DNA of 64,000 nucleotides from Planctomycetota bacterium (GTDB taxonomy: Bacteria > Planctomycetota > Phycisphaerae > Sedimentisphaerales > Anaerobacaceae), in assembly GCA_019456255.1 (NCBI GenBank), contig VRUG01000012.1:1-64000 (forward strand), read 5' to 3'. The notes beneath the pieces were generated by a model, which worked only from the letters and a program-made list of their open reading frames with translations, was not told the DNA's origin and did no database searches. Of the stretch, positions 1 through 64,000 are shown one piece after another; the first letter of the stretch is position 1; the number at the start of each line of letters is the position of its first letter. Made by a program: the position numbers and the translations under genes.

Positions 1-162
1 GGCGGTGGCGGTCGTGGTGGCGGCGGTGGCGGTCGTGGCGGCGGTGGTGGCGGCGGCGGTCGTGGCGGTGGCGGTGGCGGCGGCGGTCGTGGCGGCGGTG
101 GCGGCGGTGGTCGTGGCGGCGGTTCAGGTAGTGGCGGCGGTTCAGGTAGTGGCGGAGGTGGT
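1..162 (+). repeat. GGC/GGT/CGT codon repeat coding for a Gly/Arg tract
   Basis: Near-perfect reiteration of glycine codons, broken at intervals by single CGT (Arg) codons and, from about 121, by two Gly-Ser-Gly-Ser units. In the secretin frame it reads as runs of 4-9 Gly between single Arg residues. Other frames give Ala/Val-rich or similar meaningless translations. The tract begins before the window, so its full length is unknown. It is prone to slippage in replication and to collapse in assembly. Confidence 0.9.
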
Positions 163-1242
163 GAATTATCAGGCCTTGGTTTGGTAGAAGAAAGAATTGA
201 AGACATCGTTTTACTGATACAGGAAAGTGTAGATTTTGAAAGCTGGTACGAAAACGGCGGCGAAGCTACTATTAGACCATATGCTAATAATAAGCTCGTC
301 ATAAAACAAACGCCGGAAAATCATAGAAAAATCAGAAAAGTATTAAACGGTTTAGGGAAAAGTTTTACTCAGCAGGTTTCAATTGAAGCAAGATTTCTTA
401 CCGTCACAGAGAACTTCCTCGAAGATATAGGACTTGATTTTGACCTCACATATAACACAGGCGGACAATCTGGAATCATAGGCTTTAATCAGGGGTCCTC
501 AAACCTTGTAACACCGGGACCAACAAGAGTTTCGGGAAGCTTGGCACCGCTTGCAAATGATGCCATTTCATTCAATTGGCCAAATATCTCAGTGCCAATA
601 CTCGACGACCTACAGGTAAGTTTCCTCATCAGAGCTACACAGGCGCATTCCGATTCTAAAACTTTAAATGCGCCAAAGGTTACAGTTATAAGTGGCGATT
701 CTGCCGCTATAAGAATTGAAACTGAGAAAGCGTATGTTTCAGATTATGACTTTGAAGATATAACTGCTGCTGGCATAGATCCAATAACAAGAATTATTGC
801 TGACCCTGTCATAGACACCATTCTTGACGGTGTCGTACTGAATGTCACACCTATTGTAAGTGATGATAAAAAATATGTACTTATGAGAATATTGACCTCA
901 TTTACTGAGTCAAGAATCGATGACTTCGAAATACCTACTGGAGTAGAAGGGCAAACGTTCAGGATTCAGTTGCCCATTGCGGAAATTGCTGAGATACATA
1001 CGAAAGTTAACATACCGGATGGTGGAACATTGCTTATTGGTGGACAAAAACTTACCGGTACAAATGAGATGGAAGCAGGAGTACCGATACTTAGTAAGAT
1101 TCCGATACTCGGAAGGCTTTTTGAAAACAGAAGTAAAGTCAAGGACCACAAGATATTATTGATACTGGTAAAGCCAACTATACTATTGCAGAATGAGCAG
1201 GAAGCAAGAGCTCTGGGCGAATTAGGTGGTGACAGTTATTAA
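1..1242 (+). CDS. Secretin (GspD/PilQ-like outer-membrane channel), 5' end outside window
   Basis: The reading frame is open from base 1, so this is the C-terminal 413 residues of a longer protein. Residues 1-54 are almost only Gly with scattered Arg and Ser. Then comes a short N-domain-like segment (about residues 61-115) and the secretin core starting near VSIEARFLTVTENFLEDIG, a common secretin signature. The closing part has the typical PDGGTLLIGG and GVPILSKIPILGRLF motifs before a short tail. Secretins form the multimeric outer-membrane pore of type II secretion or type IV pilus systems. No other secretion genes are visible downstream, so the type cannot be fixed. A TTG at 181 could be mistaken for the start, but the same frame continues upstream without a stop. 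The next gene, 201 bp downstream, encodes a huge exported protein, a possible but unproven substrate. Confidence 0.88.
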   Translation, partial: GGGGRGGGGGGRGGGGGGGGRGGGGGGGGRGGGGGGGRGGGSGSGGGSGSGGGGELSGLGLVEERIEDIVLLIQESVDFESWYENGGEATIRPYANNKLVIKQTPENHRKIRKVLNGLGKSFTQQVSIEARFLTVTENFLEDIGLDFDLTYNTGGQSGIIGFNQGSSNLVTPGPTRVSGSLAPLANDAISFNWPNISVPILDDLQVSFLIRATQAHSDSKTLNAPKVTVISGDSAAIRIETEKAYVSDYDFEDITAAGIDPITRIIADPVIDTILDGVVLNVTPIVSDDKKYVLMRILTSFTESRIDDFEIPTGVEGQTFRIQLPIAEIAEIHTKVNIPDGGTLLIGGQKLTGTNEMEAGVPILSKIPILGRLFENRSKVKDHKILLILVKPTILLQNEQEARALGELGGDSY

Positions 1243-1443
1243 ATTAATGGTATTATAAGGGGTTTATGAACATCAGGCATGGCTTAAGGGATTCTTGCAA
1301 TAAAGGGGTAGATAAAAACTGACCCGTATGTCCTAAAGCTAAATGGGGTGGTTAGCAAAAAACACCTGTTTCTATATGACGATGTTTGTAAAACGTTAAA
1401 TTATTAACGGATGTGAAGAAACAGCTATCGCTGTAGGAGTTGG

Positions 1444-4400
1444 ATGATGAAGCGGAATATTCTAATTAGCCTATTAATAGTCTTGGCACTGCAAACGGTC
1501 GTATCAGCAACGATATACTATGTCGACCCAGCCTCAAGAAGTTTCCCGACAATAGAGTCTGCCTTGAACGACCTGGGGATTGCCAACGGGGACACCGTTC
1601 TTGTTGCACCAGGTACTTATACTCCACCAACCAATGCGGGATACAATTTTAGCCCTATTGGTACCAGAAACATTATCCTCAAAAGCTGGATTAATCTGGC
1701 AGACCCAGACCCGAATATTATTGCTGATACTATCATCGATTGCCAGGGAATCAAAGGAAGCCCTAAACGTGCTTTTCATTTTGATAGTGGCGAAAATAAC
1801 AGCGCACAGGTTTTAGGATTTACTATTATTAATGGTTATCAGGAAGGTACCGCTGCTGCTGCAGGGCCTTTTCCTTCACTTAATGGCCCAGTCTTTCTAC
1901 CGGACGACGACTGCGAATATCCATGGGATGCTAATGATGGACTGGATGCTATTTCTGCCACAGACCCTCTCATAAACGATGGATACGGAGGAGCTTTCTT
2001 AATTGAAGCTGCAAGTTCCCCGACTATAGGCTGGTGTGTAATAAAAGATAATACCGTTACAGGACCGGTAGGTGGTAGAGGAGCTAACGGGCAAAATGGA
2101 CAATGGACCATGGATAACCCATGTAATGACCCATGCGATCCTAATGACGATGCCCCCCCCCTGGAATGGGACGATGGACAATGGGCCGGCGACGGTGGCG
2201 ATGGCATAGGAACTGGTTTTGGAGGAGCAATGGCGGTGAGAGGTGCTTCAAATCCAATCATACACAATTGTACTTTCGAAAACAATCAGGCACGAGGCGG
2301 AGTTGGAGGAGATGGAGGCAACGGAGGTAACGCTACGACAACTGACGGAGGAATCACTTATTCAGGAATGGCAAGCTTCGGAGGAAACGCAGGTGACAGT
2401 ATGGGTGACGGAGTCGGGGGCGCAATATACGCCGACAGCAACAGTCACCCGGTTGTTTCTAACTCCATCTTTAATGGAAATATTGCTACTACCGGATCAA
2501 GGGGACAGGGAGGATTAGCAGGGGCGGGTAATGCTGCTGCGTATGATTTTCTCCCTGCAAATACACCTGCTACAGATGGATTCCCTAGTTTTGTATGGGG
2601 TAACGGCGGCATTGCTGGAGGAGCAGCATACCACGCAAATACTTCAAACGCAAGTTACACATTATGCGATTTTATAAATAACCAGGCATATGAGGGAGAT
2701 TTCTTCCCGCCTACATTCTCAATAGGACCAGAAGTACTGAATTATACCATTGGAGGGGCCATATACATTGACAGTAATAATACAGTCCCAAGTACTGTCG
2801 CACTTGATAGTTCGAATTTTAGATCAAATATGGGCGGTGCCCTATATTGCGGACCAAGTACTATTTTGAATATCAATAATACTGCTGACCCTGAGAACCT
2901 TTGTATTTTTGCCGATAACTCAGACATGCAGGATGATGACGACCTTACAGCTTCAACTGGTCTTGACTTTGGCTCAGGAGCAGCTATTTATTTAGATACC
3001 GGATGTACCGTAAGTATACAAAACACCAGCTTTTCCGGTAATACTGCAAAAAATGACGGAGGCGCCATTGAATCGGCAAGTAGTATCGCCACACTTTCAA
3101 GTTGCTCATTTGGCAATAACCAGGCCAGCAGATACGGAGGAGCTGTGGACATCTATGAGCCCCTTGGGGCTAACCTAATGGTAAACATTGATGATTGCAG
3201 TTTCAATGGAAATCAGGCGCAATATGGAGGGGCTTTCGCTGCAGAACGCCTTAGAGCTGGGATTAGTTTTATTACTGACAGCATTTTCATAAACAATAAT
3301 GCCCTTAGCGGTGGAGCATTGGATATATTTGATGGAAACGTCATCATTGCAGGATGTACTATCAGCGATAATAGATCTACTGGTAACTATGGCGCAGGAG
3401 GCGCTATGGACTTGACAAGTACTGTGGCAGATATCATGCATTGCACTATTCAAGACAACACCGCAGAAGGGGCAAATGCCACAGGTGGAGCTATCAATAT
3501 TTATGGACTCTTTGATGGACTGCCAGGCAACGATACACATATTACAAACTCACTCTTAACAGGCAACCAGGCCGTCGCCGATGGAGGAGCTATCGCATGC
3601 TCCGCCAGCGTCACACCGGACGTAAATAACTGTACTTTCAGTGATAATTCAACAGATGGGTTCGGCGGAGCCATTTACGCCGACGACACCTCAAATCCTT
3701 TAATTGCAAACTCCATCTTCAACAATAACACAGGACATGCAATACATGAAGAAGATAACGGAGGAGATGCAACGGTCATATTTAGTTTATTCAATAATAA
3801 TCCCGAGGGCGACTACTATGATTCAGGTACAACAACGGTCTATGCAGGTGCTGCACAAATCCCTGCTATTCCTTCAGGCGCAAACAATCAGTACGGAGAC
3901 CCCATATTTGTTAACGGGCCGCTTGGCAGCTTTTATCTTATGCAAACTGATGCAAATGATGCCAATTATCCAGGACAGACCCAGGACAGTAACGCTATTA
4001 ACCTTGGAAATGTAAACCTGGCAGCATTTAATCCCGTAACTTTCGGTTGGGACCCGACCCTATATACTACAAGAACTAATAATGCTGGAGATAATGCCGT
4101 CCTTGATATGGGATATCATTATCCTAAAATCGCGGATGTAAATATCTTTGAACTGACTATTACAGTTGATTCAGGAAGTGGAACTCTTGAAGTAGTTTCT
4201 CCGGCTCCGATTGATTACAATTCCGTTACCGGAATATATACTTTCTATGCAGGGACAATAGTGACCTTGCAAGCGGCACCTGCCGGTGGATGGAAAGTTA
4301 ATACCTGGACAGGAACTGATGACGATTCTTCTACAAATAATATAAATATCGCTACTATGAATTCAAACAAAAATGTCAGAGTCCAATTCAATTTGCCAAG

Positions 4401-7400
4401 GACACTTATAGTTTCTGTTGGCGGAGGGGGTGCAGGATACTTCGCAAACATACAGGATGCGATACATAATTCTAACGATGGAGATGTCATTATTGTTTAC
4501 CCCGGTATTTATTATGGACCGGCCATACAAGTAACCAAATCCGTGGAAATCAGATCACTGCATCCAGAGGACCCGAGTTGGGTCGACCAGACTATCATCG
4601 ACAGAACAGGTTATGCAAACAGGGCATTTATTTTCCAGACAGGTTCAGAGGGTGCTGTCTTAAACGGACTGACAATACAAAACTGCAACTGGGTTATACT
4701 CGATAATTACGATGCCACAAGACCAGGGCTCGACGGTGGTTCTAACGGTGGTGCTGCAGGTGCTGCTATCGTCATTGATGCAGGAGTGAGCACTACATTC
4801 AAAAACTGCGTATTCAGGGACAACCGGATACGAGGCGGACATGGTTCTAACGGTGCTAATGCGGATATTTCACACAATGCAGGCCGTGGTGGATGGGGGC
4901 ATTGGGCAAGAGGAGGAGCCGTATACTGCGGACAAAATTCCACCGTTCTATTCGAAAACTGTAGAATGATTGACAATACTGCGGTAGGTGGTAACGGTGG
5001 TGATGGAGGGGACGAGGTTACACCAGGTGGTGTGGCAAACTATGGTGGAAACTGGAGCAGGGCCGAATGGATTAATATACAGTTCACAACTTCCACATGG
5101 GAACAGGGTGACCTTTGGGCGGTATGGCAGTCACACTTAGTCAGTCCTGATGGCCAGACGAGTACTCCGACAGGCAATTATATTGGTGATTATAGATGGT
5201 ACACTGGATATGGTGGTGCTGTCTATTGCGATAACCACAGTAACGTTACTTTCGATAACTGTACTATCTCTGGTAACCTTGCACAAGGTGGTATGAGTGG
5301 GCTCGGAGGAGAAAGACTAGGGGAAAATCCCGAACCAGAATTTAGATATGAACTGCCAAGTTTTGGAGGAGGCGTATACTGCTCTTTCGATTCTACAGTG
5401 ACATTTATCAATTGCAATATCGCTGACAATCTGGCCAGCGACCCGACATTCGACCATACTCCCGAAGATACTGGTCTTGGAGCAGAATATGACCCGCTAA
5501 ATAAATATAGGGTGGACCCATACCTCGGACATGGTGGTGGCGTATGTGCCGAAGATACCGCTAAAGTGACATTTATTGGATGTGACGTTAGGGATAATAC
5601 CGCTTCCGTTGGTGGTGGTATTAACTTTGCAAATGCAAATCCCGTTATAAGGAACAGCAATATTATTTCAAATACCGCATATCAGGGTGGAGGTATATTT
5701 GGACAGGATGGACAAGCAGATATCATTAATTCCGATTTCATCGGAAATATGGCAATCTCGGATGCCAATGACACAAACGTGATTATTTTAGCACAAGGTG
5801 GAGCGGTACACTTCTGGGCAGCCGATGTAAACATCGCGAATTCTTACTTCTCGCAAAACTATGCACAGGCTTCTGGAGGTGCAATATTCTTCGGAGGAGA
5901 AGGATACCCCACACTCTTTAACTGCCTTATTACTGACAATACTGCCGACAGAGATGGCGGAGGAGTTGCAAATAATTACTACTCACAATTGTCAATAGAA
6001 AACTGTACTATTGTTGACAACATTGTTACAGGGAATGGTTTTGACAATGATTATAGCGGAGGTGGGGCTATATTCGCTACCAGTACCGCATTTACACAAA
6101 TCATTAATAGTATTATATGGGATAACTATAGTTTTGACGGCTCACAAATTACAATTAGCGAAGTATCTGGAGGCAGCCAGAAGCCTTTAGTTATTTCTTA
6201 TAGTGATATCGGGCCGATGTATGACCCAACTGAATTTGCTGTAAGGACATTTGGAATTGCTGCATCAAGCAAACTGGTAGACAGTCAGGCTATATACGAC
6301 CAGTTTACTGCAGGGGCAACAAAGGCGGAAGTTATTGTTACTTTGCAGCAGCCTACAAAACCGTCAAACTGGAATTCTCAGGCACAGCTAAATGTATATA
6401 ACACACAGGTACAAAATCTCATACAGTCAGTTCTCGCGACACTGCCTTCATATAAATATGATTTGAGACACAGTTTCAAAAATATCGCGGGCTTCTCATG
6501 TGATATCACTACAGAAGGAATTGATATACTACTTGCGAATTCATCTGTTAAATACATTGAACCGGTTAGATATGTTCAGCCTACTCTAAGACAGGCAATT
6601 CCGCTCGCAAATGCTTTGGTACCAAGACTCACATATGATGGTACTGGCATAGCTATCGCAATTGTTGACTCAGGCGTTGATTATACACATCCTATGCTTG
6701 GCAACGGAACTTTCCCAAATAGCAAAGTCATCGGTGGTTATGATACTGGAGACAATGACCCGGACCCAATGCCAAGCGATGAAGCACATGGTACTGCATG
6801 TGCAGGTATTGCCGCAGGTGACATCGAAAATATAGGCGATTATATTGGTGGTGTTGCACACAATGCAAAAATATATGCGCTTAAGATGGCTGCAGATACA
6901 GGTTTTTGGCCGATTGATGCTGGCCTTGATGCATGGGATTGGTGCGTCACTCACCAAAATGATGACACAAGTAATCCTCTCCTGGTAATGAGTAATAGCT
7001 GGGGTGCAATTGATGCAAATGGTGGACCTATATTATTTGATAACGCTGCTGATGCAGATGCATTCTCACCGGCTATGGCCGAAGTGGCACAAAGAGCCGT
7101 CGATGCTGGAATTGCAATTCTCGCGGCCTCAGGTAATGATTACAGTGCTGGCGAAGGTATCTCTTGGCCGGCTGCTATGTCTAATGTTATCTCAGTTGGA
7201 GCTGTCTTCGATACAACCGACGAAGTTACCGGATATTCAAATACTGCGGATAATCTTGATATTCTCGCACCTGCAGACCCTATGTACACCACTGATATTG
7301 TTGGACCTCTTGGATACAGCTCAGGCGATTACACACCAAACTTCAATGGTACTTCTTCGGCAACGCCATTTGCCGCTGGTGTCGTCGCTGCTATTCAGCA

Positions 7401-10400
7401 GGCATCAAAAGAAAAACTCGGGGACTATCATACGCCGTCATCGCTAAGAGAATTACTTATAAGATCCGGTGACCCTGTCACTGATACCAAAGTACCAATT
7501 ACAAAACCAAGGGTTAATCTTGGTAATGCTATTGATAGTTTTGAATTTAGAGCGCCAATAACTCTCGATGGCGACTTAACCATTGATGGATTCGACGCAA
7601 ACGACCCTTGTGACCCATGGGCCCCCAACACTTTCAATATTCAGCTCGACCCCAACTTCATAGACGGATACCGATTACCACAGATTGCTGCCGGACAGTT
7701 ATATAACAGCATAGCTGTCAACGCTGGTAGCGACCTGGCACTCGTAATAGGACTGCACATGCTCACTACAAGAACTGATTCGATTCCAGATGACTATAAC
7801 TCCGTGGATCCTATGGATGACCCGAATAATGCTATAGTAGATATGGGGTATCACTACAACCTCTTTACTCCGGATACATACGCCTTGATTTTCACTGCTA
7901 TTGATAATAACGATATTGCCGACCCATGTGACCAGCCATTTATTATTACACCGCTTGGAGGAGAAACATATCCAGCATTTACAAATGTTTACCTTGAAGT
8001 GACTACGCCGCCTGACCAATACGAAGTTGTTTGGAGCGGAACTGAGAATGATGATAGTAATGAACCAGCAAATATCGTAGAGATGGATGGTGATAAACTT
8101 GTTACGGTAACATACGACAAAATAAGATTTAATCTTACGGTGAATGTAAACGGTTCCGGCGGAACCGTCACACCTACAAGCGGGGTCTATCGCAGAAATG
8201 AAGTAGTGTCAATTACTGCAACTCCAGATGAAGGCATGAGAGTCAAAGCATGGACAGGGACAGAAGATGATACCTCCGTCGAACTGAATAATACCGTAAT
8301 TATGGACGACGATAAAATTGTTACGGTTGAATTTGAACTGCCGCAGATAATAACTGTACCGGGAGAATACTCTTCCATCCAGCAGGCTTTCGATGCTGCA
8401 CAAGAAGGTGACACCATTCTAATTGGTACAGGTACCTATATTACTTCTGCGGGATACACCATTTATGATAAGAATGTTATTATTTCAAGCGAAAACCCCG
8501 ATGACCCATGCGTTGTTGCTGCAACTGTTATACAACTGGCTGCCGGTGCCAGTGGGGGTGTCAGTTCTGCTTTCAATATTATGAATGTTGGTCGTGAGAC
8601 AGTTATTAATGGAATCACTATAAGAGGCTTTACTTTTACCTCACTTAGTGGTTTGGATGGTGTAAACGCGGGTGATAGTGGATTTAATGGAGGTACTGCC
8701 ACAGGTGGAGCTTTTGATATTATAAATGCCTCTCCAACAATTAAAAACTGTATGATCATTGATTGTGGTGTAACTGGTGGTAATGGTGGTAACGGTGCTG
8801 CCGGTGCAGATCCGAATTTAGATGGTGGTCATGGTGGTTGGCCTGGGGGTGCATATGGTGGTGGTATGTATATTGCTGGAAACAGTAGCCCTCAGATAAT
8901 AAATACCACCTTTGTAAACTGTTATGCTATCGGTGGTAATGGCGGCAACGGTGGAGATGGAGCAGATGCTGACCCTCTCTATGGAGATGGAGGGCTTGGT
9001 GGAGGATGGTATTATCCCTTCCCTGTCGATTGGCCATATGGTCCTTATCGATTCTATACAAAATATTCGGGTCTTGGTGGTGCGGTATATGTTGGCCAAA
9101 CAAGTTCACCTGTCTTTAGAAATTGTACCTTTGAAAATAATACTGTTTCGGGCGGCTTTTCTGGTATTCAGGGAATAAGCCAGCCATCAGGTTTAATAGG
9201 TGAACCAAGCATTAACTGGAAAATAGACACCTTCGGTGGTGCCGTATACTGTGACGCAAATAGTCTGGTGACATTTGTAGGCTGTCATTTTGAGGATAAT
9301 TTTGCTGACACAAGCTATCCTGCCAATAATGACGACCCATTCGTCAGCCTTGGAGGTGCTGTCGCATTCGAAGACGGCGCAGATGTCACATTTAACGATT
9401 GTTCATTTAATAACAATACTGCCGCTATCGGTGGTGGCGTATATGCAAATGATAGCAGAATGAGGGTGACAAAATCTGAGTTTTCCGCTAATAACGCATA
9501 TAATGGAGGCGGCTTATATTTCGTCGATGGCAGTGTAGATATTATTAAATGCGACATCACAAATAACTCTGCCGTTGATATTAACACTATTGGCGATGCA
9601 AATGCCGTTGTACTGGGCAATGGGGGAGGTATTTACTGCAGCTCTTCCGATGCATATATTGCAGACAACATAATCACTTATAACAAATCAAACAAATCAG
9701 GCGGTGGTATATACCTCGCAGGTGACAGCGACCCTGATGTCTTTAACTGCCTTATTGCAAATAATGAAGCCGGAAGTGACGGAGGCGGGATCTCGGTAAG
9801 CTGGAGCGCAAGAGCTTATATCGAAAATTGCACTATCGTAAACAATGAAGCTGTAGGATTGTATGGTGAGACAACAACCGCTGGATACGGCGGAGGACTA
9901 TTCGCCGGATATGATGGAAATACCGTCGTTATTGACACCATTATTAGAGATAACTTTGCACGACAGGAAGGACAGCAAGTTGCAATTAAAAGCTCGGATG
10001 GACAAAATTCAGCCGTGACGATTTCTTATAGCGATATTCTTGGCGCCCAGGGACAGATGTATATCGACACTAATTCTACTCTGAATTGGGAAACTGGCAA
10101 TTTCGATATCGACCCAATATTTGCTACAGGGCCTTTAGGGGAGTATTATCTAAGCCAAACCGATGCAGGAAATCCTGCTGACAGTCCGTGTCTAAACACC
10201 GGTAGTGACACCGCTGAAAATATCGGATTAGCAATGGGATATACTACAAGAACCGACCACGTCTCGGATAAACAAACCGTCGATGTTGGTTTCCATTATC
10301 CTTTAGAAATCTACGAGCAGGAAGAATGCAAAATCTATGATTTAAATGATGATTTCAGCGTAGACTTTTACGACCTACAGATAATTCTTGCCGACTGGCT

Positions 10401-11502
10401 CAGTTTATTACCATCTGATGCTGACTTTAACGAAGACGGTATCGTAGACTTACTCGATATTAGTATATTCGCTCAATGCTGGGCGGTTAATGACGACAAT
10501 CCCCCATATCCAAGTCCGCTCCAATGGGAAATTGTGCCTTATGCTCTATCACAGTCTTCTACGGAAATGGTCGCTGTACAGGCAAGAGACACGTGGACCA
10601 ATACCATCTTTTACTACTATGAGTGTGTCAGCGGACCATGTAATGACAGCGGATGGCTCATCGAGGACCTCAATGAGCCAAACTATATAGATACCGGACT
10701 GCCTACAGATACGGTCGTCGGATACAGAGTAAAGGCAAAGGATGAACGTGGAAATGAAACACAATGGTCCACTATAAAATATATCCAGACCACAACAGAT
10801 ATTATAGCGCCGGTAACTGACCCGGATGCAAACGCACCTGCAAGGTACAGAAGCACTTGGGACGGACCTTTGGTGCCCGATGCAACAAAGATCACAATGA
10901 GAGTTACACCAGCTACTGATGAAAGCGGCGTTGAATACTACTTCAAATGTACAGACGGTGGCGCGGACCCCAACATACATGACAGCGGATGGCAGGACAG
11001 TACTGAATATGAAGCTACCGGACTATTGCCCGAAACTACATACACCTTCAAAGTCAGGGCGCAGGACAAGTCCCCATTGAAAAATGGTGGAGACTACTCC
11101 CTTGAAGATTCAGCAACAACATTGACTGACGATGCAAATGCTCCGGAGCCGGCACCTACTATTACAGCAAATACAGCTTACGAGTCCATTGGCTCTTCAT
11201 ATCATCAAACTATTATAAATACCGTTGCAGTAACAGATGATATCGACCCAAGGGAAAATCTTGAAATTAATTTCATCTGCGTTCATGATTCTGCAAGAAG
11301 TAGCGGATGGGTTCCAATGATTGGAGTAGCTGACATTACTGTGCATCCAGATTCAGTGGTCAGTTATGCAGGTGACGTTGTCACTTATGATGCTTTTGTC
11401 TCCTCATTCACGCCGCCACCTGTATATGACTGGTATGTTTGTGTCAGAGATGTTGCTGAACTCGAGACATGCTCACCTGACGTGACGACAGGATCGCCAT
11501 AA
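1444..11502 (+). CDS. Giant exported parallel beta-helix protein with an embedded subtilisin (S8) protease and dockerin-like repeats
   Basis: 3352 residues; signal peptide 1-22 (cleavage after VVSA). Start ATG has TAGGAG upstream; a small ACAGC/GCTGT hairpin lies in the leader. Three right-handed beta-helix modules with many Gly-Gly-Ala-[IV]-Tyr and N-x-[ST]-F turns cover about 23-890, 985-1580 and 2300-2890. Each module ends in a similar tail reading [T]TRT...[VL]DMGYHY or VDVGFHY. Divergent InlB-type/Listeria-Bacteroides-like repeats (GW.V..W.GT.DD) link the modules. Inside the tail of module 2 lies an I9-like propeptide (about 1600-1715) and a full S8 domain with Asp1742, His1782 and Ser1971 (GTSSATP). 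Residues about 2965-3022 hold two D-x-N-x-D dockerin-like loops, followed by fibronectin-III-like domains. No PEP-CTERM or LPXTG tail is visible. Likely role: surface adhesin or polymer-binding protein with proteolytic activity; the target is unknown. Confidence 0.88.
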   Translation: MMKRNILISLLIVLALQTVVSATIYYVDPASRSFPTIESALNDLGIANGDTVLVAPGTYTPPTNAGYNFSPIGTRNIILKSWINLADPDPNIIADTIIDCQGIKGSPKRAFHFDSGENNSAQVLGFTIINGYQEGTAAAAGPFPSLNGPVFLPDDDCEYPWDANDGLDAISATDPLINDGYGGAFLIEAASSPTIGWCVIKDNTVTGPVGGRGANGQNGQWTMDNPCNDPCDPNDDAPPLEWDDGQWAGDGGDGIGTGFGGAMAVRGASNPIIHNCTFENNQARGGVGGDGGNGGNATTTDGGITYSGMASFGGNAGDSMGDGVGGAIYADSNSHPVVSNSIFNGNIATTGSRGQGGLAGAGNAAAYDFLPANTPATDGFPSFVWGNGGIAGGAAYHANTSNASYTLCDFINNQAYEGDFFPPTFSIGPEVLNYTIGGAIYIDSNNTVPSTVALDSSNFRSNMGGALYCGPSTILNINNTADPENLCIFADNSDMQDDDDLTASTGLDFGSGAAIYLDTGCTVSIQNTSFSGNTAKNDGGAIESASSIATLSSCSFGNNQASRYGGAVDIYEPLGANLMVNIDDCSFNGNQAQYGGAFAAERLRAGISFITDSIFINNNALSGGALDIFDGNVIIAGCTISDNRSTGNYGAGGAMDLTSTVADIMHCTIQDNTAEGANATGGAINIYGLFDGLPGNDTHITNSLLTGNQAVADGGAIACSASVTPDVNNCTFSDNSTDGFGGAIYADDTSNPLIANSIFNNNTGHAIHEEDNGGDATVIFSLFNNNPEGDYYDSGTTTVYAGAAQIPAIPSGANNQYGDPIFVNGPLGSFYLMQTDANDANYPGQTQDSNAINLGNVNLAAFNPVTFGWDPTLYTTRTNNAGDNAVLDMGYHYPKIADVNIFELTITVDSGSGTLEVVSPAPIDYNSVTGIYTFYAGTIVTLQAAPAGGWKVNTWTGTDDDSSTNNINIATMNSNKNVRVQFNLPRTLIVSVGGGGAGYFANIQDAIHNSNDGDVIIVYPGIYYGPAIQVTKSVEIRSLHPEDPSWVDQTIIDRTGYANRAFIFQTGSEGAVLNGLTIQNCNWVILDNYDATRPGLDGGSNGGAAGAAIVIDAGVSTTFKNCVFRDNRIRGGHGSNGANADISHNAGRGGWGHWARGGAVYCGQNSTVLFENCRMIDNTAVGGNGGDGGDEVTPGGVANYGGNWSRAEWINIQFTTSTWEQGDLWAVWQSHLVSPDGQTSTPTGNYIGDYRWYTGYGGAVYCDNHSNVTFDNCTISGNLAQGGMSGLGGERLGENPEPEFRYELPSFGGGVYCSFDSTVTFINCNIADNLASDPTFDHTPEDTGLGAEYDPLNKYRVDPYLGHGGGVCAEDTAKVTFIGCDVRDNTASVGGGINFANANPVIRNSNIISNTAYQGGGIFGQDGQADIINSDFIGNMAISDANDTNVIILAQGGAVHFWAADVNIANSYFSQNYAQASGGAIFFGGEGYPTLFNCLITDNTADRDGGGVANNYYSQLSIENCTIVDNIVTGNGFDNDYSGGGAIFATSTAFTQIINSIIWDNYSFDGSQITISEVSGGSQKPLVISYSDIGPMYDPTEFAVRTFGIAASSKLVDSQAIYDQFTAGATKAEVIVTLQQPTKPSNWNSQAQLNVYNTQVQNLIQSVLATLPSYKYDLRHSFKNIAGFSCDITTEGIDILLANSSVKYIEPVRYVQPTLRQAIPLANALVPRLTYDGTGIAIAIVDSGVDYTHPMLGNGTFPNSKVIGGYDTGDNDPDPMPSDEAHGTACAGIAAGDIENIGDYIGGVAHNAKIYALKMAADTGFWPIDAGLDAWDWCVTHQNDDTSNPLLVMSNSWGAIDANGGPILFDNAADADAFSPAMAEVAQRAVDAGIAILAASGNDYSAGEGISWPAAMSNVISVGAVFDTTDEVTGYSNTADNLDILAPADPMYTTDIVGPLGYSSGDYTPNFNGTSSATPFAAGVVAAIQQASKEKLGDYHTPSSLRELLIRSGDPVTDTKVPITKPRVNLGNAIDSFEFRAPITLDGDLTIDGFDANDPCDPWAPNTFNIQLDPNFIDGYRLPQIAAGQLYNSIAVNAGSDLALVIGLHMLTTRTDSIPDDYNSVDPMDDPNNAIVDMGYHYNLFTPDTYALIFTAIDNNDIADPCDQPFIITPLGGETYPAFTNVYLEVTTPPDQYEVVWSGTENDDSNEPANIVEMDGDKLVTVTYDKIRFNLTVNVNGSGGTVTPTSGVYRRNEVVSITATPDEGMRVKAWTGTEDDTSVELNNTVIMDDDKIVTVEFELPQIITVPGEYSSIQQAFDAAQEGDTILIGTGTYITSAGYTIYDKNVIISSENPDDPCVVAATVIQLAAGASGGVSSAFNIMNVGRETVINGITIRGFTFTSLSGLDGVNAGDSGFNGGTATGGAFDIINASPTIKNCMIIDCGVTGGNGGNGAAGADPNLDGGHGGWPGGAYGGGMYIAGNSSPQIINTTFVNCYAIGGNGGNGGDGADADPLYGDGGLGGGWYYPFPVDWPYGPYRFYTKYSGLGGAVYVGQTSSPVFRNCTFENNTVSGGFSGIQGISQPSGLIGEPSINWKIDTFGGAVYCDANSLVTFVGCHFEDNFADTSYPANNDDPFVSLGGAVAFEDGADVTFNDCSFNNNTAAIGGGVYANDSRMRVTKSEFSANNAYNGGGLYFVDGSVDIIKCDITNNSAVDINTIGDANAVVLGNGGGIYCSSSDAYIADNIITYNKSNKSGGGIYLAGDSDPDVFNCLIANNEAGSDGGGISVSWSARAYIENCTIVNNEAVGLYGETTTAGYGGGLFAGYDGNTVVIDTIIRDNFARQEGQQVAIKSSDGQNSAVTISYSDILGAQGQMYIDTNSTLNWETGNFDIDPIFATGPLGEYYLSQTDAGNPADSPCLNTGSDTAENIGLAMGYTTRTDHVSDKQTVDVGFHYPLEIYEQEECKIYDLNDDFSVDFYDLQIILADWLSLLPSDADFNEDGIVDLLDISIFAQCWAVNDDNPPYPSPLQWEIVPYALSQSSTEMVAVQARDTWTNTIFYYYECVSGPCNDSGWLIEDLNEPNYIDTGLPTDTVVGYRVKAKDERGNETQWSTIKYIQTTTDIIAPVTDPDANAPARYRSTWDGPLVPDATKITMRVTPATDESGVEYYFKCTDGGADPNIHDSGWQDSTEYEATGLLPETTYTFKVRAQDKSPLKNGGDYSLEDSATTLTDDANAPEPAPTITANTAYESIGSSYHQTIINTVAVTDDIDPRENLEINFICVHDSARSSGWVPMIGVADITVHPDSVVSYAGDVVTYDAFVSSFTPPPVYDWYVCVRDVAELETCSPDVTTGSP

Positions 11503-11575
11503 AAAAATAAAATTGACATTAAAGGCAGTTTCAGTTGCTTCCCCCCCTTAGTAGCTGAGACATTAGCCATGCATT

Positions 11576-11610
11576 AAAGCCTCGGGTAGGACCCGGGGCT
11601 TTATCTTTTT
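11576..11610 (+). terminator. Rho-independent terminator after the giant beta-helix gene
   Basis: An 11-bp stem (AAAGCCTCGGG with CCCGGGGCTTT, one G-T pair) and loop TAGGA are followed by ATCTTTTT. It lies 74 bp after the stop codon. Confidence 0.8.
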
Positions 11611-11628
11611 ATTCTTTCGATTTCAATA

Positions 11629-11718
11629 CCACCAGTGAGAAACTGGTGGATGGAAACAACCGACAAAGTCGGACAGGCGAAGCCTGTACCCGGCAATGCC
11701 ACCGGTTTTAACCGGTGG
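11629..11718. repeat. Cluster of four small hairpins between convergent genes
   Basis: In 90 bp there are four separate inverted repeats: CCACCAGT/ACTGGTGG (11629-11649), CCGAC/GTCGG, CAGGC/GCCTG, and CCACCGGTT/AACCGGTGG (11699-11718). The first and last stems are close variants of each other. The cluster lies between the terminator of the giant gene and the 3' end of aroC and may work as a bidirectional barrier or be a repeat element. Confidence 0.6.
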
Positions 11719-11722
11719 TTGT

Positions 11723-13054
11723 TTACTGACTAAACTTCTCCTTCAATTGCTGATAACCGTAGTGCGCCAGAAGATTATCAAGAATCACCATCGCTGTATA
11801 ATTCTCTGCTACTGGCCAGATACGAGCCGCGATCGTTGGGTCACGCCTTGTAATAGCTGCCATGTCCTTGTTCTCAAGAGTATATTTATCTATCGTATGT
11901 TGAGGCTTATCAATTGTAGGTGTAGGCTTTACCGCAATCCTGACAATAATATCCTGACCACTCGTCAAACCGCCGGTTATCCCGCCGGCATTATTCGAAT
12001 CAAAGACTACCTTACCATCTTCTGAATGCATCTGGTCATTAGACTCAAAACCTGTCATGTCCTTGACCGCAAAACCAGCACCGATCTCAACGCCCTTAAC
12101 CGCCCCGATTCCTAACATCCTGCCGAGTTCTGCGTCCATCTTATTAAATACCGGCTCACCAAGACCAACAGGTGCGCCAGTCACTACTATCTCGACAACC
12201 CCGCCAGCCGAATCGCCCGTACTGCTTATCTTATTGCACGACGCTACCATCTCATCAGCAACGCTAATATCAGGACAATTCAATACAGGATGAACTCCGT
12301 ATTTTTCTTTTATCTCTTCAACACTCATCTTCGGCGCCTTGCCCCGAATGTCATCTATCTCCTGTTCGATTTCCGCGAAAACTTTCATCTTCTCAAGAAA
12401 ACGCATCTCAGGTTTAACGCGACCTTTCACATAAACCTCCTGATAAAACGGGTCAAGGTCGTGCCTCATCTGTTTATATTTTTCCGTATACGCAAGAGCT
12501 TTCGCTGAATCAATACCGTCAAACTTAACTCCCGCAAGTTCCGTCACATAACTAAATACCTCTATCCCGCACTTTTTAAGAACCTTCTTGGCAACATAGC
12601 CAGCTGCAACGATCGTTGATGTATATCTACCACTAAAAAATCCCGCACCAATCGCGTCATCATCGGCACCGTACTTCATAAAAGAAGCATAAGACGCATG
12701 ACCAGGCCGAGGCGTACGATTCGTGTCTTGATATTGCTTGATATGAATAAAATGACGGTCAAGATTAGGTATCAAAATACAAAGAGGCGTCCCGTTAGTA
12801 TGGTTCCAGTTGCCGGCCCCCTCAATAGTATCAGCTGCGTTCACACCGCTGTAAATTACCGGCAAATCCGGCTCCTTGCGAGGACTCGAAAGCTCGTCGG
12901 CTCCGGGCTTACGCAAAAGCATATCACCATAAATCTCCTGCTCAGTAATAAGCATCCCCGGTGGATTACCCTGTATCGTCGCTGACAAACCATCCTGATA
13001 TGAACCACCTGCTACCGTTACCTGAAACATTCGTCCAATATGACAACCTATCAT
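11723..13054 (-). CDS. aroC: Chorismate synthase
   Basis: Last step of the shikimate pathway: converts 5-enolpyruvylshikimate-3-phosphate to chorismate with reduced FMN. Family signatures are clear: the N-terminal GRMFQVTVAGGSYQDGL region, RPGHASYASFMKYG, FNKMDAELGRMLGIGAVKGVEIG and DSNNAGGITGG. At 443 residues it is longer than the usual 350-400; the extra length is a charged helical segment at about 190-255 (YQEVYVKGRVKPEM...EEIKEKYG). It lies 45 bp downstream of aroA on the same strand, so the two probably share a transcript and supply consecutive pathway steps. Confidence 0.93.
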   Translation of the reverse strand: MIGCHIGRMFQVTVAGGSYQDGLSATIQGNPPGMLITEQEIYGDMLLRKPGADELSSPRKEPDLPVIYSGVNAADTIEGAGNWNHTNGTPLCILIPNLDRHFIHIKQYQDTNRTPRPGHASYASFMKYGADDDAIGAGFFSGRYTSTIVAAGYVAKKVLKKCGIEVFSYVTELAGVKFDGIDSAKALAYTEKYKQMRHDLDPFYQEVYVKGRVKPEMRFLEKMKVFAEIEQEIDDIRGKAPKMSVEEIKEKYGVHPVLNCPDISVADEMVASCNKISSTGDSAGGVVEIVVTGAPVGLGEPVFNKMDAELGRMLGIGAVKGVEIGAGFAVKDMTGFESNDQMHSEDGKVVFDSNNAGGITGGLTSGQDIIVRIAVKPTPTIDKPQHTIDKYTLENKDMAAITRRDPTIAARIWPVAENYTAMVILDNLLAHYGYQQLKEKFSQ

Positions 13055-13099
13055 TTTCTAAAACTCCTCAAAAAATTCACATTAGTCGCCAATTATACA

Positions 13100-14362
13100 T
13101 TATTTGTGGAAAATTTCAAACCTTTCCCAAAAGTCTGGAAACGATTTCGCCACGCACATTTCGTCCTCGATCACCTGTTCGCCCGTTACAAGCCCAGCAA
13201 CAGCGAAACTCATCGCGATTCTATGGTCATTATGCGGGTCAATCACTGCCCCCCGGCAATTCCGATTGCCCTCTATTATCAAAGAATCATCCCCGCATTC
13301 AGCTTTAATCCCCATCTTATTAAGCTCCGCCGCCATCACCGCCAACCGGTCGCATTCCTTGTGCCTCAAGTGCCCGATTCCCGTCAATCTGCTAACCCCA
13401 TCAGCAAAACCGCAAGCTATCGCCGCCGGCGGTACAAGGTCGGGTATATCACTCATATCAACAGTTATCGCCGCAAGACCAGTACCCTCTACGCAAATTC
13501 CCTCATCCGTCGCGCTCACCTTACAGCCCATCTTAGCCATCAAATCGAGAAAACCCTTATCTCCCTGATGCGTATCTTCAGACAATCCGCTTACCGTAAC
13601 CTTAGATTGACAAATCGCCGCCGCCAAAAAGAAAAACGACGCACTGCTGTAATCGCCTTCAACTTCCAGATCAATACCGCTGTATTTTTGACCGCCGGCA
13701 ATTTTTATTTCCTTATAATTATCATTTTCAACCTCAATCCCGAACTTGCTCATCATACCGAGACTAATATCAAAATATGGCTTTTCAGTCATCTCATCAA
13801 CGCATCTTAATGTCACCGCCTCCCTTGCATAAGGCGCCGATGTCACTATCGAACTAAAATACTGCGACGTCTTGTCACCTCTAATCTCAGCGACCCCGCC
13901 CCCGATACCACCGCCATCAATTTTAATCGGCGGGAAACCTTCACTACCAAGATATTCGATCTTGCACCCTAATTGCCTGAGTCCGTCAACCACTTCAAAG
14001 ATGGGCCTCTCAGTAATCCTCTTCGCGCCCGTCAATATCACAGCCTTATCACAAAGATTTGCGACCGAACTCAAAAAGTTCATACCAACACCAGATTCAC
14101 CGACATTCAGCTCATCAACCACCGGAGAAAATACCCCGCCGCTGCCCTCTATGATTATTTTATCCGAACTCACCTCAATACCGACACCAAGCTGCTTCAA
14201 ACATTCAATCACATTAAGCTGGTCCTCGCCCAGAAGCGGATTACTAAGTACACTCGTCCCCTCCGCCAGAGAACCGATTATCAACCCGCGCAGAGTATGA
14301 GCCTTCGATGCCGGTGCACGAACCAATGCCTCCATATTCGAAATTTTGGATACTTTTTTCAT
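13100..14362 (-). CDS. aroA: 3-phosphoshikimate 1-carboxyvinyltransferase (EPSP synthase)
   Basis: 420 residues with the two-domain EPSP synthase pattern: APASKAHTLRGLIIGSLAEG near the N-terminus, LRHKECDRLAVMAAELNKMG and the C-terminal PHNDHRIAMSFAVAGL motif. It joins PEP to shikimate-3-phosphate. The phosphate-binding loop that reads GN[AS]GT in well-known enzymes here reads GESGVGMNF, a divergent form. aroA is followed directly by aroC, and lies 83 bp after the protease gene. The start has the usual short leading MKKVSK; no alternative start is better supported. Confidence 0.92.
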   Translation of the reverse strand: MKKVSKISNMEALVRAPASKAHTLRGLIIGSLAEGTSVLSNPLLGEDQLNVIECLKQLGVGIEVSSDKIIIEGSGGVFSPVVDELNVGESGVGMNFLSSVANLCDKAVILTGAKRITERPIFEVVDGLRQLGCKIEYLGSEGFPPIKIDGGGIGGGVAEIRGDKTSQYFSSIVTSAPYAREAVTLRCVDEMTEKPYFDISLGMMSKFGIEVENDNYKEIKIAGGQKYSGIDLEVEGDYSSASFFFLAAAICQSKVTVSGLSEDTHQGDKGFLDLMAKMGCKVSATDEGICVEGTGLAAITVDMSDIPDLVPPAAIACGFADGVSRLTGIGHLRHKECDRLAVMAAELNKMGIKAECGDDSLIIEGNRNCRGAVIDPHNDHRIAMSFAVAGLVTGEQVIEDEMCVAKSFPDFWERFEIFHK

Positions 14363-14445
14363 GTGGTGATTTTTACCAGAAAAGACAGGAAAGTTAAAGA
14401 AGATTTTAAAATTGTGATTTTGACTAAAAAAATGCCCGACAAAAA

Positions 14446-16164
14446 CTACTCACTCAGGTTCTCGCCATCGCGATTCGTGTAGTTGATGAGAATTGCCAAA
14501 TCGTTGATGTCAACAATGCCGTCATCATTAATATCGCCCAGCTGATACTCCCCCGACTCCTGCAGACCAGACAAAACATAATCAAACATCATCGCAGTAT
14601 CTAAATCATTAACAATACCGTCAGCATTCAAATCAGACAGCAATGCCTTACTCTGCTTTGCCTTAGTTTTCACGCTCCATGCAAAACCATATCGCTCACC
14701 ATCCTCAGGCACATTGCTGTCACTAAAACGAACTATCAATTCATAATCGCTGTAGTTAGCATCTGCCTCGGTATAGATATGCTCCACGTTATCAACCGCA
14801 CTGTCACTGTAATCGATAAGCCGATTATTGCCGGGGTCATTTACATCAATACCCCAAACCTCAAGACGCAAATTACCGTCCTTTTCTGTCTCTGCCGCAA
14901 AGGGATATTCATCCGCGTAATGCCTGTTCCACGCAACCGTCGCCGTAATAACTTTATCACCGCCCTCATCAATTCTAATACGATAGCTGTTCTGCAAATT
15001 GTCCCCGTCAACAACATTATTGTCCCAACCCATCGCGGTATTTACATCCTCATCATCGAGCCTCGAAACTAAATGCCGATAAGCACCCAATGCGTCTAAC
15101 ATACCCGCTCCCTGAATAAGGTCCAAAGGTGCGCTATGGTCATCATCTTTCGTCAATTGTCCCTTGTGCCAATAGTTAAGCTTAGTTGCCGAATTCAAAA
15201 CGATTGCCTTCATAACACAATTGCCCCCGTCAACAGAAACCGCGTCAGCCAATGCCTCTTCCTGTCTCGCCTTTTCAACAAGCAAACCAATCGCACCCGC
15301 CACTACAGGCGTCGAAAAACTCGAACCGCTATTTGTTGGCCTGTAACCATCGGCATCATTAACATCGCCGACTAAAAAATTACCAACCGCGACAATATCA
15401 GGCTTACTTCGCCCGTCGCCCGTCGGACCAAAACTCGAATGCTCAGGATACACAAGAGAAAATTCCGAAAGTCGCCGCCCAAGCTCATTCGCGTCAACAG
15501 AATCTATCACACCAACACCAATAACATTAGAAGATGCCGCCGGATATAAAGGCGGGTCAAATGAACCGGAACCATTGCCAATACCAGCTACCACTATCTT
15601 GCCCTGATGCTCAACCAATGACTCAATTCCCCTCGTCCACCAGTCCTCGTCGTTACTGCCGATACTCGCGGTAATAATATCCGCCTCCATCGGAACCTGA
15701 CCGAAAACATAATCAGTCAAAAAATGCCAGAACTCATAAACATCTGCGTTTGCCTCCGGCAATATTCCTTGATATGTGAAATCCCCAAGTTCAGCCTCAC
15801 TCGCACCTACATCTTCACCGAACAATATCGAACAGATAGCTGTCGAATGACCGGATATACCAGCACTGGCTTCATTGGAATCATGGAACCTAAACCCCAC
15901 CGATTCAAAGCAGCTGTGACCCGAAGCAGGGCGGTAGTCGTTTTGAGGCACACCGTCAACATAAGTAAGACTGCGGCAAATCACTGCGATATTTACATCA
16001 CTGCCCCGCAATTCAGGCGCCGCTTCACGCAATCCGTAGATACCGCAATATCCAAGACCCGCAGGCTCAGGACCAATCCCTAACGCAGGCACTCCCGCGG
16101 AAAAAACGAAGAGCAGCTGCAAACAAAACAGCCTCACCATAATTTTTCGCTTTATTAGATACAC
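14446..16164 (-). CDS. Secreted subtilisin-like (S8) protein with dockerin-like tail; catalytic Asp absent
   Basis: 572 residues. A hydrophobic signal peptide fits best from the internal Met9 (MVRLFCLQLLFVFSAGVPALG). The S8 fold is recognisable: GISGHSTAICSIL carries the His (His106), VVAGIGNGSG the oxyanion region, and NSGSSFSTPVVAGA the Ser. The strand that normally reads [IV]DTG[IV] and gives the catalytic Asp reads AVICRSL, with Cys63 in its place. A jelly-roll-like domain follows, then two EF-hand-type dockerin loops (LNADGIVNDLDTAMM and INDDGIVDINDLAIL) at the C-terminus. It may be an inactive, binding-only homologue, or another acidic residue may take over. The position before aroA suggests only a shared strand, not a shared function. 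Confidence 0.82.
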   Translation of the reverse strand: MYLIKRKIMVRLFCLQLLFVFSAGVPALGIGPEPAGLGYCGIYGLREAAPELRGSDVNIAVICRSLTYVDGVPQNDYRPASGHSCFESVGFRFHDSNEASAGISGHSTAICSILFGEDVGASEAELGDFTYQGILPEANADVYEFWHFLTDYVFGQVPMEADIITASIGSNDEDWWTRGIESLVEHQGKIVVAGIGNGSGSFDPPLYPAASSNVIGVGVIDSVDANELGRRLSEFSLVYPEHSSFGPTGDGRSKPDIVAVGNFLVGDVNDADGYRPTNSGSSFSTPVVAGAIGLLVEKARQEEALADAVSVDGGNCVMKAIVLNSATKLNYWHKGQLTKDDDHSAPLDLIQGAGMLDALGAYRHLVSRLDDEDVNTAMGWDNNVVDGDNLQNSYRIRIDEGGDKVITATVAWNRHYADEYPFAAETEKDGNLRLEVWGIDVNDPGNNRLIDYSDSAVDNVEHIYTEADANYSDYELIVRFSDSNVPEDGERYGFAWSVKTKAKQSKALLSDLNADGIVNDLDTAMMFDYVLSGLQESGEYQLGDINDDGIVDINDLAILINYTNRDGENLSE

Positions 16165-16554
16165 CCAATTACTCCAAAAAACTGGCTCTGTAATTTAACA
16201 AACACCCCGCCAAAACCCTCTTATCAGGTTCAAAACACCCATAAATCGCCCACTCCTGAGTCTATAGACCTAAGAGCCATCATACCAAAAAACACCTTAC
16301 CTTTCAAGAAAATTCAATCTCACCAGCAACCAAACAAACTTATCTCAAAATTATAAAAATTTCACGCCCAAAATGACAAAACATAAACTTTTTATACCCA
16401 CCTTATAGGACGTAAAGTCTTATTACACCTCTTTTTACCGAAAAAACAAAACAAAAATGATTTTGCCTCTAATTAAATACACCTATTGCCGATACTCATA
16501 TTAGCTGGCTGCTTCTCTAGCCAAAAATTTTATTAATTACACCGGAGTTTTGAC
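16165..16554. other. Intergenic region between divergent genes
   Basis: 390 bp, AT-rich, between the divergently oriented S8 gene and the PilZ gene; it must carry both promoters. I see no repeat, no terminator and no convincing -35/-10 pair, only AT-rich boxes around 16380-16430. Confidence 0.5.
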
Positions 16555-17322
16555 GTGAACGAGGTAACTATGCTGCACGGGGCGCAGTCCCGACAGCTCC
16601 TGCAGACAATTATTGACAAGAAAATACCGGTCACTTTGTCATATTTGGCTAAGGACGGGTGGCTTGTATCAAGGGCGGTTTTTGTCGAAATTGCTGAAAA
16701 AACCTTCGCCATCAGAATAACACCAAGAAAAAAAACTCAGATGGAAACCCTCGAAATAGGTCAGACAATTGGCATCTCATTCAAACTTGGTTACGGCAGA
16801 GAATACGATAAATATGTCTTCGATACCATGATTACAGGCCTAAACTCATCCGACCCAAACACAAATGTCGATTTCGTACTCGCACTGCCCGAGGAAATCG
16901 AAATGATTCCAAGAAGGGGATACCTGCGAGTAAAACCGCCAAACGACCACAAGATACCTGTACGCTTCTGGCATCGATACTACACCACCGACGAAAATAA
17001 CAAAACAACCATCGCATCGGGACCGACATGGCAGGCAAAACTTATTGACGTATCCGCAAGCGGAATGCAGATAGCACTGCCGGTCTTTCCAAAAAATGAT
17101 TTCAAAAAAGGGGACAATGTTGGAATAAAGTTCACACCACTCGAATTTGAAACGCCAATGCATCTAAACGCACAGGTAAGAAACGCAATACCCACCGCAG
17201 ATGGCAAAAACGTCTGTATTGGACTGGAAATGATAGGTCTCGAAGCAAGCCCCGAAGGCAGACTTAACCTCTCAAGACTCGTCAGCATCGTTGAACAATA
17301 CCACCAAATCGACCATTCCTGA
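16555..17322 (+). CDS. PilZ domain protein (YcgR-like cyclic-di-GMP receptor)
   Basis: 255 residues from a GTG start with ACCGGAG upstream. The N-terminal half (about 10-110) resembles a YcgR-N split barrel. The C-terminal half is a PilZ domain with both c-di-GMP motifs: R121-x3-R125 (RRGYLR) and D165-x-S167-x-x-G170 (DVSASG). Such proteins bind c-di-GMP and alter flagellar or exopolysaccharide output. It is followed by the promoter of the pyrimidine operon, so it is probably a single gene. No flagellar gene is in the window; the exopolysaccharide locus at 25262-36898 is a possible but unproven target. Confidence 0.87.
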   Translation: MNEVTMLHGAQSRQLLQTIIDKKIPVTLSYLAKDGWLVSRAVFVEIAEKTFAIRITPRKKTQMETLEIGQTIGISFKLGYGREYDKYVFDTMITGLNSSDPNTNVDFVLALPEEIEMIPRRGYLRVKPPNDHKIPVRFWHRYYTTDENNKTTIASGPTWQAKLIDVSASGMQIALPVFPKNDFKKGDNVGIKFTPLEFETPMHLNAQVRNAIPTADGKNVCIGLEMIGLEASPEGRLNLSRLVSIVEQYHQIDHS

Positions 17323-17361
17323 CCAACTCAAAGCACTTTTCAAAAACTTCTATTACAACCC

Positions 17362-17390
17362 TTGCTTTAGACTCACCCAATTGCTATACT
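17362..17390 (+). promoter_or_regulatory. Sigma-70-type promoter of the pyr operon
   Basis: TTGCTT, a 17-bp spacer and TATACT, 39 bp before the pyrR start. The predicted transcript begins near 17397, leaving a leader of about 32 nt, too short for a PyrR-type attenuator in front of pyrR. Confidence 0.7.
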
Positions 17391-17428
17391 CTTGTGGAAA
17401 TTGGCCAGCCGGTTTCGAGGTTTGCAAT

Positions 17429-17956
17429 ATGAAGGTAATTTTAGATTCTCAGCAAATCAAACAAATCCTCACGGATTTGGCTGCCGCTATTGTCAAAAAC
17501 ACCCCACAGGACCTCAAACTCGCCGTGATAGGCATTAGAAGCAGGGGAGAAATAATCGCAAACAGACTCGCGCAAGCTCTCTCAGACAAGCTCGACACTC
17601 AGATTCCATGCGGAACACTCGATATCACACTCTACCGCGATGACCTCAACGACCCTCAAGGCGACGCTCAGCCACAGGTCCGAAGCACAGAAATTGACTT
17701 CAATATTGACGACAAGATCATCATCCTCGTAGATGATGTACTATATACTGGCCGCTCTACAAGAGCCGCACTCGACGCACTCATCGACCTGGGAAGACCA
17801 AAAGCCATCAAGCTCGCAGTACTAATCGACCGAGCAGGAAGAGAATTCCCCATACAAGCTGACTACGCGGGATTCAAAACCGACGTCGAACCAGGAAAAC
17901 TCGTACAGGTAAACCTAATCGAATCTGACGAAAAGGACGAAGTCTTTATCGAATAA
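17429..17956 (+). CDS. pyrR: PyrR bifunctional pyrimidine regulator / uracil phosphoribosyltransferase
   Basis: 175 residues from the ATG at 17429 (MKVILDSQQIKQIL), chosen because it has GAGG at good spacing and lies just after the predicted promoter. The same frame is open back to 17291, but that extension contains the promoter. The PRPP-binding loop IILVDDVLYTGRS and the IGIRSRGEIIANRL region are typical of PyrR. In other bacteria PyrR senses UMP and PRPP and attenuates pyr transcription; here it is the first gene of pyrR-pyrB-pyrC. pyrB follows after 8 bp. Confidence 0.92.
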   Translation: MKVILDSQQIKQILTDLAAAIVKNTPQDLKLAVIGIRSRGEIIANRLAQALSDKLDTQIPCGTLDITLYRDDLNDPQGDAQPQVRSTEIDFNIDDKIIILVDDVLYTGRSTRAALDALIDLGRPKAIKLAVLIDRAGREFPIQADYAGFKTDVEPGKLVQVNLIESDEKDEVFIE

Positions 17957-17964
17957 ATAAATCT

Positions 17965-18936
17965 ATGAGAAAAAAGAGCAAAAAACTAAACTGGACTCAC
18001 AAGCATCTGCTTGGACTGCGTGACCTCACCGCAGAAGAGATCACATACATCCTCGATACCGCCGAAGGTTTCGAGCAGATAAGCACACGCTCCGTCAAAA
18101 AAGCGCCCGTACTGCGAGGAAAAGTCATCGTAATGCTCTTCTTCGAAGACAGCACCAGAACACGGAACAGCTTCGTACTCGCAGCAAGCAGATTAAGCGC
18201 CGACGTCCTCGAGTTCACAAAAAAAACAAGCTCCGTCAGTAAAGGCGAAACACTTCTCGACACCGCCAAAAACCTCGAAGCTATGGGTATCGACATGATC
18301 GTCATTAGACACGGAGCAGGCGGCGTACCCGAATTCCTTAGCAGAAACATTAACGCTTGTGTCATAAACGCCGGCGACGGATATTGCGAACATCCCACAC
18401 AGGGCTTGCTTGATGTCTATACCATTAGAAAAAATAAAGGCTCACTCAAGGGACTGAAAATTGCCATCGTCGGTGACATCGCGCATAGCCGTGTCGCAAG
18501 AAGTGACATGTGGGCAATGACAAAACTGGGCGCAGAAGTTACTTTCGTCGGCCCGCCGACTCTAATGCCCGCAAAAGTAAATGAACTGCCCGTAAACATC
18601 TCGTACTCACTCGATGAGGTCATCGGAAAAGTCGATGTCATAAACATGCTCCGAATACAGTTCGAACGGATGGGCGGAAATCCTTTCCCATCTGTACGTG
18701 AATACTCCCATTATTTCGGCCTCACCGTCGACAGAATGAAAAATGCAAAATCAGACATCCTCGTTATGCACCCCGGACCAATCAACAGAGGACTCGAAAT
18801 TGAAAGCCAGGTCGCCGATGGAAAAAACAGCGTAATACTCGACCAGGTAAAAAATGGACTCGCCGTAAGAATGGCAGTACTCTTCCTCCTAAACCAGGCA
18901 GCCATGCAACAAAAGAAAATAAATAAAAAACTATGA
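17965..18936 (+). CDS. pyrB: Aspartate carbamoyltransferase catalytic chain
   Basis: 323 residues. Condenses carbamoyl phosphate with aspartate, the committed step of pyrimidine synthesis. The carbamoyl-phosphate loop S63-T-R-T-R67 (FFEDSTRTRNSF), HPTQGLLDVYTI and HPGPINRG are all present. No regulatory chain (pyrI) is nearby, as expected when the gene sits in a pyrR-pyrB-pyrC cluster. Its last four bases overlap the pyrC start (ATGA), which suggests translational coupling. Confidence 0.95.
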   Translation: MRKKSKKLNWTHKHLLGLRDLTAEEITYILDTAEGFEQISTRSVKKAPVLRGKVIVMLFFEDSTRTRNSFVLAASRLSADVLEFTKKTSSVSKGETLLDTAKNLEAMGIDMIVIRHGAGGVPEFLSRNINACVINAGDGYCEHPTQGLLDVYTIRKNKGSLKGLKIAIVGDIAHSRVARSDMWAMTKLGAEVTFVGPPTLMPAKVNELPVNISYSLDEVIGKVDVINMLRIQFERMGGNPFPSVREYSHYFGLTVDRMKNAKSDILVMHPGPINRGLEIESQVADGKNSVILDQVKNGLAVRMAVLFLLNQAAMQQKKINKKL

Positions 18937-20210
18937 CAAAAGAACTTCTTATAAAAAATGGACGCGTCATTGACCCTGCAAACAATATTGACAAGGTCTG
19001 CGATGTACTTATCGCCGACGAAAAGTTTGTAGAAATAGGCAAGCCAAAAACAGACACCAAAAACGTCATCGACGCAAAGGGAAAACTCGTCGTCCCCGGA
19101 CTCATCGACATACACGTACATTTTCGCGAACCGGGCGACGAAGAGGAAGAAACTATTGCGAGCGGCTCTGCCGCCGCGGTAGCAGGCGGATTCACTTCCG
19201 TTGTCTGCATGCCAAACACCAACCCCGCAATACAAAACGAAACCGACGTCGAATACATCCATCGAAAGGGCAGGCAAGCCAGAAAAACCCATGTCTACAC
19301 AATGGGCGCTATCACAAGAAAACGCGAGGGTGTCGAACTCGCCGAGATGGGCTTCATGGCAAGCGCCGGTGCCGTTGGCTTCACCGATGATGGTAACGGC
19401 GTGCAAAATCCCGCCGTAATGCTAAGAGCACTAAAATACGCAACTATGTTCAATCTCGTTGTCGCCCAGCACTGCCAGGATGACAACTTTGTCGGCGATG
19501 GCGTCATGAACTCTGGATACAATTCCACCGTACTTGGTCTGCCCGGAATGGACAAACTCGCCGAACATGCTATGCTCTGGCGTGACATCCAACTCGTCAA
19601 GAAAACTAACGTGCGATACCACGCCCAGCACATCTCAACTGCTGAATCCGTCGAACTTATTAGACAGGCAAAAAAAGACTCACTGCCCGTCACCTGCGAA
19701 GTGACATCGCACCACCTCCTGCTAACCGACAAATGCTGCAGCAACTACGACACAAATTACAAGGTAAGCCCGCCCCTTAGAACAGAAGCTGACATCAACG
19801 CAATAAAGCAGGCCATCGCCGACGGCATCGTAGACACACTTGTCAGCGACCACGCACCGCATCTACAAAGCGAAAAGGAACTCGAATTTTTAACAGCTCC
19901 ATTTGGAATTGCCTCCCTCGAATGTTCACTTGGACTCTTCGTAAAAGCTCTTATCGAATCAAAAATTCTCGATTGGCCTAAACTCATCGAATTAATGACC
20001 GCTAAACCCGCCAAAATAATCGGCATCGATAAAGGAACCTTAACAAAAGGCGCACAAGCTGATGTCACCATCATTGACCCCAATGCAGAGTATGTTGTTG
20101 ACGTAGAAAAATTCCACTCAAAGAGCAGAAACTGCCCCTATAACGGATGGAAACTAAAAGGAAAAGTCGAAAAAACCATCGTCTCAGGCGAAATTAGATT
20201 CCAGGCCTAA
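18933..20210 (+). CDS. pyrC: Dihydroorotase (class I)
   Basis: 425 residues. Closes N-carbamoyl-aspartate to dihydroorotate. Zinc ligands H61-x-H63 lie in IDIHVHFREPG. Later metal and substrate motifs are CEVTSHHLLLTD and VSDHAPH. The class I length and the tail NPNAEYVVD-like amidohydrolase strand fit. The ATG overlaps the pyrB stop. The next gene starts 5 bp after its stop. Confidence 0.95.
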   Translation: MTKELLIKNGRVIDPANNIDKVCDVLIADEKFVEIGKPKTDTKNVIDAKGKLVVPGLIDIHVHFREPGDEEEETIASGSAAAVAGGFTSVVCMPNTNPAIQNETDVEYIHRKGRQARKTHVYTMGAITRKREGVELAEMGFMASAGAVGFTDDGNGVQNPAVMLRALKYATMFNLVVAQHCQDDNFVGDGVMNSGYNSTVLGLPGMDKLAEHAMLWRDIQLVKKTNVRYHAQHISTAESVELIRQAKKDSLPVTCEVTSHHLLLTDKCCSNYDTNYKVSPPLRTEADINAIKQAIADGIVDTLVSDHAPHLQSEKELEFLTAPFGIASLECSLGLFVKALIESKILDWPKLIELMTAKPAKIIGIDKGTLTKGAQADVTIIDPNAEYVVDVEKFHSKSRNCPYNGWKLKGKVEKTIVSGEIRFQA

Positions 20211-20214
20211 AACT

Positions 20215-20697
20215 ATGCCATACCTAATCGACGGTTACAATCTGCTCTGGGCACTCGACCACGCAACTGACGACCACCACTCCATCAACGACGCCCAATT
20301 ATGTAACGCTATAAGCAAATTCCTGGCCTTAATAAATGATACCGGCGAGATTATCTTCGACGGTATAGGCCCGCCAGACAAAACGCCTTTCGAAAACCTG
20401 CACAAACTTGAAGTCATCTTTTCCGGAACAAGAACCGACGCCGATACTGTCATCGAAGACAAGATAGAAACATGCACCGCCCCAAAAAGACTCACAGTTG
20501 TCAGTAGTGACAATCGGATAAGAAAAGCCGCACGCGCAAGAAAAGCCGTCTCACTAAAATCAGACGTCTTCTGGAATAAGCTCTCGGTACAGATAAAACG
20601 CCCAAGACCCGCTTCTTCCGAGCCACCCCAAAAAAGAAAAGGCCTAAGCCATAGCGAAACTGACCACTGGATGGATATTTTCGGCATCGACCAGTAA
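20215..20697 (+). CDS. YacP-like NYN-domain ribonuclease
   Basis: 160 residues. MPYLIDGYNLLWAL carries the first acidic residue of the NYN/PIN fold; FDGIGPP, TRTDADTVIEDKI and VVSSDNRIRKAAR complete the metal-binding set. The family includes B. subtilis Rae1/YacP, a ribosome-associated endoribonuclease. The C-terminal 35 residues are basic and probably disordered. It is the last gene of the pyr operon (5 bp after pyrC), a link to pyrimidine genes that I cannot explain. Confidence 0.82.
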   Translation: MPYLIDGYNLLWALDHATDDHHSINDAQLCNAISKFLALINDTGEIIFDGIGPPDKTPFENLHKLEVIFSGTRTDADTVIEDKIETCTAPKRLTVVSSDNRIRKAARARKAVSLKSDVFWNKLSVQIKRPRPASSEPPQKRKGLSHSETDHWMDIFGIDQ

Positions 20698-20808
20698 TTT
20701 TCAGCAAACAACACCCATTTACCTTAAGACCCGCAATGCCCATGCCGATACTATAGAAAAGATTTTTGATACATCTGCAATTGGGGGCATGATTTTGACA
20801 ATTTTGCG

Positions 20809-20837
20809 TTGATTTAATAAGTAGAAACATGTATAAA
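20809..20837 (+). promoter_or_regulatory. Possible promoter of the pyruvate oxidoreductase gene
   Basis: TTGATT, 17 bp, TATAAA, 50 bp before the start codon. A second choice, TTGACA at 20795-20800 with a weak -10 at 20818, overlaps it. Confidence 0.45.
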
Positions 20838-20886
20838 GGCGGTTTATTTCAACGGACATTTCAAGTTTTTTAAAGGTGGAGATATT

Positions 20887-23800
20887 ATGAGTCGCAAAAC
20901 AGTCACTATTGACGGTAATGCCGCGGTCACACACGTCGCGCATGCCACGAACGAAGTTATCGCTATTTATCCTATTACTCCAAGCTCGGCAATGGGAGAA
21001 GCCGCGGACATCAAATCTGCCGCAGGACTTACAAACATCTGGGGAACCGTACCATCGGTAACCGAAATGCAGTCCGAAGCCGGTGCCGCTGGCGCAGTTC
21101 ACGGAGCACTTTCTGCCGGGGCACTCGCCACAACTTTCACCGCCTCACAGGGACTGCTGCTGATGATTCCAAACATGTACAAAATTGCTGGCGAACTTTT
21201 GCCAACAGCTTTTCATGTCTCAGCCCGCTCACTCGCCTGCCAGGCACTATCAATTTTCGGCGACCATTCTGATGTCATGTCGTGTCGACAAACTGGATTC
21301 GCTCTGCTATCAAGTGCAGGCGTACAGGAAGTTATGGACCTCGGACTCATCGCTCAGCAGGCAACCCTCGCTTCAAGAATTCCTTTCCTCCATTTCTTCG
21401 ACGGCTTTAGAACAAGTCACGAAGTACAGAAAGTTGAAGAGCTTTCTTTTGACGATATCCGCGCAATGATAGATGACAAACTCGTTCTTGAAAACAAAGC
21501 AAGAGCACTCACACCTGATTGCCCGCAAATCGGAGGCACCGCACAAAACCCCGATGTCTATTTCCAGGGAAGAGAGACCGTAAACAAATTCTATGATGCC
21601 GTCCCGAATATCGTACAGGAAACTATGGACAAGTTCGCCAAACTCGTTGGCAGACAATACCATCTTTTCGATTATGTCGGCGACCCCAACGCTGAAAAAA
21701 TTATTATCATCATGGGCTCAGGCGCCGACACCGTCCACGAAACCGTCGAACACCTCAACTCACAAGGCGCAAAACTCGGCGTCCTGAAAGTAAGATTGTT
21801 TAGGCCTTTTAGCATCGACGATTTCATTACCGCCATCCCGAAAACAGTACACAAAATCGCTGTCCTCGACAGAACAAAAGAACCTGGCGCCATCGGAGAG
21901 CCTCTTTACATGGATGTCAGAACCGCCATAGGAGAGGCTATGAGCAAAGGAAAGACCCATTTCAACGAATACCCACTAATCGTTGGAGGGCGTTACGGAC
22001 TCGGCTCAAAGGAATTCACACCAGCAATGGTAAAAGCTGTATTCGACAATATCGATGCACCGGAACCGATGAATGGATTTACCGTCGGCATCATCGATGA
22101 TGTCACAAACAAAAGTCTCGACGTCGACGAAACATTTGAAGTTGACAGCGAAGGCGTTTATACCGCCATGTTCTACGGCTTAGGCTCAGATGGTACCGTT
22201 GGTGCAAACAAAAACTCCATCAAAATTATCGGTGAGCAAACAGACAACTACGCACAAGGATATTTTGTTTACGATTCAAAAAAAGCAGGCGCTGTTACTA
22301 TCTCACATCTGAGATTCGGAAAAGAGCTTATCAGAAAACCTTACCTTATCGAAAAAGCCGACTTCATCGCTTGCCACAATCCGAGTTTCCTCGAAAAATT
22401 CGATATGCTGGATAACGCAAAAGATGGCGCGACCTTCCTCTTAACAAGTACACATGGACCGGATGAAGTCTGGGACATCATGCCAAAGGAAGTGCAAAAG
22501 CAAATCATTGATAAAAAATTAAAATTCTACACCATCGATGCAATGTCACTGGCCGAAGGGCTTGGACTCGGTGCTCGAATTAACGTCATCATGCAGACCG
22601 CTTTCTTCAAAATAAGTAACGTTATGCCTGCCGACACCGCTATAAAAGCCATCAAAGACGCCATCAAAAAAACTTACGGAAAAAAAGGTGACAAAGTTGT
22701 CGAAATGAACAACGCCGCTGTCGATGGCGCTCTTGACAAAATATTTGAAGTCACTGTCCCTGACAAGGTGACAAGTAAAATAGAAATGCCCCCAGTTGTA
22801 CCAGAAGATGCACCCGAATTTGTTCAGCAGGTCACTGGTGAGATTATGGCACGAAAGGGCGACAAACTACCAGTCAGCAAAATGCCTATCGACGGCAGGT
22901 TCCCATTGGGAACCACAAAATATGAAAAACGAAACATTGGACTCCATATTCCAGAATGGTCACCCGAAGTTTGTATACAGTGCGGCAGATGTTCACTCGT
23001 TTGCCCACATGCTACTATCAGGATTAAGGACTATGACCCCGAAATCCTAAAAGACGCGCCGGAAAAATTCAAAAGCGCAGAAGCAAAAGGAAAAGATTTT
23101 GCCGGCATGAAATTCACCGTACAAATCGCACCAGAAGACTGTACAGGTTGTGGAAATTGCGTCATGACATGCCCGGCACTCGAAAAAGATGAAAACAAAC
23201 AGCCCACAGGAAGACACGCAATAAACATGACGCTCCAGGAACCGATCAGGGCTCAGGAACGAAAAAACTATGATTTCTTCCTCTCTATACCAAATACCGA
23301 CCCAAGCCTGTTCAAACGCGACACCGTAAAGGGAAGCCAGCTACTCGAAGCACTATTCGAATATTCAGGCGCCTGTGCAGGATGCGGCGAAACAGCTTGT
23401 ATAAAACTGCTCACTCAACTCTTCGGAGACCGCGCCTTCATCGGAAACGCAACAGGATGTTCCTCAATCTATGGCGGAAACCTCCCAACAACGCCATACA
23501 CCACAAGACCCGACGGTAGGGGACCAACATGGTCAAACAGCCTATTCGAAGACAATGCTGAATTTGCTATGGGAATGAGACTCACTATCAATAAGTTCAA
23601 AGAATACGCACTTGAACTTCTCGAAAAAGTCAAAGCTGCTGGCTGCCTCGACGCAGAACTGGCTGACCAGATAAAACAGGCAACAATAGAAAACGACCCC
23701 GACCAGCAGGCCATAGAAGACCAGAGACAAAGAATCGACCAGCTAAAACAGCAATGCAAAAAAGCTAAATGTGACGAAGCCACGCAACTAATAAGCGTCG

Positions 23801-24477
23801 CCGATTATCTCGTAAGAAAATCTGTATGGGCATTAGGTGGCGACGGATGGGCGTATGACATCGGTTACGGCGGACTCGACCACGTACTTGCAAGCGGAAA
23901 CGATATCAATGTGCTCGTACTCGATACCGAAGTATATTCAAATACAGGCGGACAAATGTCAAAGTCAACCCCGCGCGGCGCCATCGCAAAGTTCGCCGCT
24001 GGCGGAAAACCAAACCCAAAGAAGGATCTCGCCTTGCTCGCCATGACATATGGAAACATTTATGTCGCAAAAGTCGCAATGGGTGCAAACCCCAATCAAA
24101 TCGTAAAAGCTTTCATAGAAGCCGAAAGCTACCCGGGACCTTCACTGATTATTGCGTATACACATTGTATCGCTCACGGAATTGATATGTCAAAGGGATA
24201 CGAAGAACAGAAAAGGGCAGTCGAATCAGGACATTTTCCGCTCTACAGATTCAATCCGCTGCTAAAAGCAGAAGGAAAAAATCCGTTACAGCTTGACTCG
24301 AAGCCGCCTACTTTGGATTTCGAAGAATTTGCTCTGGGCGAAAACAGGTGGAGAGCCTTGAAAAAATCTCAGCCTGAAGCTGCGGATAAGCTCATAAAGC
24401 TCGCAAAACAGGATGCACTGAACAAATACGCACTCATGGAACAACTGGCAAAACTCTCATGTAGCTGCGAAGAATAA
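20887..24477 (+). CDS. nifJ: Pyruvate:ferredoxin (flavodoxin) oxidoreductase, single-chain
   Basis: 1196 residues, all domains fused in the usual order for the homodimeric enzyme. Pyrimidine-binding half at the N-terminus (AIYPITPSSAMGEAAD), central CoA and linker domains, two 4Fe-4S clusters (C696IQCGRCSLVCP and C752TGCGNCVMTCP), then the TPP-binding half with CAGCGETACIKLL, GDGWAYDIGYGGLDHVL and the Mg-binding DTEVYSNTGGQ. It oxidises pyruvate to acetyl-CoA and CO2 and reduces ferredoxin, pointing to an anaerobic or fermentative life style. AAAGGTGGAG precedes the ATG. It is monocistronic, with its own terminator 20 bp downstream. Confidence 0.95.
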   Translation: MSRKTVTIDGNAAVTHVAHATNEVIAIYPITPSSAMGEAADIKSAAGLTNIWGTVPSVTEMQSEAGAAGAVHGALSAGALATTFTASQGLLLMIPNMYKIAGELLPTAFHVSARSLACQALSIFGDHSDVMSCRQTGFALLSSAGVQEVMDLGLIAQQATLASRIPFLHFFDGFRTSHEVQKVEELSFDDIRAMIDDKLVLENKARALTPDCPQIGGTAQNPDVYFQGRETVNKFYDAVPNIVQETMDKFAKLVGRQYHLFDYVGDPNAEKIIIIMGSGADTVHETVEHLNSQGAKLGVLKVRLFRPFSIDDFITAIPKTVHKIAVLDRTKEPGAIGEPLYMDVRTAIGEAMSKGKTHFNEYPLIVGGRYGLGSKEFTPAMVKAVFDNIDAPEPMNGFTVGIIDDVTNKSLDVDETFEVDSEGVYTAMFYGLGSDGTVGANKNSIKIIGEQTDNYAQGYFVYDSKKAGAVTISHLRFGKELIRKPYLIEKADFIACHNPSFLEKFDMLDNAKDGATFLLTSTHGPDEVWDIMPKEVQKQIIDKKLKFYTIDAMSLAEGLGLGARINVIMQTAFFKISNVMPADTAIKAIKDAIKKTYGKKGDKVVEMNNAAVDGALDKIFEVTVPDKVTSKIEMPPVVPEDAPEFVQQVTGEIMARKGDKLPVSKMPIDGRFPLGTTKYEKRNIGLHIPEWSPEVCIQCGRCSLVCPHATIRIKDYDPEILKDAPEKFKSAEAKGKDFAGMKFTVQIAPEDCTGCGNCVMTCPALEKDENKQPTGRHAINMTLQEPIRAQERKNYDFFLSIPNTDPSLFKRDTVKGSQLLEALFEYSGACAGCGETACIKLLTQLFGDRAFIGNATGCSSIYGGNLPTTPYTTRPDGRGPTWSNSLFEDNAEFAMGMRLTINKFKEYALELLEKVKAAGCLDAELADQIKQATIENDPDQQAIEDQRQRIDQLKQQCKKAKCDEATQLISVADYLVRKSVWALGGDGWAYDIGYGGLDHVLASGNDINVLVLDTEVYSNTGGQMSKSTPRGAIAKFAAGGKPNPKKDLALLAMTYGNIYVAKVAMGANPNQIVKAFIEAESYPGPSLIIAYTHCIAHGIDMSKGYEEQKRAVESGHFPLYRFNPLLKAEGKNPLQLDSKPPTLDFEEFALGENRWRALKKSQPEAADKLIKLAKQDALNKYALMEQLAKLSCSCEE

Positions 24478-24497
24478 CAAAAATTGACCTAACAAAT

Positions 24498-24538
24498 AGC
24501 CCTGTATCGGAATCTTTTTCCAATACGGGGCTTTTTTT
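24498..24538 (+). terminator. Rho-independent terminator of nifJ
   Basis: A 13-bp stem AGCCCTGTATCGG / CCAATACGGGGCT (two G-T pairs) is followed by seven T. Confidence 0.9.
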
Positions 24539-24544
24539 CAACAC

Positions 24545-24703
24545 TAGAGCAATTTAATTTTTCGTGTTCGCTTTGTGTCTATTGCGGCTTCGGCTGGCGG
24601 CATCAGATTTACTCGCAATATTTCAATATTGCTGTGCAATCTTCTTTGCCAACCTCGTCCTCATGGCGGCCTAAATGCGAACAGAAAATATTAAAGTGCT
24701 CTA
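24545..24703. mobile_element. TA-flanked terminal-inverted-repeat element, long form (159 bp)
   Basis: The ends are imperfect inverted repeats of about 26 bp (GAGCAATTTAATTTTTCG... and its counterpart ...ATATTAAAGTGCTC), each bordered by TA. The outer 44 and 33 bp match, in opposite orientation, the 77-bp element at 40528-40604 with few differences. This copy has 82 extra bp between two GCGGC repeats (24584-24588 and 24666-24670). No coding capacity. TA borders are what Tc1/mariner or IS630-type MITEs leave; no transposase is in the window. Confidence 0.75.
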
Positions 24704-25261
24704 ATTTACCGGTATTACGCCAAAAACAGGCCTTTATAAAAATGCCAATAAACACGATTTTGACGATTTTTAACAAATTTTTTAATTTTTTTCATATTTA
24801 CCCAATACCCATGGGCGTACTGCTATCGCGATAATTATAGGGCGAAAATCCCACACTTACCCGAACAAATCAACAAAGAAAAAGGTATATACCACCAACT
24901 ATCCCGCTAAGGAGGGAATCACGAGATTGGGGTATAAAGACAGATGTGGACATAACTGCCTCCGCAGTAAGGAGTTATGGAAAATAAAAAGCGATTTCTT
25001 GCTGGGGATTTTGCGTTTCACACCATGAAATTATAGGACCTGGACGTCACAAAGATAAAACCGGATAATCATGTTTAATCGCTTGGTAATATTGGATTTA
25101 TGACAACTAAAAAAGTTAAGCGTCACGACCCTTAAACCGATAATTTTACATAAGCAATACAATATTATAACGGACAGCAAACACGCTGCACGACGAATTA
25201 TACGTAAATCCAGGAAAATGAGGTGAATGGAGTATTCAACGCGTAAATAAAGGGATGAAGT
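24704..25261. other. Leader/intergenic region upstream of the exopolysaccharide operon
   Basis: 558 bp without a credible gene. It is AT-rich and has a hairpin CATAACT/AGTTATG (24951-24979) with CCT/AGG inside, and a TCCC...GGGA dyad at 24902-24917. A weak TTTACA/TATAAC pair with a 15-bp spacer is at 25145-25171. The long leader may be regulatory; I recognise no riboswitch family. Confidence 0.4.
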
Positions 25262-26926
25262 TTGAGAAAATATAGGGATATAAAAAGAACACACACCGCA
25301 GCAGTTTTTTTAGCTGCATTGATGCTCTATGCGGCAGGGTGTAACGATACCTTTTTTAGCCCTTCAAGCATAGGAAGATTTAGACCTGTACCTGCGGTAA
25401 ATGTAATACTCGATTCATTAGGAGTCGCTGACGAAACCCCGCCAGCATGGGAAACTGGGGAAGAGCCAACACCGGCTGACGTTATAGCTTATGAAACCGA
25501 TTATGTCTTGGATGTTGGAGATTCTATCAGGGTTAGTATCTTTGAATTGCTGCAGGCAGGAGTACCTTTTATAAACGAGTATGTTATTTCTGAAACAGGA
25601 AGAATTACAATTACCGAAGTAGGGACGATAGATGTCGCGGGACTAACTGAATCGCAGTTCGAAGAGGAATTAAAGCAAATTCTTTCGCCGGGAATTCTAA
25701 AGGAACCGTCTGTTACGGTCATTTTAGTATCTTCGGTAAAACGGGCATTTTCTATACAGGGAAATGGAATACCAAGGCCAAGTAGATATGGTATTCCGAG
25801 GTATGAATACAGATTGCTCGATGCACTGGCACAAGCTGGAGGTGTCGGACAGTTCAATACCAGCTATGTCTATGTTTTAAGAAAAGTTACCGGACTTGAG
25901 CAAATGACCAACCAGCAACAGAAAATCAGCACACAGAAAAACGAATTACAAACAGAACGAAAAGACAATCAAACCTACATCCAAACTACTAAACCGCAGG
26001 AATTGGAAAAATTCACTAATCCTGAAAATGAAATGATGGACATTATTGCTCCATACGCTCCTGGCAAATCAAATGAAAATAAAATTATTATCACTTCAGC
26101 TGAGATGGTTACTGATAGGGAACTCAAGGAGGCTGCCTTACCTCAAGGGTGGGACAATACAGTAAAAAATTCAAATGCTGAAAATGAAATTAATGAACTT
26201 GCACCTAAAAACGTGGGGCAGAGCGGTATTGAAAAAAATATTAAAAACAAAAATGAAGCCAGAGTGGAATGGGTCTTTAAAAACGGGAAATGGGTGCCCC
26301 TGAAAGTTGGATACCAGCAACAGCAAGGAACAAAAGAGGAGTTTAAAATCCCAAAAACCGTTGAGCCTCTAAAAGAAAAAGAGTTCACTGAATTTGAATG
26401 GCAGCAAACAGAAGCTGGAACCACCCAGAATAGGGTCATGAAGATTCCTGTCGATAAACTACTCGGAGGCGACTTTCGGTATAATGTTGTCATTAAGCCG
26501 GGAGATAATATACATGTTCCACTTGATATTATGGGAGAATTCTATATCATGGGAAATACTAATAGTCAGGGCTTTATTAATCTGACCGGCAGACCTATGA
26601 CCTTGAAAATGGCAATTGCTGCTGCTGGAGGACTTGGAACTTTGGCCTGGCCAAAAAGGTGTGAAGTTACCAGAAGAATTAGCAGGAACAAAGAGGAGAC
26701 CGTTATGGTAGATTTGGATAAAATTGCAAAGGGCGAACAACCAGACTTCTTCATTAAACCAAATGATTTGATTAATGTCGGGACGCACCCAACTTCTATG
26801 TGGAGAGCTGTTTTGAGAAATGCTTTCAGAGCAACTTACGGGTTTGGATTTATATATGACAGGAATTTTGCGGATAGAGATTTTGGAACAAGTAGACCAA
26901 TACCAAATTTTTTAACTCAATTTTAA
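25262..26926 (+). CDS. Wza-like polysaccharide export lipoprotein (Poly_export/SLBB)
   Basis: 554 residues from a TTG start with AAGGGATGAAG upstream; the ATG inside that sequence is out of frame and quickly stopped. Lipobox LYAAGC with Cys27. The Poly_export domain covers about 80-165 (YVLDVGDSIRVSIFE...ISETGRITITEVGTIDVAGLTE). SLBB-type domains follow at 165-215 and 400-500. Between them lies an unusual Gln/Lys/Glu-rich insert of about 180 residues without known domains. Such proteins form the outer-membrane exit pore for capsule or exopolysaccharide, working with a Wzc-type co-polymerase; one is encoded at 33673. First gene of the operon. Confidence 0.88.
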   Translation: MRKYRDIKRTHTAAVFLAALMLYAAGCNDTFFSPSSIGRFRPVPAVNVILDSLGVADETPPAWETGEEPTPADVIAYETDYVLDVGDSIRVSIFELLQAGVPFINEYVISETGRITITEVGTIDVAGLTESQFEEELKQILSPGILKEPSVTVILVSSVKRAFSIQGNGIPRPSRYGIPRYEYRLLDALAQAGGVGQFNTSYVYVLRKVTGLEQMTNQQQKISTQKNELQTERKDNQTYIQTTKPQELEKFTNPENEMMDIIAPYAPGKSNENKIIITSAEMVTDRELKEAALPQGWDNTVKNSNAENEINELAPKNVGQSGIEKNIKNKNEARVEWVFKNGKWVPLKVGYQQQQGTKEEFKIPKTVEPLKEKEFTEFEWQQTEAGTTQNRVMKIPVDKLLGGDFRYNVVIKPGDNIHVPLDIMGEFYIMGNTNSQGFINLTGRPMTLKMAIAAAGGLGTLAWPKRCEVTRRISRNKEETVMVDLDKIAKGEQPDFFIKPNDLINVGTHPTSMWRAVLRNAFRATYGFGFIYDRNFADRDFGTSRPIPNFLTQF

Positions 26927-26940
26927 TACAATAATTACTT

Positions 26941-27915
26941 ATGGCTGAAAATACCACGCCCCCTACCACCGTTGGACAAAAAAACGATGACCAATGCATT
27001 TCTTGGCAGGAAATTGGGGTGCATAGTTATGTCAAAATGGCCATTATTGCAACTTTATTCTGGTTCATTTTCCACGTCGAGATTGACAGTATCGTTAAAA
27101 GATGGGTCACTGACCCAAGCTGGTCGCATGGGTTCCTCATACCATTTTTTAGCCTCTATTTTATAAATCAACACAAAAAAGAAATACTAACCATTGAGAC
27201 AAAACCGAATTATCTGGGACTTGTTTTACTCGTTGCAGGAGTGCTGTTCTATCCGCTTAATGTTGTACACTTTCAATATGGGTATTTGAAACCAATCGGA
27301 ATGATAGCTACACTCGGCGCTATTGTACTTTTTTGGGGTGGGTGGAAATTAATTCGCTACACCTGGCTACCTATTGGTTTTCTCATCTTTGCTGTCCCGT
27401 TGCCACAACGATACTATGTCACTATTACAATGCCTATGAGAATACTCGCTGCAAAAGTATCAACCCTACTATTAAATATGGTTAATGATTTGAATGCTAC
27501 TGTCAGTGGCGTGATAATAGATGTCGTCTATAAAGGACAAAAAATGGAACCGCCACTTAATGTTGCAGAAGCATGTAGCGGCATGAGATTGCTCATGGCT
27601 TTCCTGGCTTTAGGAGTCGCTATGGCATACCTGCATTACAGACCTGTCTGGCAACGAATCGTTTTGCTCAGCGTCACGGTACCTATTGCCGTCTTTTGTA
27701 ATATTGTAAGAGTTACAGTAACTGGTTTTATTTTCGTACTCGGGGACCCAAAGTATGCACAGGGTATCTACCATGATATACTGGGAATGTTTATGTTGCC
27801 ATTGGCGTTCGGTTTATATGGAGCACTTGCATGGTTTATGGCCAGCTTGTTTATCGAAGAGGGCCAACCAAATGAAGAAAAACAAAATGTTATTATTAGA
27901 AAACGTAGAACATAG
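26941..27915 (+). CDS. Exosortase (Xrt family membrane transpeptidase)
   Basis: 324 residues with about eight membrane segments. The catalytic triad expected for exosortases is complete: Cys212 in AEACSGMRLL, Arg257 in NIVRVTVTG and His278 in YHDILGMF. Exosortases cleave PEP-CTERM-like C-terminal signals and attach the protein, probably to a polysaccharide-linked carrier. It starts 14 bp after the Wza-like gene and is followed by its usual partner EpsI. I find no protein with a PEP-CTERM tail in the window, so its substrates lie elsewhere. Confidence 0.93.
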   Translation: MAENTTPPTTVGQKNDDQCISWQEIGVHSYVKMAIIATLFWFIFHVEIDSIVKRWVTDPSWSHGFLIPFFSLYFINQHKKEILTIETKPNYLGLVLLVAGVLFYPLNVVHFQYGYLKPIGMIATLGAIVLFWGGWKLIRYTWLPIGFLIFAVPLPQRYYVTITMPMRILAAKVSTLLLNMVNDLNATVSGVIIDVVYKGQKMEPPLNVAEACSGMRLLMAFLALGVAMAYLHYRPVWQRIVLLSVTVPIAVFCNIVRVTVTGFIFVLGDPKYAQGIYHDILGMFMLPLAFGLYGALAWFMASLFIEEGQPNEEKQNVIIRKRRT

Positions 27916-27935
27916 AATAGAAAGCAAAATTTATA

Positions 27936-28691
27936 ATGAACAATACAATAAAAAATTATTTACAACCAGCTTTTTTGATATGCGTAATCGTACTGGCTTT
28001 AGCCGGAAGCAGCATGTCATTTGCTATTAAAAAATTTGGGCTATACCTGAAAAAAGAACCGATGCTGCTAAAAAAATCCTTGGATCTTTTAGATGAACAG
28101 GCATTAAAACCGTATGTAGTTGTTAAAAAACGAAAAATTAAAAACAAAGATATTTTAGACAGTCTTGGTACAAAAGATTATATACAGTGGGTGCTTGAGG
28201 ATCAAAGCCTGCCTGAGAACAGCCCAATGAGAAGGTTCTTGCTTTTTGTTACGTACTACAGCCTACCCGATAGGGTACCGCATGTCCCGGAAGAATGCTA
28301 CACTGGAGGGGGATACCAAAGAGTAACATCCGAAGCGATACTTTTGAATTTGGAGGGGCCTGATTTTAAAAGAGATGTTCCGGTAAGGTTACTCGTTTTT
28401 GCAAAAACAGGCTTTACACTTAAGCAGATGATGGCAAATACAAAATTCCCAGTTGTATACTTCTTTAAAGTAAATGGAAAATATAAAAATAGCAGAGAAG
28501 ATGCCAGAATAGCATTAAATAAGAATATTTTTGGCAAATCTTCGTATTTCTCAAAGGTAGAGTTAGTATTTAACCAGAAGGCAACTTCGCCGGATAGAGA
28601 AGAGGCAATAAAAGCAAGCAAGAAAGTCTTAAGTGTAGTATTACCCGCTTTAGAAGCCGAGCATTGGCCAGCGTGGGGTGAGAATGAATGA
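27936..28691 (+). CDS. EpsI-like exosortase-associated protein
   Basis: 251 residues. One N-terminal membrane anchor (10-29), then a periplasmic domain. The EpsI (DUF3485) hallmark is visible in RVPHVPEECYTGGGYQ: a conserved Pro, Cys and Gly-Gly. In other species EpsI is fused to or encoded next to the exosortase in exopolysaccharide loci; its chemistry is not settled. It begins 20 bp after the exosortase stop. Confidence 0.8.
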   Translation: MNNTIKNYLQPAFLICVIVLALAGSSMSFAIKKFGLYLKKEPMLLKKSLDLLDEQALKPYVVVKKRKIKNKDILDSLGTKDYIQWVLEDQSLPENSPMRRFLLFVTYYSLPDRVPHVPEECYTGGGYQRVTSEAILLNLEGPDFKRDVPVRLLVFAKTGFTLKQMMANTKFPVVYFFKVNGKYKNSREDARIALNKNIFGKSSYFSKVELVFNQKATSPDREEAIKASKKVLSVVLPALEAEHWPAWGENE

Positions 28692-28731
28692 AAAAAGTAA
28701 ACGAGAAAAAATTATATAATGAGGATGAATT

Positions 28732-31700
28732 ATGGCAAGAAAAAAATTGAATAAAAAAGTTGCAATTCTTGGCTCAGGAGCAATCGTTTTTATCTTGGTA
28801 CTCATTATTGGAGCAATTCTATATTTGAGTCAAAGCCCGGATAAATTTATTAAAGATGGGAAGGTCTTTACGGAAAAGGCCAGACAAGAAACAGATGAAG
28901 AAATAAAAACAGAGCACTATGAAAAAGCTATTTATAGTTATCATAAGGCAAGAAGTTTAGCAAAAACCGATGAACTTAAAGTTGATATGCTCTTCGAACT
29001 CGTGGACCTGTTTTTGGAAACAGATAAGTGGTCAAACGCTTTGGGATGTTGGAATAAGATAGTTTCTTTAGAACCGGATAACATTAAAGCCTTATACAAC
29101 AGACTAAAATATCTTTACATACTTGCCGATAGTGGCTTGATACATATTTGGCAGGATGTTGATTCCATTGCTTCAGATATAATAGAGATCGTTGAGAATG
29201 ATGATGACATCACCTTTGAACATGACGCAACGCAGTGGAGTTCTTTTGAGGTAGAAAATGCGCCACCGATACCATCGAAATTGGGGACTTATTTATTCTT
29301 AGCCAGGGGAAGAGCTGTATTTGAAACCGCTCAAAGAGGAGCACTCACAGATCCAAACGAATCACTCGCTATAGCGGTAACTAACTTGAAAAAAGCTGTT
29401 GAATTGCAACCGGATAATATCGAAGCATATAAATACTTAGCTGAAACCATTGAAGAACAAGGGAGGCTTTTGGCTTCTGGGGGAAATGTTAAAGAAAGAG
29501 ATGAAGCTATAGAAAGGGCAAAGATACTTTTAGAAAAAGCCGTTGACGAGACGGGGAAAGCAGAAGCTTACATTAACTTGATTAATCTAGAGTTAACAAT
29601 TGCAGCCTCTGAAGGGAGGGAAAATATACTTGCACTTGAACAACAATATAAGGATATGGCTGATAAGTTTAGTGCTGACCATAAGGTATATGCCGCAATG
29701 GCTGTTTACTATCAAAGATTGGGAATCAAATATTCTGAACAAAATATAAATGCTATTAAAAAAGCCATGCAGTTAGACAAGGAAAACGTAAACTATGCCT
29801 CTGTTCTTGCAAATTTATACTACCGTGAATATTCAATGTCAAAACAAAAAAAAACAATACAAAAAGCTATTAAAATTGTTAAAAACGCTCTTGAATTCCC
29901 AGGCACAGAGGAAGGGCAGGGACCAAGAAGCTGGGTACGTAAAGTTGCAAGAACTACATTAAATACGCTTCTTGCTGGTTACTATGTCGAACAGATACTG
30001 GATGCCAGAATATTAAAAATAGGTGAAGATGAAAAAAAACAATTATTAGCTAAATTGGAAAATGTCGTACATCAGATTGAACAGCTTAGAGGCAGTGGCG
30101 AGGATCTAACCGTAATTAAATGGCAGGGAATGCTTGAACTCGCCAGAGGAAATAAAAAAGAGGCTATTAGAAAACTATATACAACATATGAACAGTATAA
30201 AGCATCAATCAAAGACCCTAGGCAAATGGATGCAGAACTTTCATATACGCTTGGAAAAATTTTCAAGAATACAAATGAAGTGGGGGCCAGCATCGGATTT
30301 CTTACGAGTGCTATTAACGCATATGGATTTATAAATAAACCACAACTATTTCTTGACCAGGCAGACATCTTATTTCGCCTTGAAGCATACGATAGGGCCT
30401 CGAATCTTGTAAGAATATATGAAGATGCATATGATGTAGATGAGAGATCTGCAAAAATACGTATTAGAATATATATTGCACTGAAACAGTTTGATGAGGC
30501 AGAAAAAAACTTGAAGCAGGCACACCTGAAGGAAGTTGATGAAATTAAATTAGAATTGTTGTTAATGAGAACCGAATTGGAGCAATTAAGAAATGTTGCA
30601 ATGAGAAAACAGCTCCAGGAAGAAATGAGTGAACAAGAAACTAAAGTGGCAAAACAATCAATGGAAGGGGAACTTGAAAAATATGGACAGAAGCATGCAC
30701 AGTTAATAGAAAAATTACAGACGATTGAACCAAATGCTGTTAGTGCGAGAGATGTTGTCTTTGTGTGCAATTACTATCTTAAGGAAGACAATATCCAAAA
30801 ATCTCATAAGGTTGTTGGAAAATTCCTCGAATATTTCCCTAAACACCTTGCTATGCAGATTTATAAACAAAAACTTTACGAGCCTGACCCTACAAATATT
30901 ACACCAGAAAGAGTTGACGAAATTGAAAAGAAAACTATAGAAGCTATTAGTGACCCAATTAATAAAGCTATGAACTTGGGAATGTTACATTTGAAAAACA
31001 ATGAAATAGAACAAGCTATCCAGGTCTTTAGTGAAGTAATTGATTTTGAACAGAATTATGAAAAAACTGAAATTGATTTAACCGATGAGCAACATATTGT
31101 TATAGGATATCTTTTTGATTTAGCACTTAGAGAAAAAAATTGGGATATGGCAGAAAAAATCCTGATTATTATACGACTGTCTGACTATGATGATTGCGAA
31201 GGTAATTACTTTACAGGTAGAATGGAAATGCAAAAAGCTTCAAACAGTACTGATAAGGATATCCAAACTGAGTATTACAAAAAAGCTTTAGAAAGATTTG
31301 ATTCTTGTCTGCCGCAAAGACCGGTCTTCTCCAGGCTTTATTGGAATAAAAGTATAGTTAATAATGCTTTAGGAAATGAACACGCCGCTATTGCTGACGC
31401 AAAGAAAGCTGTATCCCTAAATGTGCTTAATGGAGATATTGTAAGACAATTAGCTTTTGTTTTGTATCAGAGAGACAAAAAGTCAGGGGATAATGTAAGA
31501 CCAGAGCAAATAGTTGAGACAAAGACAGCGATAATCAGAGCCTTGAAAACTAATCCTCGGGATTTGCAACTGCTTGCTTTCTATGCTGAATATATAAGTG
31601 AGGAAAATCCTGAAGAAGCTTTGTCAATTAGACAAGGCCTGCTAAAGGCAGCACCTACTTTAGAACGGGCCGTCTTCTTAGGAAGACTGGCTATGAGAAT

Positions 31701-33612
31701 TGCTGAGAAACAAAATAGTCCAAAACTTAAAAAAATATATCTTGATATGGCAGGGGATGCATTTGGAAAAGCAAAGAAAATAGACCCTGAATCGAAAATA
31801 ATGATATCGGGCTATGTAGCATACCTTAAAACTATAGGAGAGGAAGAAAAAGCCGTTCAGTTGTTGAAGGAATCGCAAAGTGAAAAATTGCTCTGGAGGT
31901 ATTATTATCAGATGGGGCAGCTGCAAAAGGCAAACGATATCTTAATGAAGATGTATCAGCAGGACACGGAAGATACTGAAACAATAAGAGGAATTTTAGT
32001 TGTTGCAGTAAAGGCTGAGGATATTGAAGCTGCAAAAAAATACTCAGAAAGATTAATAACCATTGACGATTCAGTCGATAACCTGCTTTTCCAAATCGAT
32101 GTCTATCTCAATGTGGGTATTATGGAAGAAACTGAAAATAAATTGCAAAGTTTCAAAGAAAAATATCCAGATAACCGTGATACCTTGCTCTACCAGGCAT
32201 GGCTAACTATGAAACAGGGAAACATGGAACTGGCATTGTCTTATACCAATCAAGCAATTGAGATCGAACCTGAAAACCCTGTTCTTTGGAGACTACGCGG
32301 AGAGTTGAATTCTTCTGTGGGAAATTATGAGCAAGCCGTACATGACCTTAAAAAAAGTAAAGAGTTGAAAGATTTACCAGAGACAAGAATCGCACTCGCA
32401 AAAGCTTATTTGAAAAAGGATTTACCAGAAGACGCAGTTACTGAACTTAAAATTGCAATTGATGACCCAAGAGCACCACTAAATACCAGAATATTGTTGG
32501 AACAAACATATCACCATCTACAGAGAACAGGTGATTTGGCTAAATTTTACGAAGAAACACTAAAAAAATTCCCAAATGATGCTACTTGGAATTATAAGGC
32601 AGCAGAATTTGCCATCTCAATAAGAAAGTTTAAGTGGGCCGGACAAATGTATGGAATAGCTTGGCGAAATGTTAAGGACGATGCACCCGATAGACCAGCT
32701 ATATTTGCTGGATATTTAAGAACGCTTACCGCAACAAGGGAAGTGGATAAAATGTTTGGTATAGCTAGAAAATATATCGATACGGATCTGGCTCCTATGG
32801 CATTCACAGCCATGGCCGCAGCAAAATTGAAATTGGGAGATAGAGAAACTGCTGTTGACTATTATAAAAGAGCTGTCGATAAATCGGGCGACAATCAAGC
32901 ATATATAGTTAATGTATTGGCTGAAATGTATCAAAATATTGGGCAGGCAGAAGTGTTGAAGTATTGTGAAGAAAAACTAGAAGCTGACCCTGACGCATTG
33001 GCGCCGAATATTGTTATGTTTAATCTCGCAAAAATGAAAGCAGAGTATAACAAAGCTTTGCGGTATATTGAAAAATGTATGAAAATAACAGAGGGTGAGC
33101 CTCAATGGCTTGAATATACAGTACAAAGAGCAACTATTTTGCAGATCGCTTATGCCAGAACTGCTGAGGATGATTACCTGCAAAAAGCTACTAAGCAGTA
33201 TCAATATCTATTGGAAAAAATGCCGAATAATCTACAAGTATTGAATAATTTGGCATATATGCTGATGGACAGCAATGAGCAATTGGACAAAGCATTAGAA
33301 TACGCTACACGTGCTTATGAGCTTACTTCAAACGCTCCAGCCTATTTAGATACATATGCCTATGCTTTATATAAAAATAATCAATTTGAAAAAGCTGATA
33401 AAATCATTAACTCGGCAATACAGCAACTGGAAAATAAGAAAATGTTTGCCGACGCCGAAATGTACGAACATTTGGGAATGATTAAAGAAAAACTTGGACA
33501 AAAGGCTATCGCTATCGAAGCATATAAACAGGCTTTGAATGTCGGAGAGAAAACTATGTCCGAAAAAACTAAGGAAAAAATTAAGCGGGCTATCGAGACA
33601 CTTTCATACTAA
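28732..33612 (+). CDS. Giant membrane-anchored TPR protein (PrsT-like)
   Basis: 1626 residues. An N-terminal membrane helix (about 8-30) is followed by more than thirty TPR-like helical pairs with the usual spacing, e.g. ALGCWNKIVSLEPDNIKALYNR and ALSYTNQAIEIEPENPVLWRL. Long TPR proteins of this kind (PrsT) are regular members of PEP-CTERM/exosortase exopolysaccharide loci, probably as periplasmic scaffolds. There is no catalytic domain. At 4.9 kb it is the largest gene of the operon, with AT-rich codon use like its neighbours. Confidence 0.85.
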   Translation: MARKKLNKKVAILGSGAIVFILVLIIGAILYLSQSPDKFIKDGKVFTEKARQETDEEIKTEHYEKAIYSYHKARSLAKTDELKVDMLFELVDLFLETDKWSNALGCWNKIVSLEPDNIKALYNRLKYLYILADSGLIHIWQDVDSIASDIIEIVENDDDITFEHDATQWSSFEVENAPPIPSKLGTYLFLARGRAVFETAQRGALTDPNESLAIAVTNLKKAVELQPDNIEAYKYLAETIEEQGRLLASGGNVKERDEAIERAKILLEKAVDETGKAEAYINLINLELTIAASEGRENILALEQQYKDMADKFSADHKVYAAMAVYYQRLGIKYSEQNINAIKKAMQLDKENVNYASVLANLYYREYSMSKQKKTIQKAIKIVKNALEFPGTEEGQGPRSWVRKVARTTLNTLLAGYYVEQILDARILKIGEDEKKQLLAKLENVVHQIEQLRGSGEDLTVIKWQGMLELARGNKKEAIRKLYTTYEQYKASIKDPRQMDAELSYTLGKIFKNTNEVGASIGFLTSAINAYGFINKPQLFLDQADILFRLEAYDRASNLVRIYEDAYDVDERSAKIRIRIYIALKQFDEAEKNLKQAHLKEVDEIKLELLLMRTELEQLRNVAMRKQLQEEMSEQETKVAKQSMEGELEKYGQKHAQLIEKLQTIEPNAVSARDVVFVCNYYLKEDNIQKSHKVVGKFLEYFPKHLAMQIYKQKLYEPDPTNITPERVDEIEKKTIEAISDPINKAMNLGMLHLKNNEIEQAIQVFSEVIDFEQNYEKTEIDLTDEQHIVIGYLFDLALREKNWDMAEKILIIIRLSDYDDCEGNYFTGRMEMQKASNSTDKDIQTEYYKKALERFDSCLPQRPVFSRLYWNKSIVNNALGNEHAAIADAKKAVSLNVLNGDIVRQLAFVLYQRDKKSGDNVRPEQIVETKTAIIRALKTNPRDLQLLAFYAEYISEENPEEALSIRQGLLKAAPTLERAVFLGRLAMRIAEKQNSPKLKKIYLDMAGDAFGKAKKIDPESKIMISGYVAYLKTIGEEEKAVQLLKESQSEKLLWRYYYQMGQLQKANDILMKMYQQDTEDTETIRGILVVAVKAEDIEAAKKYSERLITIDDSVDNLLFQIDVYLNVGIMEETENKLQSFKEKYPDNRDTLLYQAWLTMKQGNMELALSYTNQAIEIEPENPVLWRLRGELNSSVGNYEQAVHDLKKSKELKDLPETRIALAKAYLKKDLPEDAVTELKIAIDDPRAPLNTRILLEQTYHHLQRTGDLAKFYEETLKKFPNDATWNYKAAEFAISIRKFKWAGQMYGIAWRNVKDDAPDRPAIFAGYLRTLTATREVDKMFGIARKYIDTDLAPMAFTAMAAAKLKLGDRETAVDYYKRAVDKSGDNQAYIVNVLAEMYQNIGQAEVLKYCEEKLEADPDALAPNIVMFNLAKMKAEYNKALRYIEKCMKITEGEPQWLEYTVQRATILQIAYARTAEDDYLQKATKQYQYLLEKMPNNLQVLNNLAYMLMDSNEQLDKALEYATRAYELTSNAPAYLDTYAYALYKNNQFEKADKIINSAIQQLENKKMFADAEMYEHLGMIKEKLGQKAIAIEAYKQALNVGEKTMSEKTKEKIKRAIETLSY

Positions 33613-33672
33613 ACCCGGCTACCGATTATATTGTTGAATAGTCAAGCTTTGGAAAAGGTAGATAATATTACG

Positions 33673-35916
33673 ATGGAACAACATAGACAAAATCAAAGAA
33701 TGCCGAATAGAAGGGATAGGCCAACAGGACCAAGACAACCTGAAACCAATAATGCCTTAACACCAAAAGACATTATTGCAATACTAAGGAGACATGTATG
33801 GCTGATTATCTCTCTGACTATTATTGGTTTTATGATCGGAGGAGTAAGTTGGTTCCTTTTGCTTAGATATTCACCTAAATACTCTGCTTCTACATTTATT
33901 AAAGTACTTTCCCCTGCAGAAAAAGACCCTACTGCATTTGGAAGGGGAATGGCTACAAAAGATGTGCAATTTGGTTATCGACAATCAATTGCACAGCTTA
34001 TACGAAGACCAAGTAATTTATCAGCTTTGCTCAAAAGAGATAAAATACAGGATACTAAATGGTTTAAACAATTTGGCGAAATTAAAGATAAACGTCTTGG
34101 AAAGGCTCTAAAAGACTTGAAAAAACGTTTCGGAGTCTTTGCCGATAGGGATGCTGAATTTGTTGTGGTATCTATGTCATGTGGAGATGCAAAAGAAGCT
34201 GCCTTGATTGTTAATGAAATGGCCAAAATGTTTATCGCTACACAGGGCACCACAAAGAGAAAAGAAGTTGCTGAAAAGTTGGCTAGATTTAACGAACAGC
34301 TCGCAAGGCTGGAAGCTAATTTGAGTGCCGCAGAGAGAGCTATGGATGAGGTCAGAAAAAGATGGGGTTTTATGGATTTGGAGGAAGGTTCATTTGAGTC
34401 TACCACTACTATAACATTGAATAGGCTTGAACTTGAACAAAATGAGCTTTTCCTGGAAATATCCGAAATAGCGGCTACCGTTGAAAGGTTTGAAGAGCAA
34501 GTTGCCGGGCCTATTCCAACGCAAGTTTCTCAGCAAATTGAAAGGGACCCCATCATGTTAAATCTGGGGCAGCAACTTTCTGCTATGGAAGCACGGCTTG
34601 CCGGTAGCCTTACAAAGCTTGGAGAAAACCATCGAGTAATACGTGAATTACAGGAGCAAAAAAAAGCCATCGAACAGGAAAGGGAACTAAGAAGAATAGA
34701 AATTTCCGAAAGAACCAGACAGGCAAATCTCAATAATGCTAAGGATAGATTGACTATACTACAGGACAAATATGAGCAGTTGGAAATAATAAGGAAGGAA
34801 GCTGAAGCTACGAAGAGAGACTATGACTTAGCTATCGTTCAGTATAAACAAAGGTTAGCCATTAGGGATGAAAGAAAAGAAAGACTTAATGAAATAAAGA
34901 GATCTATTGAAAAACTCAAAATCATGCATGATGACCCGGAAACACCAAAGGTACAGTTTGTCGGAGATGCACCCGTGCCATTAGAGGTAAGTTCACCAAA
35001 GTGGCAAGTGTTTTTCCCAGGTGGAATATTTTTGGGATTTATGATTGGAGTGGGCATTTCTTTCCTTATAGAATTACTTAACGATTTGGTGAGGACACCA
35101 AGGGATGTCGGGCGGTTTTTGCATGTACCACTGCTGGGAGTTATTCCAGACGCCGATGATGATGACAATGCGTACGATGTCGACCAGTTCCAGGTACTAA
35201 GACTGGCGCCATATTCATTCGTTAGTGAATCGTACAGAAGATTCAGAACTAATCTAAAGCTCTCAAATGCTGAAACAAATGCAAAGGCTTTTCTTATTAG
35301 CAGTGCCGCTGCAGGAGACGGAAGAACTACCGTAGCCGTTAATCTTGCAATGGCTTTTGTCACCGAAAATAAAAAAGTGCTGCTTATTGATGCTAATTTC
35401 TGGAAACCAAACTTACATACTATTTTTAAAGAAAATGACTCGCAAGACGCGGAAACAGAACAATATGAATCAGAATTCGGACTAAGTACGCTATTGGCTG
35501 GACTCTGTGGATACCAGGAAGTTATCAGGCCAAGTGGAACAGAAGGACTCGATATTATTGATGCAGGACTCTTACCCGTTAATCCAGCTGAACTTATCAG
35601 CGGACCACAAATGGAGCAGCTTATTAAACATCAGAGACAAATATACGATTATATTATTATTGATGCCCCACCTGTATTGCTCGTCGGGGATGTCAAAACG
35701 CTCGCTAAATATGTCGATAGTACCATACTCGTATTTAATGCTGCCACTACAAGGAGAGGAATCGCGATAAGAATGGTGGGAGAACTAAGGACAGCTGACG
35801 CTAACATCGCAGGATGCGTACTTATGGCCGTAAAAGCGATGAAGGGCGGATACTTCGCAGAGCAGTTCAAATTGTATAACGAACTACAAAAAGCACAAAT
35901 GGCGCACTCAGTATAA
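33673..35916 (+). CDS. Wzc-like polysaccharide co-polymerase with divergent BY-kinase domain
   Basis: 747 residues from the ATG at 33673 (MEQHRQNQRMPNRRDR); AAAGGTAG precedes it, while an upstream in-frame TTG (33631) has no good site. Wzz domain with membrane helices at about 40-66 and 440-465 and a coiled-coil periplasmic part between them. The C-terminal ATPase domain of BY-kinase/CpsD type is changed at key places. Walker A reads AAAGDGRTT with Arg551 where Lys is expected; Walker A' reads LLIDANFW, with Asn instead of the second Asp. The IIIDAPP motif is kept. The Tyr-rich tail is absent (only two Tyr in the last 20 residues). It probably still controls chain length; kinase activity is doubtful. 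Confidence 0.87.
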   Translation: MEQHRQNQRMPNRRDRPTGPRQPETNNALTPKDIIAILRRHVWLIISLTIIGFMIGGVSWFLLLRYSPKYSASTFIKVLSPAEKDPTAFGRGMATKDVQFGYRQSIAQLIRRPSNLSALLKRDKIQDTKWFKQFGEIKDKRLGKALKDLKKRFGVFADRDAEFVVVSMSCGDAKEAALIVNEMAKMFIATQGTTKRKEVAEKLARFNEQLARLEANLSAAERAMDEVRKRWGFMDLEEGSFESTTTITLNRLELEQNELFLEISEIAATVERFEEQVAGPIPTQVSQQIERDPIMLNLGQQLSAMEARLAGSLTKLGENHRVIRELQEQKKAIEQERELRRIEISERTRQANLNNAKDRLTILQDKYEQLEIIRKEAEATKRDYDLAIVQYKQRLAIRDERKERLNEIKRSIEKLKIMHDDPETPKVQFVGDAPVPLEVSSPKWQVFFPGGIFLGFMIGVGISFLIELLNDLVRTPRDVGRFLHVPLLGVIPDADDDDNAYDVDQFQVLRLAPYSFVSESYRRFRTNLKLSNAETNAKAFLISSAAAGDGRTTVAVNLAMAFVTENKKVLLIDANFWKPNLHTIFKENDSQDAETEQYESEFGLSTLLAGLCGYQEVIRPSGTEGLDIIDAGLLPVNPAELISGPQMEQLIKHQRQIYDYIIIDAPPVLLVGDVKTLAKYVDSTILVFNAATTRRGIAIRMVGELRTADANIAGCVLMAVKAMKGGYFAEQFKLYNELQKAQMAHSV

Positions 35917-35959
35917 GATACTGCAAAAAAACAAAAAAGATTAGGAAGGTATTAACTTA

Positions 35960-36898
35960 ATGGAGAAATTCTTAGTCACCGGCGGAGCCGGATTCATCGG
36001 TTCAAACATCTGCAGAAAACTCGTTCAGCAAGGATGCTTCGTTAGGGTCATCGACAATCTACTTACAGGAAAAAAAGATAACCTAAACGATATCATCGAT
36101 AAAATCGAATTCATACAAGCCGACATGGGCGACCAAAAAAGCATTCGCAACGCTATGAAAGATATCGATATCGTCCTCCATCAAGGAGCACTCCCCTCAG
36201 TTCCAAAAAGCATCGACGACCCTGCCGCCACACATAAACACTGCACCGATGCTACTTTCACCGTACTCTTAGCCGCAAGAGATAGCGGCATTAAAAGATT
36301 CGTCTATGCCGCAAGCTCATCTGCTTACGGCGATGCACCTACTTCGCCAAAAGTCGAAACCATGCCAGATAACCCACTCTCACCCTATGCCGCTGCAAAA
36401 CTCGCCGGAGAATACTATTGCTCCGTCTTTGCTAAATCGTTTGGACTGCAAACAATCTCACTGAGATACTTCAATGTCTTCGGACCATATCAGGATCCTA
36501 CAAGCCAGTACGCAGCCGTAATACCGGCTTTCGTCACTGCTATACTAAACGACAAACCACCAACTGTTTACGGAGATGGACTCCAAAGCAGGGACTTCAC
36601 GCATGTAGACAACATCGTACAAGCTAATCTCCTTGCCGTAAGAGCACCAAAAACAAACGGAGAAACCATAAACATCGCTTGTGGGCAAGCCGTCACTATA
36701 AATGAAATTATCGAATTGATTAATCAACTCACCGGAAAAAAAATAAAACCAAACTACGCTGACACGAGACCAGGAGATGTAAAACACTCACTCGCCGATA
36801 TTACAAAAGCAGAAAAACTCATCGGATATAAACCTATCCTCGATTTCAAAAACGGACTTATAAAAGCTATAGAATGGTACAAAAATAACCTCATATAA
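35960..36898 (+). CDS. NAD-dependent nucleotide-sugar epimerase (WbpP/GalE-like extended SDR)
   Basis: 312 residues. Rossmann motif GGAGFIGSN at the N-terminus, catalytic SSSAYG and YAAAK, then RYFNVFGP and the YGDG..RDF.HVDN region typical of UDP-GlcNAc/UDP-glucose 4-epimerases. It probably makes a precursor for the exopolysaccharide exported by the preceding genes. It starts 43 bp after the Wzc-like gene with AGGAAGG upstream. Substrate specificity cannot be read from the sequence. Confidence 0.9.
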   Translation: MEKFLVTGGAGFIGSNICRKLVQQGCFVRVIDNLLTGKKDNLNDIIDKIEFIQADMGDQKSIRNAMKDIDIVLHQGALPSVPKSIDDPAATHKHCTDATFTVLLAARDSGIKRFVYAASSSAYGDAPTSPKVETMPDNPLSPYAAAKLAGEYYCSVFAKSFGLQTISLRYFNVFGPYQDPTSQYAAVIPAFVTAILNDKPPTVYGDGLQSRDFTHVDNIVQANLLAVRAPKTNGETINIACGQAVTINEIIELINQLTGKKIKPNYADTRPGDVKHSLADITKAEKLIGYKPILDFKNGLIKAIEWYKNNLI

Positions 36899-36935
36899 AC
36901 TTGATTTACTTTCCCCCTTTACAACCCAATCCTGC

Positions 36936-37376
36936 CTATTGCTCAATCTTGTATTGCTCGTTGTAAATTCGCTCCGCAACTTTTGCCTGCTGGCGAAGCC
37001 GCCACGCCGAATCGATAAGCTTTTCACGGGACTCATATTTCTTTACCTCAAGCGTAAAGTCCCACGCATACGAATCTACAATTCGACGCCGATTTAAAAA
37101 GTGTGCGAAAAAATCAATCGGAAAATGGTCATACCATGGATTCTTCAATGCCCGGTGCGTCTTTAACGTCTCGTAACCTTCCTTGCGAATTGTCACCTTG
37201 TAATCACCATACCAGTTAAAACTAACCGTCACCGGAGACTCCCCAATCTCCTCATCATTTAAAAGCACCGTTGCACCGCTCGGCTCGGTGGTTATCGTTA
37301 AATTTCGCTCCACACAACCGCTAAGAAAAACCACGCCCCCTAACAAAACTATTAAAACAAATAACCTAAATCTCAT
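36936..37376 (-). CDS. PEGA-domain lipoprotein
   Basis: 146 residues from the ATG at 37376, chosen because AGGGA lies 7 bp before it and the signal peptide then begins properly (MRFRLFVLIVLLGG). Lipobox FLSGC with Cys21. A PEGA domain follows (TITTEPSGATVLLNDEEIGESPVTVSF by residues 26-52, YKVTIRKEGYET). The C-terminal part is basic and unrecognised. PEGA domains are common in planctomycete surface proteins. It is convergent with the epimerase gene. Confidence 0.85.
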   Translation of the reverse strand: MRFRLFVLIVLLGGVVFLSGCVERNLTITTEPSGATVLLNDEEIGESPVTVSFNWYGDYKVTIRKEGYETLKTHRALKNPWYDHFPIDFFAHFLNRRRIVDSYAWDFTLEVKKYESREKLIDSAWRLRQQAKVAERIYNEQYKIEQ

Positions 37377-37563
37377 GACACTATCCCTAAACTCAACACA
37401 CAACATACATACGGAAATATTATAAGCATAATGCCCCGAAGCGAAAGCCCAATCTTCAATTTTAAAAACAAACCATATTTAACACATTTTTTTCTTTTAC
37501 CAAAAACCAACACCTATATAATGCATACATGTTTCAGCCATAAAACTTTTAAGGAAGCTAAAA

Positions 37564-38145
37564 ATGAATTTCACTCTGCAAATCGGCGATAAAGCACCTT
37601 TTTTCAATCTCTGCGGAACAGACGGGCTAAGCCACAACCTTAAAGATTTCTCAGAATCAGACGTCCTCGTCCTAATTTTTACATGCAACCACTGCCCATA
37701 CGTAAAAAACTCAATCCAAAACACTCTCGAAACTTTCGAAAAATTCAATCCCCGCGGTGTCGACTTCGTCGCCATAAACTCCAATAGCCCAAACACTTAC
37801 GAAGAAGACTCCTTCGAGAACATGGTCGCACTCATGGAAGAAAATATGTACCCCTGGATGTACCTAAGCGACCAAACACAGGATACCGCAAAAGCCTACG
37901 GAGCCCTCAAAACCCCACATTTCTTCGTCTTCGACAAGCAACGCAAACTCATTTATACAGGCAGGGCACTCGATAACCCCAGAGAACCAGAAAAAGCTAC
38001 CGTTAACGACCTCGAAAACGCGCTAACCGACCACCTCGCCGGCAAAAAAATCAAAACCCCTCTGACTAATCCAATAGGATGCAATGTCAAATGGGAAGGA
38101 AAAGACGCTCATTGGATGCCCCCCGAAGCGTGCGACCTCGTCTAA
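37564..38145 (+). CDS. Thioredoxin-like (AhpC/TSA-type) protein
   Basis: 193 residues; GDKAPFFNLCGTDG and the active-site sequence C41-N-H-C44-PYVK are those of the widespread thioredoxin-family/redoxin proteins with CxHC centres. No signal peptide, so cytosolic. Possible peroxiredoxin or thiol reductase; the substrate is unknown. AAGGAAGCTAAAA precedes the ATG. Monocistronic, followed by hairpin repeats that may terminate it. Confidence 0.85.
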   Translation: MNFTLQIGDKAPFFNLCGTDGLSHNLKDFSESDVLVLIFTCNHCPYVKNSIQNTLETFEKFNPRGVDFVAINSNSPNTYEEDSFENMVALMEENMYPWMYLSDQTQDTAKAYGALKTPHFFVFDKQRKLIYTGRALDNPREPEKATVNDLENALTDHLAGKKIKTPLTNPIGCNVKWEGKDAHWMPPEACDLV

Positions 38146-38508
38146 ACCGCATAGCTCCCAAAATCAAAATCACTTACCTGTCCCTCAGGGAGCCCCCAGA
38201 TCTGTGTTGGGGGTTTTGTCGTTATGTTTAGCCCCCAAATTCACCTTGGCCGTTTGTCATTCCTGCTTACGCAGGAATCCATGTTTTTATGCTTAGCCCT
38301 GCCATCACTATGGCAGGGTTTTTGTCATTTACGCCGTTAGGTTTAGCCCTGCCGCTGGCCTGCCCTGAGTTTATCGAAAGGCGGCAGGGGGTTTGCCTGC
38401 CCCCCCCCGAAGCATGCGATATATAAATGCAAAAATCAAAATCGTTGACATTACAACCCCCGCAAGGTAACTTATTGCTGATTTTGAATTTTTAACTTAG
38501 GTATCTCT
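38146..38508. repeat. Repeat-rich gap: hairpin modules and ATTCCTGC palindrome
   Basis: No gene in 363 bp. It holds AGCCCCCA...TGGGGGTTTTGTC (38191-38220), a half-copy at 38228, GTCATTCCTGC...GCAGGAATCCA (38256-38281), TTAGCCCTGCCA...TGGCAGGGTTTTTGTC (38293-38325), and a larger TTAGCCCTGCCG...CGGCAGGG with a CCTGAG...TCGAAAGG sequence in its loop (38343-38393). The first hairpin may terminate the preceding gene. pheT begins right after a 90-bp unique leader. Confidence 0.75.
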
Positions 38509-40515
38509 ATGAAAATCTCAATTAATTGGCTAAAAGACTATATCGATATCGACCAAACCCCGATGCAAATCGCCGACATCCTTAGCGATCTGGGCTTCCC
38601 AACAGAAGGCATAGAAACCATCGGCGACGACACCATCGTAGACGTCGAAATAACAAGCAACCGAGGCGACTGTCTCGGATATATCGGAGTCGCCCGCGAA
38701 TTGGCAGCTGTCACCGGAAATAAACTGAAAATCCCACAAGTTGAACTTCCCGAATCAGATAAGCAGGCCTCCGAGTTCACAAACATCGAAATCGCCGAAC
38801 CCGACCTTTGTCACCGCTATACAGGCCGAATCATCCAGGGCGTTAAAGTCGCACCCTCACCCGACTGGCTCGTAAATAGACTGCAAGCCCTCGGCATGAG
38901 AAGCGTAAACAACATCGTCGATGCAACAAACTACGTCATGATTGAAACCGGACAACCACCCCACGCTTTCGATTTCGACAAAATAACAGATGGAAAAATC
39001 ATCGTAAGAAAAGCAAAACCCGGAGAACAAATCGTCAGCATTGACGGCTCAAAATGTGACCTCGACCCGGATATGCTCATCATCGCAGACGCAAAAAAAC
39101 CCGTAGCTATCGCAGGAATCATGGGCGGACTCGATACAGAAGTCAGTGACAAAACCACCACCGTACTTCTCGAAGATGCCCACTTCGACCCGGTCTCGGT
39201 AAGAACAACATCAAGAAAACTCACCCTTGCCTCAGAATCCTCATTTAGATTCGAGAGGATCGTTGATACCGAAAATATCGATGCCGCGTCAAAAAGAACC
39301 GCCCAATTGATAATCCAATTAGCCGGCGGAAAAGTCGCTAAAGGAGTCGTCGATATCTACCCAAAAAAACCCGCACAAAAACACGTAACCCTGCGAATCG
39401 CTCGCCTGAATAAACTCCTTGGTATCGACATACCCCCGCAAACCGCCGTCGATATACTTGCAAGTTTACAACTGAACCCTAAACTCGAATCCGACATCGT
39501 GACATGCGAAATACCATCATGGAGAAGCGACATCTATCGAGAAGTCGACCTCATCGAAGAAGTAGCACGAGTACACGGATATGACAAAATTCCAACACAA
39601 AAAAGAATCGAAATAGAAGTAGCTCCCGTAAACCCGCATCAAAAACTGTCACAGGCATTGTCGGAAATTCTTAAAGGATGCGGATTCTACGAAACCATCA
39701 ATGTCACCTTCATCGATAATGCGACCGCCGAACTTTTCGCTCCAGATACCGCGCAGAGCATATCTGTAAAAGACGAATCCAGAAAAAATGCAAGCCTCCT
39801 GCGACAAAACCTTATAGGCTCATTGCTTGGCGTCTTAAAAACAAACCTGAACGCAAAAAATTCACCGTGCAGAATTTTCGAACTTGCAGACACCTTCATA
39901 TCACACTCAGAAAAACTCCCAATCGAAAAAACAAAACTCTCTCTCGTTTGTGACAGCGACCTGCGCGACCTCAGAGGAGTTATCGAAGCAATCGTAAAAT
40001 CACTCGATAAAGATGCCGAAATTACTTTCACCCCGCACGACCTGCCATGGGCACAAATCGGCGCTCAAATACTCGTAAACGGCGACATTATCGGCACCGC
40101 CGGTATCGTAAACAACGCCGTCAAAGAAAAATTCGATTTCAAGGAACTAACACCCGTAGCTGCCGAACTCGATTTTGCCCAACTTCAAAAATTACAAACT
40201 GCCGAAATAAAAATGAAACCTATCTCAAGATTCCCGTCAATCGAACGTGACCTCTCACTTATCCTCGATGAACAAACTACATGGGCAGATATCACACAAG
40301 CCGTAAACAAAAAAGCCCCCGACAAACTTCAGGACATCCGATTCGTCGGCATCTATCGCGGAAAGGGCGTTCCAGATAACAAAAAAAGCCTCACACTAAC
40401 ACTCACTTTCAGAGATGAAGATGGAACACTCACTCATGAAACCGTCGATAAATTCCAAGCAGGCATCGTAAAAGAATTGACCAAAAAAATAAAGGCGGAA
40501 CTAAGAACCGCATAA
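38509..40515 (+). CDS. pheT: Phenylalanine-tRNA ligase beta subunit, short form
   Basis: 668 residues. MKISINWLKDYIDID, ITSNRGDCLGYIGVARELAA, NNIVDATNYVMIETGQPPHAFDFDKI, the B5 domain (about 285-365) and the C-terminal ferredoxin-fold anticodon-binding domain (ISRFPSIERDLSLIL...) are all present. The EMAP/tRNA-binding domain found near residues 40-150 in the E. coli protein is missing, which explains the shorter length. The alpha subunit gene is not adjacent. AACTTAGGTATCTCT precedes the ATG. Confidence 0.95.
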   Translation: MKISINWLKDYIDIDQTPMQIADILSDLGFPTEGIETIGDDTIVDVEITSNRGDCLGYIGVARELAAVTGNKLKIPQVELPESDKQASEFTNIEIAEPDLCHRYTGRIIQGVKVAPSPDWLVNRLQALGMRSVNNIVDATNYVMIETGQPPHAFDFDKITDGKIIVRKAKPGEQIVSIDGSKCDLDPDMLIIADAKKPVAIAGIMGGLDTEVSDKTTTVLLEDAHFDPVSVRTTSRKLTLASESSFRFERIVDTENIDAASKRTAQLIIQLAGGKVAKGVVDIYPKKPAQKHVTLRIARLNKLLGIDIPPQTAVDILASLQLNPKLESDIVTCEIPSWRSDIYREVDLIEEVARVHGYDKIPTQKRIEIEVAPVNPHQKLSQALSEILKGCGFYETINVTFIDNATAELFAPDTAQSISVKDESRKNASLLRQNLIGSLLGVLKTNLNAKNSPCRIFELADTFISHSEKLPIEKTKLSLVCDSDLRDLRGVIEAIVKSLDKDAEITFTPHDLPWAQIGAQILVNGDIIGTAGIVNNAVKEKFDFKELTPVAAELDFAQLQKLQTAEIKMKPISRFPSIERDLSLILDEQTTWADITQAVNKKAPDKLQDIRFVGIYRGKGVPDNKKSLTLTLTFRDEDGTLTHETVDKFQAGIVKELTKKIKAELRTA

Positions 40516-40527
40516 ACATCTAACCCT

Positions 40528-40604
40528 TAGAGCACTTTAATGTTTTCTGTTCGCATTTAAGCCGCAATAGACATAAAGCGAACACGAAAAATTAAATTGC
40601 TCTA
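40528..40604. mobile_element. TA-flanked terminal-inverted-repeat element, short form (77 bp)
   Basis: Same family as 24545-24703 but in opposite orientation and without the 82-bp internal segment. The ends GAGCACTTTAATGTTTTC and GAAAAATTAAATTGCTC can fold into one long hairpin. It lies 12 bp after the pheT stop codon. Confidence 0.75.
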
Positions 40605-40632
40605 GTCCCACCTCACTGCAAGCCTTTATTTA

Positions 40633-40873
40633 CTTAAACTGACCGACAAATTTATGCCATAGATACTTGTCCCATATCGGTTAGCCCTGCCATCACTATG
40701 GCAGGGTTTTTGCCTGCCCTCCGTAGCTTTAGGCGAAGGAGGGTCATTCCTGCGAAAGCAGGAATCCAGCATAAAATAGCCTCCGACGAAGTCGGTTTCT
40801 CCGTAAGGAGTCCCCAGGACAATCATTCTGAATTCCTCAAACTGACTGATTTGTCAAAATAGGTCAGTTTGAG
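40633..40873. mobile_element. CTCAAACTGACC terminal-inverted-repeat element, copy A (241 bp)
   Basis: Left end CTTAAACTGACC, right end GGTCAGTTTGAG. The outer blocks (GACAAATTTATGCCATAG; CATAAAATAG...TCCGACGAAGTCGG...CTCCGTAAGGAG...CATTCT) match copy B at 45674-45966. The middle holds a TTAGCCC hairpin and an ATTCCTGC palindrome. No coding capacity. Confidence 0.75.
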
Positions 40874-41174
40874 TTGTTAAGGTATTAACTTATTGATTCT
40901 CTACCACTGCATGGTAGATACTTGTAGCAGCCATAGCAATACTTGTCTTCACCGTTTCTCCGTTCCAAAACTCGCGAACCGCGCGATACCGCTAATGGTT
41001 TTACCAACCCCGCATTAAGGTAAATACCTTGGCACCAAGGCGCACCAATACCGCAATTTGCCTTCAGATTTTTCACCCGAAATGCCGAAAACATATAGAG
41101 CAGAACTTCGTAAAAAACTTAGTCGGATAATGACATTACTTCTCGGCTAAATAGCCGCAGGTAACGTTATTTCC
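40874..41174. other. Unassigned intergenic stretch
   Basis: 301 bp between element copy A and the 6S RNA promoter. It has a CTACCA/TGGTAG dyad (40901-40916) and a CCTTGG/CCAAGG dyad (41026-41041). An open frame on the minus strand (40885-41094) lacks a ribosome site and resembles nothing I know. Possibly a remnant of another repeat. Confidence 0.35.
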
Positions 41175-41203
41175 TTGACTTTCGCTTTAAAATTTGATAT
41201 GAT
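41175..41203 (+). promoter_or_regulatory. Strong promoter of the 6S RNA candidate
   Basis: TTGACT, a 17-bp spacer and TATGAT; the start is expected near 41210. Confidence 0.8.
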
Positions 41204-41209
41204 AAAAAT

Positions 41210-41447
41210 AACAGCAGGCCTTACCCTGCGGTGTTGGTAATGGAAGATTGATTTGAAAAAACCGATACGCTCTTTTCAGGGAAGCCGTGAACTTGTTGGA
41301 TCAAAAATGCCTATTCGCTAGGACTTTTGGACACTTGCAAAGGCTGCCCACGTGGCTTTAAAGGGTTTATTCAAACGCTTTCATACCGCACATGTGGAGC
41401 AACGCCTGACTATTAACTAAAAAGGTCTCTAACGAGGCCTTTTTTTT
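41210..41447 (+). ncRNA. ssrS: 6S RNA candidate (SsrS)
   Basis: About 238 nt between a near-consensus promoter and a terminator, with no open frame. The 5' part CCCTGCGGTGTTGG fits the 6S 5' arm pattern. The 3' part TACCGCA can pair with TGCGGTG, and the outermost AGCAGGC pairs with GCCTGACT with one bulge. GGGAAGCC in the middle matches the conserved segment near the central bubble of 6S RNAs, and an inner hairpin (GCCTA/TAGG with flanking TCAAAA/TTTTGG) forms the terminal stem. The product would mimic an open promoter and bind housekeeping RNA polymerase. The assignment rests on short motifs and overall architecture. Confidence 0.68.
41419..41447 (+). terminator. Terminator of the 6S RNA candidate
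   Basis: Stem AAAAGGTCTC/GAGGCCTTTT with loop TAAC, then a T run. Confidence 0.85.
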
Positions 41448-41477
41448 ATAAAAAAAATTCCCCAAAATTATTCCTGT

Positions 41478-41735
41478 CCTGAGCATAGCCGAAGGGCCCC
41501 TCACAACCCGCACACAAAAAAATTACCACTCTGTCATTCTGAGCGAAGTGAAGAATCTCAACCCTAATTTATGTCAGAATCTTTAAATTTGTCTTTTACT
41601 TATCGCGGTCATTCCTGACTTGGTCAGGAATCCATTTTGGCTCGCGGCAGGGGGATTGTCATTGCGAGGAGGCCAAAGGCCGACGCGGCAATCTCAATAT
41701 CGTTTAGCCCTGCACTCGATGTAGTACAGGGTTCT
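41478..41735. repeat. Cluster of four dispersed repeat types
   Basis: In order: CCTGAGC...CGAAGGGCC (about 41486-41510), GTCATTCTGAGCGAAGTG...GAATCTC (41533-41559), GTCATTCCTGACTTGGTCAGGAATCCA as a palindrome (41608-41634), GTCATTGCGAGG...GCGGCAATCTC (41658-41695) and TTAGCCCTG...CAGGGTTCTTTTT (41704-41738). The rest up to 41825 is unique AT-rich sequence. Confidence 0.7.
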
Positions 41736-41825
41736 TTTTCCCTCTGTGAACTCTGTGTCCTCTGTGGCTAATAAGTTTTATAATTCCCTTGCGAAGCAAG
41801 GTTCCTCAATTTTGCATTTTAATTT

Positions 41826-42743
41826 TTAATCTTCTATTTTTTTTGCTGCTTCAAAATAAAAGATCGACGGATAAAGACCCTCGCCAATCGTGTAATATCC
41901 CAACCCATCAGAATCAAAACAAACCGCCTCGCCCTGAAACTCAAAAATAAATGGTATCACAGGAACACGGCAATATGCCTTACTAAAAACGTCACTAAGC
42001 GCCGACCCAGGTTCCCTGACCCACAAAATAACCTTATTTTTGTTTTTAACAATAACCAATTTACCGTCATGTGAAATGTCACCCGCCGTCGCCTCGATCA
42101 AATCAATACTGCCAACCTCTTCCATCAATGTCACCTTGCTTGTCGATTGAGGGTAAGAAGCCCTGAAAACTTTTGTCACCAACGCACTCTTGGTAATTAT
42201 ATATATGTCACCACTTGCCGGGTCAACTATCAAAGTCTCAGCGTTGGCCGAACCACCGGGATACTTCAACCTGATACGTTCCGCCTTATCTGTAGACTTG
42301 GTATACCCGCTCTCCCCCTCCTCAACTTTAGGCTCTAAAACTCGATAAACCGTAACAAATTTACGACGATTCCCATTGTCGCCAATGTCACCGATATAAA
42401 GATAATCACTGCCTGCCTCCGGGCCCGGACCTATCGCGATATCTTCCCAGTCCCGTGCCCCAGCACCTAAAACAATATATGTCCCGATTAATTCCCCGTT
42501 TCGCTTGATCGCATACAACTTCGCAGAATCGCCAGAATCGTTATGAATCCAGAAAACCCCCGAATTTTGCCGACTCGTCGCTATCCCAGACGTCTCGGTG
42601 ATAAAACTTGCTTTCAGACCGCCAACACGTATCCCTTCCTTATACTCAGGACAATCCCCGGACCTCTCACAACCAGCCGATAGCAACAAAACACCAAAAA
42701 GCAGGGCACATACACCTTTTTTCACAAAATCATATCTAAGCAT
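41826..42743 (-). CDS. Exported lipoprotein, beta-propeller-like, function unknown
   Basis: 305 residues. Signal peptide with lipobox LLSAGC (Cys25). The mature part begins with a cluster of conserved-looking motifs: SGIATSRQNSGVFWIHNDSGD, ARDWEDIAIGPGPEAGSDYLYIGDIGDN and PGGSANAETLIVDP. These recur in a family of secreted proteins of planctomycetes and actinomycetes that look like six-bladed propellers. No catalytic residues can be assigned. It stands alone between repeat-rich DNA and the divergent phosphorylase gene. Confidence 0.75.
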   Translation of the reverse strand: MLRYDFVKKGVCALLFGVLLLSAGCERSGDCPEYKEGIRVGGLKASFITETSGIATSRQNSGVFWIHNDSGDSAKLYAIKRNGELIGTYIVLGAGARDWEDIAIGPGPEAGSDYLYIGDIGDNGNRRKFVTVYRVLEPKVEEGESGYTKSTDKAERIRLKYPGGSANAETLIVDPASGDIYIITKSALVTKVFRASYPQSTSKVTLMEEVGSIDLIEATAGDISHDGKLVIVKNKNKVILWVREPGSALSDVFSKAYCRVPVIPFIFEFQGEAVCFDSDGLGYYTIGEGLYPSIFYFEAAKKIED

Positions 42744-43012
42744 AACACAATTCTACATAACATTAGGGGACTTTTCAAGAATTAACCAGCTCCCTGAAAA
42801 TCCCACCGACTCGACAAAAACTTTTAAACTCATTTTCAAAACCGAATTAGGTTTAAATATCGGACCTACAAAACACCACAATTTTAATTTATACAGGACT
42901 TTATTGCGTTTAAGCCCTCCAGCAGTTTGGTCGATTTAAAGTACATCGATGATGGATTATCTCTCGTCCGATAATTTACGACATCTTGTTAAAAAACTTA
43001 TGGAGAAGAAAA

Positions 43013-45649
43013 ATGCCAAAGGTTCGCAGCTTTACAGTATTGCCGGCTTTACCGGATTCATTAAAGGATCTGGAAGTCATCGCAAAAAATATGTTCTGGT
43101 CATGGAACCTTGAATTCGTCAGACTATTCAAAAGAATTGACTCGAACTTATGGAAAGCATGTGCGCATAACCCAATCAAACTACTCGGAACTGTCTCACA
43201 GCAGAGACTCGAGGACCTCGCAAAAAATGACGGCTTTATATGCGAACTAAAAAGAGCCGTCGAAAAATTAAACAATTACCAAAACAGACAATCATGGTTC
43301 GACAAAGTAAAACCACAGGGACCGCCGCCGGTCATCGCATACTTCAGCGCTGAATTCGGCATACATGAATGCCTGCCTGTTTATTCCGGTGGACTCGGCG
43401 TACTCGCAGGAGACCATCTAAAAAGCGCCTCTGATTTAGGAGTACCACTCGTCGCGGTCGGACTGCTTTACCAAAAAGGATATTTCAGACAATATCTTAA
43501 CATTGACGGTTGGCAGCAGGAAGTTTACGCCGAAAACGACTTCTACAACATGCCGCTCGAACTCGTCCGACAAAAAGGACAAAAACCTGTCACCATTCAA
43601 GTCGAATATCCCAATGGCCCCGTCTATGCGCAGATATGGTCAGTAAACGTCGGAAGGGTAAAACTATATTTACTCGACGCAAACATCGCCGCAAATACAC
43701 CCGAAGACAGACTCATAACAGCTAACCTCTACGGCGGGGACCTCGAAATGAGAATCAGACAGGAAATCATGCTCGGTATCGGTGGTTTGAGGTCACTCTT
43801 TGCCATGGGTATCAGACCTACTGTCTGCCACATGAACGAAGGACACGCCGCTTTCATGGCACTCGAAAGAATAAGAAACTTACAACAGGACGAAAACCTC
43901 TCCTTCGATGAAGCTTTCGAAGCTACAAAAGCAGGAAACGTCTTCACCATTCACACTCCGGTAAAAGCCGGAAACGATGAGTTCCCTGCTAAAATGATGA
44001 ATAAATATTTCGGAAATTATTTCCCACAACTACAAATAGACGAAAAACAGTTCCTCGGTCTCGGAAGAATTAACATAGACGATGAAAACGAAAATTTCAA
44101 AATGCCTGTACTCGCCCTAAAACTTAGCTCATACAAAAATGGTGTTAGCAAATTGCATGGCGACGTTACTCGAAATATGTGGGCAAATCTCTGGCAAAAT
44201 CTGCCTATTCACGAAGTGCCAGTAGGCTCTATCACTAATGGTATACATATTAAAACCTGGCTTTCGGAGGAGATGAATTCATTATACGAAAGATATTTAG
44301 GGCCAAACTGGTCGGAAGAAACTATTGATAAAGCTGTTTGGGAAAACATAAAGAATATTCCTGATGAAGAGTTTTGGCGCACGCACCAAAGGGGAAAAGA
44401 ACGCCTCATCGCTTTTTCAAGAAAAAGACTAAAGGCCCAGATGCAAAGAAGAGGGACATACCACACCGAATTGAACTGGGCAGAAGAAGTCCTCGACCCC
44501 GAAGCATTAACTATTGGTTTTGCCAGAAGATTTGCAACTTACAAAAGAGGTAACCTCCTCCTGAAGGACCCAACCAGACTTGCTAAAATACTAAACGACC
44601 CAGACAGGCCCGTACAGATTATCTTCGCTGGAAAAGCACATCCAAGAGACACCGAAGGAAAAGAGATCATTAGACAGATTATTCACTTCGCTAATCATTA
44701 CGATATGAGAAGAAGAATTGTCTTCCTCGAAGACTACAATATCGATGTCGCAAGAATGCTCGTCAGAGGCGTCGATGTCTGGCTTAATAATCCAAGAAGA
44801 CCTTTCGAAGCTTCAGGGACAAGCGGCATGAAAGCTGCCATAAACGGCGCTCTAAACATGAGTACACTCGACGGATGGTGGTGCGAAGGATACAGACCAG
44901 AAGGTGGATGGGCAATAGGCTCCGGTGAAGACTACGAAGACGCCGCATACCAGGATATGGTCGAATCGCAGGCTATGTATAACATGCTCGAAAATGAGGT
45001 CGTACCGCTTTTCTACACACGCTCTGCTGACAAACTGCCAAGAGCATGGATACACCGCGCAAAGAACTCTATACAGTTCATCGCACCGCAGTTCAACACA
45101 GACAGAATGGTCGGAGAATACACACAAAATTTCTACATACCTGCCGCTAAAAGATGGCAGCACCTCACCGCTGAAAATATGGCAAGAATAAAAGCCCTTG
45201 CCAAATGGAAACAAAACATAAGCTCGGTATGGAACGAACTTGAAATTAAAGATGTACAAATAAACATCAAAATCGACGGGAAAGAGCAAAAGCTAAGCTC
45301 AAGAGCACCAAAACTAAAAGTCGGACAAAGCCTACAGGTAAAGGCCCTCGTTAAACTATCTAGGCTAACACCAGAAGATGTCTCTGTTCAGCTGTATTCA
45401 GGACACGTAAACACATGGGGAGAAATCAGTGACGGCACCGCTGTAGAAATGAAATACCAATCACAAAACGAGCAGACCGATGAGCACTTCTTCGTCGGTA
45501 CCATGCCTTGCGAAACTTCTGGAAGACAGGGTATTGCCGTCAGATTGCTGCCAAAACATCCGGACCTGCTTGACCCAAATGACATGGGATTAATTCAGTG
45601 GGAAAATACCTCTGCAAAAAGAGACATGGTGACAAATCCGGTGGGATAA
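43013..45649 (+). CDS. glgP: Alpha-glucan phosphorylase
   Basis: 878 residues from the ATG at 43013, which has GGAGAAG 5 bp upstream; the frame is open 27 bp further but without a site. Starts with the DUF3417 domain found in the archaeal/short bacterial phosphorylase type, then HECLPVYSGGLGVLAGDHLKSASDLG, a phosphorylase core, and the PLP-lysine motif GTSGMKAAINGALNMSTLDG (Lys607). It releases glucose-1-phosphate from glycogen or maltodextrin. Single gene with no other glycogen genes nearby. Confidence 0.94.
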   Translation: MPKVRSFTVLPALPDSLKDLEVIAKNMFWSWNLEFVRLFKRIDSNLWKACAHNPIKLLGTVSQQRLEDLAKNDGFICELKRAVEKLNNYQNRQSWFDKVKPQGPPPVIAYFSAEFGIHECLPVYSGGLGVLAGDHLKSASDLGVPLVAVGLLYQKGYFRQYLNIDGWQQEVYAENDFYNMPLELVRQKGQKPVTIQVEYPNGPVYAQIWSVNVGRVKLYLLDANIAANTPEDRLITANLYGGDLEMRIRQEIMLGIGGLRSLFAMGIRPTVCHMNEGHAAFMALERIRNLQQDENLSFDEAFEATKAGNVFTIHTPVKAGNDEFPAKMMNKYFGNYFPQLQIDEKQFLGLGRINIDDENENFKMPVLALKLSSYKNGVSKLHGDVTRNMWANLWQNLPIHEVPVGSITNGIHIKTWLSEEMNSLYERYLGPNWSEETIDKAVWENIKNIPDEEFWRTHQRGKERLIAFSRKRLKAQMQRRGTYHTELNWAEEVLDPEALTIGFARRFATYKRGNLLLKDPTRLAKILNDPDRPVQIIFAGKAHPRDTEGKEIIRQIIHFANHYDMRRRIVFLEDYNIDVARMLVRGVDVWLNNPRRPFEASGTSGMKAAINGALNMSTLDGWWCEGYRPEGGWAIGSGEDYEDAAYQDMVESQAMYNMLENEVVPLFYTRSADKLPRAWIHRAKNSIQFIAPQFNTDRMVGEYTQNFYIPAAKRWQHLTAENMARIKALAKWKQNISSVWNELEIKDVQINIKIDGKEQKLSSRAPKLKVGQSLQVKALVKLSRLTPEDVSVQLYSGHVNTWGEISDGTAVEMKYQSQNEQTDEHFFVGTMPCETSGRQGIAVRLLPKHPDLLDPNDMGLIQWENTSAKRDMVTNPVG

Positions 45650-45673
45650 AAAAACGCTAAAAAAAACTACGGA

Positions 45674-45966
45674 CTCAAACTGACCGACAAATTTATGCCA
45701 TAGGTACTTGTCCCATATCGGTTACCTGTCCCCACTCGTCCACATCGTCAGATTTAGCTATAAATCTATGGGGATGTCGGATTCATTTATGAATCTACGG
45801 GGAGTCCTGCCATCACTATGCCAGGGTTTGTCACCCCTGCGGAAGCAGGGGCAGGAATCCAACATAAAATAGTCTCCGACGAAGTCGGTTTCTCCGTAAG
45901 GAGTCCCCGGGACAACCATTCTAAATTCTTCAAACTAACTAATTTGTCAAAATCGGTTAGTTTGAG
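45674..45966. mobile_element. CTCAAACTGACC terminal-inverted-repeat element, copy B (293 bp)
   Basis: Left end CTCAAACTGACC; right end GGTTAGTTTGAG. Shares the outer blocks of copy A (40633-40873) but has extra AGATTT...AAATCT and GATTCATTTATGAATC dyads (45750-45795) and a changed CCTGC hairpin. It ends 2 bp before the stop codon of the PTS gene and begins 24 bp after glgP, so it fills almost the whole gap. Confidence 0.75.
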
Positions 45967-45968
45967 GA

Positions 45969-46424
45969 CTAAGCTTCCTTCTTGCTGATAAGTTCATAAA
46001 CGTGTTCTGCCGAATCCGCGTTCACAAGTGACATCCGAAACTCTTCGTCAAGCATCAGCCTGCTTATACTTGCCAACGCCTGAATATGAGGACCAGTCTG
46101 GTCTGCCGGCGATAACAACAATAGAACGATACTAACACCCTTACCGTCAACACTCTCAAACTCTATCGGCTCTGACGATACGCCTATCGCCATTATCAAC
46201 TCTTTCACACTGCCGCACTTGCCGTGAGGTATCGCAATACCGGAACCAATACCTGTACTACGGGTCTTTTCACGAATCAAAACCACCTCTAAAACTTCTT
46301 CGCAGTTACTCAACGAACCATTACTTTCAAGCAAATCGATAAGCTCTTTAATAACCGCTTCTTTGTCGCTGTTTTCAAACCCAACCTTGATGTTCTTCTG
46401 TTCCAGTATCTTTGTCAAATTCAT
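45969..46424 (-). CDS. PTS EIIA domain protein (PtsN/fructose type)
   Basis: 151 residues, a single EIIA domain. The phosphorylated His is His67 in GSGIAIPHGKC, and LLLLSPADQTGPHIQALASISRLM matches the family. As a lone domain without EIIB/EIIC it is more likely a regulatory PtsN-like protein than a sugar transporter part. No HPr or EI gene is visible. Confidence 0.87.
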   Translation of the reverse strand: MNLTKILEQKNIKVGFENSDKEAVIKELIDLLESNGSLSNCEEVLEVVLIREKTRSTGIGSGIAIPHGKCGSVKELIMAIGVSSEPIEFESVDGKGVSIVLLLLSPADQTGPHIQALASISRLMLDEEFRMSLVNADSAEHVYELISKKEA

Positions 46425-46649
46425 AGTTCTAAATGCCTACCTAAATACCTTCCTCACAAATAATCACAAACATTTAATTATATCGGCTCGCAACACCCTT
46501 TACAACAACTTTCAACAATTTTAAACTTATTTCTCCCCTCTACCCCCATACCAGCCCAATTTCAGGCCCATTTTTTTGCCCTTTACATCTATATCAGCAA
46601 TATTATACAATAATCCATTATTAAAGGCACAGAGCCCAAAGGAATTATT

Positions 46650-48212
46650 ATGGAAAAGATTTTCGTTTACGACACTACGCTAAGAGACGGCATGCAGGCA
46701 GAAGGCATTAGCTTCTCACTACACGACAAGCTCGCCATCGCAAAATGCCTCGACGACCTTGGCATCCAATACATCGAGGGCGGGTTCGCCGCCTCAAATC
46801 AAAAGGAGATGACATTCTTCGCAGAACTCGCGAACCTCGGACTAAAAAACGCAAAAGTAACCGCGTTCGGAAGCACAAGAAGAGCGAAAACTAAAGTCGA
46901 CAACGACACCTCAATTTCAGCAATACTCGCCTGCAAAACACCTGCCGCCGCTATCGTAGGAAAAACATGGGATATGCATGTCACAGATGTACTAAACTGC
47001 AAACTCGACGAAAACCTTAGCATGTGTGCAGATTCCGTCAAATACCTAAAATCAAAAGGACTCGAAGTTATCTTCGATGCAGAACATTTCTACGACGGAT
47101 ACAAAGACAATCCCGAATACGCAATGAAAGTTCTATCCGCCGCCGCAAACGCAGGGGCCGATGCCATCGTACTATGCGACACTAACGGAGGCTCACTGCC
47201 AAACGACATCGCACGAATTACAGAACTTGTCACTACCCAGTTCAGCTCTATCGTTATCGGAATCCACGCACACAACGACACCGACTGCGCAACCGCAAAC
47301 TCACTCGCCGCAGTGCAAGCCGGTGCCAGACACGTCCAGGGCACCATCAATGGTCTCGGAGAACGATGCGGAAACGCAAACCTATGCACACTTATACCAG
47401 ACCTCGCTTTCAAAATGGGGTTCGACGTCCTCACAGAAGATAAAATCAAAATGCTCACCGAAACCTCACTATACGTCTTCGAGATCGCAAACCTGACACC
47501 AATCATGAATATGCCATACGTCGGTGAATCAGCCTTCGCGCACAAGGGAGGCCTCCACATCGACGCGCTAAGAAAAAATAAAAAAACCTACGAGCATATC
47601 GACCCCGAACTCATCGGAAACGAAAGACGATTCCTTATCTCCGAGCTAAGCGGTAAATCAAACATCCTCGCAAAACTCGAAAAATATAAAATCGCAGAAG
47701 ATAAAAAACTCGCTAGAAAAATACTCGAAGCCGTCCAGCTACTCGAGGATCAGGGATACCAATTCGAAGCCGCGGAAGCATCATTCGAGCTGCTCGTCAG
47801 AAAGATTATGGGCACACACAAACCAGCATTCGAGCTGGTAAAATACCTTGTCACTTCCGAGCAGCAAGGCCAAACCGCATCCATCACAAAAGCCTCCGTA
47901 GAATTAAGAGTCGACGGCGTCACAGAAAACGTTACAGGCCAAGGTGACGGACCGGTAGACGCGCTCGATACCGCCCTGAGAAAGTCACTCATGAAATTCT
48001 ACCCAAATATCAAAGACGTTCACCTTATCGACTATAAGGTGCGTGTAGTCAACGCACGTGCCGGAACCGCCGCTCGCGTACGAGTCATCATCGAATCAAG
48101 AGACAAAGATTCCATCTGGGGAACCGTAGGGGTCTCGGAAAACGTAATAGAAGCATCATGGCTCGCATTAGTAGACTCCGTCGAATATAAGATCCAGAAA
48201 GACGCAGGATAA
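46650..48212 (+). CDS. cimA: (R)-citramalate synthase
   Basis: 520 residues. The alpha-isopropylmalate/homocitrate synthase fold is clear: FVYDTTLRDGMQAEGISFS, HAHNDTDCATANSLAAVQAGARHVQGTINGLGERCGNANL and the C-terminal LeuA dimer/regulatory domain (about 380-515). It matches the CimA type (acetyl-CoA plus pyruvate to citramalate) better than LeuA, through FDAEHFYDGYKDNPEYA and the internal KGGLHIDA. It feeds isoleucine synthesis without threonine. AAAGGA precedes the ATG. A diverged copy of its last 80 bases lies 18 bp downstream. Confidence 0.9.
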   Translation: MEKIFVYDTTLRDGMQAEGISFSLHDKLAIAKCLDDLGIQYIEGGFAASNQKEMTFFAELANLGLKNAKVTAFGSTRRAKTKVDNDTSISAILACKTPAAAIVGKTWDMHVTDVLNCKLDENLSMCADSVKYLKSKGLEVIFDAEHFYDGYKDNPEYAMKVLSAAANAGADAIVLCDTNGGSLPNDIARITELVTTQFSSIVIGIHAHNDTDCATANSLAAVQAGARHVQGTINGLGERCGNANLCTLIPDLAFKMGFDVLTEDKIKMLTETSLYVFEIANLTPIMNMPYVGESAFAHKGGLHIDALRKNKKTYEHIDPELIGNERRFLISELSGKSNILAKLEKYKIAEDKKLARKILEAVQLLEDQGYQFEAAEASFELLVRKIMGTHKPAFELVKYLVTSEQQGQTASITKASVELRVDGVTENVTGQGDGPVDALDTALRKSLMKFYPNIKDVHLIDYKVRVVNARAGTAARVRVIIESRDKDSIWGTVGVSENVIEASWLALVDSVEYKIQKDAG

Positions 48213-48230
48213 ACCAGTTTCCCGACGTCT

Positions 48231-48310
48231 TCTCGGCTAACGTCATAGAAGCATCATGGCTCGCATTAGTAGACTCTGTAGAATACAAAATCCAGAAAGA
48301 CGCCGGATAA
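48231..48310 (+). pseudogene. Duplicated 3' end of cimA (relic of a diverged copy)
   Basis: 80 bases that align without gaps to 48133-48212, the cimA 3' end including the stop. There are eight differences. Six are silent third-position changes; the other two fall in one codon (Glu to Ala). It encodes the same last 23 residues (NVIEASWLALVDS...). No start precedes it. The junction carries CCCGACGTCTTCTCGG, a repeat seen elsewhere in the window. Confidence 0.85.
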
Positions 48311-48598
48311 CCTTTGTCACTCTGAGTGAAACCAAGAGTCTATCCCCTAATCCATACTGCAACCCTTAATCTCATTGTTTACGCCGTTGGTTAGCCCCCA
48401 AGTTTACCTTGGGGGTTGTTTTTACCACATCTGCGACGCCGACCTTCAGAGCCCAAGCGCATGCGAAGGATATCTTATACCGTCCGATAAAAATTCAAAA
48501 CACAATTTTTGATTAAGTCACCACCAAAATAGTACGAATAATAAACTGCCTCAGATACATTATCAAAAATCCGGGCAAACACGAAATGGGGGTTAAAA
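48311..48598. repeat. Gap with two dispersed repeats
   Basis: A weak GTCACTCTGAGTGAAACC...AGAGTC copy (48316-48341) and a TTAGCCCCCAAG...CTTGGGGGTTGTTTTT hairpin (48391-48426), which could terminate cimA. The remaining 170 bp before the next gene show nothing recognisable. Confidence 0.65.
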
Positions 48599-49384
48599 AT
48601 GGTAGCCGTAACAAAAAAACCATCGAAATATATCACCATATCAGCTATTACCATTGTACTCGCTCTTTATTGCTTCACTCTTATTGTCATCGCTTTCGAT
48701 AAATACAAACACTACGTCGATGAGCTAAGAGAAGAAGTTGAGGAACTCATTGCACTAAAGGACCTCCAGATTGATATCGTCAAAATGCTCATGCCAGCAA
48801 ACGACTACCTGATCACAGGTGCCGACGACAATGAAGCTAAGAACCTTGAAATCCTCTCAAGGCATACACACGGAAGAATTGAACAAATGAAAGGACTCGA
48901 TTTAGACCTCGCTGAAGAGAAAAAATATTATCTCAAAATTAAAGATGACTTTAAGAAAATGCAGGAACTCTCCATGCTAATCGTCTCAAGCCCGGAACTA
49001 AAAGGACACTCAAAAGGCGGCGCAATGATGGAAGAACTCGACAGCATCGCAGATGATATCCTTGTCAGCACAGAAAAACTCCAGGATGCAATGGAATCCG
49101 AACTAAGCTGGCTCGAAATGGGGTTCTTTGAATCAAGAAACAATCTTATAGAAAGCGTATTCCTCGCAGCTTCAATCACCATCTTCTTCCTGCTCGCTGT
49201 AATAGTATACCTCGTGCGGGAAGATCATCAAGGCTCAACCATAATTACTACTCGAACTGACTCTGCCCAAAAAAACAATGACCAATACCAGCACATACAT
49301 GTTGAACATTCTTACACCCCGGAAACTCACCACCAACAAACGCAGGACAAACAAAAACACGACAAAATCATCGTTGAAAAATAA
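48599..49384 (+). CDS. Two-helix membrane protein with four-helix-bundle-like sensor region, no output domain
   Basis: 261 residues. Membrane helices at about 13-33 and 183-205 enclose a helical, coiled-coil domain of about 150 residues (VDELREEVEELIALKDLQIDIVKMLMPANDYL), the layout of chemoreceptor or histidine-kinase sensor modules (4HB_MCP). After the second helix there is no HAMP, kinase or receptor domain, only about 55 polar residues rich in His, Gln and Lys. It may be a stand-alone partner of another signalling protein. ATGGGGGTTAAAA precedes the ATG. Confidence 0.6.
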   Translation: MVAVTKKPSKYITISAITIVLALYCFTLIVIAFDKYKHYVDELREEVEELIALKDLQIDIVKMLMPANDYLITGADDNEAKNLEILSRHTHGRIEQMKGLDLDLAEEKKYYLKIKDDFKKMQELSMLIVSSPELKGHSKGGAMMEELDSIADDILVSTEKLQDAMESELSWLEMGFFESRNNLIESVFLAASITIFFLLAVIVYLVREDHQGSTIITTRTDSAQKNNDQYQHIHVEHSYTPETHHQQTQDKQKHDKIIVEK

Positions 49385-49679
49385 TTCCTTAACAATAATT
49401 GTCATTGCGAACGCAGCGCGGCAATCACGCCGTTATATTGTCATTCCTGCGTAAGCAGGAATCCATTTCCTTTAGCCCCGCTTGTCCCCATGCTTAGATT
49501 CATTTATGAATCTATGAGGGTCGCTAGATTTAGCTATAAATCTATGGGGGCCATACAATCCCGCCGCTCATTATGCTCTTTTTTTGCGATTTGACCCTTA
49601 AAAATATCTCTTGATTTTCATACCGATTTATGTATAATCGCCACAACTCAATTTCGGGGGATTTTGAAAGGGAAGGGAA
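49385..49679. repeat. Repeat-rich gap
   Basis: GTCATTGCGAACGC...GCGGCAATC (49401-49428), GTCATTCCTGCGTAAGCAGG (palindrome, 49440-49466), AGATTCATTTATGAATCT (49496-49513) and AGATTTAGCTATAAATCT (49526-49543), the last two separated by TATGAGGGTCGCT. No gene. Confidence 0.75.
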
Positions 49680-50531
49680 ATGAAAAAAAGTCTATGTTTG
49701 CTACTGAGCACAATGATATTTTTAGCGGGATGTGCCGGCAGGGAAGCCAATCCGATCCCTGTCTACCTCCCCGGAGACAATGAACGAAGCTGCAATGTAT
49801 TAGTAGCCGAAATAGCACAACTTCAGGCAGATATGCAAAGGCTGCTCCCAAAAACCGACAAGGGTGTCTCAAACGCTCTATGGGCTACCGCCGGCGTCTT
49901 CTTAATTGTTCCATTTTTCTTCATGGATCTAAAAGGTGCTGAAAAAATTGAATTTGACGCCATGAGAGCTCGACACAACCGCCTCTTGCTCATCTGTGCT
50001 GATAAAGGTTGCGATTTGGCGACAGTTAAAGCCGAAAGAATACCATCCGCAGAAGAAATGAAAAAGATGATCAATAAAGACAAATTGGCCAAATCAACCC
50101 TCCTTAATGAAAATAATCAATACAATGATACCCCAACAGGATATAGCTTTAATGATCTCGGCACATTAAAAACTTGTGCCAACTGTGATGCCTCTATAGG
50201 AAGACTTGAAAAGGCCAAGCTTTTTAAAAACAATATCGTCTGTACTGCATGCTATAGCAAACTAACGGGAAAACCCGGGACACAACCTGTAAGTAAACGA
50301 AAAACTGCAAAACTAATAAAACAATGTGCAACTTGCCGCAGCTATATAGGCCGATTCGAAAAGTTTTACACTGTCGCTGATAAAATTACATGCCCCGATT
50401 GTTATAGCAAAATGATGAAAAGACCGAAGATGAGATCCGTCGCAAAAAAATCTCAGCGCATACAAAATAGCACAGTAGAAAGCGAACTCGATAGCTTACT
50501 GGATAGCCTTAACAAAACCATAACCAAATAA
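49680..50531 (+). CDS. Lipoprotein with two zinc-ribbon-like repeats
   Basis: 283 residues. Lipobox FLAGC with Cys18. A hydrophobic stretch (about 64-83) could be a second membrane segment. Two copies of a 52-residue unit follow: C166-x2-C169 ... C188-x2-C191 and C216-x2-C219 ... C238-x2-C241. Each carries IGR[LF]EK after the first pair and CYSK at the second pair. This is a treble-clef or zinc-ribbon pattern, unusual outside the cytoplasm. No known family is recognised. If residues 64-83 span the membrane, the zinc part may be cytosolic. GGGAAGGGAA precedes the ATG. Confidence 0.65.
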   Translation: MKKSLCLLLSTMIFLAGCAGREANPIPVYLPGDNERSCNVLVAEIAQLQADMQRLLPKTDKGVSNALWATAGVFLIVPFFFMDLKGAEKIEFDAMRARHNRLLLICADKGCDLATVKAERIPSAEEMKKMINKDKLAKSTLLNENNQYNDTPTGYSFNDLGTLKTCANCDASIGRLEKAKLFKNNIVCTACYSKLTGKPGTQPVSKRKTAKLIKQCATCRSYIGRFEKFYTVADKITCPDCYSKMMKRPKMRSVAKKSQRIQNSTVESELDSLLDSLNKTITK

Positions 50532-50543
50532 AACATAATTCAA

Positions 50544-50567
50544 CCCCCCGATTTTTCGGGGGGTTTT
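50544..50567 (+). terminator. Rho-independent terminator
   Basis: CCCCCCG/CGGGGGG stem with an ATTTTT loop, then TTTT. Ends the zinc-ribbon lipoprotein transcript. Confidence 0.85.
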
Positions 50568-50643
50568 CCATTTCTTTTTCCCCCGTTCCCCATCTTCCCG
50601 CGGCAATTTCGCACTTTACCATTCAACCGTTATTTTTATTTTG

Positions 50644-50657
50644 CTACCTATAGGTAG
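50644..50657. promoter_or_regulatory. Perfect palindrome, likely operator of the R-M controller
   Basis: CTACCTATAGGTAG, 49 bp upstream of the XRE gene. Controllers of restriction-modification systems often bind such dyads in their own promoter. Confidence 0.55.
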
Positions 50658-50705
50658 TCGACCAATAAATAGCATTCCTTAAAATTCATTATAGGAGCCC
50701 GTACC

Positions 50706-50909
50706 ATGAAAAACATTAACAAGGAAGTTGGTTTTAACATTCGGAAAATTCGCGAAGATAAAGGCCTTTCTCAGGAAAAACTCGCCGCATTAGCTGATCT
50801 TCACCGCGCCTATGTAGGCCAAATCGAACGAGGGGAAAAAAATATAGGCCTAAGGAACCTCGAAAAAATTGCTAAAGCCCTGAAAATTAACACCAAGGAT
50901 TTATTGTAA
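50706..50909 (+). CDS. XRE-family controller protein
   Basis: 67 residues, one helix-turn-helix domain: GFNIRKIREDKGLSQEKLAALADLHRAYVGQIERGEKN. Size and position in front of a methylase and endonuclease are those of a restriction-modification C protein, which delays endonuclease expression. ATAGGAGCCC precedes the ATG. The methylase gene begins 11 bp after the stop, so one transcript is likely. Confidence 0.87.
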   Translation: MKNINKEVGFNIRKIREDKGLSQEKLAALADLHRAYVGQIERGEKNIGLRNLEKIAKALKINTKDLL

Positions 50910-50919
50910 GGAGACGCTT

Positions 50920-51846
50920 ATTGCTACTTTAACGGAAAAACCTATAGAATTAAAAGCCAAACCATTCCTGAAATGGGCCGGGGGAAAAAAGCAACTCATA
51001 AAGGATATCGATGCTCGTCTCCCGGAAGAAATTCATACAGGCCAAATAACAACCTACATTGAACCTTTTATTGGCGGGGGTGCTGTCTTTTTCCACATTG
51101 CTCAAAAATACGAAGCAATAGAAAACTTTGTTTTGCTTGATATAAATAAGGACTTGATTGGTTGCTACAATACGGTCAAAAATGATGTTGAAAATCTAAT
51201 CCATGAATTGCTCGATCTGCAGGAACAATTCTTATCCCTGACTCAACCCAAACGCAGAGCTTTCTTCTCCAAAATCCGAACTCAGTTTAATAAAGAGAAA
51301 AAATCGGAATTTTCAACAGAGACCGCAGCGAAATTAATATTTTTGAATCGAACATGTTTTAACGGCCTCTATCGTGTAAACAAAAAAGGTGAATTTAATG
51401 TTCCTATCGGCAGTTACAAAAAACCTCGAATCTGTGATGGTGATAATCTACGTGCTGTATCAACCCTTTTGCAAAAAGCAACAATCATCTGTGCTGATTA
51501 TAAGGATTGCTTAAAACACATTGATGACAAAACTTTTGTATATCTGGATCCCCCTTATAGGCCGTTAAGCTCGACAGCAAATTTCACTGCTTATTCTAAA
51601 GAAGATTTTAACGAAGAAGATCAAAAACAGCTTGCTGATTTTTGTAAACTTATAGATGGCCAAGGTGCAAAACTACTTTTGAGCAATTCCGATCCCCAAA
51701 ACGAGGACTCAAAAGATCATTTCTTCAAAGACCATTATCCTGAAAAATGGGGGTTCAATATTGATACCGTAAAAGCCTCAAGAATCATTAACTGCAAACC
51801 GTCTGGCAGGGGCCAAATTAACGAACTTCTGATAACTAATTATTAG
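50920..51846 (+). CDS. D12-class adenine DNA methyltransferase (DpnM/Dam-like), apparent ATT start
   Basis: 308 residues if translation starts at ATT 50920. The frame upstream of the first ordinary start codon (TTG 51133) clearly encodes the essential N-terminus: FLKWAGGKKQLIKDI and the SAM-binding motif YIEPFIGGGAVFF. AAGGAG lies 6 bp before the ATT. The only earlier stop in frame is TGA at 50881, and no ATG, GTG or TTG lies between. Catalytic motif DPPY is at about 210-213 (VYLDPPYRPL). The enzyme should methylate adenine, most likely in GATC, given the DpnII-like neighbour. Either ATT is the true start with low expression, or an ATG was lost. Confidence 0.83.
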   Translation: MATLTEKPIELKAKPFLKWAGGKKQLIKDIDARLPEEIHTGQITTYIEPFIGGGAVFFHIAQKYEAIENFVLLDINKDLIGCYNTVKNDVENLIHELLDLQEQFLSLTQPKRRAFFSKIRTQFNKEKKSEFSTETAAKLIFLNRTCFNGLYRVNKKGEFNVPIGSYKKPRICDGDNLRAVSTLLQKATIICADYKDCLKHIDDKTFVYLDPPYRPLSSTANFTAYSKEDFNEEDQKQLADFCKLIDGQGAKLLLSNSDPQNEDSKDHFFKDHYPEKWGFNIDTVKASRIINCKPSGRGQINELLITNY

Positions 51847-51876
51847 GCAAAAAGTGAAAAGAGAAGAGTTCTAAGG

Positions 51877-52794
51877 ATGAAATATAACAAAATATTTAAA
51901 AACAGAATTAATTGTGAAAGTTCACAACAAGTATTCTGCTTTCTGATAGATACACTAAAGAATACCATCACCGGGTGGGATTACTTTGTAAATTGGGCCA
52001 AGGTATTTAGAAATATCAAGGACATTGAAATCGATTTAAACACACTTAATTATCTAATAGGCAAAGATGACATAGAAAAAGAATTCACTTCATTACTAGA
52101 AAAACAACCTTCTATTGCTCACCTCGTACCTGTACTTATAGCCTGCCGAGACGGAAAATTCGATATTCTCACCAGCTTTAATGAAAAAGCCTTTCGATAT
52201 GAGGTCTTTGATTTTAGAGAATCTAAAAGTCTTGATATCTCTAAGGTTGTAGAGTTTGCTAAGTCGGCAGGATTTTTAAAACTTCTACAAACTAAACGTA
52301 TTAAGAGTATTGTTGATTATATTATAGGTGTAGAGGTTGGTTTAGACTCAAATGGGAGAAAAAACCGGGGTGGGAAATCAATGGAGGTTATCGTTGAGTT
52401 CTTTATCAAAGAACTCTGTCAAAGAAATAACCTTGATTATATAAAAGAAGCAACCCCTAAAAAAATAAAAGAAAAGTGGGGGTTAATATTACAAGTTGAC
52501 AAGTCATCCCGAAGAGTAGATTTCGCTGTTAAAAAAAATAAACAAATATACCTGATAGAAACAAACTTTTATAGCGGCGTTGGCTCCAAATTAAAGTCTA
52601 CAGCTGGAGAGTATAAAAGTATGTATGACTTTTGGAAAAAAGGTGGCCATGAATTTATATGGATAACTGATGGTGCTGGATGGAGAAGGACATCTAGGCC
52701 ATTACAAGAAACGTTTGAATATACCGATTATATTTTAAACCTTGAGATGGTATCCAAGGGCTTACTTGAGGATATTATAACTGGGCCTGAATAA
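51877..52794 (+). CDS. DpnII/MboI-type restriction endonuclease
   Basis: 305 residues. Sequence pattern and size fit the DpnII family (GATC cutters): N-terminal WDYFVNWAKVF and LNYLIGKDD, GLDSNGRKNRGGKSMEVIVE in the centre, and a PD-(D/E)xK-like core with Asp215 in RVDFAV and E228-T-N230 in YLIETNFYSGVGSKL. It should cut unmethylated GATC. It lies between the two methylase genes, and its stop codon is directly followed by the next ATG. Confidence 0.85.
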   Translation: MKYNKIFKNRINCESSQQVFCFLIDTLKNTITGWDYFVNWAKVFRNIKDIEIDLNTLNYLIGKDDIEKEFTSLLEKQPSIAHLVPVLIACRDGKFDILTSFNEKAFRYEVFDFRESKSLDISKVVEFAKSAGFLKLLQTKRIKSIVDYIIGVEVGLDSNGRKNRGGKSMEVIVEFFIKELCQRNNLDYIKEATPKKIKEKWGLILQVDKSSRRVDFAVKKNKQIYLIETNFYSGVGSKLKSTAGEYKSMYDFWKKGGHEFIWITDGAGWRRTSRPLQETFEYTDYILNLEMVSKGLLEDIITGPE

Positions 52795-53577
52795 ATGAAC
52801 CAAAAAACAATAGAATATGCTTCTGAATATACTACCGTCTGGTCGTTTCCTCAGCGTGGTAACTGGGCGACTCATAACCCAAAGTATCGCGGTAACTTTG
52901 CCCCTCAAATCGCCCGCAATATAATCGAGATGTATTCCCAAAAAGGTGATAGCATCCTCGACCCGATGGTAGGTGGTGGAACAACACTTATAGAAGCAAA
53001 ATTATTAGCTCGAAATGCTCTTGGAATAGATATTAACCCCAATGCAATCGAGCTAACAGAGCAGGCCTTAAACTTTAATCATCAACCCCCAAGCAAACAA
53101 AAAGTCCAGGTTGCCGATGCTCGTGATTTATCATTTTTAAAAGATAATTCTTTGGATCTTATCCTAACCCATCCGCCATATATGAATATAGTAAAATACT
53201 CGGAAGGCCAAATACCAGAAGACCTCTCAAATATTGGTAGCCTCCCGAAATTTTGTGATGAAATAGAAATTGTTGCCAAGGAATTATTTCGTGTTTTAAA
53301 ACAGGATAAATTCTGTGCTATCCTTATTGGTGACACTCGTAAAGGCCGGCATTATGTCCCCCTTGCTTTTAACGTTATGCAACGATTCCTAAAAGCTGGC
53401 TTTGTCCTAAAAGAAGATATTGTAAAGGTTCAGCACAATTGTAAATACACTAAACGCTGGGAATGGAAAGCTAAGAAAGACAAATTCTATTTAATCATGC
53501 ACGAACATTTGTTCGTTTTCAGAAAACCCAAAACCGACGAGGACCTTTCAAGAATAAGGTTCAGCCGACAACTATAA
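52795..53577 (+). CDS. Second DNA methyltransferase of the cassette
   Basis: 260 residues. SAM motif first (D56PMVGGGTTLIEAKLLARNALGIDINP), catalytic motif THPPYMN (125-131) later. This order and the HPPY form differ from the DpnA enzyme of classical DpnII systems, and suggest an amino-methyltransferase of the DP-x-x-G-x-GTT group. It starts at once after the endonuclease stop. It may protect the same site, including single-stranded DNA, or a second site. Confidence 0.78.
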   Translation: MNQKTIEYASEYTTVWSFPQRGNWATHNPKYRGNFAPQIARNIIEMYSQKGDSILDPMVGGGTTLIEAKLLARNALGIDINPNAIELTEQALNFNHQPPSKQKVQVADARDLSFLKDNSLDLILTHPPYMNIVKYSEGQIPEDLSNIGSLPKFCDEIEIVAKELFRVLKQDKFCAILIGDTRKGRHYVPLAFNVMQRFLKAGFVLKEDIVKVQHNCKYTKRWEWKAKKDKFYLIMHEHLFVFRKPKTDEDLSRIRFSRQL

Positions 53578-53611
53578 CCCCGACTTTTTTTCAACTAAAA
53601 TTAGCATTATT

Positions 53612-53953
53612 TCACCATTTCTGGATTTTCTTTTGGCGTCTCTCTCTGGTTCTTGAGCGATGTTCTTCGATAGTCATATAGCTTGTATCTTCTCTGCCGT
53701 GATTGTTGTGATATTTAGCACCCCCTGGATTATTCCTAACCCGAAGTTCTTTTACAAGTTCCTCATACTTTTTTCCAAGCTCTTTATTTTCATCTTTGTT
53801 TTTTAACTCCGTTATTTCTCCTTTCTGGTCATAAAGAATTTTGAAAATAGCCCCTAGGATAACCACTAAATTAGTTATACCAACAACCAAAAGTGCCGTG
53901 ACATTAGCAGTCAGATGGGCTACCATTTCATCTCCCGACAACAATATGAACAT
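53612..53953 (-). CDS. Small membrane protein, unknown
   Basis: 113 residues. One hydrophobic helix (about 13-38) followed by a charged coiled-coil-like region (EITELKNKDENKELGKKYEE) and a basic tail rich in Arg and Lys. The true start may be Met10. I recognise no family. It is convergent with the restriction-modification cassette and separated by 35 bp. Confidence 0.5.
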   Translation of the reverse strand: MFILLSGDEMVAHLTANVTALLVVGITNLVVILGAIFKILYDQKGEITELKNKDENKELGKKYEELVKELRVRNNPGGAKYHNNHGREDTSYMTIEEHRSRTRERRQKKIQKW

Positions 53954-54834
53954 GCCTGTTAAAAAAGTAAAGTCGAGTTGTTATTACCAGTTAGGAATGA
54001 TTGTTTACAGTAAAAAATAATTGTTTATGGAAAAGTTGGTGTTAAAATGAATGTATTAAGCAATATTTTGGAACAAAAACACGATTTATAGGGTAAAAAG
54101 GGGGGTTTTTTGTATTAGAGAGAAAAGAAAAAAAAATTCAAATTCCACATTTAATTACCAAGATTTAACGTTATTTTGTCAATTTAGGTGGGTAATTCTC
54201 ATTTTGCGACCAAACTGTGCAGCTTACCAAAAAATCAATCAAACGCGCAAGTCCCACTTTTGAGAAAATCACTTTTGGCACACTTTTGATGCAAATCGCG
54301 CGCAATTTATACCAATTCGCGCGCGTTTTTGCCATTTTTCAACCACTTTTTGACCCTTTTTTCCTCTCAATATGAGAAACTTGCGCAAATGATCGCGCCT
54401 ATTATTCCCTACTTACCTATCCTTAAGCCTAAAAAGGAAATATTGGATTTAGAATAACCCTTGAAATACGCGATCTTGCATGAAAAAAACGCGATGCCGT
54501 TTCGCAAGTCTTCTACAAGTTCCCGACGTTTTCTCGGCAATTGCGCGTTTGATCGTACCCTGCCCTCCCAGCCGGCCTAACCTAAAGCGAATCACGACCC
54601 GCTATATCTCAAAGCCAACCAAATACTAAATTGTCATTAGTTAATTGCCAACAGTCAGTTACCGTATTATCATCAGCCAATAGTCAATAGACAATAGTCA
54701 ATTTAAAATCTAAAACATCCTCTTTAATAAACAGCACATTTAAACGACTTACAGCTATTCTAAATTACAACTCCTCCCATCTTACCCACTTTCCACATTT
54801 TTTTTGCCTCCATAACTCAAGACAGGGGGGTAAG
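53954..54834. other. Long non-coding stretch
   Basis: About 880 bp without a plausible gene on either strand. The middle (54260-54560) has many GCGC, GATCGCG and TTGCGC words inside AT-rich DNA, including two TCGCGCGC words 23 bp apart (54297-54330). One CCCGACGTTTTCTCGG repeat unit is at 54522-54537, and AATAGTCAATAGACAATAGT direct repeats at 54678-54697. Confidence 0.5.
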
Positions 54835-54976
54835 TTACCCAAATTAACTACCTATCTTAACAAAACTACCCATTTTAACTAAAGATTTCCAACCACCAAC
54901 CCCGATACTTTAATTGTTAAGTTGCCTATTTTAACATACAAAGAGCCCTGTCAGGTAAACGGGTTAAAATAGGCAA
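54835..54976. promoter_or_regulatory. Array of five 14-bp motifs upstream of the cobalamin-binding gene
   Basis: Direct copies TTACCCAAATTAAC (54835-54848), CTACCTATCTTAAC (54848-54861), CTACCCATTTTAAC (54866-54879), TTGCCTATTTTAAC (54922-54935) and one exact inverted copy of the last at 54963-54976. The final pair forms a 14-bp perfect inverted repeat around a 27-bp centre. Consensus about YTRCCYATTTTAAC. The array ends 61 bp before the start codon, a likely regulator-binding region. Confidence 0.65.
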
Positions 54977-55037
54977 AATAGCAAAAGTGTGAAGTATAAG
55001 AACATTTTGACAACGATTTTGATTTGGAGAATTTATT

Positions 55038-55757
55038 ATGGTTGATAATTCCTTATTAGAGCGGTACTTAGATGTCGTCCTGAAAGGCGACCGAAAGCTC
55101 TGCCGCTCGATTATTGAGGAAGCTCTTCAAAAGGGCACATTAGCAAACTCGGTTTATTCTCTGATTATCTGGCCTATGATGGCAGAAATCGACAATTTGT
55201 TCCGTTCTGGCAAAATTTCACCTGTTCAGGAACATATGGCCACGAGAATAAATCGGTCTATTGTTGACCAATTGCAGAATAAGCTGCCTCGTAAAGTCAA
55301 TAAGGATAAGAGGATAGCTATTTGCTGCACCTCGCCGGAGTTGCATGAGCTCGGCGCACAGATGATAGCAGACCTTTTTGAAAGTGACGGCTGGGATGTC
55401 AGATTCCTTGGTGGCGGTCTCACAAATGATGATATTCTCGAATTCACCAATCGCTACAATCCCGATATTTTACTCATATACGGCACCGAACCAAAACAAG
55501 CTCCGGATATCAGAAGGCTAATTGATACCATAAAAGGTATCAATGCGCATCCGGATATGAAGATTCTGGTTTCGGGGGGGCTTTTCAATCGTGCAGAAGG
55601 GCTTTGGGAAGAAATTGGTGCTGATATGTTTGCAGCTACGGCAGTCGAAGCTGTCCAGGTTGCATCTGCAGGTGAGCCAGCAGAGCCTGCAATCAGGACT
55701 ATTAATAGGCGAAAAAGAAAAAGTCAAAAAGAAACAAAACAATCAACAGAATCGTGA
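55038..55757 (+). CDS. Cobalamin-binding domain protein (MerR/CarH-like without HTH)
   Basis: 239 residues. N-terminal helical cap (about 5-85, WPMMAEIDNLFRSGKISPVQEHMATRI) and a B12-binding Rossmann domain (90-210). The cobalt-ligating motif, usually DxHxxG, reads E101-L-H103-E-L-G106. The later GGxLTNDDI and VSGGLF parts fit. There is no DNA-binding domain and no methyltransferase. It may act as a light or B12 sensor partner or a corrinoid carrier. The C-terminal 30 residues are basic and low in complexity. Its own terminator follows. Confidence 0.75.
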   Translation: MVDNSLLERYLDVVLKGDRKLCRSIIEEALQKGTLANSVYSLIIWPMMAEIDNLFRSGKISPVQEHMATRINRSIVDQLQNKLPRKVNKDKRIAICCTSPELHELGAQMIADLFESDGWDVRFLGGGLTNDDILEFTNRYNPDILLIYGTEPKQAPDIRRLIDTIKGINAHPDMKILVSGGLFNRAEGLWEEIGADMFAATAVEAVQVASAGEPAEPAIRTINRRKRKSQKETKQSTES

Positions 55758-55812
55758 GTGGTGATGAATTATAGCTGAGTGATTTAAAAAGTAGTAATCC
55801 TCCAAAAAAGAG

Positions 55813-55842
55813 CGGGCTAATATAATGTTAGCCCGTTTTTTT
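55813..55842 (+). terminator. Rho-independent terminator
   Basis: CGGGCTAA/TTAGCCCG stem with loop TATAATG and seven T, ends the cobalamin-binding gene transcript. Confidence 0.88.
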
Positions 55843-56447
55843 ATATCTTACTCTTCCATGTGAAATTTGGGTTCGTTTTTTTGCATTGCATATTGTGTAA
55901 ATTTTTGTAATCCTTTATTGAATATTGGGTTAGGTTGTTTTTTTCACTTCTTAAAATGGGTTCGTTTATTAAAACGTTTATATTTTGCATCATGTTCATA
56001 TCCCGTGGTGAATAGAACCCTGCCATGCAGGATGGTAGGGCTCCCCATAGATTCATAAATGAATCTGGACATACCTGAGGCACAAGTGGGGACACGTAAT
56101 CGATTTTGAAACCGCCTTTGGCGGAGTTGATTTTTAATAGACATATTTGGCATTTCAAGAAACCCCCGTGTGGTGTCTAACAGGGGAGTATTATATCACA
56201 ATTTTAGTTTTAAATCAAGCTTTTTGGTGGTTGTTTTCCGAGAAGACGTCGGGAGCCAAATAACGAGGCAGCCGAAACGGCATCGGATAGATAAAATGGG
56301 TTCCGAGAAGACGTCCCCCATAGATTTATGGCTAAATCTGGCGATCCCCATGTATAGATTTACAAATAAATCTATACATGGGGATAATAATCATTAAAAT
56401 GGGGTTTAGGTATATTTGATGCGGAGATGTCTTTTTAGGGAAAAGGT
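55843..56447. repeat. Gap with AT-rich dyads and GACGTC repeat units
   Basis: AGATTCATAAATGAATCT (56049-56066), CCGAGAAGACGTCGGG (56238-56253), CCGAGAAGACGTCCCC (56303-56318), AGATTTATGGCTAAATCT (56322-56339), and a 17-bp perfect stem around CAAA at 56346-56383 beginning CCCCATGTATAG. 55843-56030 is unremarkable AT-rich DNA. Open frames here are chance. Confidence 0.7.
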
Positions 56448-59400
56448 ATGGCAAAGGCTAAACAGAATAATTTACTGGCTTATGAAGAATTTCACACAAC
56501 ACTTGAAGCTTTTTCTGAAAAAGTCACTTCCAAATTCTCTGTATTTGTAAAAGGCGAACCTGAGGACCAACTCAAACCGCCTGTTGACACTCTTTTTACT
56601 GAATTTGGCAAACTCATTCAGCGAAAGCTTGTCCTTAAAGGAGAATCTACTCTTGAAGACCGGCTTGGTAAGCCTGATTACGCCTTAAGTGATGAGCTAT
56701 TGCCAATAGGCTATATTGAATTAAAAGCTCCGGGCAAAGGAGCAAATCCTTTAAGATACAAAGGGCATGACAAAAAACAATGGAATCGTTTTAAGAAGGT
56801 CCCTAACATTCTCTATACCGATGGTAATGAATGGGCTGTTTACCAAAGCGGGGAACGAGTCTCAAAGCTAATTCGGCTAAATGGTGATGTTTGTAATGAT
56901 GGAAAGAAAGCCGTTTCGAAAAACAATAGTAAAGAGTTGTTTCACCTTCTGGTTGATTTTATCCAGTGGGCACCAATTGTGCCGAAAAAGCCAAAGCAAC
57001 TAGCTGCTTATCTGGCTCCATTCTGTTTGTTGATTCGTGAAGAAGTACAGGATGCCCTGAAAGACGAAAATTCTCCGGTTCAGTCATTGAAGAATGAAAT
57101 TAAGGATTTGTTATTTCCTGATGCTGATGATTTTCAATTTTCCGATGCATATGCACAAACAGTGATCTTTGCACTTCTATTAGCTCAGATGGAAGGTGCA
57201 GATGTTCTTGACTTGAACAATGCTTACAGCACCCTTGAAAGTCATCACCTGTTACTTGCTCGGTCGCTACACTTTTTGACAGATCCTAAGGCATTAACAG
57301 AGATTTCTTCTTCGTTGTCACTGGCTCAACGTGTGATACATGAAATCCCTAAAGAAACTTTACAGGCAGATTCGGATACAGACGATCCGTGGTTATTCTT
57401 CTATGAAGATTTTCTAGCAGCATATGATCCGAAACTTCGCAAAGAATCTGGTGTTTACTTTACACCACTGGAAGTTGTACGTTGTCAGGTACACTTGATA
57501 GATGAAATCCTAAGTCAGCATTTAGGAAAAGAGATGGGTTTTGTCGAGCCCGGCGTGGCCACACTTGACCCGGCTGTAGGTACGGGAACATATCTTCTGG
57601 CAATCATTGACCATGCGTTGAGGCGAGTCTCGGAAGACGAAGGTCATGGTGCTATTAAAGGCGCAGCCCAATCACTCATAAAAAACCTGCACGGTTTTGA
57701 ATTAATGGTCGGAGCCTATTCCGTTGCGCAGTTGCGAGTTACAAGAGCATTGACAAGCCACGGTGTTTCAATCCCCGAATCAGGCCCTGGTATCTATTTA
57801 ACCAATACGCTTGAGTCACCCCACACAAAACCACCAGTACCGCCATTGTTCCATGAGCCTATTGCACATGAGCATAAGCGGGCATTGGAAATCAAAGACA
57901 AGGAATCTGTTCTCGTTTGTCTGGGCAATCCACCTTATGGCCGCCATGAAGCCGTTACAAAGGAAAACCATGCTCTAACAGGTGGGTGGGTGCGTCATAA
58001 AGATGAGAATAATCTACGGCCTATTCTTGAGGACTTTCTTGAGCCGGCAAGGCAGGCCGGATTCGGAGTTCATCTAAAAAATATGTATAATCACTATGTG
58101 TATTTTATACGCTGGTCGCTTTGGAAGGTGTTTGAACATAAAACGGCTAAAGGACCGGGTATACTTTCATTTATTACCGCATCGAGCTATCTTGACGGTG
58201 ATGCTTTTGTTGGTGTTCGTGAACACATGAGACGCATATGCGATCATATCGATATTATCGATCTTGGTGGTGAAGGTAGGGGGACACGAAAGGACGAAAA
58301 CATTTTCTCCATTCGGACACCAGTTGCTATTTTTATTGGATATCGAAAACAAAAGTCCGACCCAGATATTCCGGCTACAGTGAGATATGCTCGCATTGAA
58401 GGTACTCGGGATGAAAAACTACAACAGCTTGACAAAATTCAATCGGCTAAAGGGGTGGACTGGGAAAAAGTTCCCTCAGACTGGCAGGAACCATTTATCC
58501 CACAAACAGTAGGCAGGACAACAAAATGGCCGCTTCTGACCGATATTTTCCCTTGGCAGAATAATGGTGTGCAATGCAAAAGGACATGGGTGATTGGCCC
58601 AACTCAAGAGTTATTAAACGAAAGATGGACCGCATTATTAAGTTCAAAGAATAAACGTGAGGCTATGAAAGAAAGCGGAGATCGAACAATAGATTTAGAA
58701 AAATACGATCTTTTTGAATCCTCTATTAAATTACCTGCGATTTCAACATTACCCAAAAATGAAAGCCCTCAAAATATCATTGAATATTCCTACCATTCTT
58801 TTGACCGACAGTATTTATTAGCTGACAATCGTTTAATTTCGCGGCCACGTCCTCCACTTTGGCTTGCTCACAGCGAAAAGCAGATTTATTTGACGAGTTT
58901 GTTCAATCATCCTCTTGGACAAGGCCCAGCGATTACAGTAGCTAGTTGTTTGCCAGATCTTCATCATTTCCGAGGTTCATTTGGTGCTAAAGAAGTCATG
59001 CCTCTATACCGAAACGCTGAAGCAACCGAGTCGAACCTTTTACCGGGCCTTTTGGACTTGCTGAAAGAAACTTATGGCAAGAAGGTTTCGCCGGAAGATT
59101 TTGCCGGCTATGTCTATGCGGTTCTTGCACAGCCAGAATATACAAGCCGCTTTGAAAAGGAACTTACCAGCCGTCAAGTCCGTGTTCCACTGACAAAAGA
59201 CGGCAAACTGTTTTTTGAACTAGCAGAATTTGGGCAATCTCTGATATGGCTGCATACCTATGCACAGCGCATGACAAATAAAAGCCGTAAGCATGGCAAA
59301 ATTCCTAAAGGTGCAGCCAAATGCAAAAAGGCAGTTTCTGATAAGCAAGATGATTATCCGGAAGAATACAGCTATGATGAATCTACAAAAACGTTGTTTG

Positions 59401-59762
59401 TGGGTGATGGTTCATTTGGGCCGATTAGCAAAGAAATCTATGAGTTTGAAGTCTCAGGTCTGAAAGTAGTGCAATCATGGCTTGGCTATCGTATGAAAAA
59501 ACGTTCCGGCAAGAAATCTTCGCCGTTGGATGATATTCGTCCGGAAAACTGGACGTATCAGTTCACTCATGAATTGCTAGAATTGCTATGGGTGTTGGAA
59601 AAGACGATAGAAGGGTATTCTGTACAAATTGAATTGTTCGATAAGATTCTTGAAAGTGAACTATTTCTTGCAGAAGAATTGCCCGAAGTGTCAGAGGAAA
59701 TGCGAAAAGCACCGATAGTGAAAAAGAAAACAAAGCAGATGGAACTTGGGTTTGAGGAGTAG
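56448..59762 (+). CDS. Single-chain Type IIG / ISP-like restriction-methyltransferase
   Basis: 1104 residues. A PD-(D/E)xK nuclease sits at the N-terminus: P76D77...E91-L-K93 in PIGYIELKAPG. A helical spacer follows (170-330), then a gamma-type adenine methylase core with ESGVYFTPLEVV, motif I D374PAVGTGT and motif IV N494PPYGRHE. The C-terminal part (about 700-960) resembles the target-recognition domain of Type ISP enzymes (ASCLPDLHHFRGSFGAKEVMPLYRN). The helicase of LlaGI-type ISP enzymes is absent, so it fits the Type IIG plan: both activities and specificity in one chain. Target unknown. GGGAAAAGG precedes the ATG. It is the second defence gene set in 10 kb. Confidence 0.85.
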   Translation: MAKAKQNNLLAYEEFHTTLEAFSEKVTSKFSVFVKGEPEDQLKPPVDTLFTEFGKLIQRKLVLKGESTLEDRLGKPDYALSDELLPIGYIELKAPGKGANPLRYKGHDKKQWNRFKKVPNILYTDGNEWAVYQSGERVSKLIRLNGDVCNDGKKAVSKNNSKELFHLLVDFIQWAPIVPKKPKQLAAYLAPFCLLIREEVQDALKDENSPVQSLKNEIKDLLFPDADDFQFSDAYAQTVIFALLLAQMEGADVLDLNNAYSTLESHHLLLARSLHFLTDPKALTEISSSLSLAQRVIHEIPKETLQADSDTDDPWLFFYEDFLAAYDPKLRKESGVYFTPLEVVRCQVHLIDEILSQHLGKEMGFVEPGVATLDPAVGTGTYLLAIIDHALRRVSEDEGHGAIKGAAQSLIKNLHGFELMVGAYSVAQLRVTRALTSHGVSIPESGPGIYLTNTLESPHTKPPVPPLFHEPIAHEHKRALEIKDKESVLVCLGNPPYGRHEAVTKENHALTGGWVRHKDENNLRPILEDFLEPARQAGFGVHLKNMYNHYVYFIRWSLWKVFEHKTAKGPGILSFITASSYLDGDAFVGVREHMRRICDHIDIIDLGGEGRGTRKDENIFSIRTPVAIFIGYRKQKSDPDIPATVRYARIEGTRDEKLQQLDKIQSAKGVDWEKVPSDWQEPFIPQTVGRTTKWPLLTDIFPWQNNGVQCKRTWVIGPTQELLNERWTALLSSKNKREAMKESGDRTIDLEKYDLFESSIKLPAISTLPKNESPQNIIEYSYHSFDRQYLLADNRLISRPRPPLWLAHSEKQIYLTSLFNHPLGQGPAITVASCLPDLHHFRGSFGAKEVMPLYRNAEATESNLLPGLLDLLKETYGKKVSPEDFAGYVYAVLAQPEYTSRFEKELTSRQVRVPLTKDGKLFFELAEFGQSLIWLHTYAQRMTNKSRKHGKIPKGAAKCKKAVSDKQDDYPEEYSYDESTKTLFVGDGSFGPISKEIYEFEVSGLKVVQSWLGYRMKKRSGKKSSPLDDIRPENWTYQFTHELLELLWVLEKTIEGYSVQIELFDKILESELFLAEELPEVSEEMRKAPIVKKKTKQMELGFEE

Positions 59763-59807
59763 CTTAAAGGAAGAATGAATAAATAATACGAGTTTGGAGG
59801 GATTAGA

Positions 59808-60740
59808 ATGCCTTTATTTGAGATAAAGCAAAACAGCTTAAAATCAGTAGAAAAGACAAATTTTTCAACAGAAAAGGATTTGCAGGCCTTAATCGAAAAG
59901 AATCTTGAAGAGATTTTTAGCTGCAGGTTTGTAGCTACTGAATTTGTTACAGGTAAAACACACGCAGGGAGGATAGATACCTTAGCTTTGTCAGAGGATG
60001 ATAACCCTGTAATAATAGAATATAAAAAGGTTGAGTCGTCCGACCTTATAAATCAAAGTTTGTTTTATTTATCCTGGATATATGACCATAAGGGGGATTT
60101 TGAATTAGCAGCTCAAAAGCAATTAGGTAGCGACGTTAAAGTCGATTGGTCGGATGTAAGGGTGATTTGTATTGCTCCAAATTACAAGAAATATGATTTA
60201 CATGCAGTGCAAGTAATGGGAAAAAATATTGAATTATGGTCATATAGACTATATGACAATTCTACTTTGTACCTTGAGGAGATATTCACTCGTTCATATA
60301 CGGAGGTTTCGCAAACAAATAAATCTGGAAAGAATCCTGTTATGGTGGCTGCCGGCAAAAAGGCAGCATTGGTACGGGCTACATCAACCTATACTTTTGA
60401 GGAACATTTAAAAGGTAAGCCAGGGAAATTTCAGGAATTAGCCATCCAGGTTCAAGAGTATGTTCTTGGTCTTGATCCATCAATGCAGGAAAATCCTAAG
60501 AAGAAATATATTGCGTATAAAATGTCCAAGAATATCGTATGCATGGAGGTACAGAAGCAGAAGCTTATTTTGTATTTAAAGCTCGACCCAACAAGCTTAG
60601 AAATTCCGTCAATTGGACGGGATCTTACTGATATTGGCCATTGGGGTACGGGTGATTTTGAATTAATCATCAAAACAGCAGAAGCTTTAGAAATTGCAAA
60701 ACCATATATAGAACTAGCCTATAAGCGTATGGGGGGGTAA
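59808..60740 (+). CDS. PD-(D/E)xK nuclease-fold protein with DUF5655-like C-terminus
   Basis: 310 residues. N-terminal DUF91/NucS-like fold: GRID57TLALSEDDNPVIIE71YK73 supplies D...ExK. The C-terminal half (YIAYKMSKNIVCMEVQKQKL, DVGHWGTGD-like GHWGTGDFELII) is a DUF5655-type domain. Such proteins are often annotated near restriction or mobile loci; the activity is not established. It lies 45 bp after the Type IIG gene with its own GGAGGGATTAGA site, so the two may be co-transcribed. Confidence 0.75.
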   Translation: MPLFEIKQNSLKSVEKTNFSTEKDLQALIEKNLEEIFSCRFVATEFVTGKTHAGRIDTLALSEDDNPVIIEYKKVESSDLINQSLFYLSWIYDHKGDFELAAQKQLGSDVKVDWSDVRVICIAPNYKKYDLHAVQVMGKNIELWSYRLYDNSTLYLEEIFTRSYTEVSQTNKSGKNPVMVAAGKKAALVRATSTYTFEEHLKGKPGKFQELAIQVQEYVLGLDPSMQENPKKKYIAYKMSKNIVCMEVQKQKLILYLKLDPTSLEIPSIGRDLTDIGHWGTGDFELIIKTAEALEIAKPYIELAYKRMGG

Positions 60741-61168
60741 ACATCCCCATAGGTTTATATTTGATAAACCTAAGCACCCCCATAAATTTACCAGTAAATT
60801 TAAACATGGGGGCAGGGGGGTAAGTGTCTGAGAAGACGTCAGGATGCAAACATCCCCCATAGATTCATAAATGAATCAGACATACCTAAGGCACAGGTGG
60901 GGACGGGCGAAATTAACAACATTCGAGCATTCCCAAGCGGTTGATCATTTTGAGAAAAAATTAACAACATTATTGCCGCTTCGCGGGCTCTGCGCTTCGC
61001 TTCGTGTCCGGTAAGACGCCGGGCTCTCTGCTTCGCTCCGTGTCTCAAAATGAAAAAAAACACCTAAGGCACAAGTGGGGGTAAGTACCTATACCTAAGG
61101 CACAAGTGGCACAGGTTGAAAAAGATTAAATTTCTCTTGCAAGTGGGGTTAGATAGTCGATAATAGAT
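60741..61168. repeat. Modular repeat region after the defence genes
   Basis: CCCCATAGGTTTA...TAAACCTA (60743-60769), CCCCCATAAATTTACC/GGTAAATTTA-type dyad (60775-60806), GGGGGCAGGGGGGTAAGTGTC (60806-60826), GAGAAGACGTCAGG, AGATTCATAAATGAATC (60861-60877) and CCTAAGGCACA[AG]GTGGGG (several copies). 60930-61050 is made of short GCTTCGC words. No gene. Confidence 0.7.
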
Positions 61169-61440
61169 ATTAGCGGGGAGAAATCCGCTAATTAAATAAG
61201 ATACACTGAGATTTTATACGTTTTGGTCAAAGCTAGAAAGTAGTATTCACAGAACGTGTGAAAGGCTCGGTGGCTTTCGTTTATGCGGAAGCCACTGTAT
61301 GCTTTTGTGCTGATTACAGCACAAAGGTTGGTGTTCTCTCGTAGTCTATAGAGGGCATCGTTGTCTTTTGCGTCTGTGAAGGGGTTCTAGCCCCCGACCG
61401 AGCGTGATTGCGGCGGTGCTCTTTTTTTCTTTTGCGCTGT
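61169..61440 (+). ncRNA. Candidate structured RNA with a four-way-junction-like fold
   Basis: Within about 270 nt there are: ATTAGCGG/CCGCTAAT (61169-61192); TTCACA/TGTGAA (61246-61262); a long-range 7-bp helix GCTCGGT (61265-61271) with ACCGAGC (61397-61403). Inside that helix lie GGCTTTCG/CGGAAGCC (61272-61293), CTTTTGTGCTG/CAGCACAAAGG (61302-61327), CTCTC/GAGGG (61336-61355) and GGGG/CCCC (61381-61394) with loop TTCTAG. A T-rich run follows at 61421-61432. A possible promoter is TTGCAA/GATAAT near 61138-61165. I cannot match it to a named family. The closing 7-bp stem next to a TTCTAGC loop recalls a tRNA acceptor/T arm, but the other arms do not fit. Confidence 0.5.
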
Positions 61441-61474
61441 TGCTGATAATCGTAATTATCTGAAAGGGGCAGAA

Positions 61475-61708
61475 GTGGCAAAAGAAAAGTTACCAGAGGA
61501 TTTGATCGCAAAGAAAAAGCAAGAGAGGGCTGGCAAGGCTATCTCTACCAGCGGAACATACATAAGCAAATTGATAGTGGTGGCAATAACTGCCAATGAG
61601 CTGGTTGGGGGGGCAGAGAAGAGCAGCTGTCGTTACTTTTGTGTGAGCAAGCAACGGTTTCATGCACTCAAGCTGTCACTGGAAGTGTTAAGAAAGCATC
61701 GGCAATAA
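61475..61708 (+). CDS. Doubtful small protein downstream of the structured RNA
   Basis: 77 residues from GTG with AAAGGGG 6 bp upstream and a GATAAT/ATTATC hairpin (61445-61460) just before it. Basic N-terminus (AKEKLPEDLIAKKKQERAG) and a middle hydrophobic strand; unlike any family I know. The ribosome site favours a real gene; the surrounding repeats argue against. Confidence 0.3.
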   Translation: MAKEKLPEDLIAKKKQERAGKAISTSGTYISKLIVVAITANELVGGAEKSSCRYFCVSKQRFHALKLSLEVLRKHRQ

Positions 61709-61779
61709 AAGAATATTGGGCGGATAGGAAAAGAGACCCCGCGGGAATAAGTGTAAGAACAGAAACCCCCTCATCAAGA

Positions 61780-62030
61780 TGACCCCCATAGATTTATGGA
61801 ATAAATCCGAAAAGGCATCGGGAAACAGACATCCCCCATAGATTCATAAATGAATCTGGCGATGGGGACACGTGGGGGCAGGGGGGTAAGTGTCCCAAAC
61901 GGTTGATCATTTTCCAAAACGGCTGGGCTTTCCCCATAGATTCATAAATGAATCTAAACATCCCCATAGATTTATAAATAAATCAGACATGGGGACAAGT
62001 GGGGACAAGTAACTCAACGGCGTAAAAAGC
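61780..62030. repeat. Cluster of CCCCATAGATT dyads
   Basis: CCCCCATAGATTTATGG...AATCC (61782-61808), CCCCATAGATTCATAAATGAATCT-type dyads near 61833 and 61933, CCCCATAGATTTATAAATAAATC (about 61963), plus GGGGGCAGGGGGGTAAGTGTCCC (61874) and GTGGGGACAAGTAAC. Two copies of CGGTTGATCATTTT occur in this wider region (60937, 61899). Confidence 0.7.
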
Positions 62031-62330
62031 AAAACCCCTGCCGCAAGCAGCAGGGCTAACCGAAAAGGCGAAAAGAGAACCCCGTCATGCAAGATGAGGG
62101 GGCTAACGTGGGGACAGGTAACGTAAAAGGCAACCCCCAGGATACTAACGGAAATGGAGAACGGGATTAAGGGTTCGGGTATAGATTAGGGAAGAGATTC
62201 TTCACTTCGTTCAGAATGACAAAAGCAACCCCCGGACACGTTCCGGGGGCTAAACATAACGGCAAAACCCCGACCACAGGTGTCGGGGCTAACCAGAACC
62301 CTGCCATAGTGATGGCAGGGCTAATCGATA
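62031..62330. repeat. Tandem series of five hairpins with constant flanks AAAACCC...GGGCTAA
   Basis: Stems: CCCCTGC (62035-62055), CCCCGTCAT (62080-62102), CCCCCGG (62229-62249), CCCCGAC/GTCGGGG (62268-62288), CCCTGCCAT/ATGGCAGGG (62299-62320). Each is preceded by A-rich AAAACC or AGAACC and followed by GGCTAA[CT]. Stem sequences differ but stay paired. A GAGATTCTTCACTTCG...GAATGAC repeat lies between (62194-62220). Confidence 0.8.
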
Positions 62331-62364
62331 TGGTGAATTCGGGTATTTTTGGTGGCGTGGCGGG
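62330..62364. repeat. 35-bp direct repeat, first copy
   Basis: Identical to 62437-62471 (begins ATGGTGAATTCGGG), 107 bp apart. Confidence 0.9.
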
Positions 62365-62436
62365 GTATTGGATTGCCGATTTACTATTTACTATTTAAAC
62401 CTAACGGCACGATTCCGAGCCGGCATCGGGTAAATG

Positions 62437-62471
62437 ATGGTGAATTCGGGTATTTTTGGTGGCGTGGCGGG
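62437..62471. repeat. 35-bp direct repeat, second copy
   Basis: Identical to 62330-62364. No open frame of note spans both copies. Confidence 0.9.
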
Positions 62472-62531
62472 TGTTAATCCTCCGTCGCCCTTTGGGCTAT
62501 GGAGGACGAGTTAAAGGCGAAATGTTAGTGG

Positions 62532-62560
62532 TTGACGTTTGTTGGTTTAGTATTTAGTAT
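62532..62560 (+). promoter_or_regulatory. Promoter of the Mla-type operon
   Basis: TTGACG, 17 bp, TAGTAT. The transcript would start near 62567, only about 6 nt before the ATG at 62573. Confidence 0.5.
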
Positions 62561-62572
62561 ATTGTAGTATTC

Positions 62573-63415
62573 ATGGAAGATAATAGCGAATTGGAGCAGC
62601 TTTTGATGTTAGATGTTTTAGGTCATAAGGCGTTTTTAGGACTTCATAACATGGGGCGGTTCGCTCGTTTCATATGGGATGCGATAACGGCGTCGCTTTA
62701 CAGTATCAGCAATCCGAGCACTTATAGTTTGATATGGACTCAGATGCATATTATCGGTGTGCGGAGTGTTCCAGTTGTTATGATTACCGGAGCTTTTGTT
62801 GGTATGACTCTTGCGGTTCAGGCTTATGACCAGTTGGCTGGTATGGGTCTTGAGGAGCATCTTGGAGTATTGATAAATGTATCTGTGGTTAAGGAGTTGG
62901 GGCCTGTGTTGGCGGCGATAATGCTGGCAGGTCGAGTCGGTGGGGCGTTGACTGCGGAGCTTGGTACGATGAAAGTTACTGAGCAGATAGAGGCGGTCAA
63001 GAGTATGGGTACCGACCCTGTTAAGTATCTTGTTGCACCTCGAGTATTGGCATGTCTTCTTTTGACTCCGTTTCTGATTATCTTCGCGGATTTGATGGGC
63101 ATTATGGGCGGGTATTTTGTGAGTGTGATTCAGTTTGATATCAACGCAAGGGCGTACTGGGAATTTAGTGCCAGCGGCGTAGAGTTGTGGGATGTTTCTA
63201 TTGGTGTAATTAAGGGTTTTTTCTTTGGTTGTGCGATAGCAGCGATAAGCTGTTACAAGGGCTTTACATGCAAGGAAGGTGCGCACGGAGTCGGTGAGGC
63301 ATGCACGGAGGCTTTTGTGGCGAGTTTCATTTCGATACTTGCGTTGGATTTCATATTAGCGATTATGGCTAAGACGATATACAGTATGTTCTGGCCATTG
63401 AAGAGTCTTGTGTGA
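62573..63415 (+). CDS. mlaE: MlaE-family ABC transporter permease
   Basis: 280 residues with five to six membrane helices. VVMITGAFVGMTLAVQAY, VVKELGPVLAAIMLAGRVGGALTAELGTMKVTEQIEA and ACLLLTPFLIIFADLMG are the MlaE/YrbE signature. It is the membrane part of a lipid (phospholipid) transport ABC system. The ATG at 62573 lacks a ribosome site and lies right after the predicted promoter, so translation may be leaderless; alternatively it starts at Met12 (62606), which has TTGGAG upstream. The ATPase gene follows. Confidence 0.93.
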   Translation: MEDNSELEQLLMLDVLGHKAFLGLHNMGRFARFIWDAITASLYSISNPSTYSLIWTQMHIIGVRSVPVVMITGAFVGMTLAVQAYDQLAGMGLEEHLGVLINVSVVKELGPVLAAIMLAGRVGGALTAELGTMKVTEQIEAVKSMGTDPVKYLVAPRVLACLLLTPFLIIFADLMGIMGGYFVSVIQFDINARAYWEFSASGVELWDVSIGVIKGFFFGCAIAAISCYKGFTCKEGAHGVGEACTEAFVASFISILALDFILAIMAKTIYSMFWPLKSLV

Positions 63416-63504
63416 TAATATCAAATATTGAAAATCAAAACTACAAATTAAAATTTAAAAAGATTTGAGTGACAAGATATTGACAGAAATGTGAAGGTCT
63501 GGAA

Positions 63505-64000
63505 TTGAGCAATGGTAACGGTGACAATCAGGGAGTAGTGACCAAAGATGACGGTGTTGTAGTTCTTAAGAATGTCGTGAAGAAGTTCGGTGAAAATGTA
63601 GTTCTTAAGGATGTGTCGTTAGCGATAGAGAAGGGTAAGACGACGGTAATCATCGGTCCGAGCGGTTGCGGTAAGACTGTATTGCTGAAGCATTTGATAT
63701 TATTGCTGAGGCCTACGGTTGGTGAGGTTTATTTTAAGGGTGAGCGTATCGATGAGTTTAACGAGCATGACCTTGATAAGATACGTACGAATTACGGATT
63801 TTTGTTTCAGGGCGGTGCGTTGTTTGACAGTTTGAGCGTTGCCGAGAATGTTCTTTTTCCTGTGAGGCAGCATTATAAGATAACCAGTAAGAGCGGAATT
63901 GATGAGCTTGTTCGTACGAAGCTGGCGATGGTTGGTCTTGACGGTTTTCAGAATTACTATCCTGGCAATTTGTCTGGCGGTCAGCGTAAGCGTGTGGCAT
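63505..64000 (+). CDS. mlaF: MlaF-like ABC transporter ATPase, 3' end outside window
   Basis: First 165 residues. TTG at 63505 is taken as the start because GAAGGT precedes it at good spacing; GTG 63538 is the alternative, and no ATG lies in frame before the conserved region. Walker A GPSGCGKTVLL, Q-loop FLFQGGALFDSLSV and signature LSGGQRKRVA are visible; the last codons are cut by the window edge. It would power the MlaE permease. 89 bp separate the two genes. Confidence 0.9.
   Translation, partial: MSNGNGDNQGVVTKDDGVVVLKNVVKKFGENVVLKDVSLAIEKGKTTVIIGPSGCGKTVLLKHLILLLRPTVGEVYFKGERIDEFNEHDLDKIRTNYGFLFQGGALFDSLSVAENVLFPVRQHYKITSKSGIDELVRTKLAMVGLDGFQNYYPGNLSGGQRKRVA

Follow-up and report, generated by a model that had tools for sequence, protein, structure and literature searches.

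A β-helix loop in giant planctomycete proteins that likely serves as a port for unrelated whole domains, among them a subtilisin-type pro-protease

In this study, we analyzed a 64,000-nucleotide stretch of planctomycete DNA (hereafter the window), near one end of which lies a gene for a giant protein that carries a subtilisin-type (S8) protease in its interior (Table 1). Its flanking genes include two on the opposite strand which we take to be aroC and aroA, their functions being recognized from sequence, and the order secretin-giant-aroC-aroA recurs in many relatives. The window's secretin is PilQ/GspD/MshL-like, with a long Gly/Arg-rich stretch, and stands directly upstream of the giant; secretins beside the giants of relatives reach 1344 residues, and at least one of them (L083, 1-1343) has a Gly/Met-rich stretch. 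A secretin is not a general neighbor of these giants, as it is present at the aroC-type locus and missing beside a second, dapL-type locus. At the latter, six giants with a nested S8 domain (L054, L076, L078, L079, L084 and L096, of Anaerohalosphaeraceae type) adjoin a gene for a DapL-like aminotransferase, and folK/panC-like genes are also near where the sequence extends far enough.

Table 1. Features of the giant-protein locus, in positions of the window
Feature	Nucleotides	Strand	Residues	Remarks
Secretin with Gly-rich stretch	1..1242	+		Truncated by contig start; conserved neighbor of giants at this locus
Giant secreted protein	1444..11502	+	3352 aa	Three β-helix modules, InlB-type (Flg_new_2) linkers, dockerin-like and fn3-like C-terminus
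β-helix module 1	1513..4122	+		Borders approximate; no insert; tail end DMGYHY
β-helix module 2, pre-port part	4411..6210	+	~990-1589	Start approximate; ends ..LVISYSDI
Guest in port	6211..7554	+	1590-2037	Linker, I9-type propeptide and S8 catalytic domain
I9-type propeptide	6274..6588	+	~1611-1715	Maturation cut predicted at ~L1715/R1716 (inference)
Peptidase_S8 domain	6640..7470	+		Asp1742 6667-6669; His1782 6787-6789; Asn1898 (oxyanion) 7135-7137; Ser1971 7354-7356
β-helix module 2, post-port part	7555..7860	+	2038-2139	ITLDGD..DPNFIDGY..TTRT..DMGYHYN
Module 3 equivalent site, empty	10018..10080	+		TISYSDI-LGAQ-GQMYIDTNST; 4-residue loop
aroC (chorismate synthase)	11723..13054	-		Downstream syntenic marker
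aroA (EPSP synthase)	13100..14362	-		Syntenic marker

Pfam recognized Beta_helix in eight stretches of the giant and two InlB-type linkers, and the protein begins with a signal-peptide-like sequence. The giant also contains POMP repeats according to NCBIfam (POMP_repeat, 16.8 against a cut-off of 15), whereas the Pfam family Chlam_PMP remained below threshold (17.8 vs 20.6), as did Dockerin_1 (13.6-16.9 vs 22.9 bits). These repeats recall the chlamydial polymorphic outer membrane proteins, from which the giant differs in lacking the C-terminal autotransporter domain. Since no C-terminal autotransporter β-barrel family could be found anywhere in the giant with Pfam or NCBIfam, and the S8 domain is located at residues 1733-2009 inside module 2 rather than at the N-terminus, we rejected the possibility that the giant is an autotransporter.

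The position of the protease was then defined by comparison among the modules. BLAST of the whole giant against itself returned the trivial self-match alone. When the S8 part was removed, module 2 could be aligned collinearly with module 3 over 730 columns in one piece (identity 34%, E-value 3e-114), and the break falls directly after YSDI. Homology in the tail of module 2 restarts near residue 2038, where PITLDGD.. corresponds to GQMYIDTNST.. of module 3; taken by itself, this re-entry segment gave E-values of 2e-9 against module 3 and 1e-4 against module 1. The subtilisin is thus an internal insertion in module 2 and not an end-to-end fusion, because both flanks align to uninterrupted modules, 38 relatives are nested likewise, and syntenic orthologues without the insert exist. 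Neither border repeats nor a GC step were found at the insert, and a mobile-element insertion was rejected. A sequence-only reading of the giant had already proposed an internal insertion in module 2 with modules 1 and 3 uninterrupted, and both claims held: module 1 has no insert and the module 3 site is empty (LGAQ). Its motifs were likewise confirmed, including VISYSDIGPMYDP from residue 1583, LDPNFIDGY at 2068, TTRT at 875, 2108 and 2934, and the tail ends DMGYHY at 888 and 2133 and DVGFHY at 2947, together with the catalytic residues Asp1742, His1782 and Ser1971. Its estimate of an insert of some 300 residues failed, as the insert comprises about 448 residues when the linker and propeptide are counted; and its claim that the module resumes with LDPNFIDGY held only in part, since the motif is present and homology restarts earlier. 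What it had named as a refutation, an S8 domain at a normal domain border in all relatives, was not met.

Sequence analysis showed that the insert, which occupies a fixed loop of the β-helix, is a pro-protease that is complete and under constraint, although its proteolytic activity is inferred. The Peptidase_S8 family (PF00082) matched at 132.4 bits (cut-off 21.8; E-value 2.6e-38), and the Asp/His/Ser triad and the oxyanion Asn are not only intact in the giant but also invariant across nested copies, apart from one truncated row that does not cover the Asp. The I9-like propeptide of the sequence-only reading was slightly below threshold in Pfam (Inhibitor_I9, PF05922, residues 1630-1708; 20.2 vs 21.2 bits). 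For an AlphaFold2 model of residues 1257-2142, built from 33 window and locus sequences (pLDDT 77.7, pTM 0.63), the top PDB matches by Foldseek were pro-subtilisins with the propeptide in place (3afg, 3whi and pro-Tk-subtilisin). The model is of moderate quality and is weak around model residues 665-714, including the approach to the Ser loop. Propeptides are more similar among nested copies than among free-standing enzymes (identity 0.47 and 0.33, respectively), whereas the catalytic domains are similarly conserved (0.64 vs 0.66), and both groups have the junction motif L-[AR]-Q-[AG]-[IL]-P-L in common. From this motif and the pro-subtilisin matches we infer a maturation cut near 1715/1716; a phmmer search with the propeptide by itself gave no alignment of the processing site with a solved pro-subtilisin. 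The mycosin family of type VII secretion (T7SS; NCBIfam TIGR03921) scored far below its cut-off (86.5-89.4 vs 278.75).

To examine the distribution of this architecture, 60 relatives were collected in a first search and their full reading frames were then read. About a dozen giants among them were nested alike, with YSDI(GP) before the pro-S8 part and PIYVE.GC.L.GW..DPNF..GYYLSQ..TTRTD..D.VDMGYHY after it, and a one-off insertion limited to this genome was rejected, as nested relatives occur in many genomes. In a scan of 84,980 species genomes, the best loci, among them the window, contained 80 S8 domains, and 38 of these were nested. All nested copies belonged to Planctomycetota, namely Sedimentisphaerales, Anaerohalosphaeraceae, other Phycisphaerae metagenome-assembled genomes (MAGs) and two contigs from one MAG labelled Pirellulales; most non-nested members of the set were secreted, free-standing enzymes belonging to several phyla. 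Within the window's order, strong matches were found in 53 of 161 genomes, including nested giants in three families (f1, f2 and f7), and class and phylum searches beyond the order returned matches in far shorter frames (661-2198 residues), which were not inspected singly. Apart from the MAG labelled Pirellulales, the nested clade was encountered in no order but the window's across the genomes covered. In the phylogenetic tree, nested S8 domains formed one clade with a support of 100 and a single de-nested member (L111, with an N-terminal S8), and the free-standing enzymes were their sister group. Since the S8 guests form one clade, the nested placement was gained once within S8 and later moved with or between hosts. 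The N-terminal location of a nested-clade S8 (L111, 6832-17337; L040) shows that the domain occurs outside the port too. Single frames of 10,565-12,792 codons (G071 C56, with L184 and L242; G032 C19, with L036 and L037) contain two S8 ports and a large number of β-helix modules.

Profiles of the strands flanking the insert were run over all giants, and the corresponding loop was found to have exactly 4 residues in empty modules, 447-473 in modules with S8 and 218-350 in others. Clustering of the loop contents gave S8 (39), VWA (19), NIDO (8), a propeller-like domain (4), choice-of-anchor-L (3) and empty sites (8); as the profiles were trained on S8-bearing hosts, these counts should not be taken as unbiased frequencies. 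The identities of three guests were supported by VWA_4 (31.7 bits, above the cut-off of 27), NIDO (1.1e-26) and choice_anch_L (3.9e-74). Most VWA guests keep the metal-site motif D[ST][ST]x[ST]M, and integrin β-I domains were matched when a module with a VWA guest was modelled. The remaining guest had no Pfam or NCBIfam match, and the name propeller-like is inferred from its sequence alone. It has about 300-350 residues and was seen in L189 (residues 551-872 and 1690-2006 of the giant that starts at locus base 4251 on the + strand), L214 and L233. Therefore, the insertion site is likely a port that holds unrelated whole domains, not the site of a one-off fusion. That the nested architecture is old and conserved, and that the same site accepts four or more further kinds of domain, had been overlooked by the sequence-only reading.

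Comparison of hosts, all from metagenome assemblies, suggested that guests are exchanged. The hosts of a VWA guest (L068) and a propeller-like guest (L189) are 78% identical before the port and 77% after it, and those of a VWA guest (L071) and an S8 guest (L068) are 76% identical before and 61% after; in neither pair do the guests have significant similarity. With guests removed, mean host identity was 46.0% for hosts with the same guest and 45.5% for hosts with different guests. Guests also occur in tandem within single proteins, in differing orders such as S8-NIDO-VWA, VWA-S8-NIDO, NIDO-S8 and S8-choice-L. In-frame recombination at the port would be the simplest reading of the exchange, which remains an inference.

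Orthologous giants exist both with and without the insert, as revealed by a census of the aroC locus. Among 30 giants with complete N-termini, a nested S8 alone was present in 3, and a nested together with an N-terminal S8 in 2; half (15) had no S8 other than an N-terminal one, which belonged to another lineage in 14 and to the nested clade in 1, and in 10 no S8 was detected. A few of the N-terminal matches were fragmentary. The last module of L175, for example, is a plain relative of module 2 and aligns to it at 42%. In several giants (L174, L175, L176, L179, L180, L181, L182 and L049) an N-terminal S8 of the other lineage, with 25-30% identity to the nested S8, replaces the nested one; most of these are at the aroC locus, and the contig of L049 has just the secretin neighbor.

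Based on these results, the giant is likely a secreted stalk with exchangeable guests in a plug-in port, one of them a latent protease; its location at the surface, its secretion and the activity of the protease are inferences made without biochemistry. The giants of this planctomycete order are assembled from β-helix modules. One class of these has a 4-residue turn, between the ..YSDI and ..PIYVExGC.L.GW strands, that can host a whole globular domain looping out from the closing part of the β-helix. In this model, guests would be swapped by in-frame recombination, and the stalk may show them outside the cell, as inferred from the signal peptide and the secretin neighbor. The S8 guest would be made as a zymogen and become an active extracellular protease. 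The least certain steps are that subtilisin-type maturation at about 1715/1716 would split the giant's chain mid-way in module 2, and that the halves would stay joined via the closed β-helix and propeptide-enzyme contact. A bolder reading, in which the port swaps unrelated domains by recombination and maturation of the nested zymogen halves the scaffold chain while the closed β-helix keeps the halves together, falls slightly short of being probable in our opinion.

Other explanations should also be considered. The S8 domain might be a built-in maturation protease that cuts the giant's own chain, at the propeptide junction and perhaps at inter-module linkers, the nesting serving that purpose. 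The propeptide and AQxIPL-like junction are conserved in nested copies, and 20 of the 30 aroC-locus giants have an N-terminal and/or nested S8; however, 10 of them have no detected S8, which is thus not required for the giant as such, and non-enzymatic domains occupy the same port. On balance, the evidence tilts a little against this explanation. Alternatively, the S8 domain may be a protease on display for digestion or attack, its targets being host proteins or proteins bound to a polymer, and the stalk and the other guests would be responsible for binding. The adhesion-type companions (VWA and NIDO) in the same chains, the signal-peptide-like start of the giant and the subtilase autotransporters, which pair a protease and a β-helix against outside targets (PMC9977779), are in favor of this view, but there is no direct evidence for surface location and no identified substrate. 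This explanation could about equally well be right or wrong. The suggestion of the sequence-only reading that the protease matures its own protein or cuts a polymer or host target is still an inference.

Two further explanations fared worse. An ordinary single domain insertion that drifted to fixation without any functional port would agree with the single origin of the nested S8 clade, but it appears very improbable in view of the four other unrelated domains at the same position and the near-identical hosts with different guests. An assembly or gene-calling artefact, by which a separate protease gene became merged with a repeat gene, might be suspected, since the relatives are MAGs and the window's contig comes from a 340-contig assembly; however, dozens of independent assemblies show an open frame across the insert, there is no GC break and there are no border repeats, and an artefact can be almost completely ruled out.

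Parts of the port architecture have precedents, and domain insertion itself is known. The subtilase autotransporter Ssp of Serratia marcescens (PMC9977779) likewise combines a subtilisin and a right-handed β-helix in one secreted chain; its S8 domain is N-terminal and caps the helix, and a C-terminal translocator follows, whereas in the giant the S8 domain lies in a late loop of an internal module and no β-barrel Pfam match is present. In SPATE autotransporters, globular domains also jut from β-helix loops, but the protease is chymotrypsin-like and accompanied by an autotransporter barrel, and swapping of unrelated guests at a single loop is not described (PMC9977779). Integrin α subunits carry a whole I (VWA) domain at one defined loop of a repeat scaffold, a β-propeller (PMC12422189); there, one kind of guest is used, in contrast with S8, VWA, NIDO, choice-of-anchor-L and propeller-like guests in the loop of the giants. 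Free-standing S8 enzymes of Planctomycetota, Verrucomicrobiota and Desulfobacteria (L085-L129, without the nested L096, L104 and L117) have the same propeptide, triad and junction motif at about 39-50% identity, but are mostly N-terminal after a signal peptide and have an additional loop with Cys, which is absent from nested copies. Very large secreted β-helix-repeat proteins have likewise been reported among planctomycete/PVC giants with β-helix (CASH) domains (PMC12057145), in a text that mentions neither subtilisin nor proteases and in which we found no nested guest described. Thus, chains with a protease and a β-helix (Ssp) and domains inserted at a single loop (integrin αI) are already known. 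No description of the port or of the nested protease was found in the literature searched, most subscription papers being outside its scope, nor did the papers that could be searched report any single β-helix loop that naturally takes five or more unrelated guests.

The port exemplifies how a general grafting site in a repeat scaffold occurs in nature, and it is a possible scaffold to display inserted domains. It raises the question of whether a zymogen can complete its maturation in the nested state and leave its host unbroken, and it offers a concrete handle on giant planctomycete genes without known function.
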